From contig NZ_JAATJC010000001.1 in the NCBI RefSeq assembly GCF_011927725.1, forward strand, positions 1,929,001 to 1,993,000: a stretch of 64,000 bases of DNA, given 5' to 3'. This stretch comes from Sphingomonas kaistensis (GTDB lineage: Bacteria > Pseudomonadota > Alphaproteobacteria > Sphingomonadales > Sphingomonadaceae). The notes beneath the pieces are model-generated. The model was not told where the DNA came from, did no database searches, and was given only the letters and a program-made list of their open reading frames with translations. Position numbers and translations under genes: made by a program. Positions 1-64,000 of the stretch are shown one piece after another; the stretch's first letter is position 1, and each line of letters begins with the position of its first letter.

Positions 1-492
1 GGCTATGCGGTCGGCGGGCTTGCGGTGGGCGAGGGGCAGGAAGCGATGCTGCGCTGCCTTGATTTCGCGCCGGGGCAGCTACCGGCCGACAAACCGCGCT
101 ACCTGATGGGCGTCGGCAAACCCGACGACATCGTCGAAGCGGTCACCCGCGGCATCGACATGTTCGACTGCGTGCTCCCGACCCGCTCCGGCCGCACCGG
201 CCAGGCGTTCACCGCCGACGGGCCGCTCAACATCCGCAACGCTGCCCACGCAGAGGACCAGAGGCCGCTGGAAGAGGGCTGCCCATGCCCGGCCTGCTCG
301 ACCTACAGCCGCGCCTATCTTCACCACCTCGTGCGCAGCCAGGAGATCCTCGGCGCAATGCTAATGACCGAGCATAATCTGTGGTTCTACCAGCGGATGA
401 TGCAGGGCCTGCGCGACGCGATCGGCGAAGGGCGGCTGGCGGCCCACGCCCGGGACTTTCTCGCGCGCTACCGGGCCGGCCGGAAGGGCTGA
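1..492 (+). CDS. tgt: queuine tRNA-ribosyltransferase, C-terminal part (5' end outside window)
   Basis: The reading frame is open from base 1 and ends at a TGA at 490-492. It is the C-terminal ~163 residues of a tRNA-guanine transglycosylase, which exchanges guanine 34 of GUN-anticodon tRNAs for the queuine precursor. Seen: GGLAVGE, then RYLMGVGKP, then [12 protein letters not shown], all hallmarks of the family and of the base-exchange active site region. The following segment carries the zinc-site cysteines (CPCPAC) and a downstream histidine. No internal start should be used: the GTG at 25 lies inside the conserved domain. The upstream partner, often queA in related genomes, is outside the window. 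Confidence 0.95.
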
Positions 493-506
493 TTAAGAAG
501 GCAGGC

Positions 507-1508
507 TCACTTCGCGTCCTTGCGCGACAGCCACCCGCGCAGCAGGCCTGCCGTCTCCGCCGGGCGCTCGGCGTAGAAGGCGTGCGATCCCCCCGGGACC
601 ACCGCCATTTCGGCGCCCGCGGTCAGCCGCACGTAATCGCGCACGGTGTCGAGGCGCGCTTCGTCAAACTGGCCGACCATGAATAAGGTGCGCTTGCCGT
701 CCAGCTTGGCGAGCAGCGGGGTACCGTCATAGGTGGCGAGCATCCCTTGCGCCGAGAATTCGCTCGGCCCCCACATCGCGTTGTAGAGCTTGCCGTTGAA
801 GCCCTTGCCCTTGGTTCGCTCGACATAAGCGCGGGCTTCGGGTGACGGCGGCGGCGCGTCGGGGCGGCCGTTGTGCGCGGCATAGAAAGCCGTTTCCGCC
901 GCTTGGCAGGTCGCGGCGGGGGGACGCCTGTCGCTTTCGCAGGCGAGGATATCCTTCTGCACCTCCAGGGGAAGATCGCGGATCAGGAGATTGGTCCCGA
1001 GGATCCAGTGCGGCGCGGAGATGAACGTGCCGCCCAGCACGGTCGAGGCCACATGGGTGGGATATCGCGCGGCATATTCCAGCGCGATGGCCGATCCCCA
1101 GCTGTGCCCGACCACGTGCCAGCGCTCGACGTTGAGCGCCTTGCGAATGGCTTCCAGCTCGCTGACGAAACGCTCGACCCGCCAGTTCGCGGGGTTTTCG
1201 GGATGGTCGGACATGCCGCTGTCCAACTGGTCGTAGAGGATGACCGCGCGATGGTCGGCAAGCGCCGTCAGCCCGCCGAAGGCGGTATGGGTCGAGCCGG
1301 GCCCGCCGTGAATGAAGATCACCGGGGCGGCCGCGGCGTTGAGGTCGCCGTTGATGCTGACCCACACCCGGCCCCCTTCGACCGGCACCATCAGTTCGCG
1401 GTCGGGCAGGCTCCAGGCGCGGGCCGGGGGCGCTTGCGCCGCCTTCTTCGCCGAAGCGGGAGGCGCGAGTGCCAGCGCTGCGATTGCCAGCGCGATCGTC
1501 GTTTTCAT
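507..1508 (-). CDS. secreted alpha/beta hydrolase, proline-iminopeptidase-like (S33)
   Basis: 333 residues. The first 20 residues form a typical Sec signal peptide (short basic start, Ala/Leu core, ending ASA), so the enzyme is probably periplasmic. The oxyanion-loop motif HGGPG lies at 67-71, the nucleophile elbow GHSWGS at 134-139 (Ser136), and the acid and histidine are likely Asp282 and His309. HGGPG plus this spacing fits the prolyl aminopeptidase / S33 group; the substrate cannot be read from sequence. The gene converges on tgt with a 14-nt gap. The start is ATG with a G-rich stretch about 6 nt upstream. Confidence 0.85.
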   Translation of the reverse strand: MKTTIALAIAALALAPPASAKKAAQAPPARAWSLPDRELMVPVEGGRVWVSINGDLNAAAAPVIFIHGGPGSTHTAFGGLTALADHRAVILYDQLDSGMSDHPENPANWRVERFVSELEAIRKALNVERWHVVGHSWGSAIALEYAARYPTHVASTVLGGTFISAPHWILGTNLLIRDLPLEVQKDILACESDRRPPAATCQAAETAFYAAHNGRPDAPPPSPEARAYVERTKGKGFNGKLYNAMWGPSEFSAQGMLATYDGTPLLAKLDGKRTLFMVGQFDEARLDTVRDYVRLTAGAEMAVVPGGSHAFYAERPAETAGLLRGWLSRKDAK

Positions 1509-1584
1509 TTCGTCTGCCCCCCCGAACCCCGAGCGGGCATCATGGGCCGCAAGGCGGCGAACGCCTAGCAGATTGTCCGCCGCC

Positions 1585-1851
1585 TCAGGCCGACGCCAGC
1601 TCGTCCGCCTTGTCGAGGATTGCGAGGTCGCGCAGCAGGTGGTCCACGCTGCGGGTCATCTCAGGCAGGAACGTCACCTGGTGCCGGGCGCCGCGATAGG
1701 CCTCGGCCATCAGCACCGCGTCGATCAGGATGTTTACCACCTGCAGCTCCGCATCCTCGAGCTCGCTGAGGCGCTGCAGCCGCCCCAGCACCTTTCGGCG
1801 CGCGGCGTCGGGATCGGCGAGGGCTTCCGAGCGGGCGATGTTCCAGGCCAT
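1585..1851 (-). CDS. small hypothetical protein, 88 residues, hairpin-controlled start
   Basis: Not recognised. The protein is predicted to be mostly helical, soluble, without signal peptide, cysteines or membrane segments. Acidic and Leu-rich heptad-like stretches suggest a helical bundle or small binding protein. It stands alone, 77 nt before the start of the alpha/beta hydrolase gene on the same strand, and could be co-transcribed with it. A clear Shine-Dalgarno AAGGAG ends 7 nt before the ATG, but the whole site lies in the 3' arm of a perfect 10-bp inverted repeat (see the hairpin feature). The good ribosome binding site supports a real gene; the function is unknown. Confidence 0.6.
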   Translation of the reverse strand: MAWNIARSEALADPDAARRKVLGRLQRLSELEDAELQVVNILIDAVLMAEAYRGARHQVTFLPEMTRSVDHLLRDLAILDKADELASA

Positions 1852-1881
1852 GTCTATCTCCTTGAGAGAATGGAGATAGAC
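1852..1881 (-). promoter_or_regulatory. hairpin covering the ribosome binding site of the 88-residue ORF
   Basis: On the minus strand GTCTATCTCC, a 10-nt spacer and GGAGATAGAC form a perfect inverted repeat directly abutting the ATG at 1851. The Shine-Dalgarno AAGGAG is paired in the 3' arm. In RNA this stem would hide the ribosome binding site. It could be a thermometer, a ligand- or protein-controlled switch, or the palindrome could be a DNA operator. Confidence 0.6.
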
Positions 1882-1953
1882 GGCGGCGCGGGGAGGGGAA
1901 GCTCGGCTCGGCGCGGGCCGGCGATGGTGGAGCGTTAACGGCCGCGATAACGC

Positions 1954-2301
1954 TTAAAGCAGGTCGAGCAGACGCTCCTTGGGCCGGCACAGGGCGGTGC
2001 CCCTGGGCGTCACCACGATCGGGCGATTGAGCAGGATCGGATGCTGCCCGATCGCGTCCAGCAGCGCGTCGTCCGGCAGGCTTTCGTCGGCAAGGCCGAG
2101 CTCGGCATACGGCGGCGCATTCTCGCGCAGCAGCGCACGGAGCGGGACGCCGGCATTCGCTGCAAGCGTCCTCACTTCCTCGCGGCTCGGCGGGGTCTTC
2201 AGATATTCGATCACGTGCGGCGCGATCCCGCGTTCCTCGAGCATGGCGAGGACGCCGCGCGACGTCCCGCATGCCGGGTTGTGGTACACGGTGACGTCCA
2301 T
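1954..2301 (-). CDS. arsC: ArsC-family arsenate reductase (glutaredoxin-type)
   Basis: 115 residues, thioredoxin fold of the ArsC/Spx group. Cys11 sits in the motif NPACGTSR, as in the E. coli-type arsenate reductase, which reduces arsenate with glutathione and glutaredoxin. The C-terminal block LNRPIVVT followed by LCRP is also conserved in this family and supplies the oxyanion-binding arginines. The gene starts 3 nt after the stop of the DEAD-box helicase gene, so both are probably one transcript. No arsR or arsB lies nearby, so a housekeeping role in arsenate detoxification is inferred rather than an ars operon. Confidence 0.9.
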   Translation of the reverse strand: MDVTVYHNPACGTSRGVLAMLEERGIAPHVIEYLKTPPSREEVRTLAANAGVPLRALLRENAPPYAELGLADESLPDDALLDAIGQHPILLNRPIVVTPRGTALCRPKERLLDLL

Positions 2302-2304
2302 GGC

Positions 2305-3762
2305 TTAGCTGCCGAGGGACACCGACAGGAAACTCGGCATCGGGCCGTTCCAGTCGTCGTCACCGGCGGGGTCCGCGGCGCGTGGTGCAGGGGCGGGCTT
2401 GCGCGGCGCAGGGGCCGGCTTCGGCTCCTCGCGGCGCTTGGGCTCGCTCGCGCGGGGTGAGGGTGCCTTCTCTTCCTCGGGCACCGACTCGCTGGCACGC
2501 GGCGCGGGCTGCGGCTTGGCCTCGGCCTTGTCGCTTTCCGCCTTGCCCGGACGATCGCTTTCCGCCTTGCCCGAACGCCGCGACGGCCGCTTGGCCTTGG
2601 GCTTCTCTTCCTGCGCCGGCGCCGGCTCTTCGTCGCCTCCCACCTTGGCGTCCTGCCCGAGCCGCTGGATCTTGGTGCCGGTCAGCTTTTCGATCTGCGA
2701 CACGGCTTCGCCATCCTCACGGGTGGCGAGGGTGAACGCCTTGCCCTTGGCCCCGGCGCGGCCGGTGCGGCCGATGCGATGGACGTAATCGTCGGGCTGC
2801 CACGGCACGTCGAAATTGAAGACGTGGCTGACGCCCTTGATGTCGAGCCCGCGGGCGGCGACGTCGGAGGCGACCAGGATATTGATCTCGCCGGCCTTGA
2901 AGCGGTCGAGCTCGGCAATGCGCGCGGCCTGCTCCATGTCGCCGTGAATCTGGCCGACGGCGAAGTTCGAACGCTTGAGGCTGGTGGCCAGCTCGCGCAC
3001 CGTCGTCTTGCGATTGCAGAAAATGATCGCGGTGGAGACGTCCTCGGCGCGCAGCAGGTCGCGCAGCACGTCGCGCTTCTTGTCGCTGCGGGTTTCGACC
3101 AGTCGCGCCTCGATATTGAGGTTGGAAGAGGCCGGGCGCGACACTTCGATGCGCCGGGGATCGGTCAGGAACTTGGCGGCCAGCTTCTGGATCACCGGCG
3201 GCATGGTCGCCGAGAACAACAAGGTTTGCCGCTGCTTGGGCAGCTTGGTGCAGATGTCCTCGATGTCGGGGATGAAGCCCATGTCGAGCATGCGGTCGGC
3301 TTCGTCGATCACGAGGAGGTCGCAGCCGGTCAGCAGGATCTTGCCGCGGCTGAACAGGTCCATCAGCCGGCCCGGCGTGGCGATCAGCACGTCGACACCC
3401 TTCTCGAGCGCCTTGATCTGGTCGCCCATCTGCACGCCGCCGATCAGCAGCGCCATCGAAAGCTTGTGATACTTGCCGTACTTCTCGAAATTCTCGGCGA
3501 CCTGGGCGGCAAGCTCGCGGGTCGGCTCGAGGATCAGGCTGCGCGGCATGCGGGCGCGGCTGCGGCCTTCGCCCAGGATGTCGATCATCGGCAGCACAAA
3601 GGCGGCAGTCTTGCCGGTCCCGGTCTGGGCAATGCCCACCAGGTCCTTGCCCATCAGCACGGGGGGGATGGCACCGGCCTGGATCGGGGTAGGCTCGGTG
3701 TAGCCGCTATCGCCAATGGCGCGCAGCAGGTCGTCGGAAAGGCCGAGATCGGCAAAAGGCAT
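2305..3762 (-). CDS. rhlE: DEAD-box ATP-dependent RNA helicase, RhlE-like
   Basis: 485 residues from the ATG at 3762 (MPFADLGL), where the Q-motif region begins; an upstream in-frame extension looks non-coding. Seen in order: Q motif (PTPIQ), motif I AQTGTGKT, DEAD (IDEAD), SAT, and motif VI HRIGRTGRAG. It unwinds structured RNA, for example in ribosome assembly or RNA decay. The last ~130 residues are a disordered Lys/Glu/Pro/Ala tail that includes a duplicated GKAESD unit, typical of RNA-binding tails. arsC follows in the same transcript. The subfamily RhlE is assigned by overall similarity; a closely related paralogue is possible. Confidence 0.9.
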   Translation of the reverse strand: MPFADLGLSDDLLRAIGDSGYTEPTPIQAGAIPPVLMGKDLVGIAQTGTGKTAAFVLPMIDILGEGRSRARMPRSLILEPTRELAAQVAENFEKYGKYHKLSMALLIGGVQMGDQIKALEKGVDVLIATPGRLMDLFSRGKILLTGCDLLVIDEADRMLDMGFIPDIEDICTKLPKQRQTLLFSATMPPVIQKLAAKFLTDPRRIEVSRPASSNLNIEARLVETRSDKKRDVLRDLLRAEDVSTAIIFCNRKTTVRELATSLKRSNFAVGQIHGDMEQAARIAELDRFKAGEINILVASDVAARGLDIKGVSHVFNFDVPWQPDDYVHRIGRTGRAGAKGKAFTLATREDGEAVSQIEKLTGTKIQRLGQDAKVGGDEEPAPAQEEKPKAKRPSRRSGKAESDRPGKAESDKAEAKPQPAPRASESVPEEEKAPSPRASEPKRREEPKPAPAPRKPAPAPRAADPAGDDDWNGPMPSFLSVSLGS

Positions 3763-3874
3763 CAAGATATCCGGATAAGAGAAAAGGCCAGCTGTGCAAC
3801 AAGGGCAGGCGAGGCGCTTCGCGCCGTGGGCCAAACTGCCGTTCCTGTCAAGAAAACGGTCGGCGGAGCAGGTG

Positions 3875-4351
3875 TCAGAGGGGTTTCGGGACCATCCGCC
3901 GGAAGCGCTCGATCCGGCACGAACCGCCGATCCGGCTTCGAATCTCGTCGCGCTTGGCGCACACCCGTTCGTCTTCGGGCTGGATGTAGAAATTGCCGTA
4001 GAAATCGAGGGTCGGGCAATCCTCGTCCATCCGCGCCCGGATCCGGCTGCGATCGCTGAGCAGGAAGTCGACCGATCGCTCGTCGCCCAGGGCAGCGGCG
4101 ACGATCTGGTCGGCGCCGATGCACTTGGGTCCCTTTTTCTCTTCCCACCGCATCGGCCGGCGCAACCGGGGCCTGATCACCGGTACCCGCAGGATCACTT
4201 CCTCGCGCACCACCAGCCGGGTCACCGCCACCGGTTGCATTTCCGCCACCCCGCTGAAGGAGGCGAGCCAGGCAAGCAGGGGAAAGGACAACAGCATGAA
4301 GGTTTGGGACACCTGTGGTGAAGCGCCGGGCAGCGCCGGGGGATTGATCAT
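3875..4351 (-). CDS. hypothetical exported protein with three conserved-looking cysteines
   Basis: Up to 158 residues. An internal ATG at 4297 (MLLSFPLLAWL) starts right at a hydrophobic, signal-peptide-like segment and may be the true start. The mature part is rich in Arg and Asp, with Cys residues in GPKCIG, EDCPTL, ERVCAK and GGSCRI, suggesting disulfides after export. The pattern resembles small uncharacterised proteins of sphingomonads, but no named family is recognised. It is divergent from sapC and about 110 nt from the helicase start. Confidence 0.6.
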   Translation of the reverse strand: MINPPALPGASPQVSQTFMLLSFPLLAWLASFSGVAEMQPVAVTRLVVREEVILRVPVIRPRLRRPMRWEEKKGPKCIGADQIVAAALGDERSVDFLLSDRSRIRARMDEDCPTLDFYGNFYIQPEDERVCAKRDEIRSRIGGSCRIERFRRMVPKPL

Positions 4352-4520
4352 GCAACTGGGTGCCGGGCGTTGAACTCAGGCTGAACTTGCGTGGCTTTTG
4401 TGCACAGGATGGTGCCACACTTGCAAGCACCCGCAAGCCCGCATAGGAGCGCGGCCCACCACGTCTTAAAGCGGGGCCGGCTGGCGGGCCTTCCCCATCC
4501 CAGGATATCAGGAGAGTTCA

Positions 4521-5318
4521 ATGGCTTCCGCTGCGCCGAACACCGGCCTTCCGCTCCTTTACAATCAGCTCGAACCCGTCAGCAGCCAGCAGCATGGCAA
4601 GCTGAAGGTGCGCGGCCTGCAGTCGCTGCCCGGGGCCGCCAACGTTCACGCCATTCCGCTGACGGTGGACGAATTTTCGCTCGCCCAGCGCCATTATCCG
4701 ATCATCTTCTCGGCCGGCGAGGACCCCGTTCCGCTGGCGCTGATGGGGCTCAACGAGGGCGTCAACACGTTCATCGACGCCGAAGGCCAGCCGATCGATC
4801 GCCAGACCTACCTCCCGGCCTACCTGCGCCGTTATCCGTTTCTCCTCGCCCGCCTGAACAGCGAAGGCGACGAGCTGTCGCTGTGCGTCGATCCGACGTC
4901 TGGCGCGGTTGGCGACTTCGAGGACGGTCAGCCGCTGTTCGACGGGGACCAGCCGAGCGAGGCGACCAAGGCGATCCTGCAGTTCTGCGAGCAGTTCGAG
5001 GAAGCCGGACAGCGCACCGGCCTGTTCATGGCCGAGCTCAAGAAGGCCGGCCTGCTGATGGACGGCGAAGTCGCGATCCAGCCCGAAGGCGCCGAGCAGC
5101 CCTTCATCTATCGCGGCTTCCAGATGGTCGACGAAGAGAAGCTGCGGGAGCTTCGCGGCGACGAACTGCGCAAGATGAACCAGAGCGGCCTGCTGCCGCT
5201 GCTGTTCGCGCACCTGTTCAGCCTGTCGCAGACCCGCGAGATCTTCGCCCGCCAGGTCGAGCAGGGCAAGGGACCTGCCGGCGTGGCGAGCCCGGCCCTG
5301 CAGTCCGCCGAGGCGTGA
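4521..5318 (+). CDS. SapC family protein
   Basis: 265 residues, full length for the SapC family (Pfam SapC, ~240 residues). Diagnostic stretches include the N-terminal LPLLYNQLEPVSS, HAIPLTVDEF followed by HYPIIFS, then LPAYLRRYPFLLA. The family is named after a Campylobacter fetus S-layer-associated protein, but in alphaproteobacteria it is found alone or near TonB receptors and halogenases and its role is unsettled. There is no signal peptide. The RBS CAGGAGAG lies 5 nt before the ATG. It is monocistronic and followed by a strong terminator at 5437-5467. Confidence 0.9.
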   Translation: MASAAPNTGLPLLYNQLEPVSSQQHGKLKVRGLQSLPGAANVHAIPLTVDEFSLAQRHYPIIFSAGEDPVPLALMGLNEGVNTFIDAEGQPIDRQTYLPAYLRRYPFLLARLNSEGDELSLCVDPTSGAVGDFEDGQPLFDGDQPSEATKAILQFCEQFEEAGQRTGLFMAELKKAGLLMDGEVAIQPEGAEQPFIYRGFQMVDEEKLRELRGDELRKMNQSGLLPLLFAHLFSLSQTREIFARQVEQGKGPAGVASPALQSAEA

Positions 5319-5436
5319 TTCAAGCGCGGCAGGGTGAGGGCCGGCCCGGCTTGCCCCACCCCGCCGTCGCCACCACCTTGGGGTGGCACCGGAAAGCGTG
5401 ATTTTTCGCGGACCGGCTGCGTTCCCCTTGAACTAC

Positions 5437-5467
5437 AAGCCCTCGGCTTCGGCCGGGGGCTTTTTTT
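5437..5467 (+). terminator. rho-independent terminator with UUCG tetraloop
   Basis: An 11-bp stem (AAGCCCTCGGC with GCCGGGGGCTT, one G-U pair) closes on a C(TTCG)G tetraloop and is followed by a run of seven T. It ends the sapC transcript about 120 nt after the stop codon. The opposite strand lacks a T-run downstream, so it acts mainly on plus-strand transcripts. Confidence 0.9.
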
Positions 5468-6329
5468 ATTCGGCGGCGAGGGGCGGGGCCTGGCGATCGA
5501 GCAGTGCCGAGCCGAGCCGTTCGGCGAGAGCCTGGATAAGCCGGGCCGAGCGGTCGAAGCCGGGGCCGGGCTCGCGGCCCGACGCATCGAGGTAGCAGCG
5601 CCGGTCCAGCTCGAGCTGGAGTGCATGGATGCCCCGCACCGGCGCGCCATGGGCCGCGACCACATGGCCGCCGGCGTAGGGGTCGTTGCAGGCGACGCGG
5701 AAGCCTTCCCGTTCGGCGACCTGGCGAGCGAGGTCGGCAACGAATCCCGCCGCGGTCGTTCCGTGGCGGTCACCGATCACCAGCTCGGCCTGGCCGGCCC
5801 GCCACGGCATGGAGTGGCAGTCGAGCAGCAGCACCTCGGAGTGCGCGCGGTGCAGCAGGGCGAGCTGTTCGGCGACCAGCCGGTGAAAAGGCCGCCATGC
5901 CGTGTCGAGCCGGGCCTCCAGCTCGTTGCGGCCGATCCGCCTGCGCCACAATTCGCCCGCACCGGCCAGCCGCCCGGGAACGAGCCCCAGCCCGGACCGC
6001 ACCCGCCAGCCGTCGTGCCCCGTTCCAGGTGGCAGGTTGATCACCGCCGGGTCGAGTTCGTCCTCGGCCCGGTTGCAGTCGATCGCGGCGCGCGGGGCAT
6101 CGGCGATGACGCAGGCGATGCCGAGCGCCTGCGCCCGCCACACCAGCCGGTCGACCAGCGGATCCTCCAGCGGCCGCAGGCTGTCCCGGCCGCGGCGGCT
6201 GAGGCGGACCAGCCAGTCGGGATAGTTGCAGCCGGCATGGGGCACCGACAGCAGGATCGGCCACCGCCCGGTCCCGGGGATCAGGCGCGGAGGAGCGAGG
6301 CGTCCGGCTTCGGTGGGGCGGGGGATCAA
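5466..6329 (-). CDS. N-formylglutamate amidohydrolase family protein
   Basis: About 287 residues from a TTG at 6329 that has GGAG 8 nt upstream; a longer reading from a TTG at 6380 is possible. The FGase domain is clear: SVPHAGCNYPDWL near the start, DCNRAEDELDP, and LLLDCHSMP, which carry the metal ligands. The family hydrolyses N-formylglutamate, the last step of one histidine degradation route, but no hut genes are near and many members are of unknown substrate. The gene is divergent from cpdR and converges on the sapC terminator. Confidence 0.85.
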   Translation of the reverse strand: MIPRPTEAGRLAPPRLIPGTGRWPILLSVPHAGCNYPDWLVRLSRRGRDSLRPLEDPLVDRLVWRAQALGIACVIADAPRAAIDCNRAEDELDPAVINLPPGTGHDGWRVRSGLGLVPGRLAGAGELWRRRIGRNELEARLDTAWRPFHRLVAEQLALLHRAHSEVLLLDCHSMPWRAGQAELVIGDRHGTTAAGFVADLARQVAEREGFRVACNDPYAGGHVVAAHGAPVRGIHALQLELDRRCYLDASGREPGPGFDRSARLIQALAERLGSALLDRQAPPLAAE

Positions 6330-6474
6330 GGCGGAAGCTCCGTCACGGCGCAATGAAGTTGCAGGGGGTGATAAGGCCAAGTCGCTGCGGTGCCTATTTT
6401 CTTCGTATCCGGAGCGGCCTGGCGTTGTTCCGCCTAGAAAATCTTAAAGCTTCCGGGCATAAGAGTGTCTCCTC

Positions 6475-6852
6475 ATGATCAAGATTCTCCTTGCCGAAGA
6501 CGATAGTTCGATGCGCGAATATCTCGCGCGTGCGCTGGAGCGCGTCGGCTACAGCGTGAAAGCCGTCGGCTGCGGGACCGAGGCGATGCCGCTGCTGGAA
6601 GCCGAATCATTCGACCTCCTGCTGACCGACATCGTCATGCCGGAAATGGACGGGATCGAACTGGCGCAGAAGGCCGGTGTGATCGACCCTTCGATCCGGG
6701 TCATGTTCATCACCGGCTTTGCCGCGGTCGCGCTGCAGAGCGGGCGGACTGCGCCCGAAGCGAAGATGCTGAGCAAGCCGTTCCATCTCAAGGATCTGGT
6801 CGCAGAGGTGGATCGGATGTTCCAGACCGAGGACCAGCACGGCCGGCTTTAA
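6475..6852 (+). CDS. cpdR: single-domain response regulator, CpdR-like
   Basis: 125 residues forming only a receiver domain. The acidic pocket (AEDD at 7-10), phospho-acceptor Asp52 in LLLTDIVMPEMDG, Thr80 and Lys101 are all present. The closely matching phrases YLARALERVGY, FDLLLTDIVMPEMDGIELAQ and MFITGFAAV are those of Caulobacter CpdR. There, unphosphorylated CpdR primes the ClpXP protease for degradation of cell-cycle proteins, and phosphorylation by the CckA-ChpT relay blocks it. The gene is monocistronic here. Confidence 0.92.
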   Translation: MIKILLAEDDSSMREYLARALERVGYSVKAVGCGTEAMPLLEAESFDLLLTDIVMPEMDGIELAQKAGVIDPSIRVMFITGFAAVALQSGRTAPEAKMLSKPFHLKDLVAEVDRMFQTEDQHGRL

Positions 6853-6942
6853 GCGCCGCCGCTGCAGCAGTCCCATGGCCGGAACCGGACCGGCCCCGTT
6901 CCGTTCAGGAAGGCGAAAACCACCTTCTGTACGGATATCTTC

Positions 6943-8406
6943 ATGCCCAAGACCCTTTTCCTCCTGAGCGCAGCGGCGGTCGCGGCCGCTCCTGTCGCCC
7001 TGTCCGCCCAGACTGCCAGCCGCGGCCTTGCCACGCGCTACGTGCAGGAAGCGCAGCAGCAGCATCCGGCGGTGATCCAGGAATTCGGCGGCGCCGAGAC
7101 CGGCGCGCGTGCGGCCTATGTCGAGGGCGTCGGCCGCCGCGTCGCCAGCTATTCGGGCGTCAATGCGGGCGCGTTCCGCTTCACCACGCTGAACTCGGCT
7201 GTCGAGAATGCGTTCGCGGTGCCGGGCGGCTACATTTACATCACCCGCCAGCTGATGGGCCTGATGAACGACGAGGCCGAGCTCGCCTTTGTCCTCGGCC
7301 ATGAAACCGGCCACGTCGCCGCCAACCATGCCCAGGCCCGCCAGTCGGCGGCGCAGCGCAATGCCGTCAGCGGCATCCTCGGCGCGATCATCGGGTCGGT
7401 GATCGGTGGCGGGATCGGCAGTGCGATCGGGCAGCTCGCCCAGCAGGGTTCGCAGCTCAACACCCTGCGCTTCAGCCGCAGCCAGGAATATGACGCCGAC
7501 CGGCTTGGCATCAGCTATCTCGCCCGCGGCGGCTACGACCCGGCGGCGTCGGCCAGCATGCTCGCCGCGCTCGGCCGCGCCACCGCGCTCGAGGCGCGGG
7601 TGCAGGGTAAGGAGAACCGCTCCACGCCGGAATGGGCGACGACCCATCCGAACAGCGACAACCGCGTCGCTCAGGCCTCGCAGCTTGCCCGCCAGACGGG
7701 TCGGGCCGGGACCGGGCTGCGAAATCGCGATCAGTTCCTGGCGCAGCTCGACGGCGTGTTCGTCGACGACGATCCGGCGCAGGGCGTGATCGACGGGCGC
7801 ACTTTCGTGCATCCGGACCTTCGCCTCGCCTTCACCGTGCCGACCGGCTACCTGATGCAGAACGGCACCGACGCCGTGTCCATCCAGGGATCGGGCGGCC
7901 AGGCCCAGTTCAAGACCGGGCGCTTTTCGGGCAACCTCCAGGCCTACATCCAGCAGCGCCTGCAGGAGCTGACCGGTGGACGGACCCAGATCCAGCTCGT
8001 CGACCAGAATCGCACCACGGTGAACGGCATCCCGGTCGAATATGTGGTCGGGCGCGCGCAAACCTCGAACGGTGTCGTCGACGTCAGTGTGTTCGCCTAT
8101 GCGTTCAACCAGAATACGGCTTACGACTTCACCATGCTGACCCGCGGCGGGCAGGGCGTCGGGCCCTTCACGTCGATGGTGAATTCGCTGCGCCGGGTCA
8201 CCGCGCAGGAAGCATCGGCGATCCGCCCGCGGGTGATCGACGTCTACACCGTCCGCAATGGCGACACGGTGCAGAGCCTGGCAGGGCGGATGGCGTATCG
8301 CGATTTCCAGGCCGAGCGGTTCCTGTCGCTCAACGGACTCACCGCGAACGCGCGCCTGGTCCCGGGCCAGAAGGTCAAGCTGGTGGTGTTCGGCCAGCGC
8401 CGCTGA
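6943..8406 (+). CDS. periplasmic M48-family zinc metalloprotease with C-terminal LysM-like domain
   Basis: 487 residues. Signal peptide 1-22 (ending ALSAQ). Zinc site HETGH at 120-124 with the third ligand probably Glu182 in QEYDAD, as in the BepA/YfgC group. Between them lies a Gly/Ile-rich hydrophobic segment (144-164). Residues ~430-487 (VRNGDTVQSLA to LVPGQKVKLV) look like a LysM-type peptidoglycan-binding module. A role in outer-membrane protein quality control is inferred from BepA; the LysM-like end would place it near the wall. It is followed by a GC hairpin at 8428-8452. Confidence 0.88.
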   Translation: MPKTLFLLSAAAVAAAPVALSAQTASRGLATRYVQEAQQQHPAVIQEFGGAETGARAAYVEGVGRRVASYSGVNAGAFRFTTLNSAVENAFAVPGGYIYITRQLMGLMNDEAELAFVLGHETGHVAANHAQARQSAAQRNAVSGILGAIIGSVIGGGIGSAIGQLAQQGSQLNTLRFSRSQEYDADRLGISYLARGGYDPAASASMLAALGRATALEARVQGKENRSTPEWATTHPNSDNRVAQASQLARQTGRAGTGLRNRDQFLAQLDGVFVDDDPAQGVIDGRTFVHPDLRLAFTVPTGYLMQNGTDAVSIQGSGGQAQFKTGRFSGNLQAYIQQRLQELTGGRTQIQLVDQNRTTVNGIPVEYVVGRAQTSNGVVDVSVFAYAFNQNTAYDFTMLTRGGQGVGPFTSMVNSLRRVTAQEASAIRPRVIDVYTVRNGDTVQSLAGRMAYRDFQAERFLSLNGLTANARLVPGQKVKLVVFGQRR

Positions 8407-8427
8407 TCGGCGGACGCGATGCATGAC

Positions 8428-8452
8428 GCCGGTGCCTCTGGAGGGCACCGGC
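8428..8452. terminator. GC-rich hairpin between convergent genes
   Basis: A perfect 9-bp stem (GCCGGTGCC / GGCACCGGC) with a 7-nt loop lies between the M48 protease gene and the convergent pilin gene. There is no T-run, so it is a possible transcript-end stabiliser rather than a classical terminator. Confidence 0.45.
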
Positions 8453-8479
8453 TGCTTCACGACCAGAGAACGACGCCTG

Positions 8480-8674
8480 TCAGTTGACCTTGTTGGTGGC
8501 CGTACCGACGAAGTCCCCGATCTTGCCCCACATGCCGTTCGAGCCGCCCCCAAGGGCAGACATGCCCGTAATGCAGGCGACTGCAAGCAAGGCTGCAATC
8601 AATCCATATTCGATCGCCGTTGCGCCGCTCTGGTCAGCGCGCAACCTGCGCAACATCGTTCGGATAGCGTCCAA
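8480..8674 (-). CDS. Flp family type IVb pilin
   Basis: 64 residues, the usual size for an Flp/Fap prepilin. The processing site is SG|ATAIEY with Gly17 before the cleavage and Glu22 at mature position +5, followed by a hydrophobic assembly helix (GLIAALLAVACITG). The tad/cpa secretion genes needed for assembly are not in the window. Such orphan flp copies are common in alphaproteobacteria. The protein would be cut by the prepilin peptidase CpaA/TadV and assembled into adhesive Tad pili. Confidence 0.9.
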   Translation of the reverse strand: MDAIRTMLRRLRADQSGATAIEYGLIAALLAVACITGMSALGGGSNGMWGKIGDFVGTATNKVN

Positions 8675-8773
8675 GCCACCCTCCTCTGGTCCACGTCCAC
8701 GCAGATGGTGCTAGTGTTGCGCGGTTAACGAAACAGTCGCAGCATGTTCTTGCTTTCCGGTTAAGGACCTTTT

Positions 8774-9511
8774 TTATCCGGTCCGGCTCCACCCTGCGAA
8801 ATGAAGGATGTCGACCCGTTCGGTCGTCGCTGTGCCGTCGCCGGCGGCAGCGAAGGCGGATCGCGCGGAATGGAGCCCGGCCTTGCCGAGCCCCTGGCGC
8901 GGGCGCGCCTTGAGGGTGTTGGTGGCGCCGTGGTCGCGCAGGTCGCCGATCAGCCGCTCGAACGAGCGATAGCGCAGGGTAAGGCGGTCGATGTCGACCA
9001 CGGCATCGGCGAGGCCAGCCTCGGACAACAAACCGGCAAGCGCGCCGGGTTCGATCCGCGGATGGCTGCGGGCGGCGAAGGCGCCGCCGTCGCGGTCCGC
9101 GGCATGCAGCGCGGCACGCAGCGCGGGCAGGCTTTGTCCACCGGGAATGGCGCCGGCAAGCAGGCCGCCCGGCGCCAGGCGGGAGGCGATGATCCGCAGC
9201 AGCATCGGCAATTCGTCGCGGGAGTCGATCTCGCCCATGACCAGGATCAGGTCGAGGCTCGCGTCTTCCTCCTCGGCAAGCGCGTCAATCGTGTCGCTGA
9301 AGCGGATCATGTCGCCGACCATCGCCAGCCGGGGGTGCAGCGCGGCGGGGACGCCGGTCACCAGCACCTGTCCGAAGCGGCGGCTGATCGGTGCGAGCCG
9401 TTCCAGCCACTCGTCGATGATCCGTTCGGCAAGGAATGGGCGCGGGTCGCGGGAAAGCGCGCGCTGGCGGCGCCGGCGGCGTGCCGGCTCGTCGAACAGG
9501 GTTTCGGCCAT
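8774..9511 (-). CDS. SAM-dependent methyltransferase-like protein (BioC/NDUFAF5-like)
   Basis: 245 residues from ATG 9511 (MAETLFDEPARRRR). The Arg-rich N-terminus, then FLAERIIDEWLERLAPI and a class I Rossmann fold, match the methyltransferase group annotated as BioC-like or NDUFAF5-like, in which the helical start motif is typical. The SAM-binding glycine motif is weak (LVTGVPAALHP), so methyl transfer is not certain. The post-domain block ALRAALHAADRD to HPRIEPGALAGLLSEAGL is well conserved in the group. The gene is divergent from comF, 40 nt apart. Confidence 0.75.
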   Translation of the reverse strand: MAETLFDEPARRRRRQRALSRDPRPFLAERIIDEWLERLAPISRRFGQVLVTGVPAALHPRLAMVGDMIRFSDTIDALAEEEDASLDLILVMGEIDSRDELPMLLRIIASRLAPGGLLAGAIPGGQSLPALRAALHAADRDGGAFAARSHPRIEPGALAGLLSEAGLADAVVDIDRLTLRYRSFERLIGDLRDHGATNTLKARPRQGLGKAGLHSARSAFAAAGDGTATTERVDILHFAGWSRTG

Positions 9512-9551
9512 GCCCCCTTGTGGGATCGCCCAAGCTGACGGACAAGGGGCG

Positions 9552-10268
9552 ATGATCCAGGCGGGGGCCTTGCGCGGGGTGCGGACAGCGGGAAGCTGGC
9601 TGCTCGACTTTGCGCTTCCGCCACGCTGCCCAGGTTGCGGAGACATCACGCCGGCAGTCGATCTCTTCTGCGGCGGCTGCTGGAGCACCCTCGATTTCCT
9701 CGGCGGCGGCTGCGATCGCTGCGGCCTGGCGCTTGCGGCGGGGGTGCAGGACCTCTGCCTGGAGTGCGAGGGGTCGCGCGGGCCGCTCGACCGGATCCGG
9801 GCGGGACTGGCCTATGGCGAGATTCCGCGGTCGATCGCCATGCGGCTCAAATACGGACGCAAGATCGCGCTGGCGCGGACCATGGCCAGCACGATGAAGC
9901 GGGCGCTCGCCGAGCTTGATCCCGAGGCGCTGCTGGTTCCGGTTCCGCTCCACCGCTGGCGCCTGTGGGGGAGGGGGTTCAACCAGTCGGTGCTGCTGGC
10001 GCGCGCGCTTGGTCGGACCTACGATCCCGACCTCCTGCGCCGGACCCGCGCCACGCCGCGGCTGAAAGGGCTCAATCCCGCCCAGCGCCGCAAGACGGTC
10101 GAGAATGCGTTCGCGATCCGCCCCGGGGCGGAGATCAGGGGCCGCTCCTTCATCCTGGTCGACGACGTGATGACCACGGGCGCCACCGCCGAGGCCTGCG
10201 CCCGGCTGCTTCGCCGCGCCGGGGCGGGCTCGGTCGAGCTGCTCGCCTTCGCCAGGGTTCTGAAGTGA
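9552..10268 (+). CDS. comF: ComF family phosphoribosyltransferase-like protein
   Basis: 238 residues from ATG 9552 with AAGGGG just upstream. The N-terminus has a double zinc ribbon (CPGCG, CGGCW, CDRCG, CLEC) and the C-terminus the PRPP loop FILVDDVMTTGAT. ComF in Gram-positives supports DNA uptake and GntX-like relatives in proteobacteria metabolise imported DNA; the exact role is unknown. Typical internal motifs VPVPLHRWRLWGRGFNQ and GLNPAQRRKTVENAF confirm the family. Confidence 0.9.
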   Translation: MIQAGALRGVRTAGSWLLDFALPPRCPGCGDITPAVDLFCGGCWSTLDFLGGGCDRCGLALAAGVQDLCLECEGSRGPLDRIRAGLAYGEIPRSIAMRLKYGRKIALARTMASTMKRALAELDPEALLVPVPLHRWRLWGRGFNQSVLLARALGRTYDPDLLRRTRATPRLKGLNPAQRRKTVENAFAIRPGAEIRGRSFILVDDVMTTGATAEACARLLRRAGAGSVELLAFARVLK

Positions 10269-10344
10269 GGGCACCAAGTCTGGCACTTGGCGGTTGAAGT
10301 TCTATCTAGGGCCAAGACCCAGCACAGCCGGAGAGCAAGATACC

Positions 10345-10599
10345 GTGGCCAACGTCGAAATGTACTCCAAGACCACCTGCCCCTACTGCGTGCGCGCCGA
10401 GGCGCTGCTTCGCGCCAAAGGGATCGAGGCCGTGACCTACAATCTCGACGCTGGCGGGCCCAAGCGCGACGAGATGATCGAGCGGTCGGGCCGAATGACC
10501 GTGCCGCAGATTTTCATCGACGGCCGCCATGTCGGCGGCTGCGACGACTTGTTCGCGCTCGAGCGTGAGGGACGGCTGGACACCCTGCTCGCGGCATGA
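10345..10599 (+). CDS. grxC: glutaredoxin 3
   Basis: 84 residues from GTG 10345, chosen because GGAGAG precedes it at proper spacing and the family begins with the VEMYSKTTCPYC strand. The active site CPYC is followed by the cis-Pro motif TVPQIFIDG and by GGCDDLFALE, which bind glutathione. It reduces protein disulfides and glutathione mixed disulfides. The stop overlaps the start of the next gene (ATGA), so they are translationally coupled. Confidence 0.95.
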   Translation: MANVEMYSKTTCPYCVRAEALLRAKGIEAVTYNLDAGGPKRDEMIERSGRMTVPQIFIDGRHVGGCDDLFALEREGRLDTLLAA

Positions 10600-11423
10600 G
10601 CCGGATCGCACTGCTTCAGGCGCAGACCGGGATCGATCCCGCACGGAACGGCCAGGCGTTGGTCGAAGCGGTGCACCAGGCGCGGGCCGGCGGCGCGGCG
10701 ATGCTGTTCACCCCGGAGATGAGCGGGCTGCTTGACCGTGACCGGACGCGGGCGGCTGGCAACCTCAGGACCGAAGCGGATGACCCGGTCCTGGGGGCGG
10801 TGCGCGATGCCGCCGCCCGGGAAGGCGTGTGGGTGCATCTTGGCAGCCTTGCCATCAAGCGCGACGACGGCCTGCTCGCCAACCGCGGGTTCGTGATCGA
10901 TCCGGCGGGCGAGGTGCGCGCGACCTATGACAAGCTGCACCTGTTCGACGTTGACCTGCCGACGGGAGAAAGCTGGCGGGAATCGGCCAGCTATGCGCCG
11001 GGAACGACCGCCGTGGTGGTCGACGGCACGCCGGTCGGGCGGCTTGGGCTCACCATCTGCTATGACATTCGCTTCCCGGCGCTGTTTGCCGCGCTTGCCG
11101 AAGCGGGCGCCGATACCATCGCCGTGCCGGCCGCGTTCACCGTGCCCACCGGTCAGGCGCATTGGGAAGTGCTGCTGCGGGCCCGGGCCATCGAGGCGGG
11201 GCTGTTCGTGATCGCGGCGGCGCAGGCCGGTGCCCATGAAGACGGCCGGGCGACCTACGGGCACAGCCTGGTCGCCGATCCGTGGGGCGAGCTGCTGCTG
11301 CTGATGGACGGGTCGCCGGGTCTGGCCTTCGCCGAGTTCGATCCCGCCCGCATCGCGGAGGTCCGCGGCCGGGTGCCGGCGCTGAAGCATCGCCGCTCCA
11401 TTCCGCCGGTCGAGCAGCGCTGA
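10596..11423 (+). CDS. carbon-nitrogen hydrolase (nitrilase superfamily, Nit-like amidase)
   Basis: 275 residues. The Glu-Lys-Cys triad is visible: Glu41 (TPEMSG), Lys112 (YDKLHLFDVD) and Cys154 (LTICYDIRFP). KLHLFDVD and the CYDIRFP block are those of the Nit1/Nit2 branch, whose best known activity is hydrolysis of deaminated glutathione. Pairing with grxC by a 4-nt overlap fits a glutathione-repair role, though that is inference. Confidence 0.88.
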   Translation: MSRIALLQAQTGIDPARNGQALVEAVHQARAGGAAMLFTPEMSGLLDRDRTRAAGNLRTEADDPVLGAVRDAAAREGVWVHLGSLAIKRDDGLLANRGFVIDPAGEVRATYDKLHLFDVDLPTGESWRESASYAPGTTAVVVDGTPVGRLGLTICYDIRFPALFAALAEAGADTIAVPAAFTVPTGQAHWEVLLRARAIEAGLFVIAAAQAGAHEDGRATYGHSLVADPWGELLLLMDGSPGLAFAEFDPARIAEVRGRVPALKHRRSIPPVEQR

Positions 11424-11436
11424 CTCCCACGCTGCG

Positions 11437-11466
11437 TTGATCTTCACCGCCGCCATCCTCTAAAGG
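11437..11466 (+). promoter_or_regulatory. candidate promoter of tRNA-Arg
   Basis: TTGATC, 18 nt, then TAAAGG, ending 9 nt before the mature tRNA 5' end. The position and the -35-like element fit a housekeeping promoter of this group; it is a weak match and not proven. Confidence 0.4.
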
Positions 11467-11475
11467 GTGCGGCAA

Positions 11476-11552
11476 GGCCCCGTAGCTCAGCAGGATAGAG
11501 CGCCAGATTCCTAATCTGTAGGCCACTGGTTCGAATCCAGTCGGGGTCACCA
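11476..11552 (+). tRNA. tRNA-Arg (anticodon CCU)
   Basis: 77 nt with encoded CCA. The acceptor stem GGCCCCG pairs with CGGGGTC with one G-U pair. The D-arm (AGCTC/GAGC), a 7-nt anticodon loop TTCCTAA and the T-arm (ACTGG, TTCGAAT, CCAGT) fold fully. The anticodon CCU reads AGG. The outermost anticodon-stem pair (27-43) is C-U, a mild irregularity. Confidence 0.97.
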
Positions 11553-11573
11553 ACTACGCCAGGGGAGGCGAAT

Positions 11574-11819
11574 GTGATTGGCCGGCTGTTCCTCGACCAT
11601 CCCCGATCGCTTGGCATGGGCTGGGCAGGTCACGGCACAGGTGCCGTGATGATCGGACTGCGCATGATCGGCGGCGGGGTCGCCTGTCTGGTCCACGCGG
11701 TCGTACCCGCATTGTTCACCGAAACCGCTGGCCGAACGGTCAGCGGGCTCCATGATTACATGATGCGCCGCAAGGCGGACGCGCCCGATCCCCACGCCTG
11801 GCCCGATTATGAGATCTGA
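11574..11819 (+). CDS. DUF6356-like small membrane protein
   Basis: 81 residues from GTG 11574, preceded by AGGGGAGG. It begins RLFLDHPRS, then has one hydrophobic segment (~25-48, MIGLRMIGGGVACLVHAVVP) and a short basic tail. The order of motifs (FLDHPRS, ACLVHAV, TxxG, LxDYM) matches a small Sphingomonadales membrane family that I recall as DUF6356; function unknown. It overlaps the next gene by 11 nt. Confidence 0.7.
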   Translation: MIGRLFLDHPRSLGMGWAGHGTGAVMIGLRMIGGGVACLVHAVVPALFTETAGRTVSGLHDYMMRRKADAPDPHAWPDYEI

Positions 11820-13131
11820 GCCGGAGGGGGCTCGTCCTGTCGTCATTGTCGGTGGTGGCTTCTCGGGGGTGATGACCGCCGCCCACCTCGCCGCAGGGAA
11901 CGTCCCGGTGGTGCTGGTGGACGGGTCGGGGCGCCTTGGCAGGGGCGTCGCTTATTCCACCACAGAGCCGGTGCACCTGCTCAATGTCGCTTCGGCCAAG
12001 ATGAGTGCCTGGCCCGATCAGCCCGACCACTTCGCCAGATGGTGCGGGGACGAGGAAGGCGCGACCTTTGTCGAGCGCCGCGCCTTCGGGCGCTACCTTG
12101 GTGAACAGCTTGCCGCTGCACCGGGGGTCGACGCGGTCAAAGCCATGGCGCTGGATGCGCGCCGGCAGGATGACGGGTGGGACGTCACCCTGTCCGACGG
12201 CCGGCGGATCGCGGCCTCGGCGTTGGTCCTGGCCCAGGGCAACCAGCCTCCGACGCCATTCCCGGGTTCGGCAGCGCTTCCTCCGGAGCTGTTCTTCAAC
12301 AACCCGTGGAGCGACGCGGCGCATGCCGGGGTCGAGCGGGTCGCCGCTGAAGGTTCGGACGTCCTGATCCTGGGCACCGGGCTGACCATGGTCGATACGG
12401 TGCTGTCGCTCGTCGCGGCGGGCCACCAGGGCCGCATCACCGCCCTGTCGAGGCGCGGGTTGATCCCGCGGGCGCATGTGCATCCGCCCGCCGCACCGGC
12501 GCCCGTGGAGCTGAACGAGGTTCCCCAGGGCAATGTGCTGGCGCTCTGGCGCTGGCTTCGCGCCCGTTCCGCCGCGGTCGGCTTCAGGGCCGTCATCGAT
12601 GCTCTTCGTCCGCACAGCCACGCCCTCTGGCAACAGCTTCCGGCGGAAGAGCAACGCCGCTTCATGCGACATGCGCGGCCGTGGTGGGACGTCCACCGCC
12701 ACCGCATCGCCCCCCAGGTTGCCGAGCAGCTTCGCGAGCTTGTCGCGGCCGGACGGCTCGAGATCGTCGCCGGACGGGTCGGACTAATGGAAGCGGTTGA
12801 TGGTCGCCTGAAGGTCGCGATCTCGAGGCGCGACGGCCGCAAGGTCGTCCGCGAGGTCGGCGCCGCCTTCAACTGCACCGGCCCGCTTGGCGACCTTCGC
12901 CGCACAGCCGACCCGCTTCTTCGCAGCCTCCTCGACCAAGGCGCCATCCGCACCGACACCTTTGCAATGGGTCTCGATGTCGATGACCGCAGCCGGGCGG
13001 GGGAGCGGCTATGGGCACTCGGTCCGCTGACCAAAGGCCGGTATTGGGAGATCGTCGCAGTGCCCGATATCCGCCACCAGGCCCAAGCCGTCGCGGCGGA
13101 CATCCAGAAGGACCAGCCCAGCCATGTCTGA
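11809..13131 (+). CDS. FAD/NAD(P)-binding oxidoreductase-like protein
   Basis: 440 residues. The N-terminal dinucleotide fold reads [18 protein letters not shown], followed by [19 protein letters not shown], characteristic of the NAD_binding_9 (Pfam 13454) group, and a second nucleotide site ([16 protein letters not shown]). Such proteins are flavin-dependent oxidoreductases of unknown substrate. It sits in an overlapping chain DUF6356-FAD protein-folE, so co-expression is likely. A role as electron donor for the downstream Rieske oxygenase is possible but unproven. Confidence 0.78.
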
Positions 13132-13738
13132 CACCCCCGATGACGGCGACCTCGTCGCGGCGCCTCCCAAGATCCCGGTCCCGGACGAGGTTGCTGCGGC
13201 GGTCCGGACCCTGATCCGCTGGGCCGGCGACGACCCGGACCGCGAAGGCCTCCTCGACACCCCGGCACGCGTTGCCCGGGCGTGGAAGGAATATGCCCGC
13301 GGCTATGGCGAGGATCCCGCCGCGCATCTCTACCGCACCTTCGAGGAGGTCGGCGGTTATGACGAGATCGTGCTGTTGAAGGATATTCCCTTCCAGTCGC
13401 ATTGCGAGCACCACATGGCGCCGATCATCGGCAAGGCGCACATCGCCTATCTTCCCAACACAAGGGTGGTCGGCATCTCGAAACTGGCACGCGTGCTGCA
13501 TGGCTTTGCCCGTCGCCTGCAGGTGCAGGAGCGGCTGACTGCCGAGGTTGCCGACTGCATCTGCGAGCACCTCCAGCCAAAGGGCGTCGCGGTGGTTATC
13601 GAGGCAACCCACGCCTGCATGTCGGCGCGCGGCGTCAATACACCCGGCGTGATCATGACCACCAGCCGGATGATGGGCACCTTCCGCTCCGACGAACGCA
13701 GCCGCAAGGAAGTGCTGGCGCTGATGGGCAAGGGCTAG
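13124..13738 (+). CDS. folE: GTP cyclohydrolase I
   Basis: 204 residues, usual length. Zinc ligands Cys94 and His97 (SHCEHH) and Cys165 (THACMSARG) are present, as are the GTP-binding blocks [11 protein letters not shown] and [25 protein letters not shown]. It makes 7,8-dihydroneopterin triphosphate for folate, and for queuosine or pterin cofactors. It overlaps the FAD protein by 8 nt. No other folate gene is in the window. Confidence 0.97.
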
Positions 13739-13760
13739 GCTGGACCGGCACGTGTGGTGC

Positions 13761-14921
13761 ATGGCATCCAGCGCCATGGCCACCCAGCTCCGCCCCGTCG
13801 CCGACCCGCTCGACGATCTCAGCCTGCCCGGCTGGGTCTATTGGGACGAAGGCTTCTTCGCGGCCGAACAGCGCGCCTTCCTCCGTGCCGCGCCGCAGGT
13901 GGTGTGCCACGACAGCGACATCGCGTCGCCGGGCGATTGGCGGACGCTCGACTATCTCGGCGAAAGCATCATCGTCATCCGGGGCGACGACGGGGAAGCG
14001 CGCGCCTTTGCCAACGTCTGCCGGCATCGCGGATCGCGGCTGGTGGACGGGACGGGCGGCTGCGCCAAGGTCCTGACCTGTCCATATCATGCCTGGAGCT
14101 ATGCCCGCGACGGGCGCCTGGTCGGCGTGCCGCACCGCACCGACTATCCGGGCCTCGATCCTGCGACCCTCGGCCTCAAGCCCGTCGCATTGGAACGCTG
14201 GCACGGCTTCCTGTTCGTCACGCTGGAACCCGGCGCTCCGTCCGTGGCGACCATGATGGCGGAGCATGAGGCCGAGATCGCTCCCTATCGCTTCGCGCAG
14301 CTACGCGCGATCGGGCGGGTCACGCTGCGGCCCCGCGCGCTCAACTGGAAGACCATCGCCGACAATTATTCGGACGCGCTGCATATTCCGGTCGGCCACC
14401 CCGGCCTGACCCGCTTGTTCGGCCAGGGCTACAAGGTCGATGCGTTCGAGCATGTCGACCGGATGGAGGGGGATCTGGTCGAGCAGCCGTCCTCGAACCT
14501 GTCGGAACGGGCCTATCAGCAGCTTCTCCCCGAGGCCTCGCATCTGCCCTCGAGCCATCGCCGCAAGTGGCTGTATTTCAAGTTCTGGCCAAACCTCGCC
14601 TTCGACATCTACCCCGATCAGGTCGACTTCATGCAGTTCCTGCCGCTGTCGGGGGAGCGGACGGTCATCCGCGAGATCAGCTACGCTCTCCCCGACGACC
14701 GGCGCGAGATGAAGGCCGCCCGCTATCTCAACTGGCGGATCAATCGCCGGGTCAATGCCGAGGATACCGAGCTGATTTCCCGGGTGCAGGCGGGGATGCG
14801 CTCGCCTTCCTACGAGCCGGGCCCGCTCGGCCGGTCCGAAGTCGCGCTGCGCAGCTTTGCGCGAAAGCTCAGGCGGCTGGTGCCGGAGGCACGGCTTCCT
14901 CGTTCGCCCGTCGCCGGCTGA
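13761..14921 (+). CDS. Rieske non-heme iron aromatic ring-hydroxylating oxygenase, alpha subunit
   Basis: 386 residues from ATG 13761; a GTG at 13752 in frame is an alternative. The Rieske cluster ligands are Cys87-X-His89 and Cys107-X2-His110, and the catalytic iron site is NWKTIADNYSDALHIPVGH with His208 and His213. The overall length and order fit the RHO/SRPBCC-alphaC family. No beta subunit, ferredoxin or reductase is next to it, so the electron donor is elsewhere or is the FAD protein upstream. Substrate unknown. Its last 53 nt overlap antiparallel the end of the permease gene. Confidence 0.88.
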   Translation: MASSAMATQLRPVADPLDDLSLPGWVYWDEGFFAAEQRAFLRAAPQVVCHDSDIASPGDWRTLDYLGESIIVIRGDDGEARAFANVCRHRGSRLVDGTGGCAKVLTCPYHAWSYARDGRLVGVPHRTDYPGLDPATLGLKPVALERWHGFLFVTLEPGAPSVATMMAEHEAEIAPYRFAQLRAIGRVTLRPRALNWKTIADNYSDALHIPVGHPGLTRLFGQGYKVDAFEHVDRMEGDLVEQPSSNLSERAYQQLLPEASHLPSSHRRKWLYFKFWPNLAFDIYPDQVDFMQFLPLSGERTVIREISYALPDDRREMKAARYLNWRINRRVNAEDTELISRVQAGMRSPSYEPGPLGRSEVALRSFARKLRRLVPEARLPRSPVAG

Positions 14922-16236
14922 TCCAGCGGACCGGGAGGCCGGCGACGGCCAGCACCGCCGCCCACAGCACGGCCTCGCCGCCCGATCCCCAGAACATCGC
15001 CAGCGAGTAGACGAGGGCAGGGATGGCGATCAGCGGCCCGACGACGCGCAACCGCCACGCCGCCGCTGCGCAGGCGAGATAGAGCACCAGCGCTCCGACC
15101 GCTGACACAAGGGCGACGAAGTTGAAGGTTGCGAGGAAATCCTCGCTCATGCTTCCGACGACCATCAGCGCGGCTAGGCCGATGCTGGCGATCAGGCTGG
15201 TACGGGCGACGCCGTTGCGGTCGGTCGCGGCAAGGGACTGCGGGAGGTCGCCGGCGAAGGCCAGCGCGCGCGCCGTCTCCACCGCCAGCAGGATCAGTGC
15301 GTTGCACGTCCCGAACGCGCTCACCGCGCCGACCAGCGCGACGATGGTCCGCGCCGAGGCGCCGAGGCTGGGCGCGATGGCGTCGGCGATCGGGGTGGGG
15401 GACGCGGCGGCGATGGCGCTCGGCAGCAACCACAGCACCGCTAGCGTCGCGGCAAGGTAGAGAACGGCGACGAAGGCGGTGCCGTTGATCGTCGCGGCAG
15501 GAACCGATTCCTGCGATTTGTCGGTGACGTTGGCGCTGATCGAACCGGCTTCGAAACCGGTGAAGGCGAACAGCATCAGCGCCGCAGCGGCGACGATGGC
15601 GCCGAGGCTGAGCGGAACCGGCGCCAGTGGCTGGACGCTTCCACCGCGCGCCACCAGCGCCAGGGCGAGCACCAGCACCAGCACCAGCGGAAGTAACTTG
15701 ATCAATACCGCCGTAACCTGCAACCGCCCCGCCGACCGCGCGCCACGCGACTGGACCGCGGCGATTGCGAGCAAGGCGCAGATACCGATCACCGTCACCG
15801 ACATCGGCGTGCGGGACCCCGGAAAGGCCTCGCCGATCGCACCGCCGACCGCGATGGCGGTCGCCGCGGCGGCGGTCACCTGCGACAGCATGCTGCTCCA
15901 CATGGCAAGGAATCCCGCGCGGTCGCCAAAGGCCGATGCGATATGACTGTAGGGGCCGCCGGGCAGCGCTGCGGCAAGCCGCGCCATCGACAGCGCGAGC
16001 AGGAACGTCCCGACCCCGGTCAGCACAAAGGCGACGACCAGATTGGGGCCATAAGGCGCGACCTGCGCCGGGAGGAGATAGATGCCCGACCCGACGATGG
16101 TGCCGACCACCATCGCCAGGCTCATCATCCGGCCGAGGCGCTTGGCCGGCGGCGGGGGAGGCGGCGGCGGCGGGGCATCCTCGACCAGGTCCACCAGATT
16201 CTCGACGTGGTCGTGCATTCGCTTAGCCTCTGCCAT
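14869..16236 (-). CDS. APC-family amino acid permease
   Basis: 455 residues from ATG 16236; a second ATG at 16218 is possible. About twelve hydrophobic helices; first helix MSLAMVVGTIVGSGIYLLPAQ carries the GSGI substrate-binding turn of APC transporters. Before it stands a run of about nine prolines (DAPPPPPPPPPAK) encoded by a GGN repeat. Substrate unknown; the arrangement resembles basic amino acid/polyamine antiporters. It is divergent from fabD and its tail overlaps the Rieske oxygenase gene. Confidence 0.85.
   Translation of the reverse strand: MAEAKRMHDHVENLVDLVEDAPPPPPPPPPAKRLGRMMSLAMVVGTIVGSGIYLLPAQVAPYGPNLVVAFVLTGVGTFLLALSMARLAAALPGGPYSHIASAFGDRAGFLAMWSSMLSQVTAAAATAIAVGGAIGEAFPGSRTPMSVTVIGICALLAIAAVQSRGARSAGRLQVTAVLIKLLPLVLVLVLALALVARGGSVQPLAPVPLSLGAIVAAAALMLFAFTGFEAGSISANVTDKSQESVPAATINGTAFVAVLYLAATLAVLWLLPSAIAAASPTPIADAIAPSLGASARTIVALVGAVSAFGTCNALILLAVETARALAFAGDLPQSLAATDRNGVARTSLIASIGLAALMVVGSMSEDFLATFNFVALVSAVGALVLYLACAAAAWRLRVVGPLIAIPALVYSLAMFWGSGGEAVLWAAVLAVAGLPVRWISRRRANEEAVPPAPAA
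16146..16176. repeat. GGC/GGN microsatellite-like tract coding polyproline
   Basis: A nearly pure GGC/GGG-rich tract encodes the N-terminal polyproline run of the APC permease on the minus strand. Such tracts are prone to slippage in multiples of three and so may vary in length between strains. Confidence 0.6.
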
Positions 16237-16300
16237 CTTGGCATCGGCGCCGCGTGCGCCTAGCCCCCCGGGCAATCCGTTAGCAGCTACAGGACGATTG

Positions 16301-17227
16301 ATGCGCGCTTTTCTTTTTCCGGGCCAGGGCAGCCAGTCGGTCGGCATGGGCGCGGCCCTTGCGGACGCGAGCAGCACCGCGCGCGACGTGTTCGCCGAAG
16401 TCGACGAAGCGCTCGGCCAGCATCTCTTCAGGGTGATGCGCGAGGGGCCGGAAGCCGACCTCACGCTGACCGAGAATGCGCAGCCCGCGATCATGGCGCA
16501 CAGCATTGCGGTGCTCCGGACGCTCGGGCTGGATCTGGCGTCCAGGGCGGACTTCGTCGCCGGCCACAGCCTCGGCGAATATAGCGCGCTCTGCGCCGCC
16601 GGGAGCTTTGACCTTTCGACCACCGCGCGGCTGCTCAAGAAGCGCGGTCAGGCGATGCAGGCGGCGGTGCCGGTGGGTGAGGGGGCGATGGCTGCATTGC
16701 TCGGTGCCGATCTCGACAAGGCGCAGGCCATCGCGACTGCCGCGGCCGAGGGCGAGGTCTGCACCGTCGCCAACGACAATGATCCGAGCCAAGTGGTGAT
16801 CTCTGGCCACCGCAGCGCAATCGAGCGTGCGATCGCCATCGCCAAGGATCATGGTGCGAAGCGCGCGGTGCTGCTGCCGGTGTCCGCGCCCTTTCACTGC
16901 CCGCTCATGCAGCCGGCCGCGGACGCCATGGCCGATGCACTGGGCGGTACCGACATCAAGGCCCCGGTCGTCCCGGTCTACGCCAACGTCATCGCCGCGC
17001 CGGTCAGCGATCCGGCCCGTATCCGCGAACTGCTGGTCGAGCAGGTCACCGGCATGGTCCGCTGGCGCGAAAGCGTTCTGGAAATGCACGCCGCCGGGGT
17101 CGAGGAATTCGTCGAGATCGGCGGCAAAGTCTTGGGCGCGATGGTCAAGCGCATCGCCCCCGACGCAAAGATCACGAGCGTGGTGACGATGGAAGACGTC
17201 GAAGCGCTCGCCAAGGAGATTGCATGA
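16301..17227 (+). CDS. fabD: malonyl-CoA:ACP transacylase
   Basis: 308 residues from ATG 16301 with AGGA upstream. Begins MRAFLFPGQGSQ; the nucleophile is Ser90 in GHSLGEYSALCAAG; a downstream HCPLM histidine completes the dyad. It loads malonyl on acyl carrier protein for fatty acid synthesis. The stop overlaps the fabG start by 4 nt. acpP and fabF, usual neighbours, are not seen. Confidence 0.97.
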   Translation: MRAFLFPGQGSQSVGMGAALADASSTARDVFAEVDEALGQHLFRVMREGPEADLTLTENAQPAIMAHSIAVLRTLGLDLASRADFVAGHSLGEYSALCAAGSFDLSTTARLLKKRGQAMQAAVPVGEGAMAALLGADLDKAQAIATAAAEGEVCTVANDNDPSQVVISGHRSAIERAIAIAKDHGAKRAVLLPVSAPFHCPLMQPAADAMADALGGTDIKAPVVPVYANVIAAPVSDPARIRELLVEQVTGMVRWRESVLEMHAAGVEEFVEIGGKVLGAMVKRIAPDAKITSVVTMEDVEALAKEIA

Positions 17228-17967
17228 TGTTTTCGCTGGAAGGAATGACCGCGCTCGTGACGGGCGCTTCGGGCGGGCTTGGCAGCGCCATTGCAAAAGC
17301 CCTGGCTGCCCAGGGCGCTCGGCTGGCGGTGAGCGGCTCCAATGCCGACAAGCTGGAAAGCTTCCGCGCCGGTCTCGGCGGCGATCACGTCGCGCTGCCC
17401 TGCAACCTGTCCGACGGAGCGGCGGTCGACGCGCTCGTGCCGCAGGCGGTCGAGGCGCTCGGCGGCAAGCTCGACATCCTCGTCAACAACGCCGGCGTGA
17501 CCCGTGATAATCTCCTGATGCGGATGAAGGACGAGGAATTCGAAAGCGTTATCGCGATCAATCTCGAAGCCGCGTTCCGTCTGATGCGCGCCGCCGCCAA
17601 GCCGATGATGAAGGCGCGCTTCGGCCGCATCGTCAGCGTGACGTCGGTGGTCGGTCAGACCGGCAATCCGGGTCAGGCCAATTACGTCGCTTCCAAGGCC
17701 GGCCTGGTCGGCATGAGCAAGGCGGTCGCGCAGGAGCTCGCCACCCGCAATATCACGGTGAACTGCGTGGCGCCGGGCTTCATGGCCTCGGCCATGACCG
17801 ATGCGCTGAACGAGGCGCAGCGTGCCGCCATCCTCGGCAAGATCCCGAGCGGTGCGATGGGCACCGGCGAGGATGTCGCCGCCGCGGTCTGTTATCTCGC
17901 CAGCCGCGAGGCCGGCTACGTCACCGGCCAGACGCTGCACGTCAACGGCGGCATGGCGATGATCTGA
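17224..17967 (+). CDS. fabG: 3-oxoacyl-ACP reductase
   Basis: 247 residues, short-chain dehydrogenase. NADP site TGASGGLG (13-20), NNAG (88-91), catalytic Ser141, Tyr154 and Lys158 (YVASK). The coupling to fabD and the typical SDR C-terminus (HVNGGMAMI) identify FabG of the fatty acid elongation cycle. A second ATG three bases downstream could also serve as start. Confidence 0.96.
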   Translation: MMFSLEGMTALVTGASGGLGSAIAKALAAQGARLAVSGSNADKLESFRAGLGGDHVALPCNLSDGAAVDALVPQAVEALGGKLDILVNNAGVTRDNLLMRMKDEEFESVIAINLEAAFRLMRAAAKPMMKARFGRIVSVTSVVGQTGNPGQANYVASKAGLVGMSKAVAQELATRNITVNCVAPGFMASAMTDALNEAQRAAILGKIPSGAMGTGEDVAAAVCYLASREAGYVTGQTLHVNGGMAMI

Positions 17968-18074
17968 CGCCCAACGACAAGCGCCCCGGCGCTGGTCTGG
18001 GCGCCCGCGCCCGAATGGTTCCCGCGCACTGATGCTGTTCGCAAGGCCGTATTGCGTCCGTGCAACACCCACTC

Positions 18075-18102
18075 CTTGTCGCCGCTTTCACCCTCCCTAT
18101 AT
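18075..18102 (+). promoter_or_regulatory. RpoH (sigma-32) heat-shock promoter of dnaK
   Basis: CTTG (18075-18078), exactly 17 nt, then CCTATAT (18096-18102) matches the alphaproteobacterial RpoH consensus CTTG-N17/18-CYTATNT. It lies about 70 nt before the dnaK ATG. A hairpin CGGACGC/GCGTCCG (18122-18147) follows in the leader, upstream of the GAAAGGG ribosome binding site. Confidence 0.88.
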
Positions 18103-18172
18103 CGCCGCCAGAAACATGACACGGACGCGCCTTCGAATGGGCGTCCGGGGGCGAGTGAAAGGGTAGAAGAAT

Positions 18173-20101
<1,929 letters not shown>

Positions 20102-20107
20102 TGATTA

Positions 20108-20144
20108 CGTCGTCCCCGCTGGGCCCGTCTCGGCGGGGACGACG
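20108..20144 (+). promoter_or_regulatory. 12-bp perfect hairpin between dnaK and dnaJ
   Basis: CGTCGTCCCCGC pairs perfectly with GCGGGGACGACG across a 13-nt loop. No T-run follows, so it is unlikely to be a complete terminator. It more probably protects the dnaK message from 3' decay or lowers dnaJ expression relative to dnaK. Confidence 0.6.
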
Positions 20145-20159
20145 GCTTGAGGTTGCGTC

Positions 20160-21281
20160 ATGACCGTCCACATCGATTATTACGAAATGCTCGGCGTCCA
20201 GCGCGGCGCCGACGACAAGGCTATCAAGGCCGCGTTCCGCAAGGCGGCGATGGAATGCCATCCCGACCGCCATGGCGGCTGTCCGGAGCGCACTGCCAAG
20301 TTCAAGCAATTGAACGAGGCTTACGACTGCCTGAAGGACCCGCAGAAGCGCGCGGCCTATGATCGTTTCGGTCATGCCGCGTTCCAGAACGGCGGTGCCG
20401 GAGCCGGCGGGTTCGGCGGCGGTGGCCCCGACTTCTCCGACATCTTCTCGTCGATCTTCGGCGAGTTCATGGACCCGCGTGGCGGCGGCGGCCGGCAGAA
20501 TGCGGCGCGCGGCGCGGACCTCCGCTACGACCTCGAACTGACGCTGGAGGAAAGCTTCGCCGGCAAGTCGGCGACGATCGAGATCGAGACCATGGCTCCG
20601 TGCGAGCCGTGCGAAGGCGATGGCGCGCGCGGCGCCGCCGTGCCCGATCGCTGCAACACCTGTGGCGGGGCCGGCAAGGTCCGTGCCCAGCAGGGCTTCT
20701 TCGTGGTCGAGCGCAGCTGCCCGACCTGTCACGGCCACGGCGTCACCATCGCCGACCCGTGCCCCGAATGTCAGGGTGAAGGCCGTACGCTCAAGCGCCG
20801 CACGCTGACCATTCAGGTGCCGGCCGGGGTCGACGAAGGCACTCGCATCCGCGTTGCCGGCGAAGGCGAGGCGGGTGTGCGCGGCGCGCCCAACGGCGAC
20901 CTGTACCTGTTCGTGCACCTGAAGCGGCATTCGATCTACAGCCGCGAAGGCACGACCCTTGTTGCCGATTGCCCGGTCAGCTTCACCACTGCGGCGCTGG
21001 GCGGGTCGATCACCGTTCCCGGCATCGATGGCGAGAAGATCGAGGTGAAGATTCCCGCCGGCATCCAGTCGGGCGAAACCCTGCGCCTCCGTGGCAAGGG
21101 CATGGCGGTCCTCAACGGCCGCGGCCGCGGCGACCTCGTCGCCTGCATCCTGGTCGAAACCCCGACCCGCCTGTCGGCCAAGCAAAAGGAAATCCTCGGC
21201 CAGTTCCGCGAAACCGAAACCGGCGAGGAATGCCCCAACGCGAAGAGCTTCTTCTCCCGGATCAAGGACGCGCTGGGCTAA
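20160..21281 (+). CDS. dnaJ: co-chaperone DnaJ (Hsp40)
   Basis: 373 residues, type I. J-domain with HPD at 34-36; Gly/Phe-rich stretch (~74-115); four zinc-finger repeats CEPCEGDG, CNTCGGAG, CPTCHGHG, CPECQGEG; C-terminal substrate domains with the run NGDLYLFVHLKRH. It stimulates DnaK ATPase. Note the unusual RHGGCPERTAKFKQLNEAY helix with a Cys instead of the commoner D/N residues. Co-transcribed with dnaK. Confidence 0.97.
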   Translation: MTVHIDYYEMLGVQRGADDKAIKAAFRKAAMECHPDRHGGCPERTAKFKQLNEAYDCLKDPQKRAAYDRFGHAAFQNGGAGAGGFGGGGPDFSDIFSSIFGEFMDPRGGGGRQNAARGADLRYDLELTLEESFAGKSATIEIETMAPCEPCEGDGARGAAVPDRCNTCGGAGKVRAQQGFFVVERSCPTCHGHGVTIADPCPECQGEGRTLKRRTLTIQVPAGVDEGTRIRVAGEGEAGVRGAPNGDLYLFVHLKRHSIYSREGTTLVADCPVSFTTAALGGSITVPGIDGEKIEVKIPAGIQSGETLRLRGKGMAVLNGRGRGDLVACILVETPTRLSAKQKEILGQFRETETGEECPNAKSFFSRIKDALG

Positions 21282-21393
21282 GGTCCGGTGGACACTCGCT
21301 GATCCCGACGTGTCTGGTTGCAAGCTTCTCGAATGGATCGAGAGCGTCTAGACCGGGCCAGGATCACGGCGGGTCAAGACAGGCGGAGTAAGA

Positions 21394-22227
21394 ATGCGGG
21401 TCGTCCTCCTCACGGCGCACTCCGAGGAGGGCGAGGTCCAGCACCGGTTCGTCGCCACGCATCTTCTGCGTGAATTCGGAGGCGACCTGGTTGGAATCAT
21501 CGTTGCAACCGGCATCCGGAAGCCTGTGCGCCAACGGCTCGTCGCATGGTGCAAGCGCTATTCCGCGGCACAGATCGCATCGCGCATCGCCGTTCGTCTC
21601 CATCGCCGGCTGAGTGGCGGAGACGTTCTGCGGCAGGAGGCCTTGACCCGCGTCCTGTTTCCGGATGGCGAGGATGGGCGAATGCCCGGCGGCCCGGTCC
21701 TGCACCGGATCGCCTCACACAATAGTGATGAATGCCGGCAGCTGCTGGCGCGGCTCGGCGCAGATGTGGTGCTGGTGTACGGGACGCTGATCATCAGCGC
21801 CAAGACGATCGCGGCATGCGCGCGCCCGATCAACCTCCATACCGGGTGGTCACCTCTCTACCGCGGCTCCGACACGATGTTCTGGGCCCTCCATAATGGA
21901 GAGCCCGACTATGCCGGGGTGACGGTGCACCGGCTGGTGCCAGCCGTCGACGCTGGAGCCATCCTTGCCCGTGGGCGACCTCGGATCGAAGCAGGAGACG
22001 ATGAGCCGACGATTTTCGCCAAGGGCGTCAAGCTGGGCGCGGAATTGCTCGCGTCTGCGGCGCGGCGCGAAGCGCGCGGCGAAACGAAACCGCTCGAGCA
22101 GGATCTGGCAAGCGGCAAGGAATATCGTTCGGTGCAGCGTAGCATGGGCGCGGAGCGGACCTTGCGGCGCCGGCTTGGCGACGGCCTCTTGAAGGGGGGA
22201 GTGGCCGAGTGCCGGGAAGAATTCTGA
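21394..22227 (+). CDS. formyltransferase-family protein (tRNA- or sugar-N-formyltransferase-like)
   Basis: 277 residues. The formyltransferase triad is intact: Asn147 and His149 in INLHTGWSPLYRGSD and Asp186 in VPAVDAGAIL. It lacks the C-terminal RNA-binding domain of methionyl-tRNA formyltransferase, so it is more like the enzymes that formylate amino-sugars with N10-formyl-tetrahydrofolate. RBS GGCGGAG before the ATG. Its last 19 nt overlap the deacetylase gene, so both are made together. Substrate not known. Confidence 0.75.
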   Translation: MRVVLLTAHSEEGEVQHRFVATHLLREFGGDLVGIIVATGIRKPVRQRLVAWCKRYSAAQIASRIAVRLHRRLSGGDVLRQEALTRVLFPDGEDGRMPGGPVLHRIASHNSDECRQLLARLGADVVLVYGTLIISAKTIAACARPINLHTGWSPLYRGSDTMFWALHNGEPDYAGVTVHRLVPAVDAGAILARGRPRIEAGDDEPTIFAKGVKLGAELLASAARREARGETKPLEQDLASGKEYRSVQRSMGAERTLRRRLGDGLLKGGVAECREEF

Positions 22228-23195
22228 CGAGGAGCCTGCTGCTGCTGGGCCTGGCGCTGTACCATTTGCGCCTTGCTGCAGTGGTCCGCTGGCTTGGCCG
22301 CAATCATCCCCGGGTGCTGCTCTATCACGACTGTGCAGATGCCGAGACGGCGTTCACCGCAGACCTCAATTGCACCACGCCGCCAACCGTTTTCGCTCAG
22401 CACCTCGACTATCTGGCGGCGCATCACACCATCGTCTCGATCGAGGATATCGTTGTCGGACGGGCTCCACGGGGCGCAGTCGCGATCACCTTCGATGATG
22501 GCTACCGCTCGGTATTCACCGGCGCTTTTCCAGCGTTGAAACAACGCGGCATCCCGGCGACGATCTACCTGATCGCAGATGTGATCGACGATCGATCGCT
22601 GGTCTGGGTCAACGAACTCAACTGGCGGTTGCGGATGACTGGTCCGCAAGCCGTGAAGGAAGCGGCGCAAAGGCTGGGATTGCCCGACGACAGCTCGGCA
22701 GCGTCAATCGTCGATCATTGTCGCCTCAATTTCGATCCCGGGATGATCGCCGATCTCCTGCAGCATCTGCGAGCGATCGACAGTGCCGATATTGAGGATG
22801 GCCCGCTTTATCTCACGGCAGGCGAGATCAACGAGATGGCCGCTCACCACATCACGTTCGGCAATCACACCATGACCCACCCCAATCTCGAACGCCTCAC
22901 CGAGCAGGAGCAGGCGCATGAGATTGGCGAAGCCCAGCGCGTCCTTTCTGGCCGCTTCCCGATGACGTCTTCGCTGGCCTATCCGTTCGGGCATCATGGC
23001 CCCGCCACTGCCAGGATCGCACGCGAGCAGGGATTGCAAAGCGTTGCCGAAGTCGGCGGGCTCAACCGCCTCAGCAATCCCCGCCGGATCGGACGAACGC
23101 ATCTGGCTGACGAGGCAATTCCCGAGCTTTTTGCCCGCATGGAAGTCGTCGAGCCCATCAAGGGATTTCTTCGCGAATTGAAGCGGCGAGGCTAA
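22209..23195 (+). CDS. NodB-type polysaccharide deacetylase/deformylase-like protein
   Basis: 328 residues from GTG 22209. N-terminal hydrophobic segment (~9-26) may anchor it in the membrane. The NodB domain has TFDDG at 94-98 (metal Asp) and the zinc-site His220 and His224 in GNHTMTHPN; ending with the YPFG motif at ~266. The family removes acyl groups from sugar amines (chitin, peptidoglycan, lipid A Ara4N in ArnD). Its overlap with a formyltransferase suggests a formyl/acetyl exchange on a glycan. Exact substrate inferred, not shown. Confidence 0.82.
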   Translation: MPGRILTRSLLLLGLALYHLRLAAVVRWLGRNHPRVLLYHDCADAETAFTADLNCTTPPTVFAQHLDYLAAHHTIVSIEDIVVGRAPRGAVAITFDDGYRSVFTGAFPALKQRGIPATIYLIADVIDDRSLVWVNELNWRLRMTGPQAVKEAAQRLGLPDDSSAASIVDHCRLNFDPGMIADLLQHLRAIDSADIEDGPLYLTAGEINEMAAHHITFGNHTMTHPNLERLTEQEQAHEIGEAQRVLSGRFPMTSSLAYPFGHHGPATARIAREQGLQSVAEVGGLNRLSNPRRIGRTHLADEAIPELFARMEVVEPIKGFLRELKRRG

Positions 23196-23285
23196 AAGCT
23201 CGATCCGGGCCAGGCAGCGCGATACCTGCTTTGGATGATGCTTTCGGACAGCATCTGCTCGGCTACTGTCTATCCGAAGGGAAGA

Positions 23286-24209
23286 ATGACCATGCGACGC
23301 GCTCTCGTTCTGCTTGCCACCGTCATCGCCACTCCTGCCGCTGCGCAGCAGGACATGTCCAGGGTCGAGATCAAGGTCGAGCGGGTGACGCCCGGGGTTG
23401 CGGTGCTGTTCGGTGCGGGGGGGAATATCGGCCTCAGCTACGGTGAGGACGGCAATGTCATCATCGACGATCAATATGCGCCGCTGGCGCCGCGGATCGC
23501 GGCGGCGGTGAAGGCGGTCGATCCCGACCCGGTCCGCTTCGTCATCAACACGCATTGGCATGGCGATCACACCGGCGGCAACGAAGCGTTCGGCAAGGCC
23601 GGTGCGGTGATCGTCGCGCACGACAATGTCCGCCGCCGGATGAGCGCCGATGTCTTTTCCAAGCAGATGAACGAGACCATCAAGGCCTCGCCCAAGGCGG
23701 CGCTGCCGGTGGTCACTTTCTCGCGCGGGGTCAACTTCCACCTCAACGGCGACATGCTGCAGGTTACCCACGTCGACAACGCCCACACCGACGGCGACGC
23801 GCTGGTCTACTGGACCCGCGCCAACGTCCTCCACATGGGCGACACCTTCTTCTTCAAGGCGACCTATCCCTTCATCGACCGGGAGAGCGGCGGGTCGATC
23901 GACGGGATGATTGCCGCGGCAAAGACCGGGCTGGGCATCGTCAAGCCGGGCGGCAAGGTCATTCCCGGCCACGGTCCGATCGCGACCCGCGAGGATTTGC
24001 AGGCCTATCATGCGATGCTGGTCGACGTCCGTGCCAAGGTCGCCGCGGGGATCCGCGCCGGGCGGACCAAGGCGCAGGTGATCGCGTCCAGGCCGACCGC
24101 GCCCTATGACGGCAAGGTCTCGACCACCGGCTTCATCAAGCCCGACCGGTTCGTCGAGACGATGTACGACGAGCTGAAGCCCAAGCTCCAGCCCGCCCGC
24201 AAGCGCTAG
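23286..24209 (+). CDS. periplasmic metallo-beta-lactamase-fold hydrolase
   Basis: 307 residues from ATG 23286, with GAAGGGAAGA directly before it. Signal peptide (ending AAAQQ, ~20 residues). Metal motif HWHGDH at 90-95, then later His and Asp ligands (VDNAHTDGDA; GHGPI). The family includes quinoprotein-relay and cyclase-like MBL hydrolases. Substrate unknown; a true beta-lactamase role is not supported. The end overlaps the convergent purB by 4 nt. Confidence 0.82.
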   Translation: MTMRRALVLLATVIATPAAAQQDMSRVEIKVERVTPGVAVLFGAGGNIGLSYGEDGNVIIDDQYAPLAPRIAAAVKAVDPDPVRFVINTHWHGDHTGGNEAFGKAGAVIVAHDNVRRRMSADVFSKQMNETIKASPKAALPVVTFSRGVNFHLNGDMLQVTHVDNAHTDGDALVYWTRANVLHMGDTFFFKATYPFIDRESGGSIDGMIAAAKTGLGIVKPGGKVIPGHGPIATREDLQAYHAMLVDVRAKVAAGIRAGRTKAQVIASRPTAPYDGKVSTTGFIKPDRFVETMYDELKPKLQPARKR

Positions 24210-25531
24210 GCGGAGCGGCCGAAGACGCGGGTGAAGATCGTGTCGACCTGGCGGAAATGATAGCCGAGGTCGAAGCTCTCCTCGAGCTTCGCGGGCGGTA
24301 GCACCGCGGTGACCTCGGGATCGGCCTTGAGGAGGTCGAGCAGCGACAGCGCGCCATCCGATTCCCACACCTTCATCGCGTTGCGCTGGACCTTGGCATA
24401 GGCGTCCTCGCGGCTCAGCCCGGCCTGGGTCAGCGCCAGCAGCACCCGCTGCGAGTGGACCAGCCCGCCCATCCGGTCGAGGTTCTTCCGCATCCGCTCG
24501 GGATAGACCAGCAATTTGTCGATCACGCCGGTCAGCCGCGCCAGCGCGAAGTCGAGGGTGATGGTCGCGTCCGGTCCGATGAACCGCTCGACGCTCGAAT
24601 GGCTGATGTCGCGTTCATGCCACAGCGCGACATTCTCCATCGCCGGGGTCACCGCGCTGCGGACCAGCCGGGCGAGGCCGGTCAGGTTCTCGGTCAGCAC
24701 CGGGTTGCGCTTGTGCGGCATGGCGCTCGACCCCTTCTGGCCGGGCGAGAAATATTCCTCGGCCTCCAGCACCTCGGTCCGCTGCAGATGCCGCACCTCG
24801 GTCGCTAGCCGCTCGATGCTCGACGCGATCACGCCGAGCGTCGCGAAGAACATGGCGTGACGGTCGCGCGGGATGACCTGGGTCGAGGTCGGCTCAGGGG
24901 TCAGGCCGAGGCGCCTGGCGACATGCTCCTCGACCCGTGGATCGATGTTGGCGAAGGTACCGACCGCGCCCGAGATGGCGCAGGTAGCGATCTCCTCGCG
25001 CGCCGCTTCGAGCCGCTTCAGGTTGCGCGCAAACTCCGCATGGGCCTGCGCGAGCTTGAGGCCGAAGGTGACCGGCTCGGCATGGATGCCGTGGCTGCGG
25101 CCGATGGTCGGGGTGAGCTTATGCTCGAACGCCCGCCGTTCCAGCACCGCCAGTAGCTGCTTCAGGTCCTCGATCAGGATGTCGCTCGCCTGCGCCAGCT
25201 GAACCGCAAGCGCGGTGTCGAGCACGTCGCTGCTGGTCATGCCCTGGTGCAGCCAGCGGCGCTCGTCGCCCAGCTTCTCGCCGGCCCAGGTCAGGAAGGC
25301 GATAACGTCATGCTTGGTGACCGCTTCGATCGCGTCGATCGCCGGCACGTCGACCGGATCGATCACACCGCGACCGTGGGCGTCGACGATCTTCGCCGCA
25401 TCCTCGCGCGAGATCATTCCGATTTGGCCCATCGCCTCGGCGGCGAAGACTTCGATGTCCCACCAGATGCGGAAGCGGTTTTCGGCCGCCCAGATGGCGG
25501 TCATAGCGGGGCGTGAGTAGCGAGGAACCAT
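24206..25531 (-). CDS. purB: adenylosuccinate lyase
   Basis: 441 residues from ATG 25531 (MVPRYSRPAM). The fumarase/aspartase superfamily signature GSSAMPHKRNP is present, as are TSSDVLDTA and GRSHGIHAEP. It cleaves adenylosuccinate and SAICAR in purine synthesis. It is 37 nt after the ABC-F gene on the minus strand, probably the last gene of the radC transcript. Confidence 0.97.
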   Translation of the reverse strand: MVPRYSRPAMTAIWAAENRFRIWWDIEVFAAEAMGQIGMISREDAAKIVDAHGRGVIDPVDVPAIDAIEAVTKHDVIAFLTWAGEKLGDERRWLHQGMTSSDVLDTALAVQLAQASDILIEDLKQLLAVLERRAFEHKLTPTIGRSHGIHAEPVTFGLKLAQAHAEFARNLKRLEAAREEIATCAISGAVGTFANIDPRVEEHVARRLGLTPEPTSTQVIPRDRHAMFFATLGVIASSIERLATEVRHLQRTEVLEAEEYFSPGQKGSSAMPHKRNPVLTENLTGLARLVRSAVTPAMENVALWHERDISHSSVERFIGPDATITLDFALARLTGVIDKLLVYPERMRKNLDRMGGLVHSQRVLLALTQAGLSREDAYAKVQRNAMKVWESDGALSLLDLLKADPEVTAVLPPAKLEESFDLGYHFRQVDTIFTRVFGRSA

Positions 25532-25568
25532 GGCCGCGCCCGCTAGCAGGGGCGGGCCGAGGCGGCAA

Positions 25569-27419
25569 TCAGGCCGCTTCGCGTTCCAGCTTTTCGGCAA
25601 GCGCCATCCAGCGCGCCTCGGCTTCCTCCAGCGCGGCCGCGACCTTGGCCCGGCGTTGCGACAGCTCGCTCATCGACAGGCGGGCGTATTGCGGATCGGC
25701 GCCGGCCGGATTGAACATCGCGCGGTCCAGTTCCGAGCGCTGTTCGGCGAGGCGCAGGCTTTCCTTTTCGGCCTCGTCGGTCGCTTTCCTGAGCGCCTTG
25801 GCATCCTCGCGGGCCTTGGAGCGCTTGGCTGCCTTGGGCTTGGTTTCGGTCTTGGGCTGGTTCCGGCCGAGGACGAAGTCGATGTAATCCTCGATGCTGC
25901 CGGCATAGTCGACCGCACGTCCGTCATCGACCAGCACCAGCCGGTCGGCGGTGAGCTCGACCATGTGGCGGTCGTGGCTGATCAGGATGACGGCGCCGTC
26001 ATAGTCGTTGAGGGCCTGGACCAGCGCCTCGCGCGCATCGACGTCGAGGTGGTTGGTCGGCTCGTCGAGGATCAGGAGGTGCGGCGCCTCGCGGGTGATC
26101 AGCGCCAGGGCCAGCCGGGCGCGCTCGCCGCCCGACAGCTTGCTGGTCCGCGTCGTCGCCTTGTCGCCCGAGAAGCCGAACCGGCCGAGCTGCGCGCGGA
26201 CGGCGGCGGGCGAGAGTCCCTCCATCGCCCGGCTCATGTGGACTAGCGGGGTTTCGTCGCCGTGCAGCTCCTCCACCTGATATTGCGTGAAATAGCCGAC
26301 CCGCATCTTGCCGGTGGCGGTCATCCCGCCCTCCATCGGCGTTAGCTGCGCGGCCAGGAGGCGCGCCAGCGTGGTCTTGCCGTTGCCGTTGCGGCCAAGC
26401 AGCGCGATCCGGTCGTCGGGATCGATGCGGAGGTTCAGCTTCCGAAGGATCGGCGTCTCGCTGTAGCCGACCGCTGCCATCTCCAGCGTGATCAGCGGCG
26501 GCTTGAGTTCGCTTGGGGAAGGGAAGGCGAAGCTCAGCGACGGATCGTCCGCCATCGCCGCGATCGGCTGCATCTTGGCCAGCATCTTGGCGCGGCTCTG
26601 CGCCTGCTTGGCGGTCGAGGCGCGGGCCGAGTTGCGAGCGATATAATCCTGCAGCCGAGCGCGCTGCGCGTCCTGGCTGGCCTTGGCCGCCGCCAGCTGC
26701 GCCGCGCGCTCAGCCCGTTGCCGCTCGAAATCGTCATAGCCGCCGGCATATTGCGTCAGCCGGCCTCCCTCGACGTGAAGGATCGTGTCCACGACGTTGT
26801 TGAGGAGGTCGCGCTCGTGGCTGATCACCACCAGCGTGCCGCTGTAATCCTTGAGGAAGTTCTCGAGCCACAGGGTCGCTTCGAGATCGAGGTGGTTCGA
26901 CGGCTCGTCGAGCAGCAGGATGTCGGGCTCGGAGAAAAGCAGCGCGGCAAGCGCCACGCGCATCTTCCAGCCGCCCGAGAAACTGTCGAGCGGGCGGCCC
27001 TGCATCTCCTCGTCGAAGCCGAGACCGAGCAGGATCCGCGCCGCCCGCGACGGCGCGCCATAGGCGTCGATCGCCAGCAGCCGCTCATGGACCTCGCCAA
27101 GCCGGTCCATGTCGCTGTAGTCCTCGGCCGCAAGCATCAGTTCGGCGCGCTCGGTGTCGGCTGCAAGCACCGTGTCGAACGGCGTCGCATCGCCGCTCGG
27201 CGCTTCCTGCGCGATGTAGCCGAGCCGGGTGCGCTTGGGCATCTCGATCTCGCCGTCGTCGGCTTCGAGCTGGCCGATCATGACCTTCATCAGCGTCGAC
27301 TTGCCAGCGCCGTTGCGGCCGATCAGCCCGACCCGGCTCTTCGGGCGAATGGTCGCCGTGGCGCGGTCGAGGATCGTCCGCCCGCCAAGGCGCACCGTGA
27401 TTCCATTGATGGTCAGCAT
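25569..27419 (-). CDS. ABC-F family ATPase (ribosome-associated, YheS/Uup-like)
   Basis: 616 residues. Two ABC domains with Walker A GRNGAGKST (~37) and GRNGNGKTT (~345), signatures SFSGGWKMR and KLSGGERAR, and no membrane segments. C-terminal ~90 residues are charged and coiled-coil-like. The middle linker has the P-site tRNA interaction motif-like helical region. ABC-F proteins act on the ribosome in elongation or antibiotic protection. Which of Uup, YheS or another subgroup applies is not settled. Confidence 0.9.
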   Translation of the reverse strand: MLTINGITVRLGGRTILDRATATIRPKSRVGLIGRNGAGKSTLMKVMIGQLEADDGEIEMPKRTRLGYIAQEAPSGDATPFDTVLAADTERAELMLAAEDYSDMDRLGEVHERLLAIDAYGAPSRAARILLGLGFDEEMQGRPLDSFSGGWKMRVALAALLFSEPDILLLDEPSNHLDLEATLWLENFLKDYSGTLVVISHERDLLNNVVDTILHVEGGRLTQYAGGYDDFERQRAERAAQLAAAKASQDAQRARLQDYIARNSARASTAKQAQSRAKMLAKMQPIAAMADDPSLSFAFPSPSELKPPLITLEMAAVGYSETPILRKLNLRIDPDDRIALLGRNGNGKTTLARLLAAQLTPMEGGMTATGKMRVGYFTQYQVEELHGDETPLVHMSRAMEGLSPAAVRAQLGRFGFSGDKATTRTSKLSGGERARLALALITREAPHLLILDEPTNHLDVDAREALVQALNDYDGAVILISHDRHMVELTADRLVLVDDGRAVDYAGSIEDYIDFVLGRNQPKTETKPKAAKRSKAREDAKALRKATDEAEKESLRLAEQRSELDRAMFNPAGADPQYARLSMSELSQRRAKVAAALEEAEARWMALAEKLEREAA

Positions 27420-27428
27420 GACGCGCGC

Positions 27429-27977
27429 CTACACCGATTGTGTGGCAAAGGCGAGGCGGAGGCGCTCGACCAGCGCGGCCGCCTTCTCGTCGCTGCGCAG
27501 CCGCTCCACCGGGCAACCGGCCGACGCCGCCAGTCGCGCGGTGGCTGCGCGGTGGGACCGGGCCGTCGTCAGGATGTAGGTGAGGAAGCCCGGCAGGTTG
27601 CGGAACCGCTCGGGGCAGTCGTCGGCCATGTCGGGCCGGGACCTGCCATGCTGGGTGACGGAGCGGCGCACGACCCGCCACAGCCGCACGCTCGTCGACC
27701 GGTCGAGCCAGATCAGGAGGTCGGCCCGCGCCAGCCGGCTCGGCCAGGTGCGGCTGTGGCCGCCCTCGAAGACCCAGCGCTCGCCGGCTCCGGCTTCAAG
27801 GCAGAGGCGCGTCTTTTCGGCCCGAGTCCGCTCGACCCAGCCGGGCTGCCAGTGGATGCGGTCGATGTGGATCACCGGCAGGCCGGTGACGTCTCCGATC
27901 TCCTTGGCGAGCCTGCTTTTTCCGCTCCCCGGCTGGCCGACGATCATGATCCGTCGAGGGGGCGGGGCAAGGCTCAC
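27429..27977 (-). CDS. P-loop NTPase (adenylate-kinase / topology-modulation-like)
   Basis: 182 residues from GTG 27977, overlapping the radC stop by 4 nt (GTGA). Walker A GQPGSGKSRLA, then HIDRIHWQPGWVERTR and FEGGHSRTWPSR; this order matches the FlaR/AAA small-kinase group annotated as DNA topology modulation kinases. Nucleoside or small-molecule kinase activity is inferred; no substrate is known. Nine nt separate it from the ABC-F gene. Confidence 0.75.
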   Translation of the reverse strand: MSLAPPPRRIMIVGQPGSGKSRLAKEIGDVTGLPVIHIDRIHWQPGWVERTRAEKTRLCLEAGAGERWVFEGGHSRTWPSRLARADLLIWLDRSTSVRLWRVVRRSVTQHGRSRPDMADDCPERFRNLPGFLTYILTTARSHRAATARLAASAGCPVERLRSDEKAAALVERLRLAFATQSV

Positions 27978-28654
27978 ATCAACCCCATGGCCCGCATGCT
28001 GCTGCGGCCCTGTGCGCCGACGATGACATGGTCGTGGACCGCGATCTTCATGTGCCGCCCGGCGTCGACGATATCGCGGGTGAGGCGGATGTCCTGCTGG
28101 CTCGGGGTGGGATCGCCGCTGGGATGGTTGTGGACAAGGATGATCGCGGTGGCGCCGAGCGCAATGGCGCGGGCGATCACCTCGCGGACGTGGACCGCCG
28201 CTTCGTCCACCGAGCCGCGCCACATCGCCTCGTTCGCGATCAGCACGTTCTTGGCATTGAGGAAGAGCACGCGGACTCCCTCGACCTGCGAATGGCTCAT
28301 CGCGGCCTGGAGATAGTCGCCGAGCGCGTCCCAGCTGGACAGGAGCGGACGACCCTCGGTCCTGGTCTCGAGCAGCCGCAGCGCGGTTGCCCGGGCAATC
28401 GCCAGCGCGCCGATGACGCCGTCGGTCAGCCCCTCGCGGCGGAGGACCTCTGGTGGTGCCTCGAGCAGTGGGCCAAGCCCACCGAACGCGGAAATCAGCT
28501 GCTTTGCCAAAGGCTTGGTGTCGCGGCGCGGGATCGCCAGAGTCAGCAGATATTCAACCAGCTCGTGGTCGAGCAATGCGTCGCCGCCGCCGTCCAGCAG
28601 CCGATGCCGAAGGCGCGCGCGATGCCCGTCGGCGCCATTCGGCTTGTCGCCCAT
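27974..28654 (-). CDS. radC: RadC family JAB/MPN domain protein
   Basis: 226 residues from ATG 28654. An N-terminal UPF0758 helix-hairpin-helix part (LLDHELVEYLLTLAIPRRDTK) and the metal motif HNHPSGDPTPSQQD of the JAMM domain. Historically linked to repair but without a proven activity. It heads the transcript radC, NTPase, ABC-F, purB. Confidence 0.93.
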   Translation of the reverse strand: MGDKPNGADGHRARLRHRLLDGGGDALLDHELVEYLLTLAIPRRDTKPLAKQLISAFGGLGPLLEAPPEVLRREGLTDGVIGALAIARATALRLLETRTEGRPLLSSWDALGDYLQAAMSHSQVEGVRVLFLNAKNVLIANEAMWRGSVDEAAVHVREVIARAIALGATAIILVHNHPSGDPTPSQQDIRLTRDIVDAGRHMKIAVHDHVIVGAQGRSSMRAMGLM

Positions 28655-28738
28655 GAACGACAGGCTATGCCGGCACGGTTCGTCTTGCAACATGTCGCTT
28701 GCGGAACGAGCTGCGACACGGAAGGTTAGAACGGGTCT

Positions 28739-31700
28739 GTGACGAACGAAGCGACGGCCAGTAGCGACGGGGAAGGAGCGGGGCCGATCGCCGGACGCCG
28801 CCGCCGTCGCGTGCCTCGCTTTATCGGCATTGTCCTGGTCGCCCTGCTGGTCCTGCTGGTGGTCGCCGCCATCGTGCTGTGGAGCCAGCGCCGTCCGATC
28901 GCCACCAATATACTCAGCCGGGAGCTGGAGCGCCGCGGCGTGCAGGCGAGTTTCACGCTCGACCGGATCGGGCTCCGCACCCAGCAGGTCTCCAACCTGG
29001 TGATCGGCGACCCGCGGCGGCCCGACCTGACCGCGCGGCTGGCGCAGATACAGATGCGGATCAAGTGGAACGGGCAGGTCGAATTCTACCGGGTGGTGGC
29101 GCGCGGCGTGCGGCTGCACGGACGGGTGGTCGGCAACCGGGTCAGCTGGGGACAGGTCGACCGGCTGCTCCCGCCGCCGTCGGGCAAGCCCTTCTCGCTT
29201 CCCGACATCAGCGTCGATCTTGCCGACACGTCGATCGCAGTCGCCACGCCCTATGGGCCGATCGGGGTCGCGGTCGAAGGGGCGGGCAAGCTCACCGGCG
29301 GGTTCAAGGGTCGGCTTGCGGCAGCCTCGCCGAGCCTCGACGCCGGGCGATGCACGCTCACCGGGATGCGCGCCGCGCTCGCCGTCTCGGTCGCCGCCCG
29401 CCGCCCGCAGGTGAGCGGACCGCTGAGTGCGTCGAATTTCGCCTGCCCGGCGAGCAACATCGCGATCGCGCAGCCCCGGTTCGACATCGACAGCCGCTTT
29501 TCGGAGGGCTTTGGTCGGTTCACCGGGCGCGGGCGGATGAGCGCGATGGCGCTGGCGGCGGGGGTCAACAGGCTCGATCGCTTCAACGCCGACCTGACCT
29601 TCGGAGGCCAGCCGACGCAATTGTTCGGCACGGTGAAGCTCAGCGCCGCGGGCGCACGCATGGCGCAGCTGACCGCCGCCCGTACCCGCCTCGACGGAAG
29701 CTACCTGCTCAACGCCGCCCGCGGGCAGATCACGCTCGTCGCCGACTATGGCGCCGACGGTGTGGACCTCGACCCCAGCCTCACCCGGCCGCTCACCGGG
29801 GCGCTCGGCGGCGCCGCGGGCACGCCGCTGGAGCCGATCACCGCAGCCCTTCGCGACAGCTTCGACCGCGCCACCCGCGCCATGAGCGCCGCGGGCAAGC
29901 TGCGCCTGGTCAATGTCGCGGGCGGCGGCGCGGTTCGGGTCGAAACGGCCGACGTCCGCAGCGCCTCTGGTGCCCGGGTGCTGGTCGGCGGCGGGGGCGA
30001 CGGGATCACCTATTACTGGCCGACCAACCGCTTGCGAGTAGATGGCCGCGTGCGCACCGCTGGCGGCGGCCTGCCGACCGCCGACCTCGCGTTGTCGATG
30101 CCCCGCGGCGGAGGACCGATGAGCGGACGGCTGGTGATGCAGCCCTATACCGCCGGAGGGGCCAGGCTGGCGCTCGATCCGGTGCGCTTCGCCGCCCTGG
30201 AAAGCGGCGCAACCCGGATCGAGACGGTCGCCCTGCTCGACGGGCCGCTGTCGGGGGGCAGGATCACCGGCCTCCGCGTGCCGGTCAGCGGAACGGTCGG
30301 TCCGGGTCAGCGCCTCGCCTTCGGGCAAGGCTGCGTGCCGCTGGCCTTTGCAAGCCTGCGCCTCGGCGCGCTGCAGCTTGGACGGACCCAGTTGCCAGTC
30401 TGCGCGGTCGGGCAGGCCGTGGTGTTCCGCCAGCCCGACGGCGACATCGCGGTGCGGGCCTTCACCCGTGATCTCGCGCTCAACGGGCGGCTTGGATCAT
30501 CGCCCTTTTCCGCGCGGGCGGTGCGCGGCGCCCTGGTCGGGTCGCGCGGGTTCGACTTCACCACGGTCGCCGCTCGCCTCGGCAACCCGGAGGCGCCGAT
30601 CCTGCTCAATGCCGGGCGGCTTGCAGGCACCTTCAAGGGAAGCGGCATCAGCGGCACCTTCGCGGGCGCCGATGCGACCATCGGCCGCGTGCCGATCAAG
30701 CTGACCGAGGCCGGCGGCGACTGGCTCTATTACCGCAATCGCCTGACGGTGAACGGCGCTGCAACGGCCAGCGACATCGGCTCGCCCGAACCGCGCTTCT
30801 ACCCGCTTCGCTCGACGGACCTCAGCTTCTCGCTGCAGGGCAACGACATTCGCGCCGGCGGCTCGCTTCGCCATCCGGGAACGGGCGCGCTGGTCACCAA
30901 CGTGGCGATCCGGCACGATCTCGGACGGGGCACCGGCGAAGCACTGCTGGACGTGCCCGGCCTTCGCTTCGCCCAGAATGGCTTGCAGCCGGAAATGATC
31001 ACCCGCCTGACCGAAGGCGTCATCGCACTCGTCAACGGAACGGTGACGGGGCAGGGGCGGATCGCCTGGAACGGCTCCGGCGAGGTCACTTCGACCGGGG
31101 AATTCTCGACCGCCAATACCGACCTCGCAGCCGCGTTCGGCCCCATCACGGGCCTGTCGGGCACCATCCGCTTCACCGACCTGCTCGGGCTCGAGACGGC
31201 ACCGGGGCAGACCGTCAGCGTCGCCACGATCAATCCCGGTATCCTGGTCGAGAACGGGGTCGTCACCTACCAGCTGCTGCCCGGCCAGCTGGTCCGCATT
31301 CAGGCCGGGCGCTGGCCCTTCATGGGCGGCGAGCTGATCCTGCGGGAAACCGTGCTCAATCTCGGGCGGCCAAGCCCCAAGCGCCTGACCTTCGAGGTCC
31401 GCGGGCTCGACGCCAACATGTTCGTGAGCAGCTTCGGATTCAACGACATCAAGGCCGAAGGACGCTTCGACGGCGTGCTGCCGATGATCTTCGACGACAA
31501 TGGCGGGCGCATCGTCGGTGGCCGTCTCGACAGCCGCGCCCCCGGCGGCCGCCTGTCGTACACCGGCGCGGTGAACAAGGCGAACCTCGGCACCGCCGGC
31601 AATCTCGCCTTCAACGCCCTGCGCGACCTGCGCTTCCGCTCGATGATTATTCGCCTCGATGGCGACCTTGCGGGCGAATTCGGAACGACCCTGGTGATCG

Positions 31701-31972
31701 ATGGCGTCGGCCTTGCCGGAACCAACGGCACTCAAAAGCTGATCAGCCGCTTCGTCGGGCGCATCCCGCTGAAGTTCAACGTCTCGATCCGCGGGCCCTT
31801 CCGCGCCCTGATCGGGACCGCCAAGTCGCTGCGCGATCCGCGCACCCTGATCGACACCACCCTCGACCGCCCGCTCGGCAACATCCCCGGCATCGTCACC
31901 GAGGTTCGTCGCCGCGAGGAAGATTCCACCCAGACCCAGACCCCCGTCGAAGAACAAGGTAGCCGCCCATGA
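28739..31972 (+). CDS. ydbH: YdbH-like inner-membrane/periplasmic AsmA-family protein
   Basis: 1077 residues from GTG 28739. One N-terminal transmembrane helix (~21-45, IGIVLVALLVLLVVAAI) and a very long beta-rich periplasmic part ending in the YdbH dicarboxylate-like region (RSMIIRLDGDLAGEFGT). In E. coli, YdbH with the lipoprotein YnbE and periplasmic YdbL forms one of the three TamB/YhdP-type lipid bridges between the inner and outer membranes. The same order follows here, the start of ynbE overlapping the stop (ATGA). Confidence 0.88.
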   Translation: MTNEATASSDGEGAGPIAGRRRRRVPRFIGIVLVALLVLLVVAAIVLWSQRRPIATNILSRELERRGVQASFTLDRIGLRTQQVSNLVIGDPRRPDLTARLAQIQMRIKWNGQVEFYRVVARGVRLHGRVVGNRVSWGQVDRLLPPPSGKPFSLPDISVDLADTSIAVATPYGPIGVAVEGAGKLTGGFKGRLAAASPSLDAGRCTLTGMRAALAVSVAARRPQVSGPLSASNFACPASNIAIAQPRFDIDSRFSEGFGRFTGRGRMSAMALAAGVNRLDRFNADLTFGGQPTQLFGTVKLSAAGARMAQLTAARTRLDGSYLLNAARGQITLVADYGADGVDLDPSLTRPLTGALGGAAGTPLEPITAALRDSFDRATRAMSAAGKLRLVNVAGGGAVRVETADVRSASGARVLVGGGGDGITYYWPTNRLRVDGRVRTAGGGLPTADLALSMPRGGGPMSGRLVMQPYTAGGARLALDPVRFAALESGATRIETVALLDGPLSGGRITGLRVPVSGTVGPGQRLAFGQGCVPLAFASLRLGALQLGRTQLPVCAVGQAVVFRQPDGDIAVRAFTRDLALNGRLGSSPFSARAVRGALVGSRGFDFTTVAARLGNPEAPILLNAGRLAGTFKGSGISGTFAGADATIGRVPIKLTEAGGDWLYYRNRLTVNGAATASDIGSPEPRFYPLRSTDLSFSLQGNDIRAGGSLRHPGTGALVTNVAIRHDLGRGTGEALLDVPGLRFAQNGLQPEMITRLTEGVIALVNGTVTGQGRIAWNGSGEVTSTGEFSTANTDLAAAFGPITGLSGTIRFTDLLGLETAPGQTVSVATINPGILVENGVVTYQLLPGQLVRIQAGRWPFMGGELILRETVLNLGRPSPKRLTFEVRGLDANMFVSSFGFNDIKAEGRFDGVLPMIFDDNGGRIVGGRLDSRAPGGRLSYTGAVNKANLGTAGNLAFNALRDLRFRSMIIRLDGDLAGEFGTTLVIDGVGLAGTNGTQKLISRFVGRIPLKFNVSIRGPFRALIGTAKSLRDPRTLIDTTLDRPLGNIPGIVTEVRRREEDSTQTQTPVEEQGSRP

Positions 31973-32193
31973 GAAGGCTTATTCTGATCGCCGTCCCGCT
32001 TGGCGCCGCGCTGACCGGCTGCGTCAACGTCCGCACGCCCGAGAAGCCGATCGAGATCAATCTCAACGTCGCCATCCGGCAGGAAGTGCTGGTGCGGATG
32101 CAGCGCGACGTCGACACCTTGATCAACCAGAATCCGGAAGCCTTTCCGCAGCCTCCCGCGGGCACGACTCCGGGCGCCACGAGGCAGCGATGA
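31969..32193 (+). CDS. ynbE: YnbE-like outer-membrane lipoprotein
   Basis: 74 residues. Signal peptide with lipobox ALTGC (Cys18), followed by NVRTPEKPIEINLNVAIRQE, the beta-strand-adding segment conserved in YnbE. YnbE stacks on YdbH to extend the lipid bridge to the outer membrane. It is coupled to ydbH and ydbL by 4-nt overlaps on both sides. Confidence 0.9.
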   Translation: MRRLILIAVPLGAALTGCVNVRTPEKPIEINLNVAIRQEVLVRMQRDVDTLINQNPEAFPQPPAGTTPGATRQR

Positions 32194-32558
32194 TTCGCTG
32201 GGCGGGGTTATTGCTGGCCGCGGTCGCCGGAGCGGCGGTGGCGCAGGGCGCTTATTTCGACGCGCGCGCGGCAGGGCAGGTGGGCGAACGCTTCGACGGC
32301 TATCTCGGCTATACGCAGGTCCAGCCGAGCCCACGGGCGCGGGCCCAGACCGAGACCATCAACATTCGCCGCCGCGCGCTCTATTCGGATCTCGCCCAGC
32401 GCCGTGGCGCAAGCCCTTCGGAAGTCGGGATCACCGCGGGCTGCACCCTGCTTGGCCGGGTCGCCGTGGGCGAAAGCTACATGCTGGCGGACGGGCAATG
32501 GCGGCGGCGTTCGGCGGGCCAGCCCGCGCCCGTGCCGGATTATTGCACCGGGGGCTGA
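32190..32558 (+). CDS. ydbL: YdbL-like periplasmic protein (DUF1318)
   Basis: 122 residues. Signal peptide (ending AVAQG), then the RAAGQVGERFDGYLGY motif and NIRRRALYSDLAQRRG, which define DUF1318. In E. coli, YdbL stops runaway YnbE polymerisation so that the YdbH-YnbE bridge can form. Two cysteines (GCTL, YCTGG) near the end could pair. Its last 19 nt overlap the convergent DUF4163-type gene. Confidence 0.85.
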   Translation: MIRWAGLLLAAVAGAAVAQGAYFDARAAGQVGERFDGYLGYTQVQPSPRARAQTETINIRRRALYSDLAQRRGASPSEVGITAGCTLLGRVAVGESYMLADGQWRRRSAGQPAPVPDYCTGG

Positions 32559-33250
32559 GGCTCGAAACCGGCGCGATAGGCGGGCCTCAGCCGCGTCAGC
32601 ATGGTAGCGGTCAGCGGCAGGCTTATCTCATACGCGCCCTCGGCGTAGGGGCCGGCGACATAGGCGTCCGCAGTGACGTCGACATGATCGAAGCGACCGT
32701 CCTTGTCCCGGTCGGCCAGCACCAGCGAAAGCTCCTTCAAGGCAGGACACTGGCTCGGCCAGTCCTTGCGCGTGATCGGCTCTCCCCGCCGCTTGGCGCG
32801 CTCGCGGTTGAGAAGGATGCAGAATGGCTGGCGAATCGCGCCGTCCCAGCTCTTTCCGGTCAGCAGCAGCGCGTCAAGACCGATCTCCCGGCCCGAACGG
32901 CGATCCCAGAGCAGCGATTTGGTATTGGTGTTGGGGTGCGCACCGCCGGTGTAGGCCGACGTGGTGCTGACGAGCGACAGCAATTGTCGGCTCTGCCCGG
33001 CGGTTTCCCACTTCCGGCTGAACTGAAGCCCGTTCCAGTCCATCTTTTCCTTGGTCCGGAACGCCTTTTCGGCCGCGGCCATGCGCAGCATCTCGGTCCG
33101 CCGGACGCCGGCATCGGCCCGGAAGCGGCGGGACAGGGCAGGGATGGCTTCGGCCTCGGCCGGCCAGGCGTAGGTGAAGTCGAGGTCGCTGGTGTCGCTG
33201 GTGATGGCGACGGGCGCGGCGGCGAGCAGCAGGGCGGCAAGGATCGGCAT
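32540..33250 (-). CDS. exported DUF3298/DUF4163 (PdaC/RsiV-like) protein
   Basis: 236 residues. Short signal peptide (ending PVAIT). The central segment STTSAYTGGAHPNTNTKSLLWD is the DUF4163/DUF3298 hallmark (YTGGAHP), as in RsiV and the PdaC deacetylase N-domain. The end has two cysteines (FCILL, SQCPAL). It is probably periplasmic; ligand unknown, with lysozyme or peptidoglycan as candidates from the family. Confidence 0.78.
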   Translation of the reverse strand: MPILAALLLAAAPVAITSDTSDLDFTYAWPAEAEAIPALSRRFRADAGVRRTEMLRMAAAEKAFRTKEKMDWNGLQFSRKWETAGQSRQLLSLVSTTSAYTGGAHPNTNTKSLLWDRRSGREIGLDALLLTGKSWDGAIRQPFCILLNRERAKRRGEPITRKDWPSQCPALKELSLVLADRDKDGRFDHVDVTADAYVAGPYAEGAYEISLPLTATMLTRLRPAYRAGFEPQPPVQ

Positions 33251-33302
33251 CGTCCCGAGCTATGAACGTGGCGGTTCGGGCGCAAGTGTGTCTCCGCAAC
33301 GG

Positions 33303-33330
33303 TTGACCTCGTCACCTGCCCTGCTAAAGG
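33303..33330 (+). promoter_or_regulatory. candidate promoter of the F0 ATP synthase operon
   Basis: TTGACC, 16 nt, TAAAGG; in the alphaproteobacterial format it reads TTGACCTC, 12 nt, GCTAAAGG. It lies 100 nt before atpI in an otherwise gene-free stretch, where a promoter is needed. Confidence 0.5.
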
Positions 33331-33429
33331 GGCCGCGCCTTGGCGGGCTCTGACGCCGCCATGTTCCTTGCCTGAACCGCGTGAGCCGCTCCCCTCCGGA
33401 GCTTCGCCACGCACATGAAGGAGTTGAGC

Positions 33430-33756
33430 ATGGTGGAAGAAGGTCCGGGGCAGGACGACAGGCTTCCCGCCGACACTCGTCTCGACCACCTCGAAAGAAG
33501 AGTGGCCGAAGCGCAACGGAAGGAAGCGGTCAGGACCGGCACGGCGCCGGCCTCGGATGCCAATGAGCAGATGGGGCAGAAGGTGCTTAGCCTCCTGATC
33601 GGCGGACTGCTCGGCGGCACGCTCATCGGCTGGCTTCTCGACAAGCTGCTGGGAACGTGGCCGACGCTCTTTATCACGCTGATGGTGCTTGGCACCGCCA
33701 GCGGGTTTTGGAGCATCATCAAGCTTTCGAACACGAAGACGAAGAGGGACCTTTAG
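33430..33756 (+). CDS. atpI: ATP synthase protein I (AtpI/AtpZ)
   Basis: 108 residues from ATG 33430, chosen because AAGGAG precedes it at 5 nt; an ATG at 33415 is less likely. A charged N-terminus, then two membrane helices (LSLLIGGLLGGTLIGWLLD and LFITLMVLGTASGFWSIIK). It helps c-ring assembly and Mg2+ transport in the F0 operon. Its TAG overlaps the GTG of atpB by 1 nt. Confidence 0.9.
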   Translation: MVEEGPGQDDRLPADTRLDHLERRVAEAQRKEAVRTGTAPASDANEQMGQKVLSLLIGGLLGGTLIGWLLDKLLGTWPTLFITLMVLGTASGFWSIIKLSNTKTKRDL

Positions 33757-34547
33757 TGGCCGCCGAATCGGGCAAGATCGATCCGATGCATCAGTTCCAG
33801 GTCGAACCCCTGTTCGGCCAGGACTGGACCGTCGCGGGCCATTCGATCGCCTTCACCAACAGTTCGCTGTGGATGCTGATCACCCTCGTCGCGGTGTGGC
33901 TGTTCATGCTTGGCGGAATGAAGCGCGAGCTCGTGCCCGGTCGCTGGCAGGCCGCGGTCGAAGGGGTCACCGGCTTCATCTCCAACATGATGGAAACGAA
34001 CGTCGGGCCAGCCGGCCGCAAGTTCGTGCCTTACGTCTTCTCGCTGTTCATGTTCATCCTGTTCGCCAACATGCTCGGCCTGCTTCCGGTCGGCATCATC
34101 CCCGGCGTCCATCCCTTCACCGTCACCAGCCATCTGACGATCACCGCCGTGCTGGCGATCGTCTCCTTCGGGATCGTGCTCGCGGTTGGCTTTGCCAAGC
34201 ATGGCCTGCACTTCTTCAGCCTGTTCGTGCCGCACGGCGCGCCGTGGTGGATGCTCCCTATCCTGATCCCGGTCGAATTCGTGTCGTTCATGGTCCGCCC
34301 ATTCAGCCTGGCGCTGCGACTGTTCGTGGCGATGACCGCCGGCCACATCCTCTTGAAGGTGCTGGCGGGCTTCGTGATCAACGGCCTCAACGCCGAAGCT
34401 TTCTGGGTCGCCCCGGTGGTCAGCCTGCCGAGCCTGATCCTGATGATCGGCATCAGCGCGCTTGAGCTGCTGGTGGCCGCGATCCAGGCCTACGTCTTCG
34501 CGCTGCTGACGAGCCTGTATCTCAACGACGCAATCAACCTTCACTAA
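33756..34547 (+). CDS. atpB: ATP synthase F0 subunit a
   Basis: 263 residues from GTG 33756. About six helices; the essential arginine of the proton path is Arg188 in RPFSLALRLFVAMTAGH. The N-terminus KIDPMHQFQVEPLFG is typical for alphaproteobacteria. Confidence 0.97.
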   Translation: MAAESGKIDPMHQFQVEPLFGQDWTVAGHSIAFTNSSLWMLITLVAVWLFMLGGMKRELVPGRWQAAVEGVTGFISNMMETNVGPAGRKFVPYVFSLFMFILFANMLGLLPVGIIPGVHPFTVTSHLTITAVLAIVSFGIVLAVGFAKHGLHFFSLFVPHGAPWWMLPILIPVEFVSFMVRPFSLALRLFVAMTAGHILLKVLAGFVINGLNAEAFWVAPVVSLPSLILMIGISALELLVAAIQAYVFALLTSLYLNDAINLH

Positions 34548-34580
34548 CCTTCACAACAAGATACCAAAGGGAGTTTGAAC

Positions 34581-34808
34581 ATGGACGCAGAAGCCGCAAA
34601 GCTGCTCGGTGCCGGTCTCGCCGCCATCGGCGTTGGCATGGCCGCCCTCGGCGTGGGTAACGTCTTCGGCTCGTTCCTCGCGAGCGCGCTGCGCAACCCG
34701 GCTGCCGCCGACAGCCAGCAGGGCCGTCTCTTCATCGGCTTCGCCGCCGCCGAACTTCTCGGCCTGCTGGCGTTCGTCGTTGCGATGATCCTGCTGTTCG
34801 TCGCCTAA
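34581..34808 (+). CDS. atpE: ATP synthase F0 subunit c
   Basis: 75 residues from ATG 34581 with AAAGGGAG upstream. Two helices joined by a polar loop RNPAAADSQQGR; proton-binding carboxylate Glu58 in FAAAELLGLL. The Ala/Gly-rich first helix has the GxGxG-like packing pattern (GLAAIGVGMAALGVG), so ring stoichiometry may be that of other alphaproteobacteria. Confidence 0.98.
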   Translation: MDAEAAKLLGAGLAAIGVGMAALGVGNVFGSFLASALRNPAAADSQQGRLFIGFAAAELLGLLAFVVAMILLFVA

Positions 34809-34834
34809 CAACACTGCAGAACTGAGGTCGGCCT

Positions 34835-35329
34835 GTGCCGCAAATCGCACAAATCTCGGAGATCTTCGCATCGCAGCTGTTCTGGCTGACGATCAGCTTC
34901 GGATTGATCTTCTTTGTCGTGGGTCTGGGCATGGTGCCCAAGATCCAGGGCACGGTGGACGCCCGCGATGCGCGGATCGCAGCCGACCTCGCGACCGCTG
35001 CAAGCGCCCGCGAAACCGCGGACCGACTTGAAGCGGAGCACCGCGCCGCGCTCGACAAGAGCCGGTCGGAAGCGGCGGCTGTCGCGGCGGAGGCCAAGGC
35101 CGCTGCTGCGCAGGCCACCGAAACCCGGGTCAAGGCAGCCGATGCCGCGGCCGGAACTCGGATCGAAGACGCGATGCGGCGGATTGCCGAAGCGCGCCTG
35201 TCGGCCGAGGCCGAAGTCGAGGCGGTGGCCGCCGACGCGGCTGCGGCGATGGTCGCCCGGGTCGCCGGCCTGACCGTTGACGAAGACGCGGCCCGCGCGG
35301 CCGTGAAGCAGGAGCTGGTCCGTGGCTGA
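34835..35329 (+). CDS. atpG: ATP synthase F0 subunit b'
   Basis: 164 residues from GTG 34835. One N-terminal membrane helix (LFWLTISFGLIFFVVGLGMVP) and a long Ala/Glu-rich helix forming half of the peripheral stalk. Two different b-type genes in tandem (b' then b) are typical of photosynthetic and many other alphaproteobacteria. Overlaps the next gene by 8 nt. Confidence 0.9.
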   Translation: MPQIAQISEIFASQLFWLTISFGLIFFVVGLGMVPKIQGTVDARDARIAADLATAASARETADRLEAEHRAALDKSRSEAAAVAAEAKAAAAQATETRVKAADAAAGTRIEDAMRRIAEARLSAEAEVEAVAADAAAAMVARVAGLTVDEDAARAAVKQELVRG

Positions 35330-35870
35330 CAACGTGCAGCAGGAACTTCACACCGAAGTCGAGGCCGGGTCCGAAGTGCACACCGATCCGGTGGCGCTGG
35401 GCTTTGACGCGACCATGCTGGTCGGCCTGTCGATGGCGGTCGTCGTCATCCTTCTCCTTTGGAAGAAGGTACCGGCAGCGATCGGCAAGGCGCTCGACGG
35501 CAAGATCGCGGGCATCCGTGCCCAGCTCGACGAAGCCGCCGCGCTGCGTGCCGAGGCCGAGAAGATCAAGGCCGAGTATGAGGCCAAGGCGGCCGCGTCC
35601 GAAGGCGAGGCTGCGGCCATGCTCGAGCGGGCGCGTCACGAGGCCGAATCGATCCGCGCCAAGGCCGAGAACGACGCCGCCCTTCTGGTTGAGCGCCGCA
35701 CCCGCATGGCCGAGGACAAGATCGCTGCGGAAGAGCGCGCCGCGCTTCAGCAGCTCCGCGCCACCGCCGCCGATGCGGCGTCCAAGGCAGCGGCCAAGAT
35801 CATCGCCGACCGCCACGACGGCGCCAGCGACAAGGCCCTGATCGACCAGGCCATCGCTGGCATCCGCTAA
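35322..35870 (+). CDS. atpF: ATP synthase F0 subunit b
   Basis: 182 residues from GTG 35322. One membrane helix (TMLVGLSMAVVVILLLW) after a 25-residue polar start, followed by a long charged helix that dimerises with b'. It ends the operon; F1 genes (atpHAGDC) are not here. A strong terminator follows 24 nt after the stop. Confidence 0.95.
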   Translation: MADNVQQELHTEVEAGSEVHTDPVALGFDATMLVGLSMAVVVILLLWKKVPAAIGKALDGKIAGIRAQLDEAAALRAEAEKIKAEYEAKAAASEGEAAAMLERARHEAESIRAKAENDAALLVERRTRMAEDKIAAEERAALQQLRATAADAASKAAAKIIADRHDGASDKALIDQAIAGIR

Positions 35871-35894
35871 GCGTAATCACGGCAAGCGAAATTC

Positions 35895-35924
35895 AGGCCG
35901 CTGGAGCGATCCGGCGGCCTTTTT
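35895..35924 (+). terminator. rho-independent terminator of the F0 operon
   Basis: A 10-bp stem (AGGCCGCTGG with CCGGCGGCCT, one T-G pair) with a 6-nt loop is followed by TTTTT. Confidence 0.9.
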
Positions 35925-35976
35925 CGTGGCGCTGAGATGTCTGCAATGGGTGGAAAGCGGACCGCTGCATAGCTTC

Positions 35977-35989
35977 AGGTTTGAAACCT
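35977..35989. repeat. 13-nt palindrome upstream of the acyltransferase gene
   Basis: AGGTTT, G, AAACCT: a perfect 6-bp dyad, 60 nt before the acyltransferase ATG. It could be an operator half-site pair or chance. Confidence 0.3.
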
Positions 35990-36048
35990 AGGCCGAACCG
36001 TCACCTGGCTAGTCAAAGATCCGTTACCGCTATAGGCAAGCTCGCCAT

Positions 36049-36609
36049 ATGCCGTTCCTTTCGCAACTTGAGCTCGAGGCTCTCGGTTTTCGGCATCTCG
36101 GTCAGGGTGTTCGGATCAGTGACAAGGCATCGCTCTATAATTGCGAGTTGATCTCGATCGGCGACTACAGCCGGATTGACGACTTTTGCGTAGTCTCGGG
36201 AAAGGTTACGATCGGTCGCAACGTACACGTCGCTGTCTTCTGCAACGTCGCAGGCGGCACCGAGGGCGTGACAATTATGGATTTCGCGGGCCTTGCGTAC
36301 GGATGCCACGTCTTTTCGCAAAGTGACGATTACAGCGGACGAACCATGACCAACCCTACGGTTCCGAACCGATTCAAGAATGAGACGCGCAAGGCAGTGC
36401 TCATCGACCGACACAGCATTGTCGGGACCTCTTCGATCATCTTGCCCGGTGTAACCCTTGCCGAGGGAACCGCTGTCGGCGCAGCATCGATGGTGACCAA
36501 ATCGACGGAACCCTGGATGATTTATTCGGGGGTACCGGCACGGCGACTAAAATCGCGAAGGCGCGATCTGCTCGATCTTGAGCACCAGTTTATCAGCGGC
36601 ACGGACTGA
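36049..36609 (+). CDS. hexapeptide-repeat acyltransferase (WbbJ/FdtC-like O- or N-acetyltransferase)
   Basis: 186 residues. Left-handed beta-helix hexapeptide repeats (ISIGDYSRIDDFCVVSG, VTIGRNVHVAVFCNVAG, HSIVGTSSIILPGVTLAEG), with the usual end GVPARRLK. The inserted CHVFSQSDDYSG is the loop seen in sugar O-acetyltransferases next to aminosugar pathways such as FdtC or WbbJ. The gene is convergent with the GT2 gene. Its codon use looks slightly less GC-biased than its neighbours. Confidence 0.8.
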   Translation: MPFLSQLELEALGFRHLGQGVRISDKASLYNCELISIGDYSRIDDFCVVSGKVTIGRNVHVAVFCNVAGGTEGVTIMDFAGLAYGCHVFSQSDDYSGRTMTNPTVPNRFKNETRKAVLIDRHSIVGTSSIILPGVTLAEGTAVGAASMVTKSTEPWMIYSGVPARRLKSRRRDLLDLEHQFISGTD

Positions 36610-36629
36610 CTCACTCATCCAATCGAGCG

Positions 36630-37577
36630 TCACAGCGGTTGCTTCGTCGCAGTCAGATTTGCCGTCGTTTGCATAACACGGATCCGGGGGCGGTCCTGCA
36701 CTTCGGTGAAGATGCGACCGATGTAGAAACCGTGCACCCCGAGCGCTGACAGGATCAGCCCGCCCACGAACCAGATCGATAGCATCAGGCTGGTCCAGCC
36801 GGCGACCTTGATCACCCCGGATGCCCACGCGACGAAAACGACCAGCGCGACACCTGCTGACAGGCCCGACAGGGCCAAGCCCGCAACAACGCTGAGCTTC
36901 AGCGGCCGGTCTGAGAAGCGGATGATCAGCGCGACGGCCAGGCGCAGCAGCTGGCGGAAACCGTAGGATGAACGCCCCTCTGCCCGCGACGCGCGCGGGA
37001 CCACCAGTGACCGCCGCTCCAGACCCGTCATCACGGTCATTGCGGGAAGGAAAACCTCTTTGTCGCGGTACGCCAGCAGATTGTTGACCATGCGCTCGCT
37101 GTAGAGGCCAAAATTGCCGGCGTTCACTCCGACCTTCATGCCCGTTATTGCGCGGAGAAGGGCGGTGAACAGGCGCGAAGCGGCCCGGCGCCACAAGGTG
37201 TCGCGCCATTCGCCCCGATCGACAATGACCGCGTCGCAGTTACCTTCTCGCGCCACGTCCACCATCCGCATCAACATGGTTGGATCGTCCTGCAGGTCGC
37301 AGTCAATGACCGCTACCCAATCGCCACGGGCGTGCGCCAGCCCGGCCCAGATGGCGAGGTGCTGGCCGTGATTGCGCATCAGTCGCACCCCGCGCACCCG
37401 CTCGTCCGCGGCTGCCAGCGCCTCGATCACCGGCCACGGCTCGCCCGGCCCGCGATCATCCACGAACAGGACCTCCCAGCGGATGTCGTGCCCGTCGAGG
37501 GTCTCGCGCACTCGCCGAACGATCGCCGGTAGGCAGTTGGTGCAATTGTAGACGGGAGAAACGACGCTGATCAGCAT
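36630..37577 (-). CDS. family 2 glycosyltransferase, GtrB/DPM1-like
   Basis: 315 residues. GT-A fold: ISVVSPVYNC, then VIDCDLQDDP (Asp-rich nucleotide-Mn site, ~88-97), then two C-terminal membrane helices (LSVVAGLALSGLSAGVALVVF and SLMLSIWFVGGLILSALG). This is the layout of polyprenyl-phosphate glycosyltransferases that make Und-P-sugar for later flippases. It overlaps the transaminase gene by 7 nt. Confidence 0.88.
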   Translation of the reverse strand: MLISVVSPVYNCTNCLPAIVRRVRETLDGHDIRWEVLFVDDRGPGEPWPVIEALAAADERVRGVRLMRNHGQHLAIWAGLAHARGDWVAVIDCDLQDDPTMLMRMVDVAREGNCDAVIVDRGEWRDTLWRRAASRLFTALLRAITGMKVGVNAGNFGLYSERMVNNLLAYRDKEVFLPAMTVMTGLERRSLVVPRASRAEGRSSYGFRQLLRLAVALIIRFSDRPLKLSVVAGLALSGLSAGVALVVFVAWASGVIKVAGWTSLMLSIWFVGGLILSALGVHGFYIGRIFTEVQDRPRIRVMQTTANLTATKQPL

Positions 37578-38806
37578 GAGGCGCGAGATCCGTCCAGCCT
37601 TGTCACTACCTGCAGGCAGGTATCGATCACCCGCTCGATCCCGTCCTCCAGGTCGAAGAACATCGGCAGCCGGACCAACCGCTCGGCAGTCCGGTCGGTA
37701 TGCTCCATCTCTCCGGCAGTGCGCCCAAAATGCTGGCCGCCCGGAGAAGAATGGAGCGGAACATAGTGGAACGGCGTGCCAACCCCTGCCTCACGCATGG
37801 CCGCGATGAAGGCACTCCGCTGCGCCGCGTTCCGCAGCAGGAGGTAGAACATGTGCCCGTTGCCGCGCACCGCCGGGTTCCAGCGCGGAAGGCCGATGCC
37901 GTATCTCTCCGGGAGGGCTGCGAGGCCTTCGAGATACCGGTCGAACAGTCGCCGCCGCCGCCGGGTGATCTCGCCGACATGCTCCAGCTGGCCGTGCAGG
38001 AAGGCGGCGATCAGCTCCCCTGGAAGATAGGAGGAGCCAAGATCCACCCAAGTGTATTTGTCGACCAGGCCGTCGATGAATTGGCTGCGATTGGTTCCCT
38101 TCTCGCGGATGATCCGGGCGCGGTCAGCGAGTTGGGGAGCATTGAGGGTGAGCGCACCGCCTTCGCCGCTGAGGATGTTCTTGGTTTCGTGGAAGCTGAA
38201 GGCGCCCATGTCGCCAAGACTGCCGGCTGGCCGGCCTTTATAAGTTGAACCAAGCGCTTGAGCGGCATCCTCGACAAGCAGCAATCCGTGCGCGTCGGCA
38301 ATGGCGGCGAGCGCATCCATATCTGCCGGGAATCCAGCATAATGGACGGCGAAGATCGCCCGTGTTCGCGGGCTGACTGCGTCCGCGACCTTGGCGGGAT
38401 CGAGGTTGAGGGTGACGGGATCAATGTCGACGAACACCGGGGTCGCGCCGCGAAGCACCACCGCATTGGCGGTCGACACGAATGTGAAGGACGGGAGGAT
38501 GACCTCGTCGCCGGGCTTGAGGTCGCACAGGATGGCGGCCATTTCGAGCGCCGCTGTACCGCTGTGCGTCAGAAGCGCGGAAGCGGAGCCGGTCAGCCGT
38601 GCGATGATGGCGTTGCACTCGGCGGTGAAGTGGCCATCCCCCGACAGCTGACCGCGCCGGATCGCCTGCACGATGTTGTCGAGCTCCCGGCCGACGATCG
38701 AAGGGCGGTTGAAGGGGATGGACGCGTCATGCGGAGCCACCACTGCGTGCGGTTCCTCGACAGGCAAGCGGTTGAACTGCAATCGCATGCTGGAACTCTG
38801 CGGCAT
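37571..38806 (-). CDS. rffA: dTDP-4-amino-4,6-dideoxygalactose transaminase (RffA/WecE-like)
   Basis: 411 residues. DegT/DnrJ/EryC1 aminotransferase. PLP lysine Lys209 in FSFHETKN, Asp180 in VEDAAQ; HYAGFPADM; the FHETKN form is typical of RffA/WecE rather than of FdtB. The substrate dTDP-4-oxo-6-deoxyglucose would need RmlA/RmlB, not in the window. It is the first gene of the minus-strand pair with the GT2, supplying an activated 4-amino sugar. Confidence 0.85.
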   Translation of the reverse strand: MPQSSSMRLQFNRLPVEEPHAVVAPHDASIPFNRPSIVGRELDNIVQAIRRGQLSGDGHFTAECNAIIARLTGSASALLTHSGTAALEMAAILCDLKPGDEVILPSFTFVSTANAVVLRGATPVFVDIDPVTLNLDPAKVADAVSPRTRAIFAVHYAGFPADMDALAAIADAHGLLLVEDAAQALGSTYKGRPAGSLGDMGAFSFHETKNILSGEGGALTLNAPQLADRARIIREKGTNRSQFIDGLVDKYTWVDLGSSYLPGELIAAFLHGQLEHVGEITRRRRRLFDRYLEGLAALPERYGIGLPRWNPAVRGNGHMFYLLLRNAAQRSAFIAAMREAGVGTPFHYVPLHSSPGGQHFGRTAGEMEHTDRTAERLVRLPMFFDLEDGIERVIDTCLQVVTRLDGSRASC

Positions 38807-38930
38807 TCCTCTACTCCCCCACTGGCGAGGGCTATAGAAGCAACTCGGTTAAAACAATGATGACGTCAGACGCCCTTGCGCCGGTGCGGGGGACTTTGGA
38901 TAAAGGTTTGACACCGGGGGGAGTACAAGC

Positions 38931-40532
38931 GTGGACGTGGTGAGGGCAGCCAGTGAATCTGGCGGCAATGGCGACTCCGCCAGGCAGTCCGCCGTAGATT
39001 CCGACGGGAGGATTGGCTTCACCCATATGCACGTCGCCGCCCTTGCCGTTTTGGTGGGGAGCTGGGTCGCCGCAAGCATGCGGCTGACGGTCGAGCCCGA
39101 CGAGGCGTGGATACTCCTCAGCACGGCTGAAACCTGGGGTGTCCAAGTTCCCCGAACCATCGCGACGGGCCTTCCGACCATTACCACCGGCGGACTGCAC
39201 CTGATCACCCACGGCATTCTGGCGCTGCTCAGCCTCGACGTTCTCGCGCATCGCATGATCACGATTGCTGCCAGCATAGCGTTGCTCTTCCTTGGTTTTC
39301 GCATCTTCCGCGCGGCGGGCAACGATCATGGCCTGGCGCTTGCCGGGACGGTGCTACTGGCCGCGACGCCAGGCATCCTGCTCCAGGCAAGTCTCGCCCT
39401 GGGCGAAGTCATGGCTTTCGCGCTGCTTCTGGCGTCCGCCGCACATTGGACCTGGCGTGGCCGCAACTCGGCCTCGGCGGCGCTGGTCACGGGCCTTCTC
39501 TTCAGCCTTGCCTGCGCGACCCGGATCAACCTCCTCGCGGGGCTCGGCGCCTTTCTGCTGTTCGTGGCGGTATTTCACCCGGGTGACTGGGCCAAGCTGC
39601 GCCGTGCTGCCCTAGCACTGGTGGTCGCCCTTGTTGTGAATGGAGCGATGACCGCGCTTCACTACTGGTTTGGTGGCGGCGGGCTGGGCGAGCGAGAGGC
39701 CGCACTACTCGGTGCCGCGACTGGCGCACGCACCGTCCGCAACCTGCCGTACCTGCTGGAAACCTTTGAAGTCGCAAACCAGCATTTTCCCTTCCTTCTT
39801 GCAGGGGGAATTGCCCTGGTCTGGCTGTTCCGCCGCACCAATCCCCGGAGCGATGAAGGTGTCCGCGCCAACGATCTCGCCGCGCTGCTGATCGCCGTCG
39901 GAGGAGTAATGGCGCTCGCATGGTTGGTGCGAGCGCCCATCCCCCACCTGCGCTACCTGTGGCCCGCGACAGCATGCCTGTGGACCGGCGGCATCCTTGT
40001 CCTGCTCGACTGGGTCAACAGCCAGCAAAAGCGCCAACCCCGGACAATGCTGCACCTCTTGGTAGCGTTCGCGTTCGTCGGGTCGCTCGCAAGCAACGTC
40101 AGGGCCCTGATAGTCAGTGACAGCAGCATTCTAGCCTATCAGTTCATGGGCATGAGTCCCCGCTATGCTGCTCCTCACCAAGCTATGGGGCTCGACTTCA
40201 TGTTCCAGAGGAAGCAGGCGCAAATGGTCGCCAATCTGCCTCCGAGCGCGCGTATCGAGGCGCTTGCCCTTGAAACCTCAATGCCGATAGTCCTGCTGAG
40301 CGGACGGCCCCTCTACAGCCTCGACCACGCGCCAAAATCCAACGGCGGGCGATTCATCGTCACGACGTCGGCGGACTACCGCATATGGAGTCCGGGTCCT
40401 CAGTTCAGCCAGTGGCGAGCGACCCATACGCGTGAGCTGTTTGCCGCGGGCGGCAATGCGCTCCTGCAGGTCGATCCTTCAGCTCCGCCGGCACCACAAG
40501 ATCGTCGATCGGTTGGGGGTCACACCTGGTAG
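38931..40532 (+). CDS. GT-C-fold membrane glycosyltransferase-like protein (ArnT/PMT-like)
   Basis: 533 residues from GTG 38931 with GGGGGAG upstream. About ten hydrophobic helices. The first periplasmic loop contains EPDEAW, the acidic pair that marks GT-C glycosyltransferases (Asp/Glu near the first helix). The long C-terminal periplasmic part has no known motif. It would transfer a sugar from a lipid-phosphate carrier, perhaps the GT2 product. Divergent from the transaminase. Substrate unknown. Confidence 0.65.
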   Translation: MDVVRAASESGGNGDSARQSAVDSDGRIGFTHMHVAALAVLVGSWVAASMRLTVEPDEAWILLSTAETWGVQVPRTIATGLPTITTGGLHLITHGILALLSLDVLAHRMITIAASIALLFLGFRIFRAAGNDHGLALAGTVLLAATPGILLQASLALGEVMAFALLLASAAHWTWRGRNSASAALVTGLLFSLACATRINLLAGLGAFLLFVAVFHPGDWAKLRRAALALVVALVVNGAMTALHYWFGGGGLGEREAALLGAATGARTVRNLPYLLETFEVANQHFPFLLAGGIALVWLFRRTNPRSDEGVRANDLAALLIAVGGVMALAWLVRAPIPHLRYLWPATACLWTGGILVLLDWVNSQQKRQPRTMLHLLVAFAFVGSLASNVRALIVSDSSILAYQFMGMSPRYAAPHQAMGLDFMFQRKQAQMVANLPPSARIEALALETSMPIVLLSGRPLYSLDHAPKSNGGRFIVTTSADYRIWSPGPQFSQWRATHTRELFAAGGNALLQVDPSAPPAPQDRRSVGGHTW

Positions 40533-40658
40533 CCGTCCTTGCTCGATGCGTTGCGACCGTTCGTGCATCCGAGTCCCGTACCCATCGCCATCTGGAATAT
40601 CAGAACGCGGTGGGGGGCATCTTCGCGGAGCGTAGGGCGGGACAGATGCGCGACCCTC

Positions 40659-41078
40659 CTACACCCCGAAGGTCACGTGGCCATTCGCGTCGATCGGCCA
40701 GGCCGGATTGAAGGCGATCTCCCATGCGTGGCCGTCGGGGTCCTCGACATAGCCGCGGAAGCCGCCGTGGGGCGGGGCATCGGCGGGGCGCAGGAGGTGG
40801 CCGCCGGCAGCGACGAGTCGGGCGATGACCTGCCGGACTTCTTCCTCGCTCCCGACATTGTGGCCGAGGGCGAAGGCGCCCGGGCTCGCAAGTCCCTTGC
40901 GATTGCTGTCTTCCTCCAGCCCCGCCTTGCTCCAGGTGGCGAGGACGAAGCCATTCATCTGGTAAAAGGCGATCTCGTCATTCTCAAACACCGGGGTCCA
41001 GCCGAAGCCGTCACGGTAAAAGGCCTTCGACCGATCGAGATCGTCGGTGGCCAGCGTCAGGACCGACATCGACTGCAT
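40659..41078 (-). CDS. VOC-family (glyoxalase-fold) protein
   Basis: 139 residues from ATG 41078, whose A is the last base of the paaZ stop (TGATG). Two beta-alpha-beta-beta-beta units; typical VTLATDDLDRSKAFYRDGFGW-type start and VEDPDGHAWEIAFNP end. Possible roles include glyoxalase-like, dioxygenase-like or resistance proteins; metal ligands are not certain. It ends the paaG-paaZ transcript. Confidence 0.82.
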   Translation of the reverse strand: MQSMSVLTLATDDLDRSKAFYRDGFGWTPVFENDEIAFYQMNGFVLATWSKAGLEEDSNRKGLASPGAFALGHNVGSEEEVRQVIARLVAAGGHLLRPADAPPHGGFRGYVEDPDGHAWEIAFNPAWPIDANGHVTFGV

Positions 41079-43102
41079 CAAGGGACGTTCTCCGTCAGCA
41101 AGTCGTAGGTCGCGACCAGTTCATCCTTTTGGTTGAAGATCTCGACCGCCCAGCGGACAACGCCGGTTTCCTCGCTCTTCAGCGACTTGGAACGGACGGT
41201 GAGCTCGACCCGCATCGAATCGCCCGGATAGAGCGGGGTCAGAAAGCGGAGATTTTCCAGACCGGTGTTGGCGAGGACGGGGCCCGGATCGGGATCGACG
41301 AACAGGCCGGCGGCGAAGCTCAGGATCAGGTAGCCGTGGGCGACCCGGCCCTCGAAGATGGGCGAGGCCTTGGCCGCTTCCTCGTCCATGTGGGCGTAGA
41401 AGGTGTCGCCGGTGAAATGGGCGAAATGCTCGATATCCTCGACGCTTACCGTCCGGCTGCCAGTCTTGAGCGTATCGCCGATATGGAGCTCGCTCATCCG
41501 TTTGCGGAAGGGATGGGTTTGGACGACGTGCTTGGGACCGCCGGGACTATATTGCGAGGTGATCGCCGCGATCATTTCGGGCGAGCCCTGGAGCGCGGTG
41601 CGCTGCATGTAGTGGGTGACGCCGCGGATGCCGCCCATCTCTTCGCCGCCGCCGGCCCGGCCCGGCCCGCCGTGGACGAGGACAGGCAAGGGGCTGCCAT
41701 GCCCGGTCGAGAAGGCGGCGTTGGTGCGGTCGATCACCAGCATCCGGCCGTGAAACGCCCCGGCGCCGAGGACGAAGTCGCGCGCCACATCGCCGGAATG
41801 GGTGAACAGCGACAGCGCGAGGCTGCCCTTGCCGCGGTTGGCGAGCCGGACCGCGTCGGCAAGGTCCGTGTAGGGCATCAGGGTCGCGACCGGGCCGAAT
41901 GGCTCGACGTCGTGCGCCGCCTCGCAGGCCCAAGGATCGTCGGCGCACAGCAGCACGGGTGACATGAAGGCGCCCCCGTCGGGGCCGGTTGCGGCGCCGG
42001 GATCGCCCCATCCGACGCGCGCGCCGTCAGCCGTGATGGCGGCGACCGCTTCCCGCACACTGTCGCGCTGGGCCCGGCTGACGAGCGCACCCATGCCGGT
42101 CGCCTTGTCACGCGGATCGCCCACCGCGAGCGCCGAGAGCCTTGCGGCGAGCGCCTCCTCCACCGCGCCGAGGAACGCCGCAGGAACCATCGCGCGGCGG
42201 ATCGCGGTGCACTTCTGCCCGGCCTTGACCGTCATCTCGTTGACCACCTCGGCCACGAACAATTCGAACTCGGGGGTGCCGGGGGCGGCATCGGGGCCGA
42301 GGACCGAGGCGTTGAGGCTGTCCTGCTCGGCGATGAATTTGACGCTCTCGCGCTGGATGACGGGATGGGTCCTGAGCTTGAGCGCGGTCTGGGCCGAGCC
42401 GGTGAAGCTGACCACGTCCTGCCCGGTCAGGTGATCGAACAGGTCGCCGACCCCGCCCACCACCAATTGCACCGCGCCGTCCGGCAGCACGCCGGCTTCG
42501 ATCATCACCCGGAATGCCGCCTCGGCCAGCCAGGCGGTGGCGCTGGCGGGCTTCACGACCGCTGGAACGCCCGCGAGCAGCGCCGGGGCAAGCTTTTCGA
42601 GCATTCCCCAGACGGGAAAATTGAACGCGTTGATGTGGACCGCGACGCCCTGCAGCGACGTATAGATGTGCTGGCCCTGGAACAAAGGCGACTTGCTTAG
42701 CGGTTCGAGCTGGCCGTCGAGCAGCACGTGCGCATCGGGCAGCTCGCGCCGGCCCTTGCTGGAAAAGGACAGCAGCGTGCCCGCGCCGCCTTCGATGTCG
42801 ATCCAGCCATCCTTGCGCGTCGCACCGGTGGCGTAGTTGAGCTCGTACAATTCTTCCTTGCGGGCGAGGATGGCGAGGCCGAGCGCCTTCAGCATCCGGG
42901 CGCGCTGGTGAAAGGTCAGCGCCCGAAGCGCCGGGCCGCCGACCTCGCGGGCGAAGCGCGCCATGCCACCGAAATCGATCCCGCCCGAGCCGGTAAGCGC
43001 CACCGGCGACCCGTCGAGGGCGCTTGGAAGCTCGGTCAGGCTGCCGGCGTCGCCCGGCGTCCATTCACCGCGGGCGTAGTTCAAAAGCTGCTGGGTTTTC
43101 AT
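41078..43102 (-). CDS. paaZ: bifunctional PaaZ: oxepin-CoA hydrolase / 3-oxo-5,6-dehydrosuberyl-CoA semialdehyde dehydrogenase
   Basis: 674 residues from ATG 43102. Aldehyde dehydrogenase half: NFPVWGMLEKLAPALLAG, Glu259 (FIAEQDSLN) and nucleophile Cys298 (AGQKCTAI), nearly the E. coli PaaZ positions. C-terminal MaoC/hot-dog half (after ~530) with FTGDTFYAHMD. The enzyme opens the oxepin ring of phenylacetyl-CoA catabolism. No paaABCDE or paaK nearby, so the rest of the pathway is elsewhere. Confidence 0.93.
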   Translation of the reverse strand: MKTQQLLNYARGEWTPGDAGSLTELPSALDGSPVALTGSGGIDFGGMARFAREVGGPALRALTFHQRARMLKALGLAILARKEELYELNYATGATRKDGWIDIEGGAGTLLSFSSKGRRELPDAHVLLDGQLEPLSKSPLFQGQHIYTSLQGVAVHINAFNFPVWGMLEKLAPALLAGVPAVVKPASATAWLAEAAFRVMIEAGVLPDGAVQLVVGGVGDLFDHLTGQDVVSFTGSAQTALKLRTHPVIQRESVKFIAEQDSLNASVLGPDAAPGTPEFELFVAEVVNEMTVKAGQKCTAIRRAMVPAAFLGAVEEALAARLSALAVGDPRDKATGMGALVSRAQRDSVREAVAAITADGARVGWGDPGAATGPDGGAFMSPVLLCADDPWACEAAHDVEPFGPVATLMPYTDLADAVRLANRGKGSLALSLFTHSGDVARDFVLGAGAFHGRMLVIDRTNAAFSTGHGSPLPVLVHGGPGRAGGGEEMGGIRGVTHYMQRTALQGSPEMIAAITSQYSPGGPKHVVQTHPFRKRMSELHIGDTLKTGSRTVSVEDIEHFAHFTGDTFYAHMDEEAAKASPIFEGRVAHGYLILSFAAGLFVDPDPGPVLANTGLENLRFLTPLYPGDSMRVELTVRSKSLKSEETGVVRWAVEIFNQKDELVATYDLLTENVP

Positions 43103-43152
43103 GGGCACACCCTAGGCAGGGTCAGTGCCGAGGCCAAGCGCGGCCGCGGTGC

Positions 43153-43935
43153 CTAGCGCCCCCGGTAGACCGCCGGACGCTTTTCGAGGAACGCCGCAAC
43201 GCCTTCGCGATAATCTTCGGTGAAGCCGAGGCGCCGCATTTCGTCGCGCTGGAGATCAAGCTCCGCATCGAGCGTGCGCTCGCCCGACGTGCGGATCAGC
43301 CGCTTGATCGCGGCGAGACCGAGCGGCGGAAGACCGGCCAGCCTGGTTGCCAGCGCATCGACCTGGCCGTCGAGTTCGTCGTCTTCGACGCACTTCCAGA
43401 TCAGGCCCCAATCGGCGGCCTTTTCCGCCGGCAGAGGCTCGGCGGTCAGTGCGAGGCCGAGCGCGCGGGCCTGGCCGACCAGCCGGGGCAGGTGCCAGCT
43501 GCCGCCGCTGTCGGGGATGAGGCCGAGATTGGCGAAGCTCTGGATGAACTTGGCGGAGCGGCCCGCAACCACCAGGTCGCAGGCAAGCGCGATGTTCGCG
43601 CCCGCACCGGCCGCGACGCCCTGAACCCGGGCGATGACCGGCTGATCGAGGCTGGCGAGTCGGCGAACCAGGGGATTCCAGCTCCCTTCGACCGTCTCGC
43701 CAAGGTCGACCGCCTGGCCGGGGGCGACCGCGCGGTCGTTGAGGTCCTGCCCCGCGCAGAAACCGCGCCCGGCGCCGGTCAGGACGATGACCCGCGCGCT
43801 TTCCGCCGCGCGGTCCAGCGCGTCGCGCAGTTCGGCGTGCATCGCGGCCGTGAAACTGTTGAGGCGATCGGGACGGTTCAGGGTGATCCGCGCGACGCCA
43901 TCCTTCTCGGCATAGAGGATGGCCGGTTCGCTCAC
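43153..43935 (-). CDS. paaG: enoyl-CoA hydratase/isomerase, PaaG-like
   Basis: 260 residues from GTG 43935 (GTGA overlap with the PqqD-like gene). Crotonase fold: oxyanion-hole GRGFCAGQDL and GAGANIALACDLVVA, LGLIPDSGGSW. The FCAGQDL form and length agree with PaaG (1,2-epoxyphenylacetyl-CoA isomerase), and the paaZ neighbour supports it. 50 nt separate it from paaZ. Confidence 0.88.
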   Translation of the reverse strand: MSEPAILYAEKDGVARITLNRPDRLNSFTAAMHAELRDALDRAAESARVIVLTGAGRGFCAGQDLNDRAVAPGQAVDLGETVEGSWNPLVRRLASLDQPVIARVQGVAAGAGANIALACDLVVAGRSAKFIQSFANLGLIPDSGGSWHLPRLVGQARALGLALTAEPLPAEKAADWGLIWKCVEDDELDGQVDALATRLAGLPPLGLAAIKRLIRTSGERTLDAELDLQRDEMRRLGFTEDYREGVAAFLEKRPAVYRGR

Positions 43936-44201
43936 CGGACCTCCTCCACCAGCCCTTCGCTCGTCATCTGCTCCAGCAGCGCGACGACCTCGGCCCGGCA
44001 TTGGGCGTCGTCCACCTCATATTCCGAGGTCAGCCGGGCCACGAGGTCGTCGATGCCGCGCGGCTCTTCCAGCAGGCGCCAGACCGTCGCCGTGACTTCC
44101 TCCATGCCATAGGCGAACCCCCGGTCGGCCTGCAGCGCGACCACGTCGTCGCCGACGTCGGTCGACATGGTGGCGGCGGTACGACGATAAGTGGCGCTCA
44201 T
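43932..44201 (-). CDS. PqqD-like small protein (RiPP-recognition-element fold)
   Basis: 89 residues. A winged-helix PqqD/RRE pattern: three N-terminal strands (YRRTAATMSTDVGDDVVAL and GFAYGMEEVTATVW), then helices LLEEPRGIDDLVARL, EYEVDDAQCRAEVVALL, EQMTSEGLVEE. PqqD and RREs bind the leader of ribosomally made peptides for modification. It is coupled on both sides by 4-nt overlaps to the cysteine-cluster gene and paaG. No radical SAM enzyme or precursor is seen nearby. PqqD-like identity is from pattern only. Confidence 0.7.
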   Translation of the reverse strand: MSATYRRTAATMSTDVGDDVVALQADRGFAYGMEEVTATVWRLLEEPRGIDDLVARLTSEYEVDDAQCRAEVVALLEQMTSEGLVEEVR

Positions 44202-44695
44202 GACGCGGACTCCGAACTGAGAATGGGACCTTCACTCCGGTTGCGGAAATGACGGTCGAGATAATGGTCGAGTGCAAAGGATCGCATCAGCACCTCGGCC
44301 GACCCGCTTCCCGCGCGGCGCTCGGTCCGGCTGTCGGGAAACGTCGCCCCGGGGGCGAGCGCCGCCTGCAGTTCCCCGGCGAGCCGCCGCGCCTCCGCCA
44401 CCAGCGGCAACGCGGAGTCGAGATGCCGACCGCCGCGCACTTCCTCGAGCAGGCGGCAGGCGTAAGCGGCGCACACCCTAGGGCGCGAACCATAGATGGT
44501 GCAGGTCGCTCCCTCGAGCTTCGGGCAGGGCAGGGCGAACAAGGTCGGCGCCGTTCCTTCGAGAACGGGAAGGCCGACGGCGATGGCGGGTTCGACCTCG
44601 TCCGGTTCGAGCTTGGCACCGTCGTGCAACGCGCCGGTGCAGCACAGGCCGCAGGACGTGCAGAGTTGGCTCTCCACGTTCATCGGCTCGCTCAT
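44198..44695 (-). CDS. YkgJ-type cysteine-cluster protein
   Basis: 165 residues from ATG 44695 (ATGA overlap with the exporter stop). Cys12, Cys15, Cys18 and Cys19 (CTSCGLCC) and later Cys residues (LPCPKL, ATCTIYGSRPRVC, AYAC) form the YkgJ/CxxCxxCC family, presumed to bind Fe-S or zinc. Function unknown. Placed between the ABC exporter and the PqqD-like gene. Confidence 0.82.
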   Translation of the reverse strand: MSEPMNVESQLCTSCGLCCTGALHDGAKLEPDEVEPAIAVGLPVLEGTAPTLFALPCPKLEGATCTIYGSRPRVCAAYACRLLEEVRGGRHLDSALPLVAEARRLAGELQAALAPGATFPDSRTERRAGSGSAEVLMRSFALDHYLDRHFRNRSEGPILSSESAS

Positions 44696-46482
44696 GCGGC
44701 GACGTCGAACTGCAGGCGGGCGAGACGCGCATAGAGGCCGCCGCGGGCCGTCAGCGTGGCGTGGGTGCCTTCTTCGACGATCCGCCCCTCGTCCATGACG
44801 ATGATCCGGTCGGCCGCACGGACGGTGGCCAGGCGGTGGGCGATGACCACGGTGGTGCGGCTTTCCATCAGGCGTTCGAGCGCTTCCTGAACGGCCGCCT
44901 CGCTTTCGGCGTCGAGCGCGCTGGTCGCCTCGTCGAGCAGCAGCAGCGGCGCATCGCGCAGCAGCGCGCGGGCGATGGCAATCCGCTGCCGCTGGCCGCC
45001 CGACAAGCGCGCGCCACTTTCGCCAAGGAAGGTGTCGTAGCCGTCCGGCAGCGCGGACAGGAACTGATGCGCATTGGCGGCGCGGGCAGCGGCCTCGATC
45101 TCGGCTTCGCTCGCGTCCCACCGACCGTAGCGGAGGTTGTCGCGGGCGCTGGCGGCGAAGATCACCGTTTCCTGCGGCACGAGCGCGATGTGGCGGCGAA
45201 GGTCGGCAGGATCGAGGTCGCGCACATCGACACCGTCGAACGACACGGCGCCGGCCTGGGGGTCGTAGAAGCGCAGCGCGAGCTGGAAGAGGGTCGACTT
45301 GCCCGCGCCCGAGGGTCCCACCACCGCGACGGTCTCGCCCGGCGCGACGCTGATGGTCAGCCCATCCAGCGCCTTGGTGTCGGGCCTGGTCGGGTAGCGG
45401 AAGTCGACGCCATCGAACGCGAGCGCTCCGGTCGCCGGTTCGGGCAGCGCCTTGGTGACGGCGGGAGCGCTGATCTCGGCCTTGGCTGCGATCAGTTCGG
45501 CAAGGCGCCCGGCGGCACCCGATCCGCGCAGCAGGTCGCCATAGACTTCGCTCAAGGCGGCGAAAGCGCCGCCGACCAGTACGCCGGTGAAGACAAAGGC
45601 GGCGATCTCGCCCCCGGTCATGCGGCCGGCGGCAACGTCGATCGCACCTTCCCAGATGACCATCACGATGGCGCCGAACATCAGGGCGATCAGCACCACG
45701 GTCATGATGGCGCGCAGGCGCATGCGGGTGCGCGCGGTGGTGAAGGCGTTTTCGACCACCTCGGCGAAGCGCGCTTCTTCGCGGCGCTCCTGCCCGAAAG
45801 CCTGAACGATCTTCATCGCGCCCAGGACCTCGCTGACATTGGCCCCGACGTCGGCGATCCGGTCCTGGCTGGCGCGCGATAGTGCGCGGACCTTGCGGCC
45901 GAACAGGATGATCGGACCGAACAGCAGGGGGATGGCGATCAGCAGCAGCCCGGCGAGCTTGGGGCTGAGCGCGAACAGGTAGATGATCCCGCCGATCCCG
46001 GTGACGAGATTGCGCAGCGCAAAGGACACGGAAGTACCGACCACCTGTTCTAGCACCGCGGTATCGGCGGTGAGGCGGGAGGCGATCTCGCTCGGGCGGT
46101 TTTCCTCGAAGAAGCGCGGGGGCAGGGTGAGGAGATTGCGCTGCACCTGACGGCGCAGGTCGGCGACCGTGCGCTCGCCCAGCCACGAGACGAAGTAGAA
46201 GCGGAAGCCGGTCGCGAGCGCCAGCACGATCACGATCATCAGCAGGTATTGGAAAGCCTGGCTGACCGCGTCGCCGCTCACCGACCCGCCGGCGAACCCA
46301 CGGTCGATGACCTGCTTGAAGCCATAGGGGATTGCCAGCGTCGCGGCCGAACTCACGCCGAGGAAGAATAGCGCCGCGAGGATCCGTGCCGGATATTTGC
46401 CGGCAGCCTTGAAGACGAGCTTCAGGTTGCCGATGCTCCGGCCGGTTTTGATGTTTTCCTTGTCGTCGGACCCGCTCGCCAT
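44692..46482 (-). CDS. MsbA-like ABC exporter (fused membrane and ATPase domains)
   Basis: 596 residues from ATG 46482; an upstream in-frame ATG at 46518 lacks support. Six-helix exporter domain, then ATPase with Walker A GPSGAGKST, signature ARLSGGQRQRIA, LLLLDEATSALD and the H-loop IAHRLATVR. It heads the chain exporter, cysteine-cluster, PqqD-like, paaG. Substrate unknown: lipid, drug or peptide export are all possible; the context suggests peptide export as one option. Confidence 0.85.
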   Translation of the reverse strand: MASGSDDKENIKTGRSIGNLKLVFKAAGKYPARILAALFFLGVSSAATLAIPYGFKQVIDRGFAGGSVSGDAVSQAFQYLLMIVIVLALATGFRFYFVSWLGERTVADLRRQVQRNLLTLPPRFFEENRPSEIASRLTADTAVLEQVVGTSVSFALRNLVTGIGGIIYLFALSPKLAGLLLIAIPLLFGPIILFGRKVRALSRASQDRIADVGANVSEVLGAMKIVQAFGQERREEARFAEVVENAFTTARTRMRLRAIMTVVLIALMFGAIVMVIWEGAIDVAAGRMTGGEIAAFVFTGVLVGGAFAALSEVYGDLLRGSGAAGRLAELIAAKAEISAPAVTKALPEPATGALAFDGVDFRYPTRPDTKALDGLTISVAPGETVAVVGPSGAGKSTLFQLALRFYDPQAGAVSFDGVDVRDLDPADLRRHIALVPQETVIFAASARDNLRYGRWDASEAEIEAAARAANAHQFLSALPDGYDTFLGESGARLSGGQRQRIAIARALLRDAPLLLLDEATSALDAESEAAVQEALERLMESRTTVVIAHRLATVRAADRIIVMDEGRIVEEGTHATLTARGGLYARLARLQFDVAA

Positions 46483-46610
46483 GAGGGCAGCGGTTAGCAG
46501 GGGCAACGGCGGACACAAAGCCCCGGCGTGGGACAGCCCTCGCCTATCTTGCCAGCGGACCCTTTCGGTTCCACACCGGTTGGTGGGCGAAAGATCATAA
46601 GTGAGAGTGG

Positions 46611-47831
46611 ATGCTTTACGACGCGTATGAAGTGCAGCGCAGCTGGCTGGCCGGTGCAGGACAGCTTGCGAACCTCTCCTCCAATTGGCTGAGCAACAGT
46701 GCCAACCCGTTGAGCTATCACGGGATGAGCGGGATCGTGTCGGCCAGCCTCGACGTCTTCGCCCATGCCGCCGCGACGCGCGGAAAGCCGGCTTTCGGGC
46801 TCGACACCGTCACCATCGACGGCAAGTCGCTGCCGGTCCGCGAAGAGATCGTCGACCGGATGCCGTTCGGGCAGCTGAAGCACTTCGTTCGCGAAGGCGC
46901 CCCCGAAGGACAGCCGCGGCTGCTGATCGTTGCCCCCATGTCCGGCCACTATGCGACGCTGCTTCGCGGCACGGTGGAGCGGCTGTTGCCCGGCCATGAG
47001 GTCTACATCACCGACTGGCGCGACGCGCGGATGGTGCCGCTCAGTGAGGGCACGTTCGACCTCGACGATTATGTCGACACGCTGATTGGCTGGCTCGGCA
47101 AGATTGGCCCGGGCGCGCACATGCTGGCCGTGTGCCAGCCGAGCGTCCCGGCCTATGCCGCGACTGCGCTGATGAATGCCGACAACCATCCGGCCACGCC
47201 GCGCACCCTGACGATGATGGGTGGCCCGGTCGACACCCGCGAAGCGCCGACCGCGGTCAACACGCTCGCGACCGAGCGTCCGCATGCCTGGTTCCAGCAG
47301 AACGTCGTGTGTACCGTTCCGGCCATGTATCCGGGCGGTGGCCGCAAGGTCTATCCGGGCTTCCTGCAGCTCGCCGGCTTCATGACCATGAACCTCGGCA
47401 GCCACCTCGTCAGCCATTGGGAGATGTTCAAGCATCTGGTCGACGGCGACGAGGAAGGGGCCGATGCGACCCGCGACTTCTACGACGAATATCGCTCGGT
47501 CTGCGACATGACCGCCGAATTCTACCTCCAGACGGTCGACGTGGTATTCCAGCGCCACCTGCTGCCCAAGGGCGAGATGATGCACCGCGGCCAGCGGGTC
47601 GACCCGGCGGCCATCACCCGGACCGCGCTACTGGCGATCGAAGGCGAGCGCGACGATATCTCGGGCGTGGGGCAGACCAAGGCGGCGCTGAAGCTCGCCA
47701 CCAAGCTGCCCGCCGCGAACAAGAAATATCACCTCGCGGAAGGCGCGGGCCATTATGGCATCTTCAACGGCCGCAAATGGCGCGAGAAGATCGCGCCGGT
47801 GGTCGAGCGGTTCATCGCCGCCCACGACTGA
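46611..47831 (+). CDS. phaZ: intracellular polyhydroxyalkanoate depolymerase
   Basis: 406 residues. Starts MLYDAYEVQRSW as in PhaZ1-type intracellular depolymerases. The lipase-like box has Cys175 (VCQPS) as nucleophile, as in Ralstonia PhaZ1, plus the C-terminal GAGHYGIFNGRKW with the catalytic His. It degrades stored PHB in the cytoplasm. Divergent from the exporter; a bidirectional terminator follows. Confidence 0.95.
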   Translation: MLYDAYEVQRSWLAGAGQLANLSSNWLSNSANPLSYHGMSGIVSASLDVFAHAAATRGKPAFGLDTVTIDGKSLPVREEIVDRMPFGQLKHFVREGAPEGQPRLLIVAPMSGHYATLLRGTVERLLPGHEVYITDWRDARMVPLSEGTFDLDDYVDTLIGWLGKIGPGAHMLAVCQPSVPAYAATALMNADNHPATPRTLTMMGGPVDTREAPTAVNTLATERPHAWFQQNVVCTVPAMYPGGGRKVYPGFLQLAGFMTMNLGSHLVSHWEMFKHLVDGDEEGADATRDFYDEYRSVCDMTAEFYLQTVDVVFQRHLLPKGEMMHRGQRVDPAAITRTALLAIEGERDDISGVGQTKAALKLATKLPAANKKYHLAEGAGHYGIFNGRKWREKIAPVVERFIAAHD

Positions 47832-47847
47832 GCCATCGACGAACAAG

Positions 47848-47886
47848 AAAAAGGCCGGCTCGTCGCGTGACAGGCCGACCTTTTTC
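47848..47886. terminator. bidirectional rho-independent terminator
   Basis: AAAAAGG, inner GC stem with one C-A mismatch, then GGCCGACCTTTTT: the A-run on the left serves the minus strand, the T-run the plus strand. It sits between the convergent phaZ and the small secreted protein gene. Confidence 0.85.
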
Positions 47887-47906
47887 GTTGCGACGCTTCA
47901 ATCCGT

Positions 47907-48320
47907 TCAGGGGCTGACGGAAATCTGGTCGGGAGTGTTGTTGCCATCCGCCAGCAGGAGGGCGGCAAGGCCACCCAGCGCGGCAAGGCCGACGAGCAGG
48001 GGAAGGATTCCAACCCCGCCGCCAGCCGCAACGGCTGCAGGCGTGGCGATCGGAGCGGCGTCGGCAACCGGCGGGGCGACCGGCGCGTCGAGAGTCGGGA
48101 ACACGCAGCCCGAAGCGCCCTGAACGGCGGCACCGGCAGCGGCGGCGGCGGCCGAGCCGCACAGGGCTTGGCTCGACGACGGAGCGGCGAAGGCACTGAG
48201 TGCAGCCCACGGGCTGTAATCGACGGCTGCGGTCGCCTGGGCAGCGGCGGAGGCGGGTGCCGCGGCCAGCAGGCTCAGGCTGCAGAAGGCTGCGACGAAC
48301 TTGGAACGACTAGAAATCAT
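47907..48320 (-). CDS. small exported Ala/Gly-rich protein with C-terminal hydrophobic helix
   Basis: 137 residues from ATG 48320. Signal peptide (FVAAFCSLSLLAAAPASA), an Ala-rich middle with two cysteines (ALCGS, SGCVF), then GVGILPLLVGLAALGGLAALLLA and a short acidic tail DGNNTPDQISVSP. It is not PEP-CTERM (no VPEP) and no family is recognised. Lying next to the exopolysaccharide operon, it may be an envelope protein. Confidence 0.55.
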   Translation of the reverse strand: MISSRSKFVAAFCSLSLLAAAPASAAAQATAAVDYSPWAALSAFAAPSSSQALCGSAAAAAAGAAVQGASGCVFPTLDAPVAPPVADAAPIATPAAVAAGGGVGILPLLVGLAALGGLAALLLADGNNTPDQISVSP

Positions 48321-48451
48321 GCGAGTATCCCCTCGACGCACGCGCGGCCCCGGTAAAGCTACTGGGAGCAATCACCCGACAGAACGCGCTTCGCCCACGG
48401 CAGTTGCATCCTTTCCCCTGCATCGGCGAGATTAAGAAGTCTGGCGGGGAG

Positions 48452-48469
48452 CGTGACTTGAATGTCACG
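48452..48469. promoter_or_regulatory. dyad upstream of the exopolysaccharide operon
   Basis: CGTGAC, TTGAAT, GTCACG: a 6-bp inverted repeat 28 nt before the GTG of the GT4 gene. It resembles a Crp/Fnr-type layout but the half-site spacing (8 nt between GTGA and TCAC) is not that of CRP. Possible operator. Confidence 0.35.
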
Positions 48470-48496
48470 GCTGCATGGTTAAGCGGCTTGGCCACC

Positions 48497-49621
48497 GTGA
48501 CCGACACTCCCCCCATTCTCCTTGTCGCCAACAGCAGCTGGAATCTCTCGCACCAGCGCGGCGGGCTGATCCGCGCATTCCAGGCGGAGGGCCGCTGGCC
48601 GCTCGAGGCGGTGGTGCCGCTGGGGGATCCGCCGGTAGGCTCGCTCCCGACCTATCAGGTGCCCCTGGTCGCCGACGGTACCGCCCCGCGCGCCGAGCTG
48701 AAGAGCCTGGTGGCGCTGATCGCGCTGTTTCGCCAGGTCCGCCCGGGGATCGTCCTCGGCTTCACGCCCAAGGGCAACATCTATGCCGGCCTGGCGGCCC
48801 GGGCCACACGGCGGCCGTTCCTGCCCAATGTTTCGGGACTGGGTACCGGCTTCATCCGCGGCGGCTTGTTATTGAAGATCCAGGCCGCCCTTTATCGCGA
48901 GGCGTTTCGCGGGCTTCCCACCGTTTTCTTCCAGAACCGGGACGATGCCGCCCTGTTCGAGAAAATGGGGCTGGTCACCCGCCGTCAGGTGGCGCTGATC
49001 CCGGGCTCGGGAGTCGATTGCCGCGCCTTCACCGCTCCGCCGCCAAAGCCGCGCAGCGACGGCAGGCTGAAGCTCGTCTTCGTCGGCCGGTTGCTCGGCG
49101 ACAAGGGCGTGCGGGAGCTGGCCGGGGCCATGCGGCGCCTGAAGCCGGGCTATCCCGGCCTCTCGCTGACCCTGGTGGGCGAACTCGGAGCGGCCAATCG
49201 AACCGCCGTCTCGCGGCAGGAGCTGGACGGCTGGGTGGGTGAGGGGCTTCTGACCCATGCCGGCCGCACCGACGACGTTCGTCCGTTCATCGCCGCCGCG
49301 GATGCCGTAATCCTGCCCTCCTACCGCGAAGGTATGCCCCGCGCCCTGCTTGAGGCGGCGGCGATGTCCCGGCCCCTGCTGGCCTCAGACGTGCCCGGTT
49401 GCCGGGAGATCGTCCGGGACGGCGACAATGGCCTGCTGTTCGAGGTTCGTTCGGAAGAAGCGCTCGCTTCGGCAATCGAGCGCTTCATTACCGCCGGGCC
49501 CGAACAGCGCCGGTCGTGGGCGCTGCGCTCACGCGAAATCGCCGAGCGGGAATATGACGAGCGGCTGGTGATCGACGCTTATCGAAGCGCAGTCATCGCC
49601 TTGACAGGAAAAGGTCGCTAG
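48497..49621 (+). CDS. family 4 glycosyltransferase (GT-B)
   Basis: 374 residues from GTG 48497 (VTDTPPILLVANSSWNL). GT-B with the donor site LVFVGRLLGDKGVRELAGAM and EX7E-like EGMPRALLEAAAM and the DVPGCREIV block. The LANVSGLGTGFI motif is typical of GT4 enzymes starting or extending capsule or EPS repeat units. First gene of the exopolysaccharide operon. The RBS is weak, so the start is uncertain. Confidence 0.85.
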   Translation: MTDTPPILLVANSSWNLSHQRGGLIRAFQAEGRWPLEAVVPLGDPPVGSLPTYQVPLVADGTAPRAELKSLVALIALFRQVRPGIVLGFTPKGNIYAGLAARATRRPFLPNVSGLGTGFIRGGLLLKIQAALYREAFRGLPTVFFQNRDDAALFEKMGLVTRRQVALIPGSGVDCRAFTAPPPKPRSDGRLKLVFVGRLLGDKGVRELAGAMRRLKPGYPGLSLTLVGELGAANRTAVSRQELDGWVGEGLLTHAGRTDDVRPFIAAADAVILPSYREGMPRALLEAAAMSRPLLASDVPGCREIVRDGDNGLLFEVRSEEALASAIERFITAGPEQRRSWALRSREIAEREYDERLVIDAYRSAVIALTGKGR

Positions 49622-49632
49622 GGGGCGCGGCG

Positions 49633-50415
49633 ATGTTTCGCCGTTTCTTCCAATCGCCCCGCGCCGCCGCGCGTGGCCAGTCCGGCTGGCGCGCGTACGT
49701 CGTCGGCGACGTGCACGGCTGCCTCGATCTGCTCGACAAGCTGCTGGCCGACATCGCCGAGGATCATGCCCTGCGTGGACCCGCGCGAGGACTGATCGTC
49801 CTGCTTGGCGACCTGATCGACCGTGGCCCCGATTCCGCCGGTGTACTCAAGCGGTTGCGGGAATTCGACCGGCCCGACTTCCGCCTGGTCGGCCTGGCCG
49901 GCAACCACGAGGAAGTGCTGCTCAAGATCCTCGCCGGTGACCCGACCGAGGTGGCGGGCTGGCTTCGGTTCGGGGGGGCCGAAACCTTGCTCAGCTACGG
50001 CGTCGACGCGAAGGAGCTTGAAGCGCTCAGCCCGGCGGCCGCGCAGCGGCGGATCGCCGAGGCCGTGCCGCGGCAGGACCGTCATTTCCTCGAGCAACTG
50101 GCGGATTCGATGCGGTTCGGTGACTTCCTGCTGGTCCACGCCGGCATCCGCCCAGGCGTCCCGCCCGAACAGCAAAGCCTGCGCGACTTGCGCTGGATCC
50201 GCGAACCTTTCCTTACCGATACCCGCGACCATGGGATGGTCGTGGTCCACGGCCACACCATCAGCGAACGGGTCGAGGCCGTCGGTTCGCGGATCGGGAT
50301 CGACACCGGTGCCTATGCCACCGGTCGGCTGACGGCGCTGGCCATCGAGGGCGACCGGCGCTGGCTGATCGATACGGTGGACGGCTTGCACGAAACGGAG
50401 AAGAGCCTTGTTTGA
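49633..50415 (+). CDS. PP1-like serine/threonine (metallo)phosphatase
   Basis: 260 residues. PPP-family metal motifs GDVHG (29-33), GDLIDRG, GNHEE and HGHT are all present, with a late His in LLVHAG. It dephosphorylates proteins. Embedded between a GT4 and an epimerase gene and upstream of the Wzc kinase, it may set the phosphorylation state of the EPS machinery; a Wzb-type low-molecular-weight phosphatase is absent here. Overlaps the epimerase gene by 8 nt. Confidence 0.88.
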
Positions 50416-51463
50416 CGCGCTGTTTTCCGCCCCCGGCCTCGCGCCTCACGTGGCCGAGATGCGGGCCCGCCCGCGCCGCTGGCTGGTCACCGGTGCGGCG
50501 GGGTTCATCGGCTCCAACCTCGTCGAGGCGTTGCTGCGGCTCGACCAAGAGGTCGTCGGGCTCGACAATTTCGCCACTGGCCACCAGCGCAATCTCGACG
50601 AATTGCTGGGAGCGGTCAGCCCGAACCAGGCCGCGCGATTCCGCATGATGGTCAGCGACATCCGCGATGCGCGCACCTGCGCCGAGGCCTGTGCCGGGGC
50701 GGAGGTGGTGCTCCACCAGGCCGCCCTGGGGTCGGTCCCGCGCTCGATCGCCGATCCGCTGACCAGCCACGAGGTGAATGTCACCGGCTTCGTCCAGATG
50801 CTCGACGCCGCTCGCCACGCCGGAGTGTCCCGCTTCGTTTATGCCGCTTCGTCCAGCACCTACGGCGACGAGCCCAATCTGCCCAAGCGCGAGGAGCGGA
50901 TCGGCAACCCCTTGTCACCCTATGCGGTGACCAAGCTGGTCAACGAGCTGTACGCCGCCGTCTATGCACGCAGCTACGGCTTCAAGGCGACCGGCCTGCG
51001 TTATTTCAACGTCTTCGGTCCGCGTCAGGACCCCCATGGCCCCTATGCCGCGGTGATCCCGCGCTGGGTCGATTCCCTGTTGTTGGGGGAGGGGATCGTG
51101 ATCAATGGCGATGGCGAGACGAGCCGCGATTTCTGCTTCGTGGCGAATGCCGTGCAGGCGAACCTGCTTGCCGCGCTTGCCCCCGACGAGGCGCAGGGCG
51201 AGGTCTTCAACGTCGCCGTCGGAGAGCGGACCAGCCTCAACCAGCTGTTCGCCTTGCTGACGGACGGACTAGCGCGGCACGGCCGCAATGCGCTGGGCGA
51301 AGCGAGCTACGGGCCGTTCCGGGCGGGCGACGTCCGCCACAGCGAAGCCGATATCGGCAAGGCGGCGCGGGTTATCGGCTATGCCCCCACCCATGACATC
51401 GCTGCGGGCCTTGCCGAGGCGTTACCCTGGTACCTGGCGCAGGCGGCCGGGAAGCGGGATTGA
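50408..51463 (+). CDS. UDP-N-acetylglucosamine 4-epimerase-like NAD-dependent epimerase (WbpP/TviC-like)
   Basis: 351 residues from TTG 50408 with GGAG upstream. NAD site [10 protein letters not shown], catalytic SSTYG and YAVTK, and the ~30-residue N-terminal extension and [18 protein letters not shown] block of the WbpP/TviC branch. It makes UDP-GalNAc (or GalNAcA) for the polymer. Exact substrate is inferred. Confidence 0.85.
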
Positions 51464-51527
51464 GCCTGTTGCTTGCCCGGCCGATGCTTTAAGGTCATGG
51501 CGAGTTTGGAGTAAAAAAGGTCCGAAC

Positions 51528-52223
51528 ATGCGTTCAACGTTGAAATTGCCCGTCTTTGCGGCCGGCTCTCTTGCCCTGGCGCTCGGCGCCTGCGCCGACA
51601 AGCCGGGTGGCCCAATCCCGTACAACGTGACGCTTGCGCCGCCGGACCAGCCGCGCGCCCTCAGCCTGGAAGAGAATTATCGCATCGCGCCGCTCGACAC
51701 GGTGACGGTGAACGTGTTCCGCCAGAAGGACCTGTCGGGCGATTACGAGGTCGATCTGACCGGCCGGATCAGCATGCCGCTGATCGGATCGATCGAAGCA
51801 GTGGACCTTACCACCGCCCAGCTCGACCAGAAGGTCACCGCCGCCTACGCCAAGAAATATCTGGTCAATCCGGACGTCGCGGTCGGGGTCAAGTCGTCGA
51901 CCCGGCGCGCTGTCACCGTCGATGGCGCGGTGAAGTCCAGCGGTTCCTACCCGATCAACGGCCCCCTGACCCTGCTGCAGGCGATCGCCCTTTCCGGCGG
52001 AGCGTCGGAAGACGCCAATTTGCGCCGGGTGGCGGTGTTCCGGACCGTGTCGGGCCAGCGTCAGGCGGCCGCCTTCGATCTCCAGCAGATCCGCCGTGGA
52101 CAGGCGGTCGATCCGCCCATCTATGCGGGCGATATCGTGGTGGTCGACGGGTCGGGCGTGAAGGACACGCAGAAGCGGATCCTCAATAACATCCCGATCC
52201 TCTCCATTTTCCGGCCGTTCTGA
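51528..52223 (+). CDS. outer-membrane polysaccharide export lipoprotein (Wza/GumB-like)
   Basis: 231 residues from ATG 51528. Signal peptide with lipobox LGAC (Cys22); then YRIAPLDTVTVNVFRQKDLSG, the Poly_export domain, and a SLBB repeat (VTVDGAVKSSGSYPINGPLTL). It forms the outer-membrane export channel for the polymer. 37 nt before wzc. A promoter-like TTGCTT ... TTTAAG lies in the 64-nt gap before it, so this may be an internal transcription start. Confidence 0.93.
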   Translation: MRSTLKLPVFAAGSLALALGACADKPGGPIPYNVTLAPPDQPRALSLEENYRIAPLDTVTVNVFRQKDLSGDYEVDLTGRISMPLIGSIEAVDLTTAQLDQKVTAAYAKKYLVNPDVAVGVKSSTRRAVTVDGAVKSSGSYPINGPLTLLQAIALSGGASEDANLRRVAVFRTVSGQRQAAAFDLQQIRRGQAVDPPIYAGDIVVVDGSGVKDTQKRILNNIPILSIFRPF

Positions 52224-52260
52224 CCCACCGGGGTCGGGCTGCCGCAAAGGAACAGCAATC

Positions 52261-54468
52261 TTGAATCGTGATCTCGCCTTCAGTCCCAACGGGCGCCTTC
52301 CGGCGGCTCCTGGCGACCTTCCGCCGGGCGCCGCGGCGCCGGTCAACCGCGCCCGCACCGCCGTGCATCACAACCAGCTGGACCTGGCGAGCCTGCTTCG
52401 CATCGTCCGCGAATGGCGCTGGCTGATCCTTGCCGCGATGGTGCTCGGGCTGGCCGGCGGGATCATCCTCACCATGCTGACCACGCCGCTCTACCGGGCG
52501 GTGGCGACGCTGGAGGTCAATCCGCCGCAGGTGCAGGTGCTCGACAAGGACGATTCGCAGAGCCAGTCTTTCCAGAGCTGGGACTTCATCGCGACCCAGG
52601 TCGGCCTGCTGCAAAGCCGCGCCGTGGCCGAGCGCACCGCGCAGGACCTGAACCTCGCGGCCAATCCGGCCGTCGCCGGAACCGAGGGTTCGCTGCAGGA
52701 CCGACTGGCCCGCGCCACCAGCGTGGTGGCCGGCGGCCTCAACGTCACCATGCCCGAAGAAGGCACGCTGATCCGCTACACCTACACCTCGACCGATCCG
52801 CAGCTTGCTGCGACCATTGCCAATGGCGTTGCCGACAGTTTCATCAACGCCGGCCTCCAGCGCCGGTTTGAAAGCTCGGCCTATGCTCGCCAGTTCCTCG
52901 AGCGGCAGATCACCAAGACCCGCGGCGACCTCGAGCGGAGCGAGCAGTCGCTTGCCCGCTATGCGCAGGCGGAGGGGATCATCACGCTCAGCGGCGGCGG
53001 GCAGGGCAGTTCGGGTTCGCCAGAGGCCGGCAACTCGTTGCAGGGGGACAGCCTGGCCGCAATCAACGCCGCTTTGGCGCAAGCGACTGCACGCCGGGTA
53101 GCGGCCGAGGGTGCCTATCGCGCCTCCGCGGCATCCGGTCCGGGCAGCGCGGTCACGGCCTCGACCCAGGCCCTCCGCGCCAGCCGCGCCCAGGTCGAGG
53201 CGGAATATAGCGAAAAGCGCGCGTCGCTTCAGCCCGATCACCCCGAGATGATCAGCCTGCGCGAACGGATCGCCGAACTGAACCAGCAGATTGCCCGCGA
53301 AGGCGCGCAGGCCAGTGCCGGCGTCAACAACACGCTGGCGGCCGAATATCGCGGCGCGGCAGCCGCCGAGCGGGCACTTCAGGCGCGGGTCAATTCCTTG
53401 AAGGGCCAGGTCCTCGACCTGCGCGGCCGCAGCGTCCGCTACGGGATCCTGCAGCGCGAGGTCGATACCAACCGCAGCCTCTATGATGCGCTGCTTGGCC
53501 GCTACAAGGAAATCGGCGTCGCCGGCGGCATCGGCACCTCGCCGATCTCGATCGTCGATCGGGCCGAGCCGGCAGGCTCGCCGTTCAAGCCGAACCTCCC
53601 CAAGAACCTGCTGGCCGGCCTTGCGCTTGGCCTGATCGGCGGGCTTGGGGCAGCGGTTGGCCTCGATCTCCTGCGCGACACCATCCGCACCCGTGAGGAC
53701 ATGCGGTCCAAGCTTGGGCTCGCCTGCATCGGCCAGATCCCCAAGCGCCAGACCAAGGGCGATTTCGTCGAGGACCTCAAGGATCCGGGTTCATTGGTGT
53801 CCGAAGCCTATAGCGCCACTGCTGCGGCGCTTCGCTTTACCACCGAACATGGCGCGCCGCGGGTGATGATGGTCACGTCGACCTCGCCGGCCGAAGGCAA
53901 GTCGTCGTCGGCGCTTGCGCTGGCGCAGAACTTCGCCCGCCGCGGGGTGAACGTGCTGCTGATCGATGCCGATCTTCGCAAGCCGGCCTTCCGTGCCGCC
54001 AATGACGAGATCGGGCTGACCAAGCTCCTTACCAACGAGGAGGAACTGCTCGGCCACGTCGCGCCGACCCAGTTCGACAATCTGTCGCTGCTGCCGTGCG
54101 GAACACTGCCGCCCAACCCGGCCGACCTTCTCGCCACCGCGCGGTTCGGAATGATCATCGAGGAAGCGCTGCAGCACTTCCAGATGGTGCTGGTCGATTC
54201 ACCGCCGGTGATGGGCCTCGCCGATGCGCCGCTGATCGCCCACACCTGCCGCAATGTGCTGTTCGTGGTCGAAAGCGCCCGCACCCGCACCCGGCAGGCG
54301 GCCGAGGCGCTCAACAACCTCGAGGCTTCCGGCGCCCACCTGCTGGGCGGTCTGCTGACCAAGGCCAGCGAGGCCAATGGCAACTACAGCTACTATAATT
54401 ATCGCTACGGCGAGCTTGCCGACAAGCGGGAGCGGATCGCCCTTATTCCCCATCATCAGGAAGGGTGA
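52261..54468 (+). CDS. polysaccharide chain-length and tyrosine kinase protein (Wzc/GumC-like)
   Basis: 735 residues from TTG 52261 (AAAGGA upstream). Wzz domain with two membrane helices (~53-75; ~445-470) and a long coiled-coil. C-terminal BY-kinase: Walker A SPAEGKSSS (~543), Walker A' VLLIDADLRKP (~564), Walker B VLVDSPPV (~642) and a tyrosine cluster YSYYNYRYGEL (~707-717) for autophosphorylation. With the Wza-like channel it exports the polymer. Confidence 0.94.
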   Translation: MNRDLAFSPNGRLPAAPGDLPPGAAAPVNRARTAVHHNQLDLASLLRIVREWRWLILAAMVLGLAGGIILTMLTTPLYRAVATLEVNPPQVQVLDKDDSQSQSFQSWDFIATQVGLLQSRAVAERTAQDLNLAANPAVAGTEGSLQDRLARATSVVAGGLNVTMPEEGTLIRYTYTSTDPQLAATIANGVADSFINAGLQRRFESSAYARQFLERQITKTRGDLERSEQSLARYAQAEGIITLSGGGQGSSGSPEAGNSLQGDSLAAINAALAQATARRVAAEGAYRASAASGPGSAVTASTQALRASRAQVEAEYSEKRASLQPDHPEMISLRERIAELNQQIAREGAQASAGVNNTLAAEYRGAAAAERALQARVNSLKGQVLDLRGRSVRYGILQREVDTNRSLYDALLGRYKEIGVAGGIGTSPISIVDRAEPAGSPFKPNLPKNLLAGLALGLIGGLGAAVGLDLLRDTIRTREDMRSKLGLACIGQIPKRQTKGDFVEDLKDPGSLVSEAYSATAAALRFTTEHGAPRVMMVTSTSPAEGKSSSALALAQNFARRGVNVLLIDADLRKPAFRAANDEIGLTKLLTNEEELLGHVAPTQFDNLSLLPCGTLPPNPADLLATARFGMIIEEALQHFQMVLVDSPPVMGLADAPLIAHTCRNVLFVVESARTRTRQAAEALNNLEASGAHLLGGLLTKASEANGNYSYYNYRYGELADKRERIALIPHHQEG

Positions 54469-55655
54469 TGCGGGGAGAGGGGGCCGCGTCGGCTCGGCGA
54501 TCATGTTTGGAATGGCTGGGGCTCGCAGCGGTCCTGCTGCTTGCGGTGCAGGCCGGCCGTTCGGCGTTCGTCGCCGCCGAAGGTGAGCGACGTCCGGCTG
54601 CGGCGCACGCCGTGTGGCCCTCGCATCCCGTGCCGCAAGCGACCCTCGCCCTTGCCAGCATCGGTGCCGCGGCCCGCGAAGGCCGGGCGCCGGACGCGCA
54701 GGCTTTGGAGCAGATCCGCAGCGTCGGGCGGGCCGATCCACTTGCCGTAGATCCGCTGCTGGTGACGGCGACCGCGCGTCTTGCTGCCGGCGACCGGCAG
54801 GAGGGCGAAAAGCTGTTGAAGGCCGCGCTCCACCGCGAGCCGCGCTCGTCCGCCGCCCACTTCCTGTTGGCCGACCTCTACGTCCGCGAGCAGCGGGTCG
54901 GCGACGCGCTGGTCCATGTCGGGGTGCTCGGCCGCCGGATCCGCGGCGGCGGTGCCGAGCCGTTCGCGGCGGCGCTTGCGATCTACCTGCGCGATCCTTC
55001 GAAGATCGCCGAGGTGCGCCCGATGCTGCAAGGCAATGCGGCGCTTCGCAAGTCGGTCATGATCAACCTCTCGCAAGACCCCTCCGCGGCCACCTCGCTG
55101 CGCCTGCTGACCGGGCGCGGGGACAGCGGGGAGGAGTGGTTCCGGAACGCCTTCGAGCGGCAACTCGCGGGTGGCAACGTCGGCGGGGCACGCGCCTTGC
55201 TCGCCGCCGCGCGGGTTCGCGGCGGCGGCACGGCGCTCACGCCCTGGTCCGCCGGCGACGAGGCCGGGCCGCTGTCCTGGCGCCTGCCCGCGACGTCGGA
55301 CGGGGTGGTCGAGCCGGTCTCGGGCGGTCCGCTGCGGCTGGTCTTCTATGGCCGGGCCGATGCTTCGCTTGCCGACCACCTGCTATTGCTGCCGGCTGGC
55401 CGCTATCGCTTCGAGGCCCAGTTCGCCGGGACGCCCCCGCCCGGCACGTTCGAATGGCGCGTGACCTGCCTGCAGGGCGCGCGCCCGCTTGCCACCTGGC
55501 CGGTCTCCGCGCCCGCGAGCGCACAACTTCTGGACGTTCCCGCCGATTGCCCGGCGCAGCGCGTGGCATTGTGGGGACGTCTCGGCGAATTCCCGCGCAC
55601 GACCTCCGCAGAACTTGTCCGGGTCGCCCTCAATCCGGTGATGGCCACGCCATGA
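54468..55655 (+). CDS. TPR-like membrane protein of the EPS operon
   Basis: About 395 residues from ATG 54468, whose A is the last base of the Wzc stop; a GTG at 54465 is possible. One N-terminal helix (WLGLAAVLLLAVQAG), then TPR-like helical repeats (LLVTATARLAAGDRQEGEKLLKAAL, SAAHFLLADLYVREQRVGDAL), then a beta-rich C-terminus with two cysteines. Not recognised as a known family. Its place between wzc and wzy suggests an accessory of polymerisation or export. Confidence 0.7.
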   Translation: MRGEGAASARRSCLEWLGLAAVLLLAVQAGRSAFVAAEGERRPAAAHAVWPSHPVPQATLALASIGAAAREGRAPDAQALEQIRSVGRADPLAVDPLLVTATARLAAGDRQEGEKLLKAALHREPRSSAAHFLLADLYVREQRVGDALVHVGVLGRRIRGGGAEPFAAALAIYLRDPSKIAEVRPMLQGNAALRKSVMINLSQDPSAATSLRLLTGRGDSGEEWFRNAFERQLAGGNVGGARALLAAARVRGGGTALTPWSAGDEAGPLSWRLPATSDGVVEPVSGGPLRLVFYGRADASLADHLLLLPAGRYRFEAQFAGTPPPGTFEWRVTCLQGARPLATWPVSAPASAQLLDVPADCPAQRVALWGRLGEFPRTTSAELVRVALNPVMATP

Positions 55656-57028
55656 GCATGACCGTTCGCCACCTGGCGGTGCCGCTGTTCCTGATCGCCT
55701 GCCTGCTGCTTGGCGGCAGTCCGCAGGGGATCTGGCGTAACCTGATCCTGCAGGTCGGCGGCCTGTCGCTGATCGCCTGGGCCCTGCTGTCGAGCCGGCG
55801 GAGCCATCCGACCAGCGCCGGTCGCCTCCTGCTGTGGCTGGGCGGATTATGGTTCGCCCTGGTCCTTCTCCAGCTCATACCGCTTCCCCCGCAATGGTGG
55901 AGCGTGCTGCCGGGCCGCGCCCCGGCGGTGGAAGGCTTCGTGCTGCGCGGCGAGCCCTTGCCGTGGCTTCCGCTGTCGCTCGCTCCGGCCCAGACGTTGT
56001 CGACCCTCCCGTTGCTTGCGGTCCCCCTCGGCGTGATCGCGGCGGTGGTCGTGCTCGGTGCCTATCGTTCGCGCTGGGCAGTGGCGGCGCTGGTCAGCGG
56101 GACCTGTGTCTCGGTCCTGCTCGGCGCGGTCCAGCTCAGCCAGGGCGGGCCCTACCTGTTCGACAATTACAATACCGAGCGGGCAACCGGGCTGTTCGCC
56201 AACAGCAACCACCAGGCGACCCTCCTGCTCGCCACCCTGCCGTTCCTCGGCGCGCTGATCGGCCAGCAGCAGCAGGAGGGCCGCAAGCGCCAGTCCGCGG
56301 CGCTTGGCCGGATCGTGATCGCGCTGGGCGCGGTGGCGGTGATCCTCCTTGGCATCATCCTCAATGGGTCGATGGCCGGGCTTGGCCTGCTGCTGCCGGT
56401 GGGGCTCGCCAGCCTTGCGGTCGCCTTGCCCAACACCGGCAAGGTCCCGCGGCTGCTCGCCGGGGTCGCGCTGCTGCTGATGCTGGCGGCGATGGTCGGG
56501 ATCGGGGTCCTGACGGACGCCGGAAGCAATGCGACCTCGCTTGCCACCCGGTCCGACATCTACCGCATCACGCTTGCCGCGATCGGCGATACCTTCCCGG
56601 CCGGGACCGGGCTGGGCAGCTTCCAGACTTATTATCGCCTGTACGAAAATCCGGCGCTGGTGGATTCCTTCTTCATCAACCACGCCCACAGCGATCCGCT
56701 GGAATGGATCCTCGAAACCGGCCTGCTCGGGGCGCTTCTGCTCGGCGCGCTTTTGCTGTGGTGGGGGACCCGTGCGCTTCGCCTGTGGCGGGCGCCCAAG
56801 CCCGACCTCACGGCGCTGGCGGCGACCATCGCGTCGGGCGCGATCCTGGCCCACAGCCTGGTTGACTATCCGCTCCGCGATGCGGCGATCCAGGCGGTGT
56901 TTGCCCTGTCGCTCGCCTTCATGGCGGAGCCGCGCAGCCATTCGAGCGAAAGCCGGTCGCGCTCTCGTGGGCAGGACCGTGCGCCCCGCCATCTGACGCT
57001 GGACGACGATGGCCCTCTCAGCGGGTAA
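55652..57028 (+). CDS. O-antigen ligase / Wzy-family polymerase
   Basis: 458 residues from ATG 55652, overlapping the previous stop. About ten helices and a large periplasmic loop with NYNTERATGLFANSNHQATLL and ARSDIYRITL-type segments; HAHSDPLEWILETGLLG is the Wzy_C hallmark. It ligates or polymerises repeat units. It ends the operon; its last 11 nt overlap the convergent nucleotidyltransferase gene. Confidence 0.9.
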   Translation: MSMTVRHLAVPLFLIACLLLGGSPQGIWRNLILQVGGLSLIAWALLSSRRSHPTSAGRLLLWLGGLWFALVLLQLIPLPPQWWSVLPGRAPAVEGFVLRGEPLPWLPLSLAPAQTLSTLPLLAVPLGVIAAVVVLGAYRSRWAVAALVSGTCVSVLLGAVQLSQGGPYLFDNYNTERATGLFANSNHQATLLLATLPFLGALIGQQQQEGRKRQSAALGRIVIALGAVAVILLGIILNGSMAGLGLLLPVGLASLAVALPNTGKVPRLLAGVALLLMLAAMVGIGVLTDAGSNATSLATRSDIYRITLAAIGDTFPAGTGLGSFQTYYRLYENPALVDSFFINHAHSDPLEWILETGLLGALLLGALLLWWGTRALRLWRAPKPDLTALAATIASGAILAHSLVDYPLRDAAIQAVFALSLAFMAEPRSHSSESRSRSRGQDRAPRHLTLDDDGPLSG

Positions 57029-58055
57029 GCAGGAGCCCGAACTTGCGGGTGAGTTCGCTGAGGAAGTAATGCGATCCCGGGACCATCAGCAGTTGCGAGC
57101 GATGGATCGGGATTGTGCCGAAGCGCTGTGCGGTCGGCTCCCCGGGATTGGTGATCGCCCCCAGCGCGATCCGAACCAGTCGCAGCGTTGCGCCATCGCC
57201 CTCGAGCCCGTCGGGAAGCCTGGTCCCGAGCAGCCGATTGGCGAGGATCAGGCCGGCCGCCACCGTCCGACCGGCGCCGAGGCGCGGAGCCTGGTCGGCG
57301 ATCGCCGCAAGCTGTTCGGGCGGGGTCCGCGCTGCCAGGGCGGCGAAGTCGGCCAGCCACTTGAGGCGGAACCAGGCGCTGGAAGCGCCATGCACCGCCA
57401 GATAGGGCAGCAGCAGCCGCTCGGGCAGGGTCGGCAGCGTGAGCCTGCCGCGCACTTCCACCATTCGCGGGGTGACCGTCGCCACCGCGCCCGGCAGCAG
57501 CGACGGATGGTCGCCGAGGCGGCTGTGCAGGTCGAGCAGGATTCCATCGTCGCTGCGCCACTGGCTTTCCTTGCGGGCGCGATGCCAGTCGACCGGATCG
57601 ACCGAGGGGTCGGGCACCTGCTGGACGTAGCCCAGCGCATCGAGCAGCCGGGCCGCCTTGCCAATGGCGCCTGGCGGCACCAGCAGGTCGATGTCGAGCT
57701 GCTGCTTGATCAGGGGATCGCCCCACGCCAGCGCGCCGAGCGTCTGGCCCTTGACGAAAAGATGCGGCAGCGAGGCGCTGGCGAAGGCGTGATGAACGCG
57801 CCCGCTCTCCACCACCATCGCGAAACCGTCCGCCGCGATCCGCCGCGCCGCAGCGCCGATCGGCTGGGCACCCAGCGGCACGATACCTGCCCGGGTCAGC
57901 GTTTTCCAAACCAGCCCTTCGACACGGTGACGCCTGGCGAGCGTCGCCAGCCGGGCGCCGTCCGCAGCGGCCAGCCGGGGTCCGAGCAGTGCAAGGTCGG
58001 CATCGCTCAGCCCGGGGCGGCAGCAATCGGCAAGAAGGGCGAGCATCGGCTCCAT
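57018..58055 (-). CDS. NTP_transf_5-family nucleotidyltransferase
   Basis: 345 residues from ATG 58055 (AAGGA upstream). The NT-fold acidic motif QLDIDLLVPP (~120) and the HARKESQWRSDDG-type segment are those of the uncharacterised nucleotidyltransferase family Pfam14907, seen beside lasso peptide, exosortase and HprK-like genes. Divergent from the HprK-like gene by 47 nt, so the two probably share regulation. Substrate unknown. Confidence 0.8.
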   Translation of the reverse strand: MEPMLALLADCCRPGLSDADLALLGPRLAAADGARLATLARRHRVEGLVWKTLTRAGIVPLGAQPIGAAARRIAADGFAMVVESGRVHHAFASASLPHLFVKGQTLGALAWGDPLIKQQLDIDLLVPPGAIGKAARLLDALGYVQQVPDPSVDPVDWHRARKESQWRSDDGILLDLHSRLGDHPSLLPGAVATVTPRMVEVRGRLTLPTLPERLLLPYLAVHGASSAWFRLKWLADFAALAARTPPEQLAAIADQAPRLGAGRTVAAGLILANRLLGTRLPDGLEGDGATLRLVRIALGAITNPGEPTAQRFGTIPIHRSQLLMVPGSHYFLSELTRKFGLLLTR

Positions 58056-58102
58056 GCCGCAGTCCTTAGCGGCGGCGCGGGCGAAAGCCACCGGGGCCGT
58101 GC

Positions 58103-58999
58103 ATGGTAAGTCTCGTTCGCTTGTTCGGACTGACCCTGTCCAGCGAACTGCCGCTACCGGGGCTGGTCGCCGCGCCCGAGGGCTCGGCGGTCGACGTGAC
58201 CATCTGCCGCGGCTCGGTCGGAGCCGAGGCCGACCTCGTCATCCCCGAGGCCGGCTCGTTCGTGGTCCGCGCCGGGCGGGAGATCATCGTCGATGCGCTG
58301 CCCGGCATTCCCGAGCGCAACGTGCGCCTGTTCCTGCTTGGCAGCGCAATGGGGCTGCTGCTGCATCAGCGCGGGCTGTTCCCGCTTCACGCCAATGCCG
58401 TGGCATTAGACGGCCGGGCGATTGCGGTCGCCGGTGCGACGGGGGCGGGCAAGTCGACCCTTGCCGCCTGGTTCTCGCGGCAGGGGCTCGGGCTGGTCGG
58501 GGACGACGTGATCGCCCTCAAGCCGACCGGCGAAGGAATGGTCGCGCTGCCCGGGCCGCCGCGGGTTCGCCTGTGGCGCCAGTCGCTCGACACCTTCGGG
58601 CTGGGCAGCGAGGGCCTTGAGCCTAGCTACGTCGATCCCGGTTTCGACAAGTGGGACCTGCCGGTCCCGCTCAGCGACCATGAAGCGGACGAATTGCCGC
58701 TGGGGTGCATCTATGTCCTGAGCGACGGGCCGGGCATCGCGATCCACCGCCTGGGCGGCGCGGCCGCGGCCGGAGCCTTGTTCGACCACACTTATCGCGG
58801 TGCTTATGTCGAACAGGTCGGCGGCGCGGCGGGGCATTGGCAGGCCGTGGCGCGCATCGCGGCCTCGGTCCCGGTCTTCAGCCTCGAACGCCCGCGCGAC
58901 CTCAGCCAGCTTGATGGGCTGGGCCACGCCCTGCTTGATCACGCGCGGGCTGCAACCGCTCGAACAGACGACGCGGATCGGTCAGCAGGACAAGGGTAA
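58103..58999 (+). CDS. HPr-kinase-like protein
   Basis: 298 residues. Starts RLFGLTLSSELPLPGL as in HprK-related kinases; Walker A AGATGAGKSTLAA (~111-119) and the preceding LFPLHANAVAL, then LVGDDVIAL, the Hpr kinase C motif. No Hpr or PTS gene is near. In other genomes such kinases sit with PqqD-like proteins or lasso genes and may phosphorylate peptides or sugars. The last 98 nt overlap antiparallel the MFS gene. Confidence 0.8.
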   Translation: MVSLVRLFGLTLSSELPLPGLVAAPEGSAVDVTICRGSVGAEADLVIPEAGSFVVRAGREIIVDALPGIPERNVRLFLLGSAMGLLLHQRGLFPLHANAVALDGRAIAVAGATGAGKSTLAAWFSRQGLGLVGDDVIALKPTGEGMVALPGPPRVRLWRQSLDTFGLGSEGLEPSYVDPGFDKWDLPVPLSDHEADELPLGCIYVLSDGPGIAIHRLGGAAAAGALFDHTYRGAYVEQVGGAAGHWQAVARIAASVPVFSLERPRDLSQLDGLGHALLDHARAATARTDDADRSAGQG

Positions 59000-60182
59000 G
59001 CCCGCTCGCCCCGCAAATCGCCAGTCCCCACAGGTAGGGGATCTGGGTGCCGTTGAAGGCCTGGCCGATGGCAAAGCCCGCAAGCGCGGCAAGCACGGTG
59101 CTGACGACCCCCTGGATCGACGAAGCCATGCCCGCCTGCGGCGCCATTCGCTCCATCGCCAGCGTGTTCATGTTCGCCGCGCAGAAGGAGAAGCTGGCCA
59201 GCACCAGCGCCTGGCCGATCACGAAGCCGGTGAGGTCCTCGCCGTAGAAGGTGGCGATCGTGGCATGGCCGAGCGCGAACAGGGAAAAGGCCACCGTGCC
59301 GGTGTGCGCCACGCGCCGCAGCCCGTAGCGGCCGACCAGCTTGCTGTTGGTGAAGCTCGCCAGTGCCATCGGGGCCGCGACCGCGCCGAATACGATGCCG
59401 ATCAGTTCGGGACGACGGAAGACGTCGAAGACGATCTGCTGGATCGAAGCGATGTAGGCGATCAGGCCCGAGAAGAGGGCGGTCTGGGCCAGGGTGTAGC
59501 CAAGCGACTGGCGATCGGTGACGACCGCGCGGGCGCCCTCCAGCAGGTCGCCGAGCCCAAGCGTCCGGCGATGCTCGTCCTTCAGCGTCTCGGGGATGCG
59601 CAGGAAGGCCCACACCCCGACGACGATGCCGAACAACCCGAGCGCCCAGAAGATCGCCTGCCACGGGCCGACGGTCAGGATCAGCTGCCCGATGCTCGGC
59701 GCAAGCACGGGGATGACCATGAACACCATCGCGACCAGGCTCATCACCCGGGCCATCGCCTCGCCTTCGAACAGGTCGCGGACCATGGCGAGCACGATCA
59801 CCCGCGTGGCGGCCGCGGCGGCGCCCTGGAACACCCGGGCGAGGATCAGGATCTCGAACGTCGGCGCGGCCGAACAGAGGAAGGCGAAGACGACGTAGAT
59901 TGAAATGCCGATGGTCAGCATCGGCTTGCGCCCGAAGCGGTCGGCGAGCGGGCCCCAGAACAGCTGCCCGACACCGAACCCGAAGGTGTAGACGATCAGC
60001 ACCAGCTGGCGGCGGTTCGCGTCGGTCACGCCAAGGTGGCTGGCGATATCCTCCAGCGCCGGGATCATCGAATCGATCGCCACCGCATTGAGCGCCATCA
60101 GCGCGGCGAGCAGCGCGATCGTCTCGCGCGCGCCGGGACGGGGCCCGGAGCCGAGCGGGGAGGGGTGATGAAGGGAGACCAT
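58902..60182 (-). CDS. Bcr/CflA-type MFS multidrug efflux transporter
   Basis: 426 residues from ATG 60182. Twelve helices; first block ALMALNAVAIDSMIPALEDIA with the Bcr motif, motif A GPLADRFGRKP in loop 2-3, VFQGAAAAATRVIV in helix 5. Exports drugs by proton antiport; substrate unknown. Last gene of the dctA-like, HAD, MFS run (13-nt gap). Confidence 0.9.
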   Translation of the reverse strand: MVSLHHPSPLGSGPRPGARETIALLAALMALNAVAIDSMIPALEDIASHLGVTDANRRQLVLIVYTFGFGVGQLFWGPLADRFGRKPMLTIGISIYVVFAFLCSAAPTFEILILARVFQGAAAAATRVIVLAMVRDLFEGEAMARVMSLVAMVFMVIPVLAPSIGQLILTVGPWQAIFWALGLFGIVVGVWAFLRIPETLKDEHRRTLGLGDLLEGARAVVTDRQSLGYTLAQTALFSGLIAYIASIQQIVFDVFRRPELIGIVFGAVAAPMALASFTNSKLVGRYGLRRVAHTGTVAFSLFALGHATIATFYGEDLTGFVIGQALVLASFSFCAANMNTLAMERMAPQAGMASSIQGVVSTVLAALAGFAIGQAFNGTQIPYLWGLAICGASGLTLVLLTDPRRLFERLQPARDQAGRGPAHQAG

Positions 60183-60195
60183 TGGGAAGGCTGCT

Positions 60196-60984
60196 CTACG
60201 CGCCGCCGGGGGTGCTGGTTCCAAGGCTCGGCACCGTGGAGATCGGCCGCCAGCCATCGGCGAAGCGGGCTTCCTCGCCGGCATGGATGCCGCCCGCGAT
60301 GAATATTGCGTCGATCCCGAATGCCGCGGCGCCCGCCATGTCGGTCTGGAGCCCGTCGCCGATGGCCAGCACCGCGCCCCGGTCAGGGTCGCCGCCCAGC
60401 TTCAGCGCGTGCTGGTAGATGGCGGGATAGGGCTTGCCGTACCAGATCACCCGCCCGCCCAAGGCCTCGTAGGCGTCTGCCAGCGCACCGGCGCAGACCA
60501 TCACCTCGCCCATGTGATGCACGATGCGGTCGGGGTTGAGGCAGTGCATCAGGACGTCCGCCGCCCGCCATTCGGCAAGGCGGCCGGCATAATCCTCCAC
60601 CGTTTCGCCGACATCCAGGCCGGCACAGGCCAGTTCGGCGAATCCGCCATCGGCGACGACCAGCCCGCGCGCGGTAAGGTCGGCGAGATCGGCCGCCGTC
60701 CCGCAAAATCCCACCGGGCGCCCCCGTACCGCGGCAAGTCCGGCTTCGCCCGCCGTGACGATTCCGTCGTTACGCGCCGGATCGAGCCCGAGGCGGAGCA
60801 GCTGGTCCCGGATCGCGTCGGCGCTGCGCGGCGCATTGGTGACGAACAGCACCGTCCGTCCCTGCTGCTTCCATGCGGCCAGCACGTCTGCCACGCCGGG
60901 GAAGATGGCGAAGCCGTCATGGACGCAGCCCCACAGGTCGCACAGGATCAGCCGGTAGCGGTCCGGCAGCGCGTTGAGGTCCAC
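60196..60984 (-). CDS. HAD-superfamily class IIA phosphatase (TIGR01459-like, NagD group)
   Basis: 262 residues. Motif I CDLWGCVHDG with Asp16, motif II VTNAPRSA, motif III/IV IGDGLQTDMAGA. The DxWG form marks the NagD-like subgroup TIGR01459. Phosphatase of an unknown small substrate. Six nt after the symporter stop. Confidence 0.88.
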   Translation of the reverse strand: MDLNALPDRYRLILCDLWGCVHDGFAIFPGVADVLAAWKQQGRTVLFVTNAPRSADAIRDQLLRLGLDPARNDGIVTAGEAGLAAVRGRPVGFCGTAADLADLTARGLVVADGGFAELACAGLDVGETVEDYAGRLAEWRAADVLMHCLNPDRIVHHMGEVMVCAGALADAYEALGGRVIWYGKPYPAIYQHALKLGGDPDRGAVLAIGDGLQTDMAGAAAFGIDAIFIAGGIHAGEEARFADGWRPISTVPSLGTSTPGGA

Positions 60985-60990
60985 CGGCGG

Positions 60991-62298
60991 TCAGGTTTCG
61001 GGTGGTGGCGGCGGCATGTGGCTCGGCGCCGCCGGATGCTCGATGATCGGCGATTCCTCGACGTCGAGCGGGCCTTCCCACTTGGCGACCAGCACGCTCG
61101 CCACGGCATTGCCGACGACGTTGGTAGCCGAGCGGCCCATGTCGAGGAAATGGTCGACCGCCAGGATCAGCAGCAGGCCGGCCTCCGGGATGTTGAACAT
61201 CGCCAGGCTGCCCGCGATCACCACCAGGCTCGCGCGCGGAACCCCGGCGATGCCCTTGCTGGTGACCATCAGGGTCAGCAGCAGAAGGATCTCCTGTCCG
61301 ATCGACAGATCGATCCCATAGGCCTGCGCGATGAAGATCGTCGCGAAGGTCATGTACATCATCGAGCCGTCGAGGTTGAACGAGTAGCCCAGCGGCAGGA
61401 CGAAGCTCGCGATGCGCGGCGGTACGCCGAACTTGTCGAGCGCTTCCAAGGTGCGCGGGTAGGCGGCTTCCGACGAGGCGGTGGAAAAGGCCAGGACCAG
61501 CGGATCGCGAATGTACCGCGCGAGATGGGTGACCCGGCTGCCAACCGCGACGAACGCCACGCCAAACAGCAGCAGCCACAGGATGACCAGGCCAAGGTAG
61601 AAGCTGCCGATGAACTGGCCAAAGGTGATGATCACCCCCGGTCCGTTTTCGGCGATGGAGGCGGCGACCGCGGCGAACACCGCGAACGGGGCCAGGCGCA
61701 TGACATAGCCGGTGACGACCAGCATGACCTCGACCAGGCCCTCGACCGCGCGGACCAGCGGCTTGGCCTTTTCGCCGACCGCGGTGATCGCGACGCCGAT
61801 GAACAGCGAGAAGACCACGATCTGCAGGATCTCGTTCGAGGCCATGGCCTCGATGCCCGACGCCGGCACCACGTGGGTGACGAACTTGGCGAGGTCGAAG
61901 TTGGAGGTGTCGACGCCGCTCGCCGCATTGACCGGCGGCAAGGGCAGGTTGAGCCCGACGCCCGGTTGCAGCGTATTGACCAGGATCAGGCCGAGCGTCA
62001 GCGAAATCAGGCTGGCGGTGATGAACCAGGCCATGGTCCGCGCCCCGACCCGGCCAAGCGCCGCGGTATCGCCCATATGCGCCACGCCCGCGACCAGCGT
62101 TGCGAACACCAGCGGCGCGATGATCATCTTGATCAGGCGCAGGAACAGGGTGGTGATGATCCCGAAGTAGCCGGCGATCGCTTCAAGCTGCGCCTTGCCC
62201 TCGGGCGTGGCGTCGCCGACCCCCGCATTGATCGCCCAGCCGGTAATCAGGCCGAGAACGAGGGCGAAGAGGATGTACCAGGTCAGGCGTTTGGCCAC
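60991..62298 (-). CDS. dicarboxylate/amino acid:cation symporter (DctA-like)
   Basis: 435 residues from GTG 62298 with AAGGA upstream; a TTG at 62316 in frame is an alternative. Glutamate-transporter fold (DAACS): LFLRLIKMIIAPLVFATLV, the HP2-like NLDGSMMYMTFATIFIAQA, TSKGIAGVPRASLVVIAG. Imports C4-dicarboxylates or acidic amino acids with protons or sodium. dctA itself is not claimed. Confidence 0.9.
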   Translation of the reverse strand: MAKRLTWYILFALVLGLITGWAINAGVGDATPEGKAQLEAIAGYFGIITTLFLRLIKMIIAPLVFATLVAGVAHMGDTAALGRVGARTMAWFITASLISLTLGLILVNTLQPGVGLNLPLPPVNAASGVDTSNFDLAKFVTHVVPASGIEAMASNEILQIVVFSLFIGVAITAVGEKAKPLVRAVEGLVEVMLVVTGYVMRLAPFAVFAAVAASIAENGPGVIITFGQFIGSFYLGLVILWLLLFGVAFVAVGSRVTHLARYIRDPLVLAFSTASSEAAYPRTLEALDKFGVPPRIASFVLPLGYSFNLDGSMMYMTFATIFIAQAYGIDLSIGQEILLLLTLMVTSKGIAGVPRASLVVIAGSLAMFNIPEAGLLLILAVDHFLDMGRSATNVVGNAVASVLVAKWEGPLDVEESPIIEHPAAPSHMPPPPPET

Positions 62299-62417
62299 GC
62301 GGGAAAGTCCTTGCAACGACAGTTGGCCCGGGATTGAAGCCCAAAGCTGGCGAACGCAAGGGCTGAGGCCGGTGCGGGAGCCCGGAGCGGTTCGTCCCGG
62401 GCCCCCGCCTTCGAACC

Positions 62418-64000
62418 TCAGGCCAATTCGACCTGCCCGTTCCTGACCACTTTCTCGGCGAGCGGGCCGTTGAGCTCCGCGAGATGATCGAAGCCCGCCT
62501 CATAGGTGGCAAGGCCGTGGCTTAGGCTGCGCAGTTCGCCCTCGAGCCCCTGCAGTTCAGCTTCGGGCACCAGCGCCTCGATCCGGTCCCACCCGGACCA
62601 GCCGTCGCGCGGGACCATGCCAAGCAATTGCCCGCGCCGCGCGGCAAGCGCGCTTCCGACCTTGCTTGCGGCGGTGGAGGGCGTCGTCACGATCACCTTG
62701 TGCACCGGTTCGAGGAGATGCGGCTGGGCGGCGGAAAGCGCCTCCTGCATCGCGATCCTGCCGGCGGTACGGAACGCGAGCTCGCTTGAATCCACGCTAT
62801 GATAGCTGCCGTCGGTCAGGGTCACCGCAACGTCGACCACCGGAAAGCCGAGCGGGCCCTTGCCGCAGGCGTCGCGAACACCCTGCTCGACCGCCGGGAC
62901 ATATTGGCGGGGAATGGCGCCGCCGTGGATTTGCTCGGCAAAGGCAAAGCCCTCGCCGCGCTGGCGGGGGGACAGATCGATCACCACGTCGCCGAACTGA
63001 CCATGGCCACCAGACTGCTTCTTGTGCCGTCCGCGCTGGGTCACGCCGCGGCGGATCGATTCGCGGTAACGGACCCGCGGCGTGCGTTGGGTGACCTCGA
63101 CCCCGTGCCGCCGCTTGAGCCGGGCCAGGACGACGCCCAGCTGCTCCTCGTTGACCCCCGACAGGACCAAAGCGTGATCCTCTTCGTCATGGTCGACATG
63201 GAGGGTGGGATCCTCCTCCGCCAGCTTGTGGAGTGCGCCCGACAGCTTGACGTCGTCCTTGCGGTCGGCCGGCTGGATCGCGGCCCGCATGTTGCGCGAG
63301 GGCAGCGGCACATCGAGGGCAGGGGGCAGCGGCCCGGTTCCGGCCCAGTCGCCGGCGTGCAGGGAGTCGGCCTTGGCAAACGCCACGACCGCGCCCTCGG
63401 GCGCTTCGCCCAGGCGCTGGTTGCGCTCGCCCTGCAGCGCGAACATCGCGCTTGCCTTGAGCGTCCGGCCGTCGGCGGTGGCCAGTTCCTGCCCCTCCCT
63501 CAAGGGGCCGCCGAGCAGCCGGCCGATGACCAGCCGGCCAAGCTGGTGGGCATGGCTGACCTTGACTGCATGGACGGCGGGCCGATCCACTCCCAACCGG
63601 TCGGCAGTCGCCGACGGAGCGGGTGCCTCATGGCGCAGCGCCTTCATCAGCCGCCGCACTCCGAAACTGCTCGAGGCGGACCCGAACAGCACCGACACGC
63701 CAAGGTTTTCGCTGGTTTCGCGGGCAAGGTCGTCCAACACGCGGGCAGGCTCCGGCACCTCGTCCATCAGCACCTGCTCGAGCAGGGCATCGTCATGGTC
63801 GGCAAGCTGTTCGAGCAGGCGGGTGCGGGCCTGGGCCTCGACCGCGTCCAGTTCGGCCGGCATCGGGATCGGCTCGGACGGCTTGCCCGGGCGGTAATGA
63901 AAGGCGCGTTCCAGCGCGACGTCGATGAAACCGGTGACCTTGTCGCCGGTGGTGATCGGCACCTGACGAGCGATCAGCGGCGACACGCTCAGCGGCTGCA
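62418..64000 (-). CDS. elongation factor G-like protein (EF-G2), 5' end outside window
   Basis: At least 527 residues of domains II-V; the frame is open to the window edge, so the start and GTPase domain lie outside. Domain IV has HKKQSGGHGQFG, close to the EF-G form, and GAIPRQYVPAVEQGVRDA. The sequence PLSSN-like loop of true EF-G and long divergent inserts (HKLAEEDPTLHVDHDEEDHALVLSG) fit the non-essential EF-G2 paralogue annotated in sphingomonads, not the fusA of the str operon. Confidence 0.85.
   Translation of the reverse strand, partial: QPLSVSPLIARQVPITTGDKVTGFIDVALERAFHYRPGKPSEPIPMPAELDAVEAQARTRLLEQLADHDDALLEQVLMDEVPEPARVLDDLARETSENLGVSVLFGSASSSFGVRRLMKALRHEAPAPSATADRLGVDRPAVHAVKVSHAHQLGRLVIGRLLGGPLREGQELATADGRTLKASAMFALQGERNQRLGEAPEGAVVAFAKADSLHAGDWAGTGPLPPALDVPLPSRNMRAAIQPADRKDDVKLSGALHKLAEEDPTLHVDHDEEDHALVLSGVNEEQLGVVLARLKRRHGVEVTQRTPRVRYRESIRRGVTQRGRHKKQSGGHGQFGDVVIDLSPRQRGEGFAFAEQIHGGAIPRQYVPAVEQGVRDACGKGPLGFPVVDVAVTLTDGSYHSVDSSELAFRTAGRIAMQEALSAAQPHLLEPVHKVIVTTPSTAASKVGSALAARRGQLLGMVPRDGWSGWDRIEALVPEAELQGLEGELRSLSHGLATYEAGFDHLAELNGPLAEKVVRNGQVELA

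Follow-up and report, generated by a model that had tools for sequence, protein, structure and literature searches.

A PqqD-like protein and its cysteine-rich partner appear to belong to a lasso-peptide line whose genes are scattered on the chromosome

What does a small PqqD-like protein do between an exporter and a phenylacetate gene, and why does a cysteine-cluster protein stand beside it? The question is raised by four genes in a window of Sphingomonas kaistensis DNA, by which we mean the whole stretch of 64,000 nt that was analysed. The four genes are as follows.

44692..46482, minus strand: ABC exporter, MsbA-related (TIGR02204 MsbA_rel, 806.8 bits; cut-off 780.4)
44198..44695, minus strand: YkgJ-type CxxCxxCC protein, 165 aa (PF03692, 31.9 bits; cut-off 23)
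43932..44201, minus strand: PqqD-like protein, lasso B1-type RRE, 89 aa (PF05402, 58.1 bits; cut-off 23.4)
43153..43935, minus strand: PaaG isomerase, coupled downstream neighbour (TIGR02280 PaaG, 376.4 bits; cut-off 345.15)

Neighbouring genes overlap by 4 nt at all three junctions (44692-44695, 44198-44201 and 43932-43935). The strict coupling claimed by an earlier sequence-only reading is thus borne out by coordinates and family matches; PaaG, which has a GTG start, lies just beyond the range given there (43932..46482). Is the order peculiar to one strain? In the genus set of 71 genomes, 43 have a PqqD match, and the order ABC-[YkgJ]-PqqD-PaaG was found in 7 of the 43, so it is not strain-specific. 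The overlap of PqqD with PaaG measures 4 nt in six of these seven clade genomes. In G020 it is 1 nt, and the exporter lies 129 nt from PqqD; in G019 the latter gap is 17 nt. YkgJ is present in three of the seven (the window genome, G016 and G070).

The PqqD/RRE fold that had been proposed for the 89-residue protein was supported by the PF05402 match and by comparison of sequence and fold with PDB structures, and the fold is that of a lasso B1/RRE. As a separate candidate, PqqD of PQQ synthesis was rejected (TIGR03859, 16.2 against a cut-off of 46). Lasso-type pathways require no radical SAM enzyme. Where, then, are the other parts of such a pathway? Two of them, overlooked by the sequence-only reading, lie in the same window, beside polysaccharide genes.

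51528..57028, plus strand: polysaccharide export/assembly genes (Poly_export, Wzz/Wzc-like, TPR and Wzy_C by Pfam matches)
57018..58055, minus strand: NTP_transf_5 nucleotidyltransferase-like protein, N (PF14907, 124.2 bits, cut-off 31.2; 449 bits with our own profile)
58103..58999, plus strand: HprK-like kinase of the phosphorylated-lasso type, K, divergent from N

The catalytic residues of the kinase (H, GxxGxGKS and DD) are in place, with the spacing given for BsfK. A role in the HPr-rel-A system was rejected (TIGR04352, 31.9 against a cut-off of 200). Outside the window, genes were called with our own codon-usage script, by which some genes are missed or mis-framed (the window kinase was called antisense). 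B2 of the window genome scores 69.1 bits against NF033537 (cut-off 33), and its Cys and His were seen by eye. The cyclase-like C matches PF00733 above cut-off (76 bits) and carries an SGGRDS motif; its score against NF033535 is 53.8, for a strict cut-off of 525.

Do these genes travel with PqqD? In a first set of 61 genomes, 22 of them with PqqD, a single-sequence search found the kinase in 23, including all 22, and B2 was above the Pfam cut-off in 21 of the 22 and in 6 of the other 39. In the genus set, a kinase profile match of at least 90 bits was obtained in all 43 PqqD genomes and in 2 of the 28 others, G067 and G006 (Fisher test, 2e-17); none of these co-occurrence counts takes account of shared ancestry. 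In G067 the kinase is one open stretch and a B1 was recovered by a wider profile. The locations of A, B1, B2, C, K and N were surveyed with profiles seeded from loci already assigned by hand. In the B1 genomes other than the seven, the kinase lies within 8 kb of B1 in 34 of 37 and C in 33 of 37 (weakly in G004 and G072), as against none of the seven clade genomes for either gene. In all seven, genes for the kinase, N, the precursor and the cyclase-like protein lie away from the PqqD string; in the window genome the pathway genes occupy four places, and in relatives they are mostly clustered. B2 was not found in the fetched stretches of G070.

The sequence-only reading had also stated that no precursor is near. 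This holds for the window itself, in which no precursor of the motif type was found; it fails for the chromosome, where a 40-aa precursor, MKKVWNKPELRRLVAGAAE and SRLKAGRTDATPNGNGGLNFS on the two sides of the putative cut, is encoded about 66 kb from the string. At E<=1e-5 such precursors were found in 36 of the 43 PqqD genomes and in one of the 28 others (G067), or in 17 of 24 against 1 of 28 when the 19 genomes of the seed alignment are removed; none was found at that threshold in seven divergent PqqD genomes. Gly, Asn and Ser abound in the short cores, and bulky residues are few. In cores of the AG.AE type, an acidic residue stands at position 8 or 9 in 26 of 27, positions picked after looking (shuffling gives a mean of 3.9, and 0 of 20000 shuffles reach 26), and all 27 end in Ser. 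The other core type has an acidic residue at position 7 or 8 in 13 of 13 and a C-terminal Ser in 11 of 13, which brings the C-terminal Ser to 38 of 40 precursors. The acidic ring residue of the window genome would be D9, or D8 with a cut one residue later. The distance from Trp to the acidic residue is 21-23 in 39 of 40 precursors, and the core in G028 is without an acidic residue. Thr at leader position -2 was seen in only G017 and G034 among the 40; the AG.AE type has Ala or Glu there because AG.AE stands at the junction.

The co-occurring kinase, precursor, B2 and C genes, together with the core residue pattern, support the peptide-maturation role that had been suggested, and the PqqD-like protein is very probably the B1 (RRE) of a phosphorylated-lasso-type RiPP pathway with genes dispersed over the chromosome. 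Families, fold, gene distribution, the residue pattern of the precursors, coupling and fusions are observed; the catalytic steps, cleavage site and topology we infer as follows. B1 would bind the 40-aa precursor by its W..P.[LVI] leader, and the HprK-like kinase would phosphorylate the C-terminal Ser, whose phosphate NTP_transf_5 may decorate. B2 would cut off the leader at AG.AE or within about one residue of it, and the asparagine-synthetase-like C would join the new N-terminus to Asp, closing a ring of some 8-9 residues. Counted against a lasso pathway were the unclustered genes in the clade, the NF033535 score far below cut-off, the lack of Thr at -2 in AG.AE leaders, the G028 core, the seven genomes where no precursor was found, the patchy YkgJ and the B2 not found in the G070 stretches.

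How does this compare with known systems? Phosphorylated lasso peptides of the paeninodin type include pseudomycoidin (PMC9266682) and bsf (PMC10368454), and the latter paper also lists a phosphorylated lasso system from Sphingobium. These systems share with ours the split B1/B2, an Asn-synthetase-like C, an NTP transferase, an acidic ring residue, an HprK-like kinase with the same H/GxxGxGKS/DD residues and an aromatic-xxPx(L) leader; the C-terminal Ser is as in paeninodin. They differ from ours in that the genes of the window clade are dispersed, the leader motif has Trp here and Tyr there, position -2 has Ala or Glu here and Thr there (Thr is not universal among lasso leaders, Ile/Val being given in PMC10368454), and a YkgJ partner and a polysaccharide-locus context are found here. 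Could the same machinery instead yield a linear or differently processed phosphopeptide, without a threaded lasso? The RRE, HprK-like kinase, NTP transferase and MsbA-like pump are shared with the LPP family, as it is described in PMC13381572, and short Gly/Asn/Ser-rich cores with few bulky residues would suit such a product. According to the same paper, that family works with a signal peptidase of archaeal type (SpI), and only about a third of LPP loci have a link to C and B2. Our system has a lasso B2, its Asn-synthetase-like protein bears the SGGRDS loop, and the acidic residue of its precursor is in ring register, which makes the LPP-like alternative unlikely, though by no means negligible.

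There is a further question of concern, what does the YkgJ-type protein contribute to the phosphorylated-lasso-type pathway? It belongs to PF03692 and has the cysteine cluster: over 45 rows, Cys 15, 18, 19, 57, 65 and 75 do not vary and Cys 12 and 80 hardly do. Its dN/dS is 0.24, and no solved relative was found by sequence at E<=1. In G036 it also overlaps B1 by 4 nt, at a different kind of locus, and it is a member of an operon in G062 that is counted among the YkgJ-B1 associations. In a genome-wide profile search, matches above 100 bits occur in seven genomes and lie within 6 kb of PqqD in six; two of the six, G070 and G084, had already come to light in PqqD loci that were fetched, and were among the profile seeds. 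Seven database proteins, from other microbes, are YkgJ-PqqD fusions. Coupling, operon, proximity and fusions together favour a working role for the cysteine-cluster protein, as the earlier reading had suggested. One might suppose that YkgJ stands beside PqqD by chance or hitch-hiking: it is absent from four of the seven clade genomes and from most cassettes, the G084 copy is 1 kb off on the opposite strand with one gene between, and the homologues of G076 and G007 are distant from any PqqD. The absences do mean that YkgJ is not essential; given the proximity in six of seven genomes and the fusions, chance is quite unlikely.

Coupled or fused to B1, YkgJ would reach the precursor through the RRE, and the accessory step that it does there would probably depend on a metal. 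The FliB lysine methyltransferase offers a likeness by analogy: in PMC8598068, its cysteine cluster binds [4Fe-4S] and is compared with PF03692 by its authors, although the spacing is CX4CX3CC there and CX2CX2CC in YkgJ here. A tentative and somewhat doubtful proposal is that, with this YkgJ subfamily, RiPP pathways have a new kind of tailoring metalloenzyme. It would be recruited by the lasso RRE, to which it is fused in some proteins, and would act in a phospho-lasso pathway that is run from separate chromosomal loci and maybe tied to the polysaccharide locus. As an exploratory observation, Lys occurs in the first four core positions of 5 of 5 precursors with YkgJ near B1 and of 5 of 23 others, a span picked after looking, with the five genomes making up about three lineages and G084 read by eye. 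Rough values of 3e-9 (YkgJ proximity) and 0.0026 were not used as tests.

Is the relocated PqqD still at work? The pathway genes are scattered, PqqD evolves faster than its neighbours, and decay is seen in the genus (in G006 kinase and B2 are each split in two, a stop lies in one of the B2 pieces, and there is no PqqD match), all of which might fit a functionless relic of a decayed lasso cluster. This is very unlikely, considering that dN/dS of PqqD is 0.23-0.26, that its frame is open and coupled to PaaG in all seven clade genomes, and that in the window genome each of A, B2, C, K and N is a single open stretch and the motifs of kinase, C and B2 are intact. Then why are the exporter and paaG its neighbours? 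The exporter is found in 58 of the 61 genomes irrespective of PqqD, so that a dedicated exporter, as the sequence-only reading had it, was rejected. The suggestion that the system had taken over the paa genes fared no better: PaaG is found in 48 of the 61 and is located elsewhere where PqqD is absent from the paa site, and a paa-linked function was rejected as well. Exporter and PaaG on one contig are adjacent solely in genomes with PqqD at the paa site, and one rearrangement would have brought both next to PqqD. A self-contained exporter-YkgJ-PqqD-PaaG module, an Fe-S-linked system of a kind not yet described that would export or mature a peptide and be bound up with the phenylacetate genes, is hardly credible in spite of its 4-nt coupling and its order kept in seven genomes, given these distributions and the pathway genes that all seven hold elsewhere. 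The MsbA-type protein is possibly a co-opted exporter for the lasso-type peptide, and export by such a pump is a possible, unproven step.

The analysis set out from an RRE that stands alone in an operon unrelated to it, and led to a precursor, a protease, a cyclase-like gene and a kinase. Cluster-based mining expects adjacent lasso genes, and therefore a dispersed pathway of this kind would likely be missed. Pfam says of PF03692 only that the domain is putatively zinc- or iron-chelating. The YkgJ-RRE fusions give this family a concrete functional lead, as a peptide-maturation partner, and the PqqD-like protein and its cysteine-rich partner appear to belong to a lasso-peptide line with genes scattered on the chromosome.

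Four genes, each with a profile match over its cut-off, stand in one string in the window:

46482-44692, minus strand: ABC exporter (TIGR02204, MsbA_rel)
44695-44198, minus strand: YkgJ-type CxxCxxCC protein (PF03692)
44201-43932, minus strand: PqqD-like protein (PF05402)
43935-43153, minus strand: PaaG (TIGR02280)

The sequence-only reading had them strictly coupled, and the window coordinates bear this out with a 4-nt overlap at every junction. The PqqD-like gene is the one PF05402 match (E<=1) in the genome, a single contig of 2.85 Mb.

Are the outer genes part of the system? The MsbA-related exporter is present in 58 and PaaG in 48 of 61 genomes. Where both lie on one contig, they are adjacent only in the paa-type genomes, the seven with PqqD beside PaaG, G070 among them. 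Of 10 exporter loci fetched from genomes beyond this clade, 9 have a PHB depolymerase-like gene adjoining the exporter; at the G009 locus our own gene-calling script gave another frame at that position. The exporter-PaaG arrangement is best read as a single rearrangement inherited by seven genomes. In the window, the exporter and the PHB depolymerase-like gene (44692-47831) are divergently oriented, a pairing retained at those 9 loci. Downstream of PaaG, a PaaZ-like aldehyde dehydrogenase and MaoC fusion (window 41078-43102) occurs in all seven paa-type genomes, separated from PaaG by a gene of about 170 aa in four of them. Peptide export by the MsbA-type pump is possible. The accessible part of one report places the MsbA-like pump in the LPP family (PMC13381572), and in G009 the gene for B2, the transglutaminase-like leader peptidase, lies about 2 kb from the MsbA-related exporter (L103:8260-12376), a second lasso gene close to this pump.

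In relatives, the PqqD-like protein (B1) is accompanied by Asn-synthetase-like, transglutaminase-like, HprK-like kinase and NTP_transf_5 proteins. These partners, as tblastn queries, located the window kinase, and profiles run over fetched stretches placed the precursor, the cyclase-like gene and B2 of the window genome:

58103-58999 of the window: HprK-like kinase
57018-58055 of the window: NTP_transf_5 protein
2039375 of the window genome: precursor, about 66 kb from PqqD
2039616-2041289 of the window genome: cyclase-like gene, about 66 kb from PqqD
2393021-2393413 of the window genome: B2, about 420 kb from PqqD

The kinase and NTP_transf_5 genes adjoin polysaccharide export/assembly genes. 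B2 scores above the NCBIfam lasso B2 cut-off; the cyclase-like protein passes PF00733 and carries SGGRDS, with a score far under the strict lasso-cyclase model. H96, G114, G116, K117, S118, D134 and D135 are invariant in the kinase family and G111 nearly so, spaced as the residues of BsfK in the available text of PMC10368454. An integrase-like ORF, judged by eye, lies 225 bp from B2 (L082:5715-7435); the G016 B2 has the same neighbours on the other side and no such ORF. In G014 (L113) and G035 (L114) the B2-type match sits in longer frames of 271 and 239 aa, likely a B protein of the fused kind from a classical lasso cluster.

Fetched stretches of the 37 non-paa genomes with B1 hold, within 8 kb of it, the kinase in 34, the cyclase-like protein in 33 (two of them, G004 and G072, on weak matches), B2 in 24, and the precursor and the NTP_transf_5 protein in 23 each. 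None of these five was found within 8 kb of B1 in the seven paa-type genomes, absences that are soft, being read from fetched stretches alone. Partial dispersal is also seen in G004, G064, G021, G008 and G009. On the B1 tree (87 columns, many forks unresolved), the paa-type B1s group together (support 96/93) beside cassette-type B1s.

Do the scattered parts occur together? Counted without regard to phylogeny, the window kinase as sole query matched 23 of 61 genomes at E<=1e-10, including all 22 PqqD genomes. A kinase profile gave at least 90 bits in 45 of 71 genomes, again ignoring phylogeny: the 43 PqqD-matching genomes without exception, G067, whose B1 was detected by a wider profile only, and G006. 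Most genomes also have a weaker match, below about 61 bits, which was left out of the count as presumably the ordinary, short HPr kinase. In G006 (L116:6479-7564) the kinase and B2 remain in pieces only and a PqqD match is absent, an apparent decay of the pathway. Within the first set, B2 passed the Pfam cut-off in 21 of the 22 PqqD genomes versus 6 of the 39 others, on an equally phylogeny-blind count; the one exception, G026, is 79% complete.

In the window genome (L081), as in relatives, the cyclase-like gene is immediately preceded by a short ORF. Searching 71 genus genomes with an alignment of 22 precursors from 19 genomes gave matches at E<=1e-5 in 37, 36 of them in the set of 43 genomes that match PqqD; with the seed genomes excluded, the precursor occurs in 17 of 24 genomes with PqqD versus 1 of 28 without. 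Forty precursors were read from fetched stretches. The 27 of AG.AE type all end in Ser, and in 26 of them an acidic residue follows AG.AE at a distance of 8 or 9 (shuffled mean 3.9, none of 20,000 shuffles reaching 26). In the remaining 13, of another type, the acidic residue is always at 7 or 8, and 11 have the C-terminal Ser. For both types the positions were picked after looking. In 39 of 40 the leader Trp is 21-23 residues from the acidic one, a distance independent of the assumed cut; moving the cut one residue towards the C-terminus would make the rings 7-8 residues. The G028 core (L089:5648-5764) has no acidic residue and retains the leader motif and C-terminal Ser. G020 and G031 each have two separate precursor-cyclase pairs and one B1 (L086, L087, L090, L091).

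How closely is the YkgJ-type protein tied to B1? With one YkgJ sequence as query, 61 genomes gave matches in the window genome, G016, G036 and G007 and a marginal one in G058. A subfamily profile gave seven matches above 100 bits in 71 genomes, five of which had seeded it. The gene is coupled to PqqD at paa in the window genome, G016 and G070; overlaps PqqD by 4 nt in G036, within a cassette holding all other parts; lies 1 kb from PqqD in G084, on the opposite strand with one intervening gene; leads an operon in G062 (L185:1974-8593), followed by the NTP_transf_5, cyclase-like, kinase, methyltransferase, B1 and B2 genes; and is unlinked to PqqD in G076. Weaker profile matches are found in G007, which has no PqqD match, and, marginally, G029. 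The G062 methyltransferase is PrmA/PRMT-like, a possible further tailoring enzyme. Database protein P0113 is a YkgJ-PqqD fusion, YkgJ first; as query it adds P0159, P0160, P0162, P0163, P0164 and P0165 (253-287 aa, covering 89-96% of P0113). Four of the seven carry the PF03692 label, P0162-P0165 appear closely related, and P0160, lacking the first cysteines, may be truncated. Across three species, dN/dS for PqqD (0.23-0.26) and YkgJ (0.24) exceeds that for the exporter (0.03-0.13) and PaaG (0.07-0.11); PqqD and YkgJ are constrained, more loosely than these neighbours. The YkgJ structure model is confident, and neither sequence nor fold search gave a clear solved relative.

B1 would present the leader to the kinase and B2, and probably to YkgJ too. 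In the bsf system, as far as the accessible text of PMC10368454 goes, B1 accelerates phosphorylation and aids B2; given this, B1 fused to a further modifying protein is plausible. According to the part available of PMC9266682, the paeninodin kinase targets a C-terminal Ser and PsmN works on the phosphorylated Ser, and the kinase, NTP_transf_5 protein and conserved Ser here agree with this. For YkgJ the nearest chemical lead is FliB, as an analogy only, through a related cysteine cluster that holds [4Fe-4S] in the portion seen of PMC8598068. The PqqD-like protein is the B1 of an already known kind of pathway. So far as our searches reach, three features appear new: the genes are dispersed, the AG.AE junction lacks the Thr and, most of all, YkgJ and the RRE form a unit.
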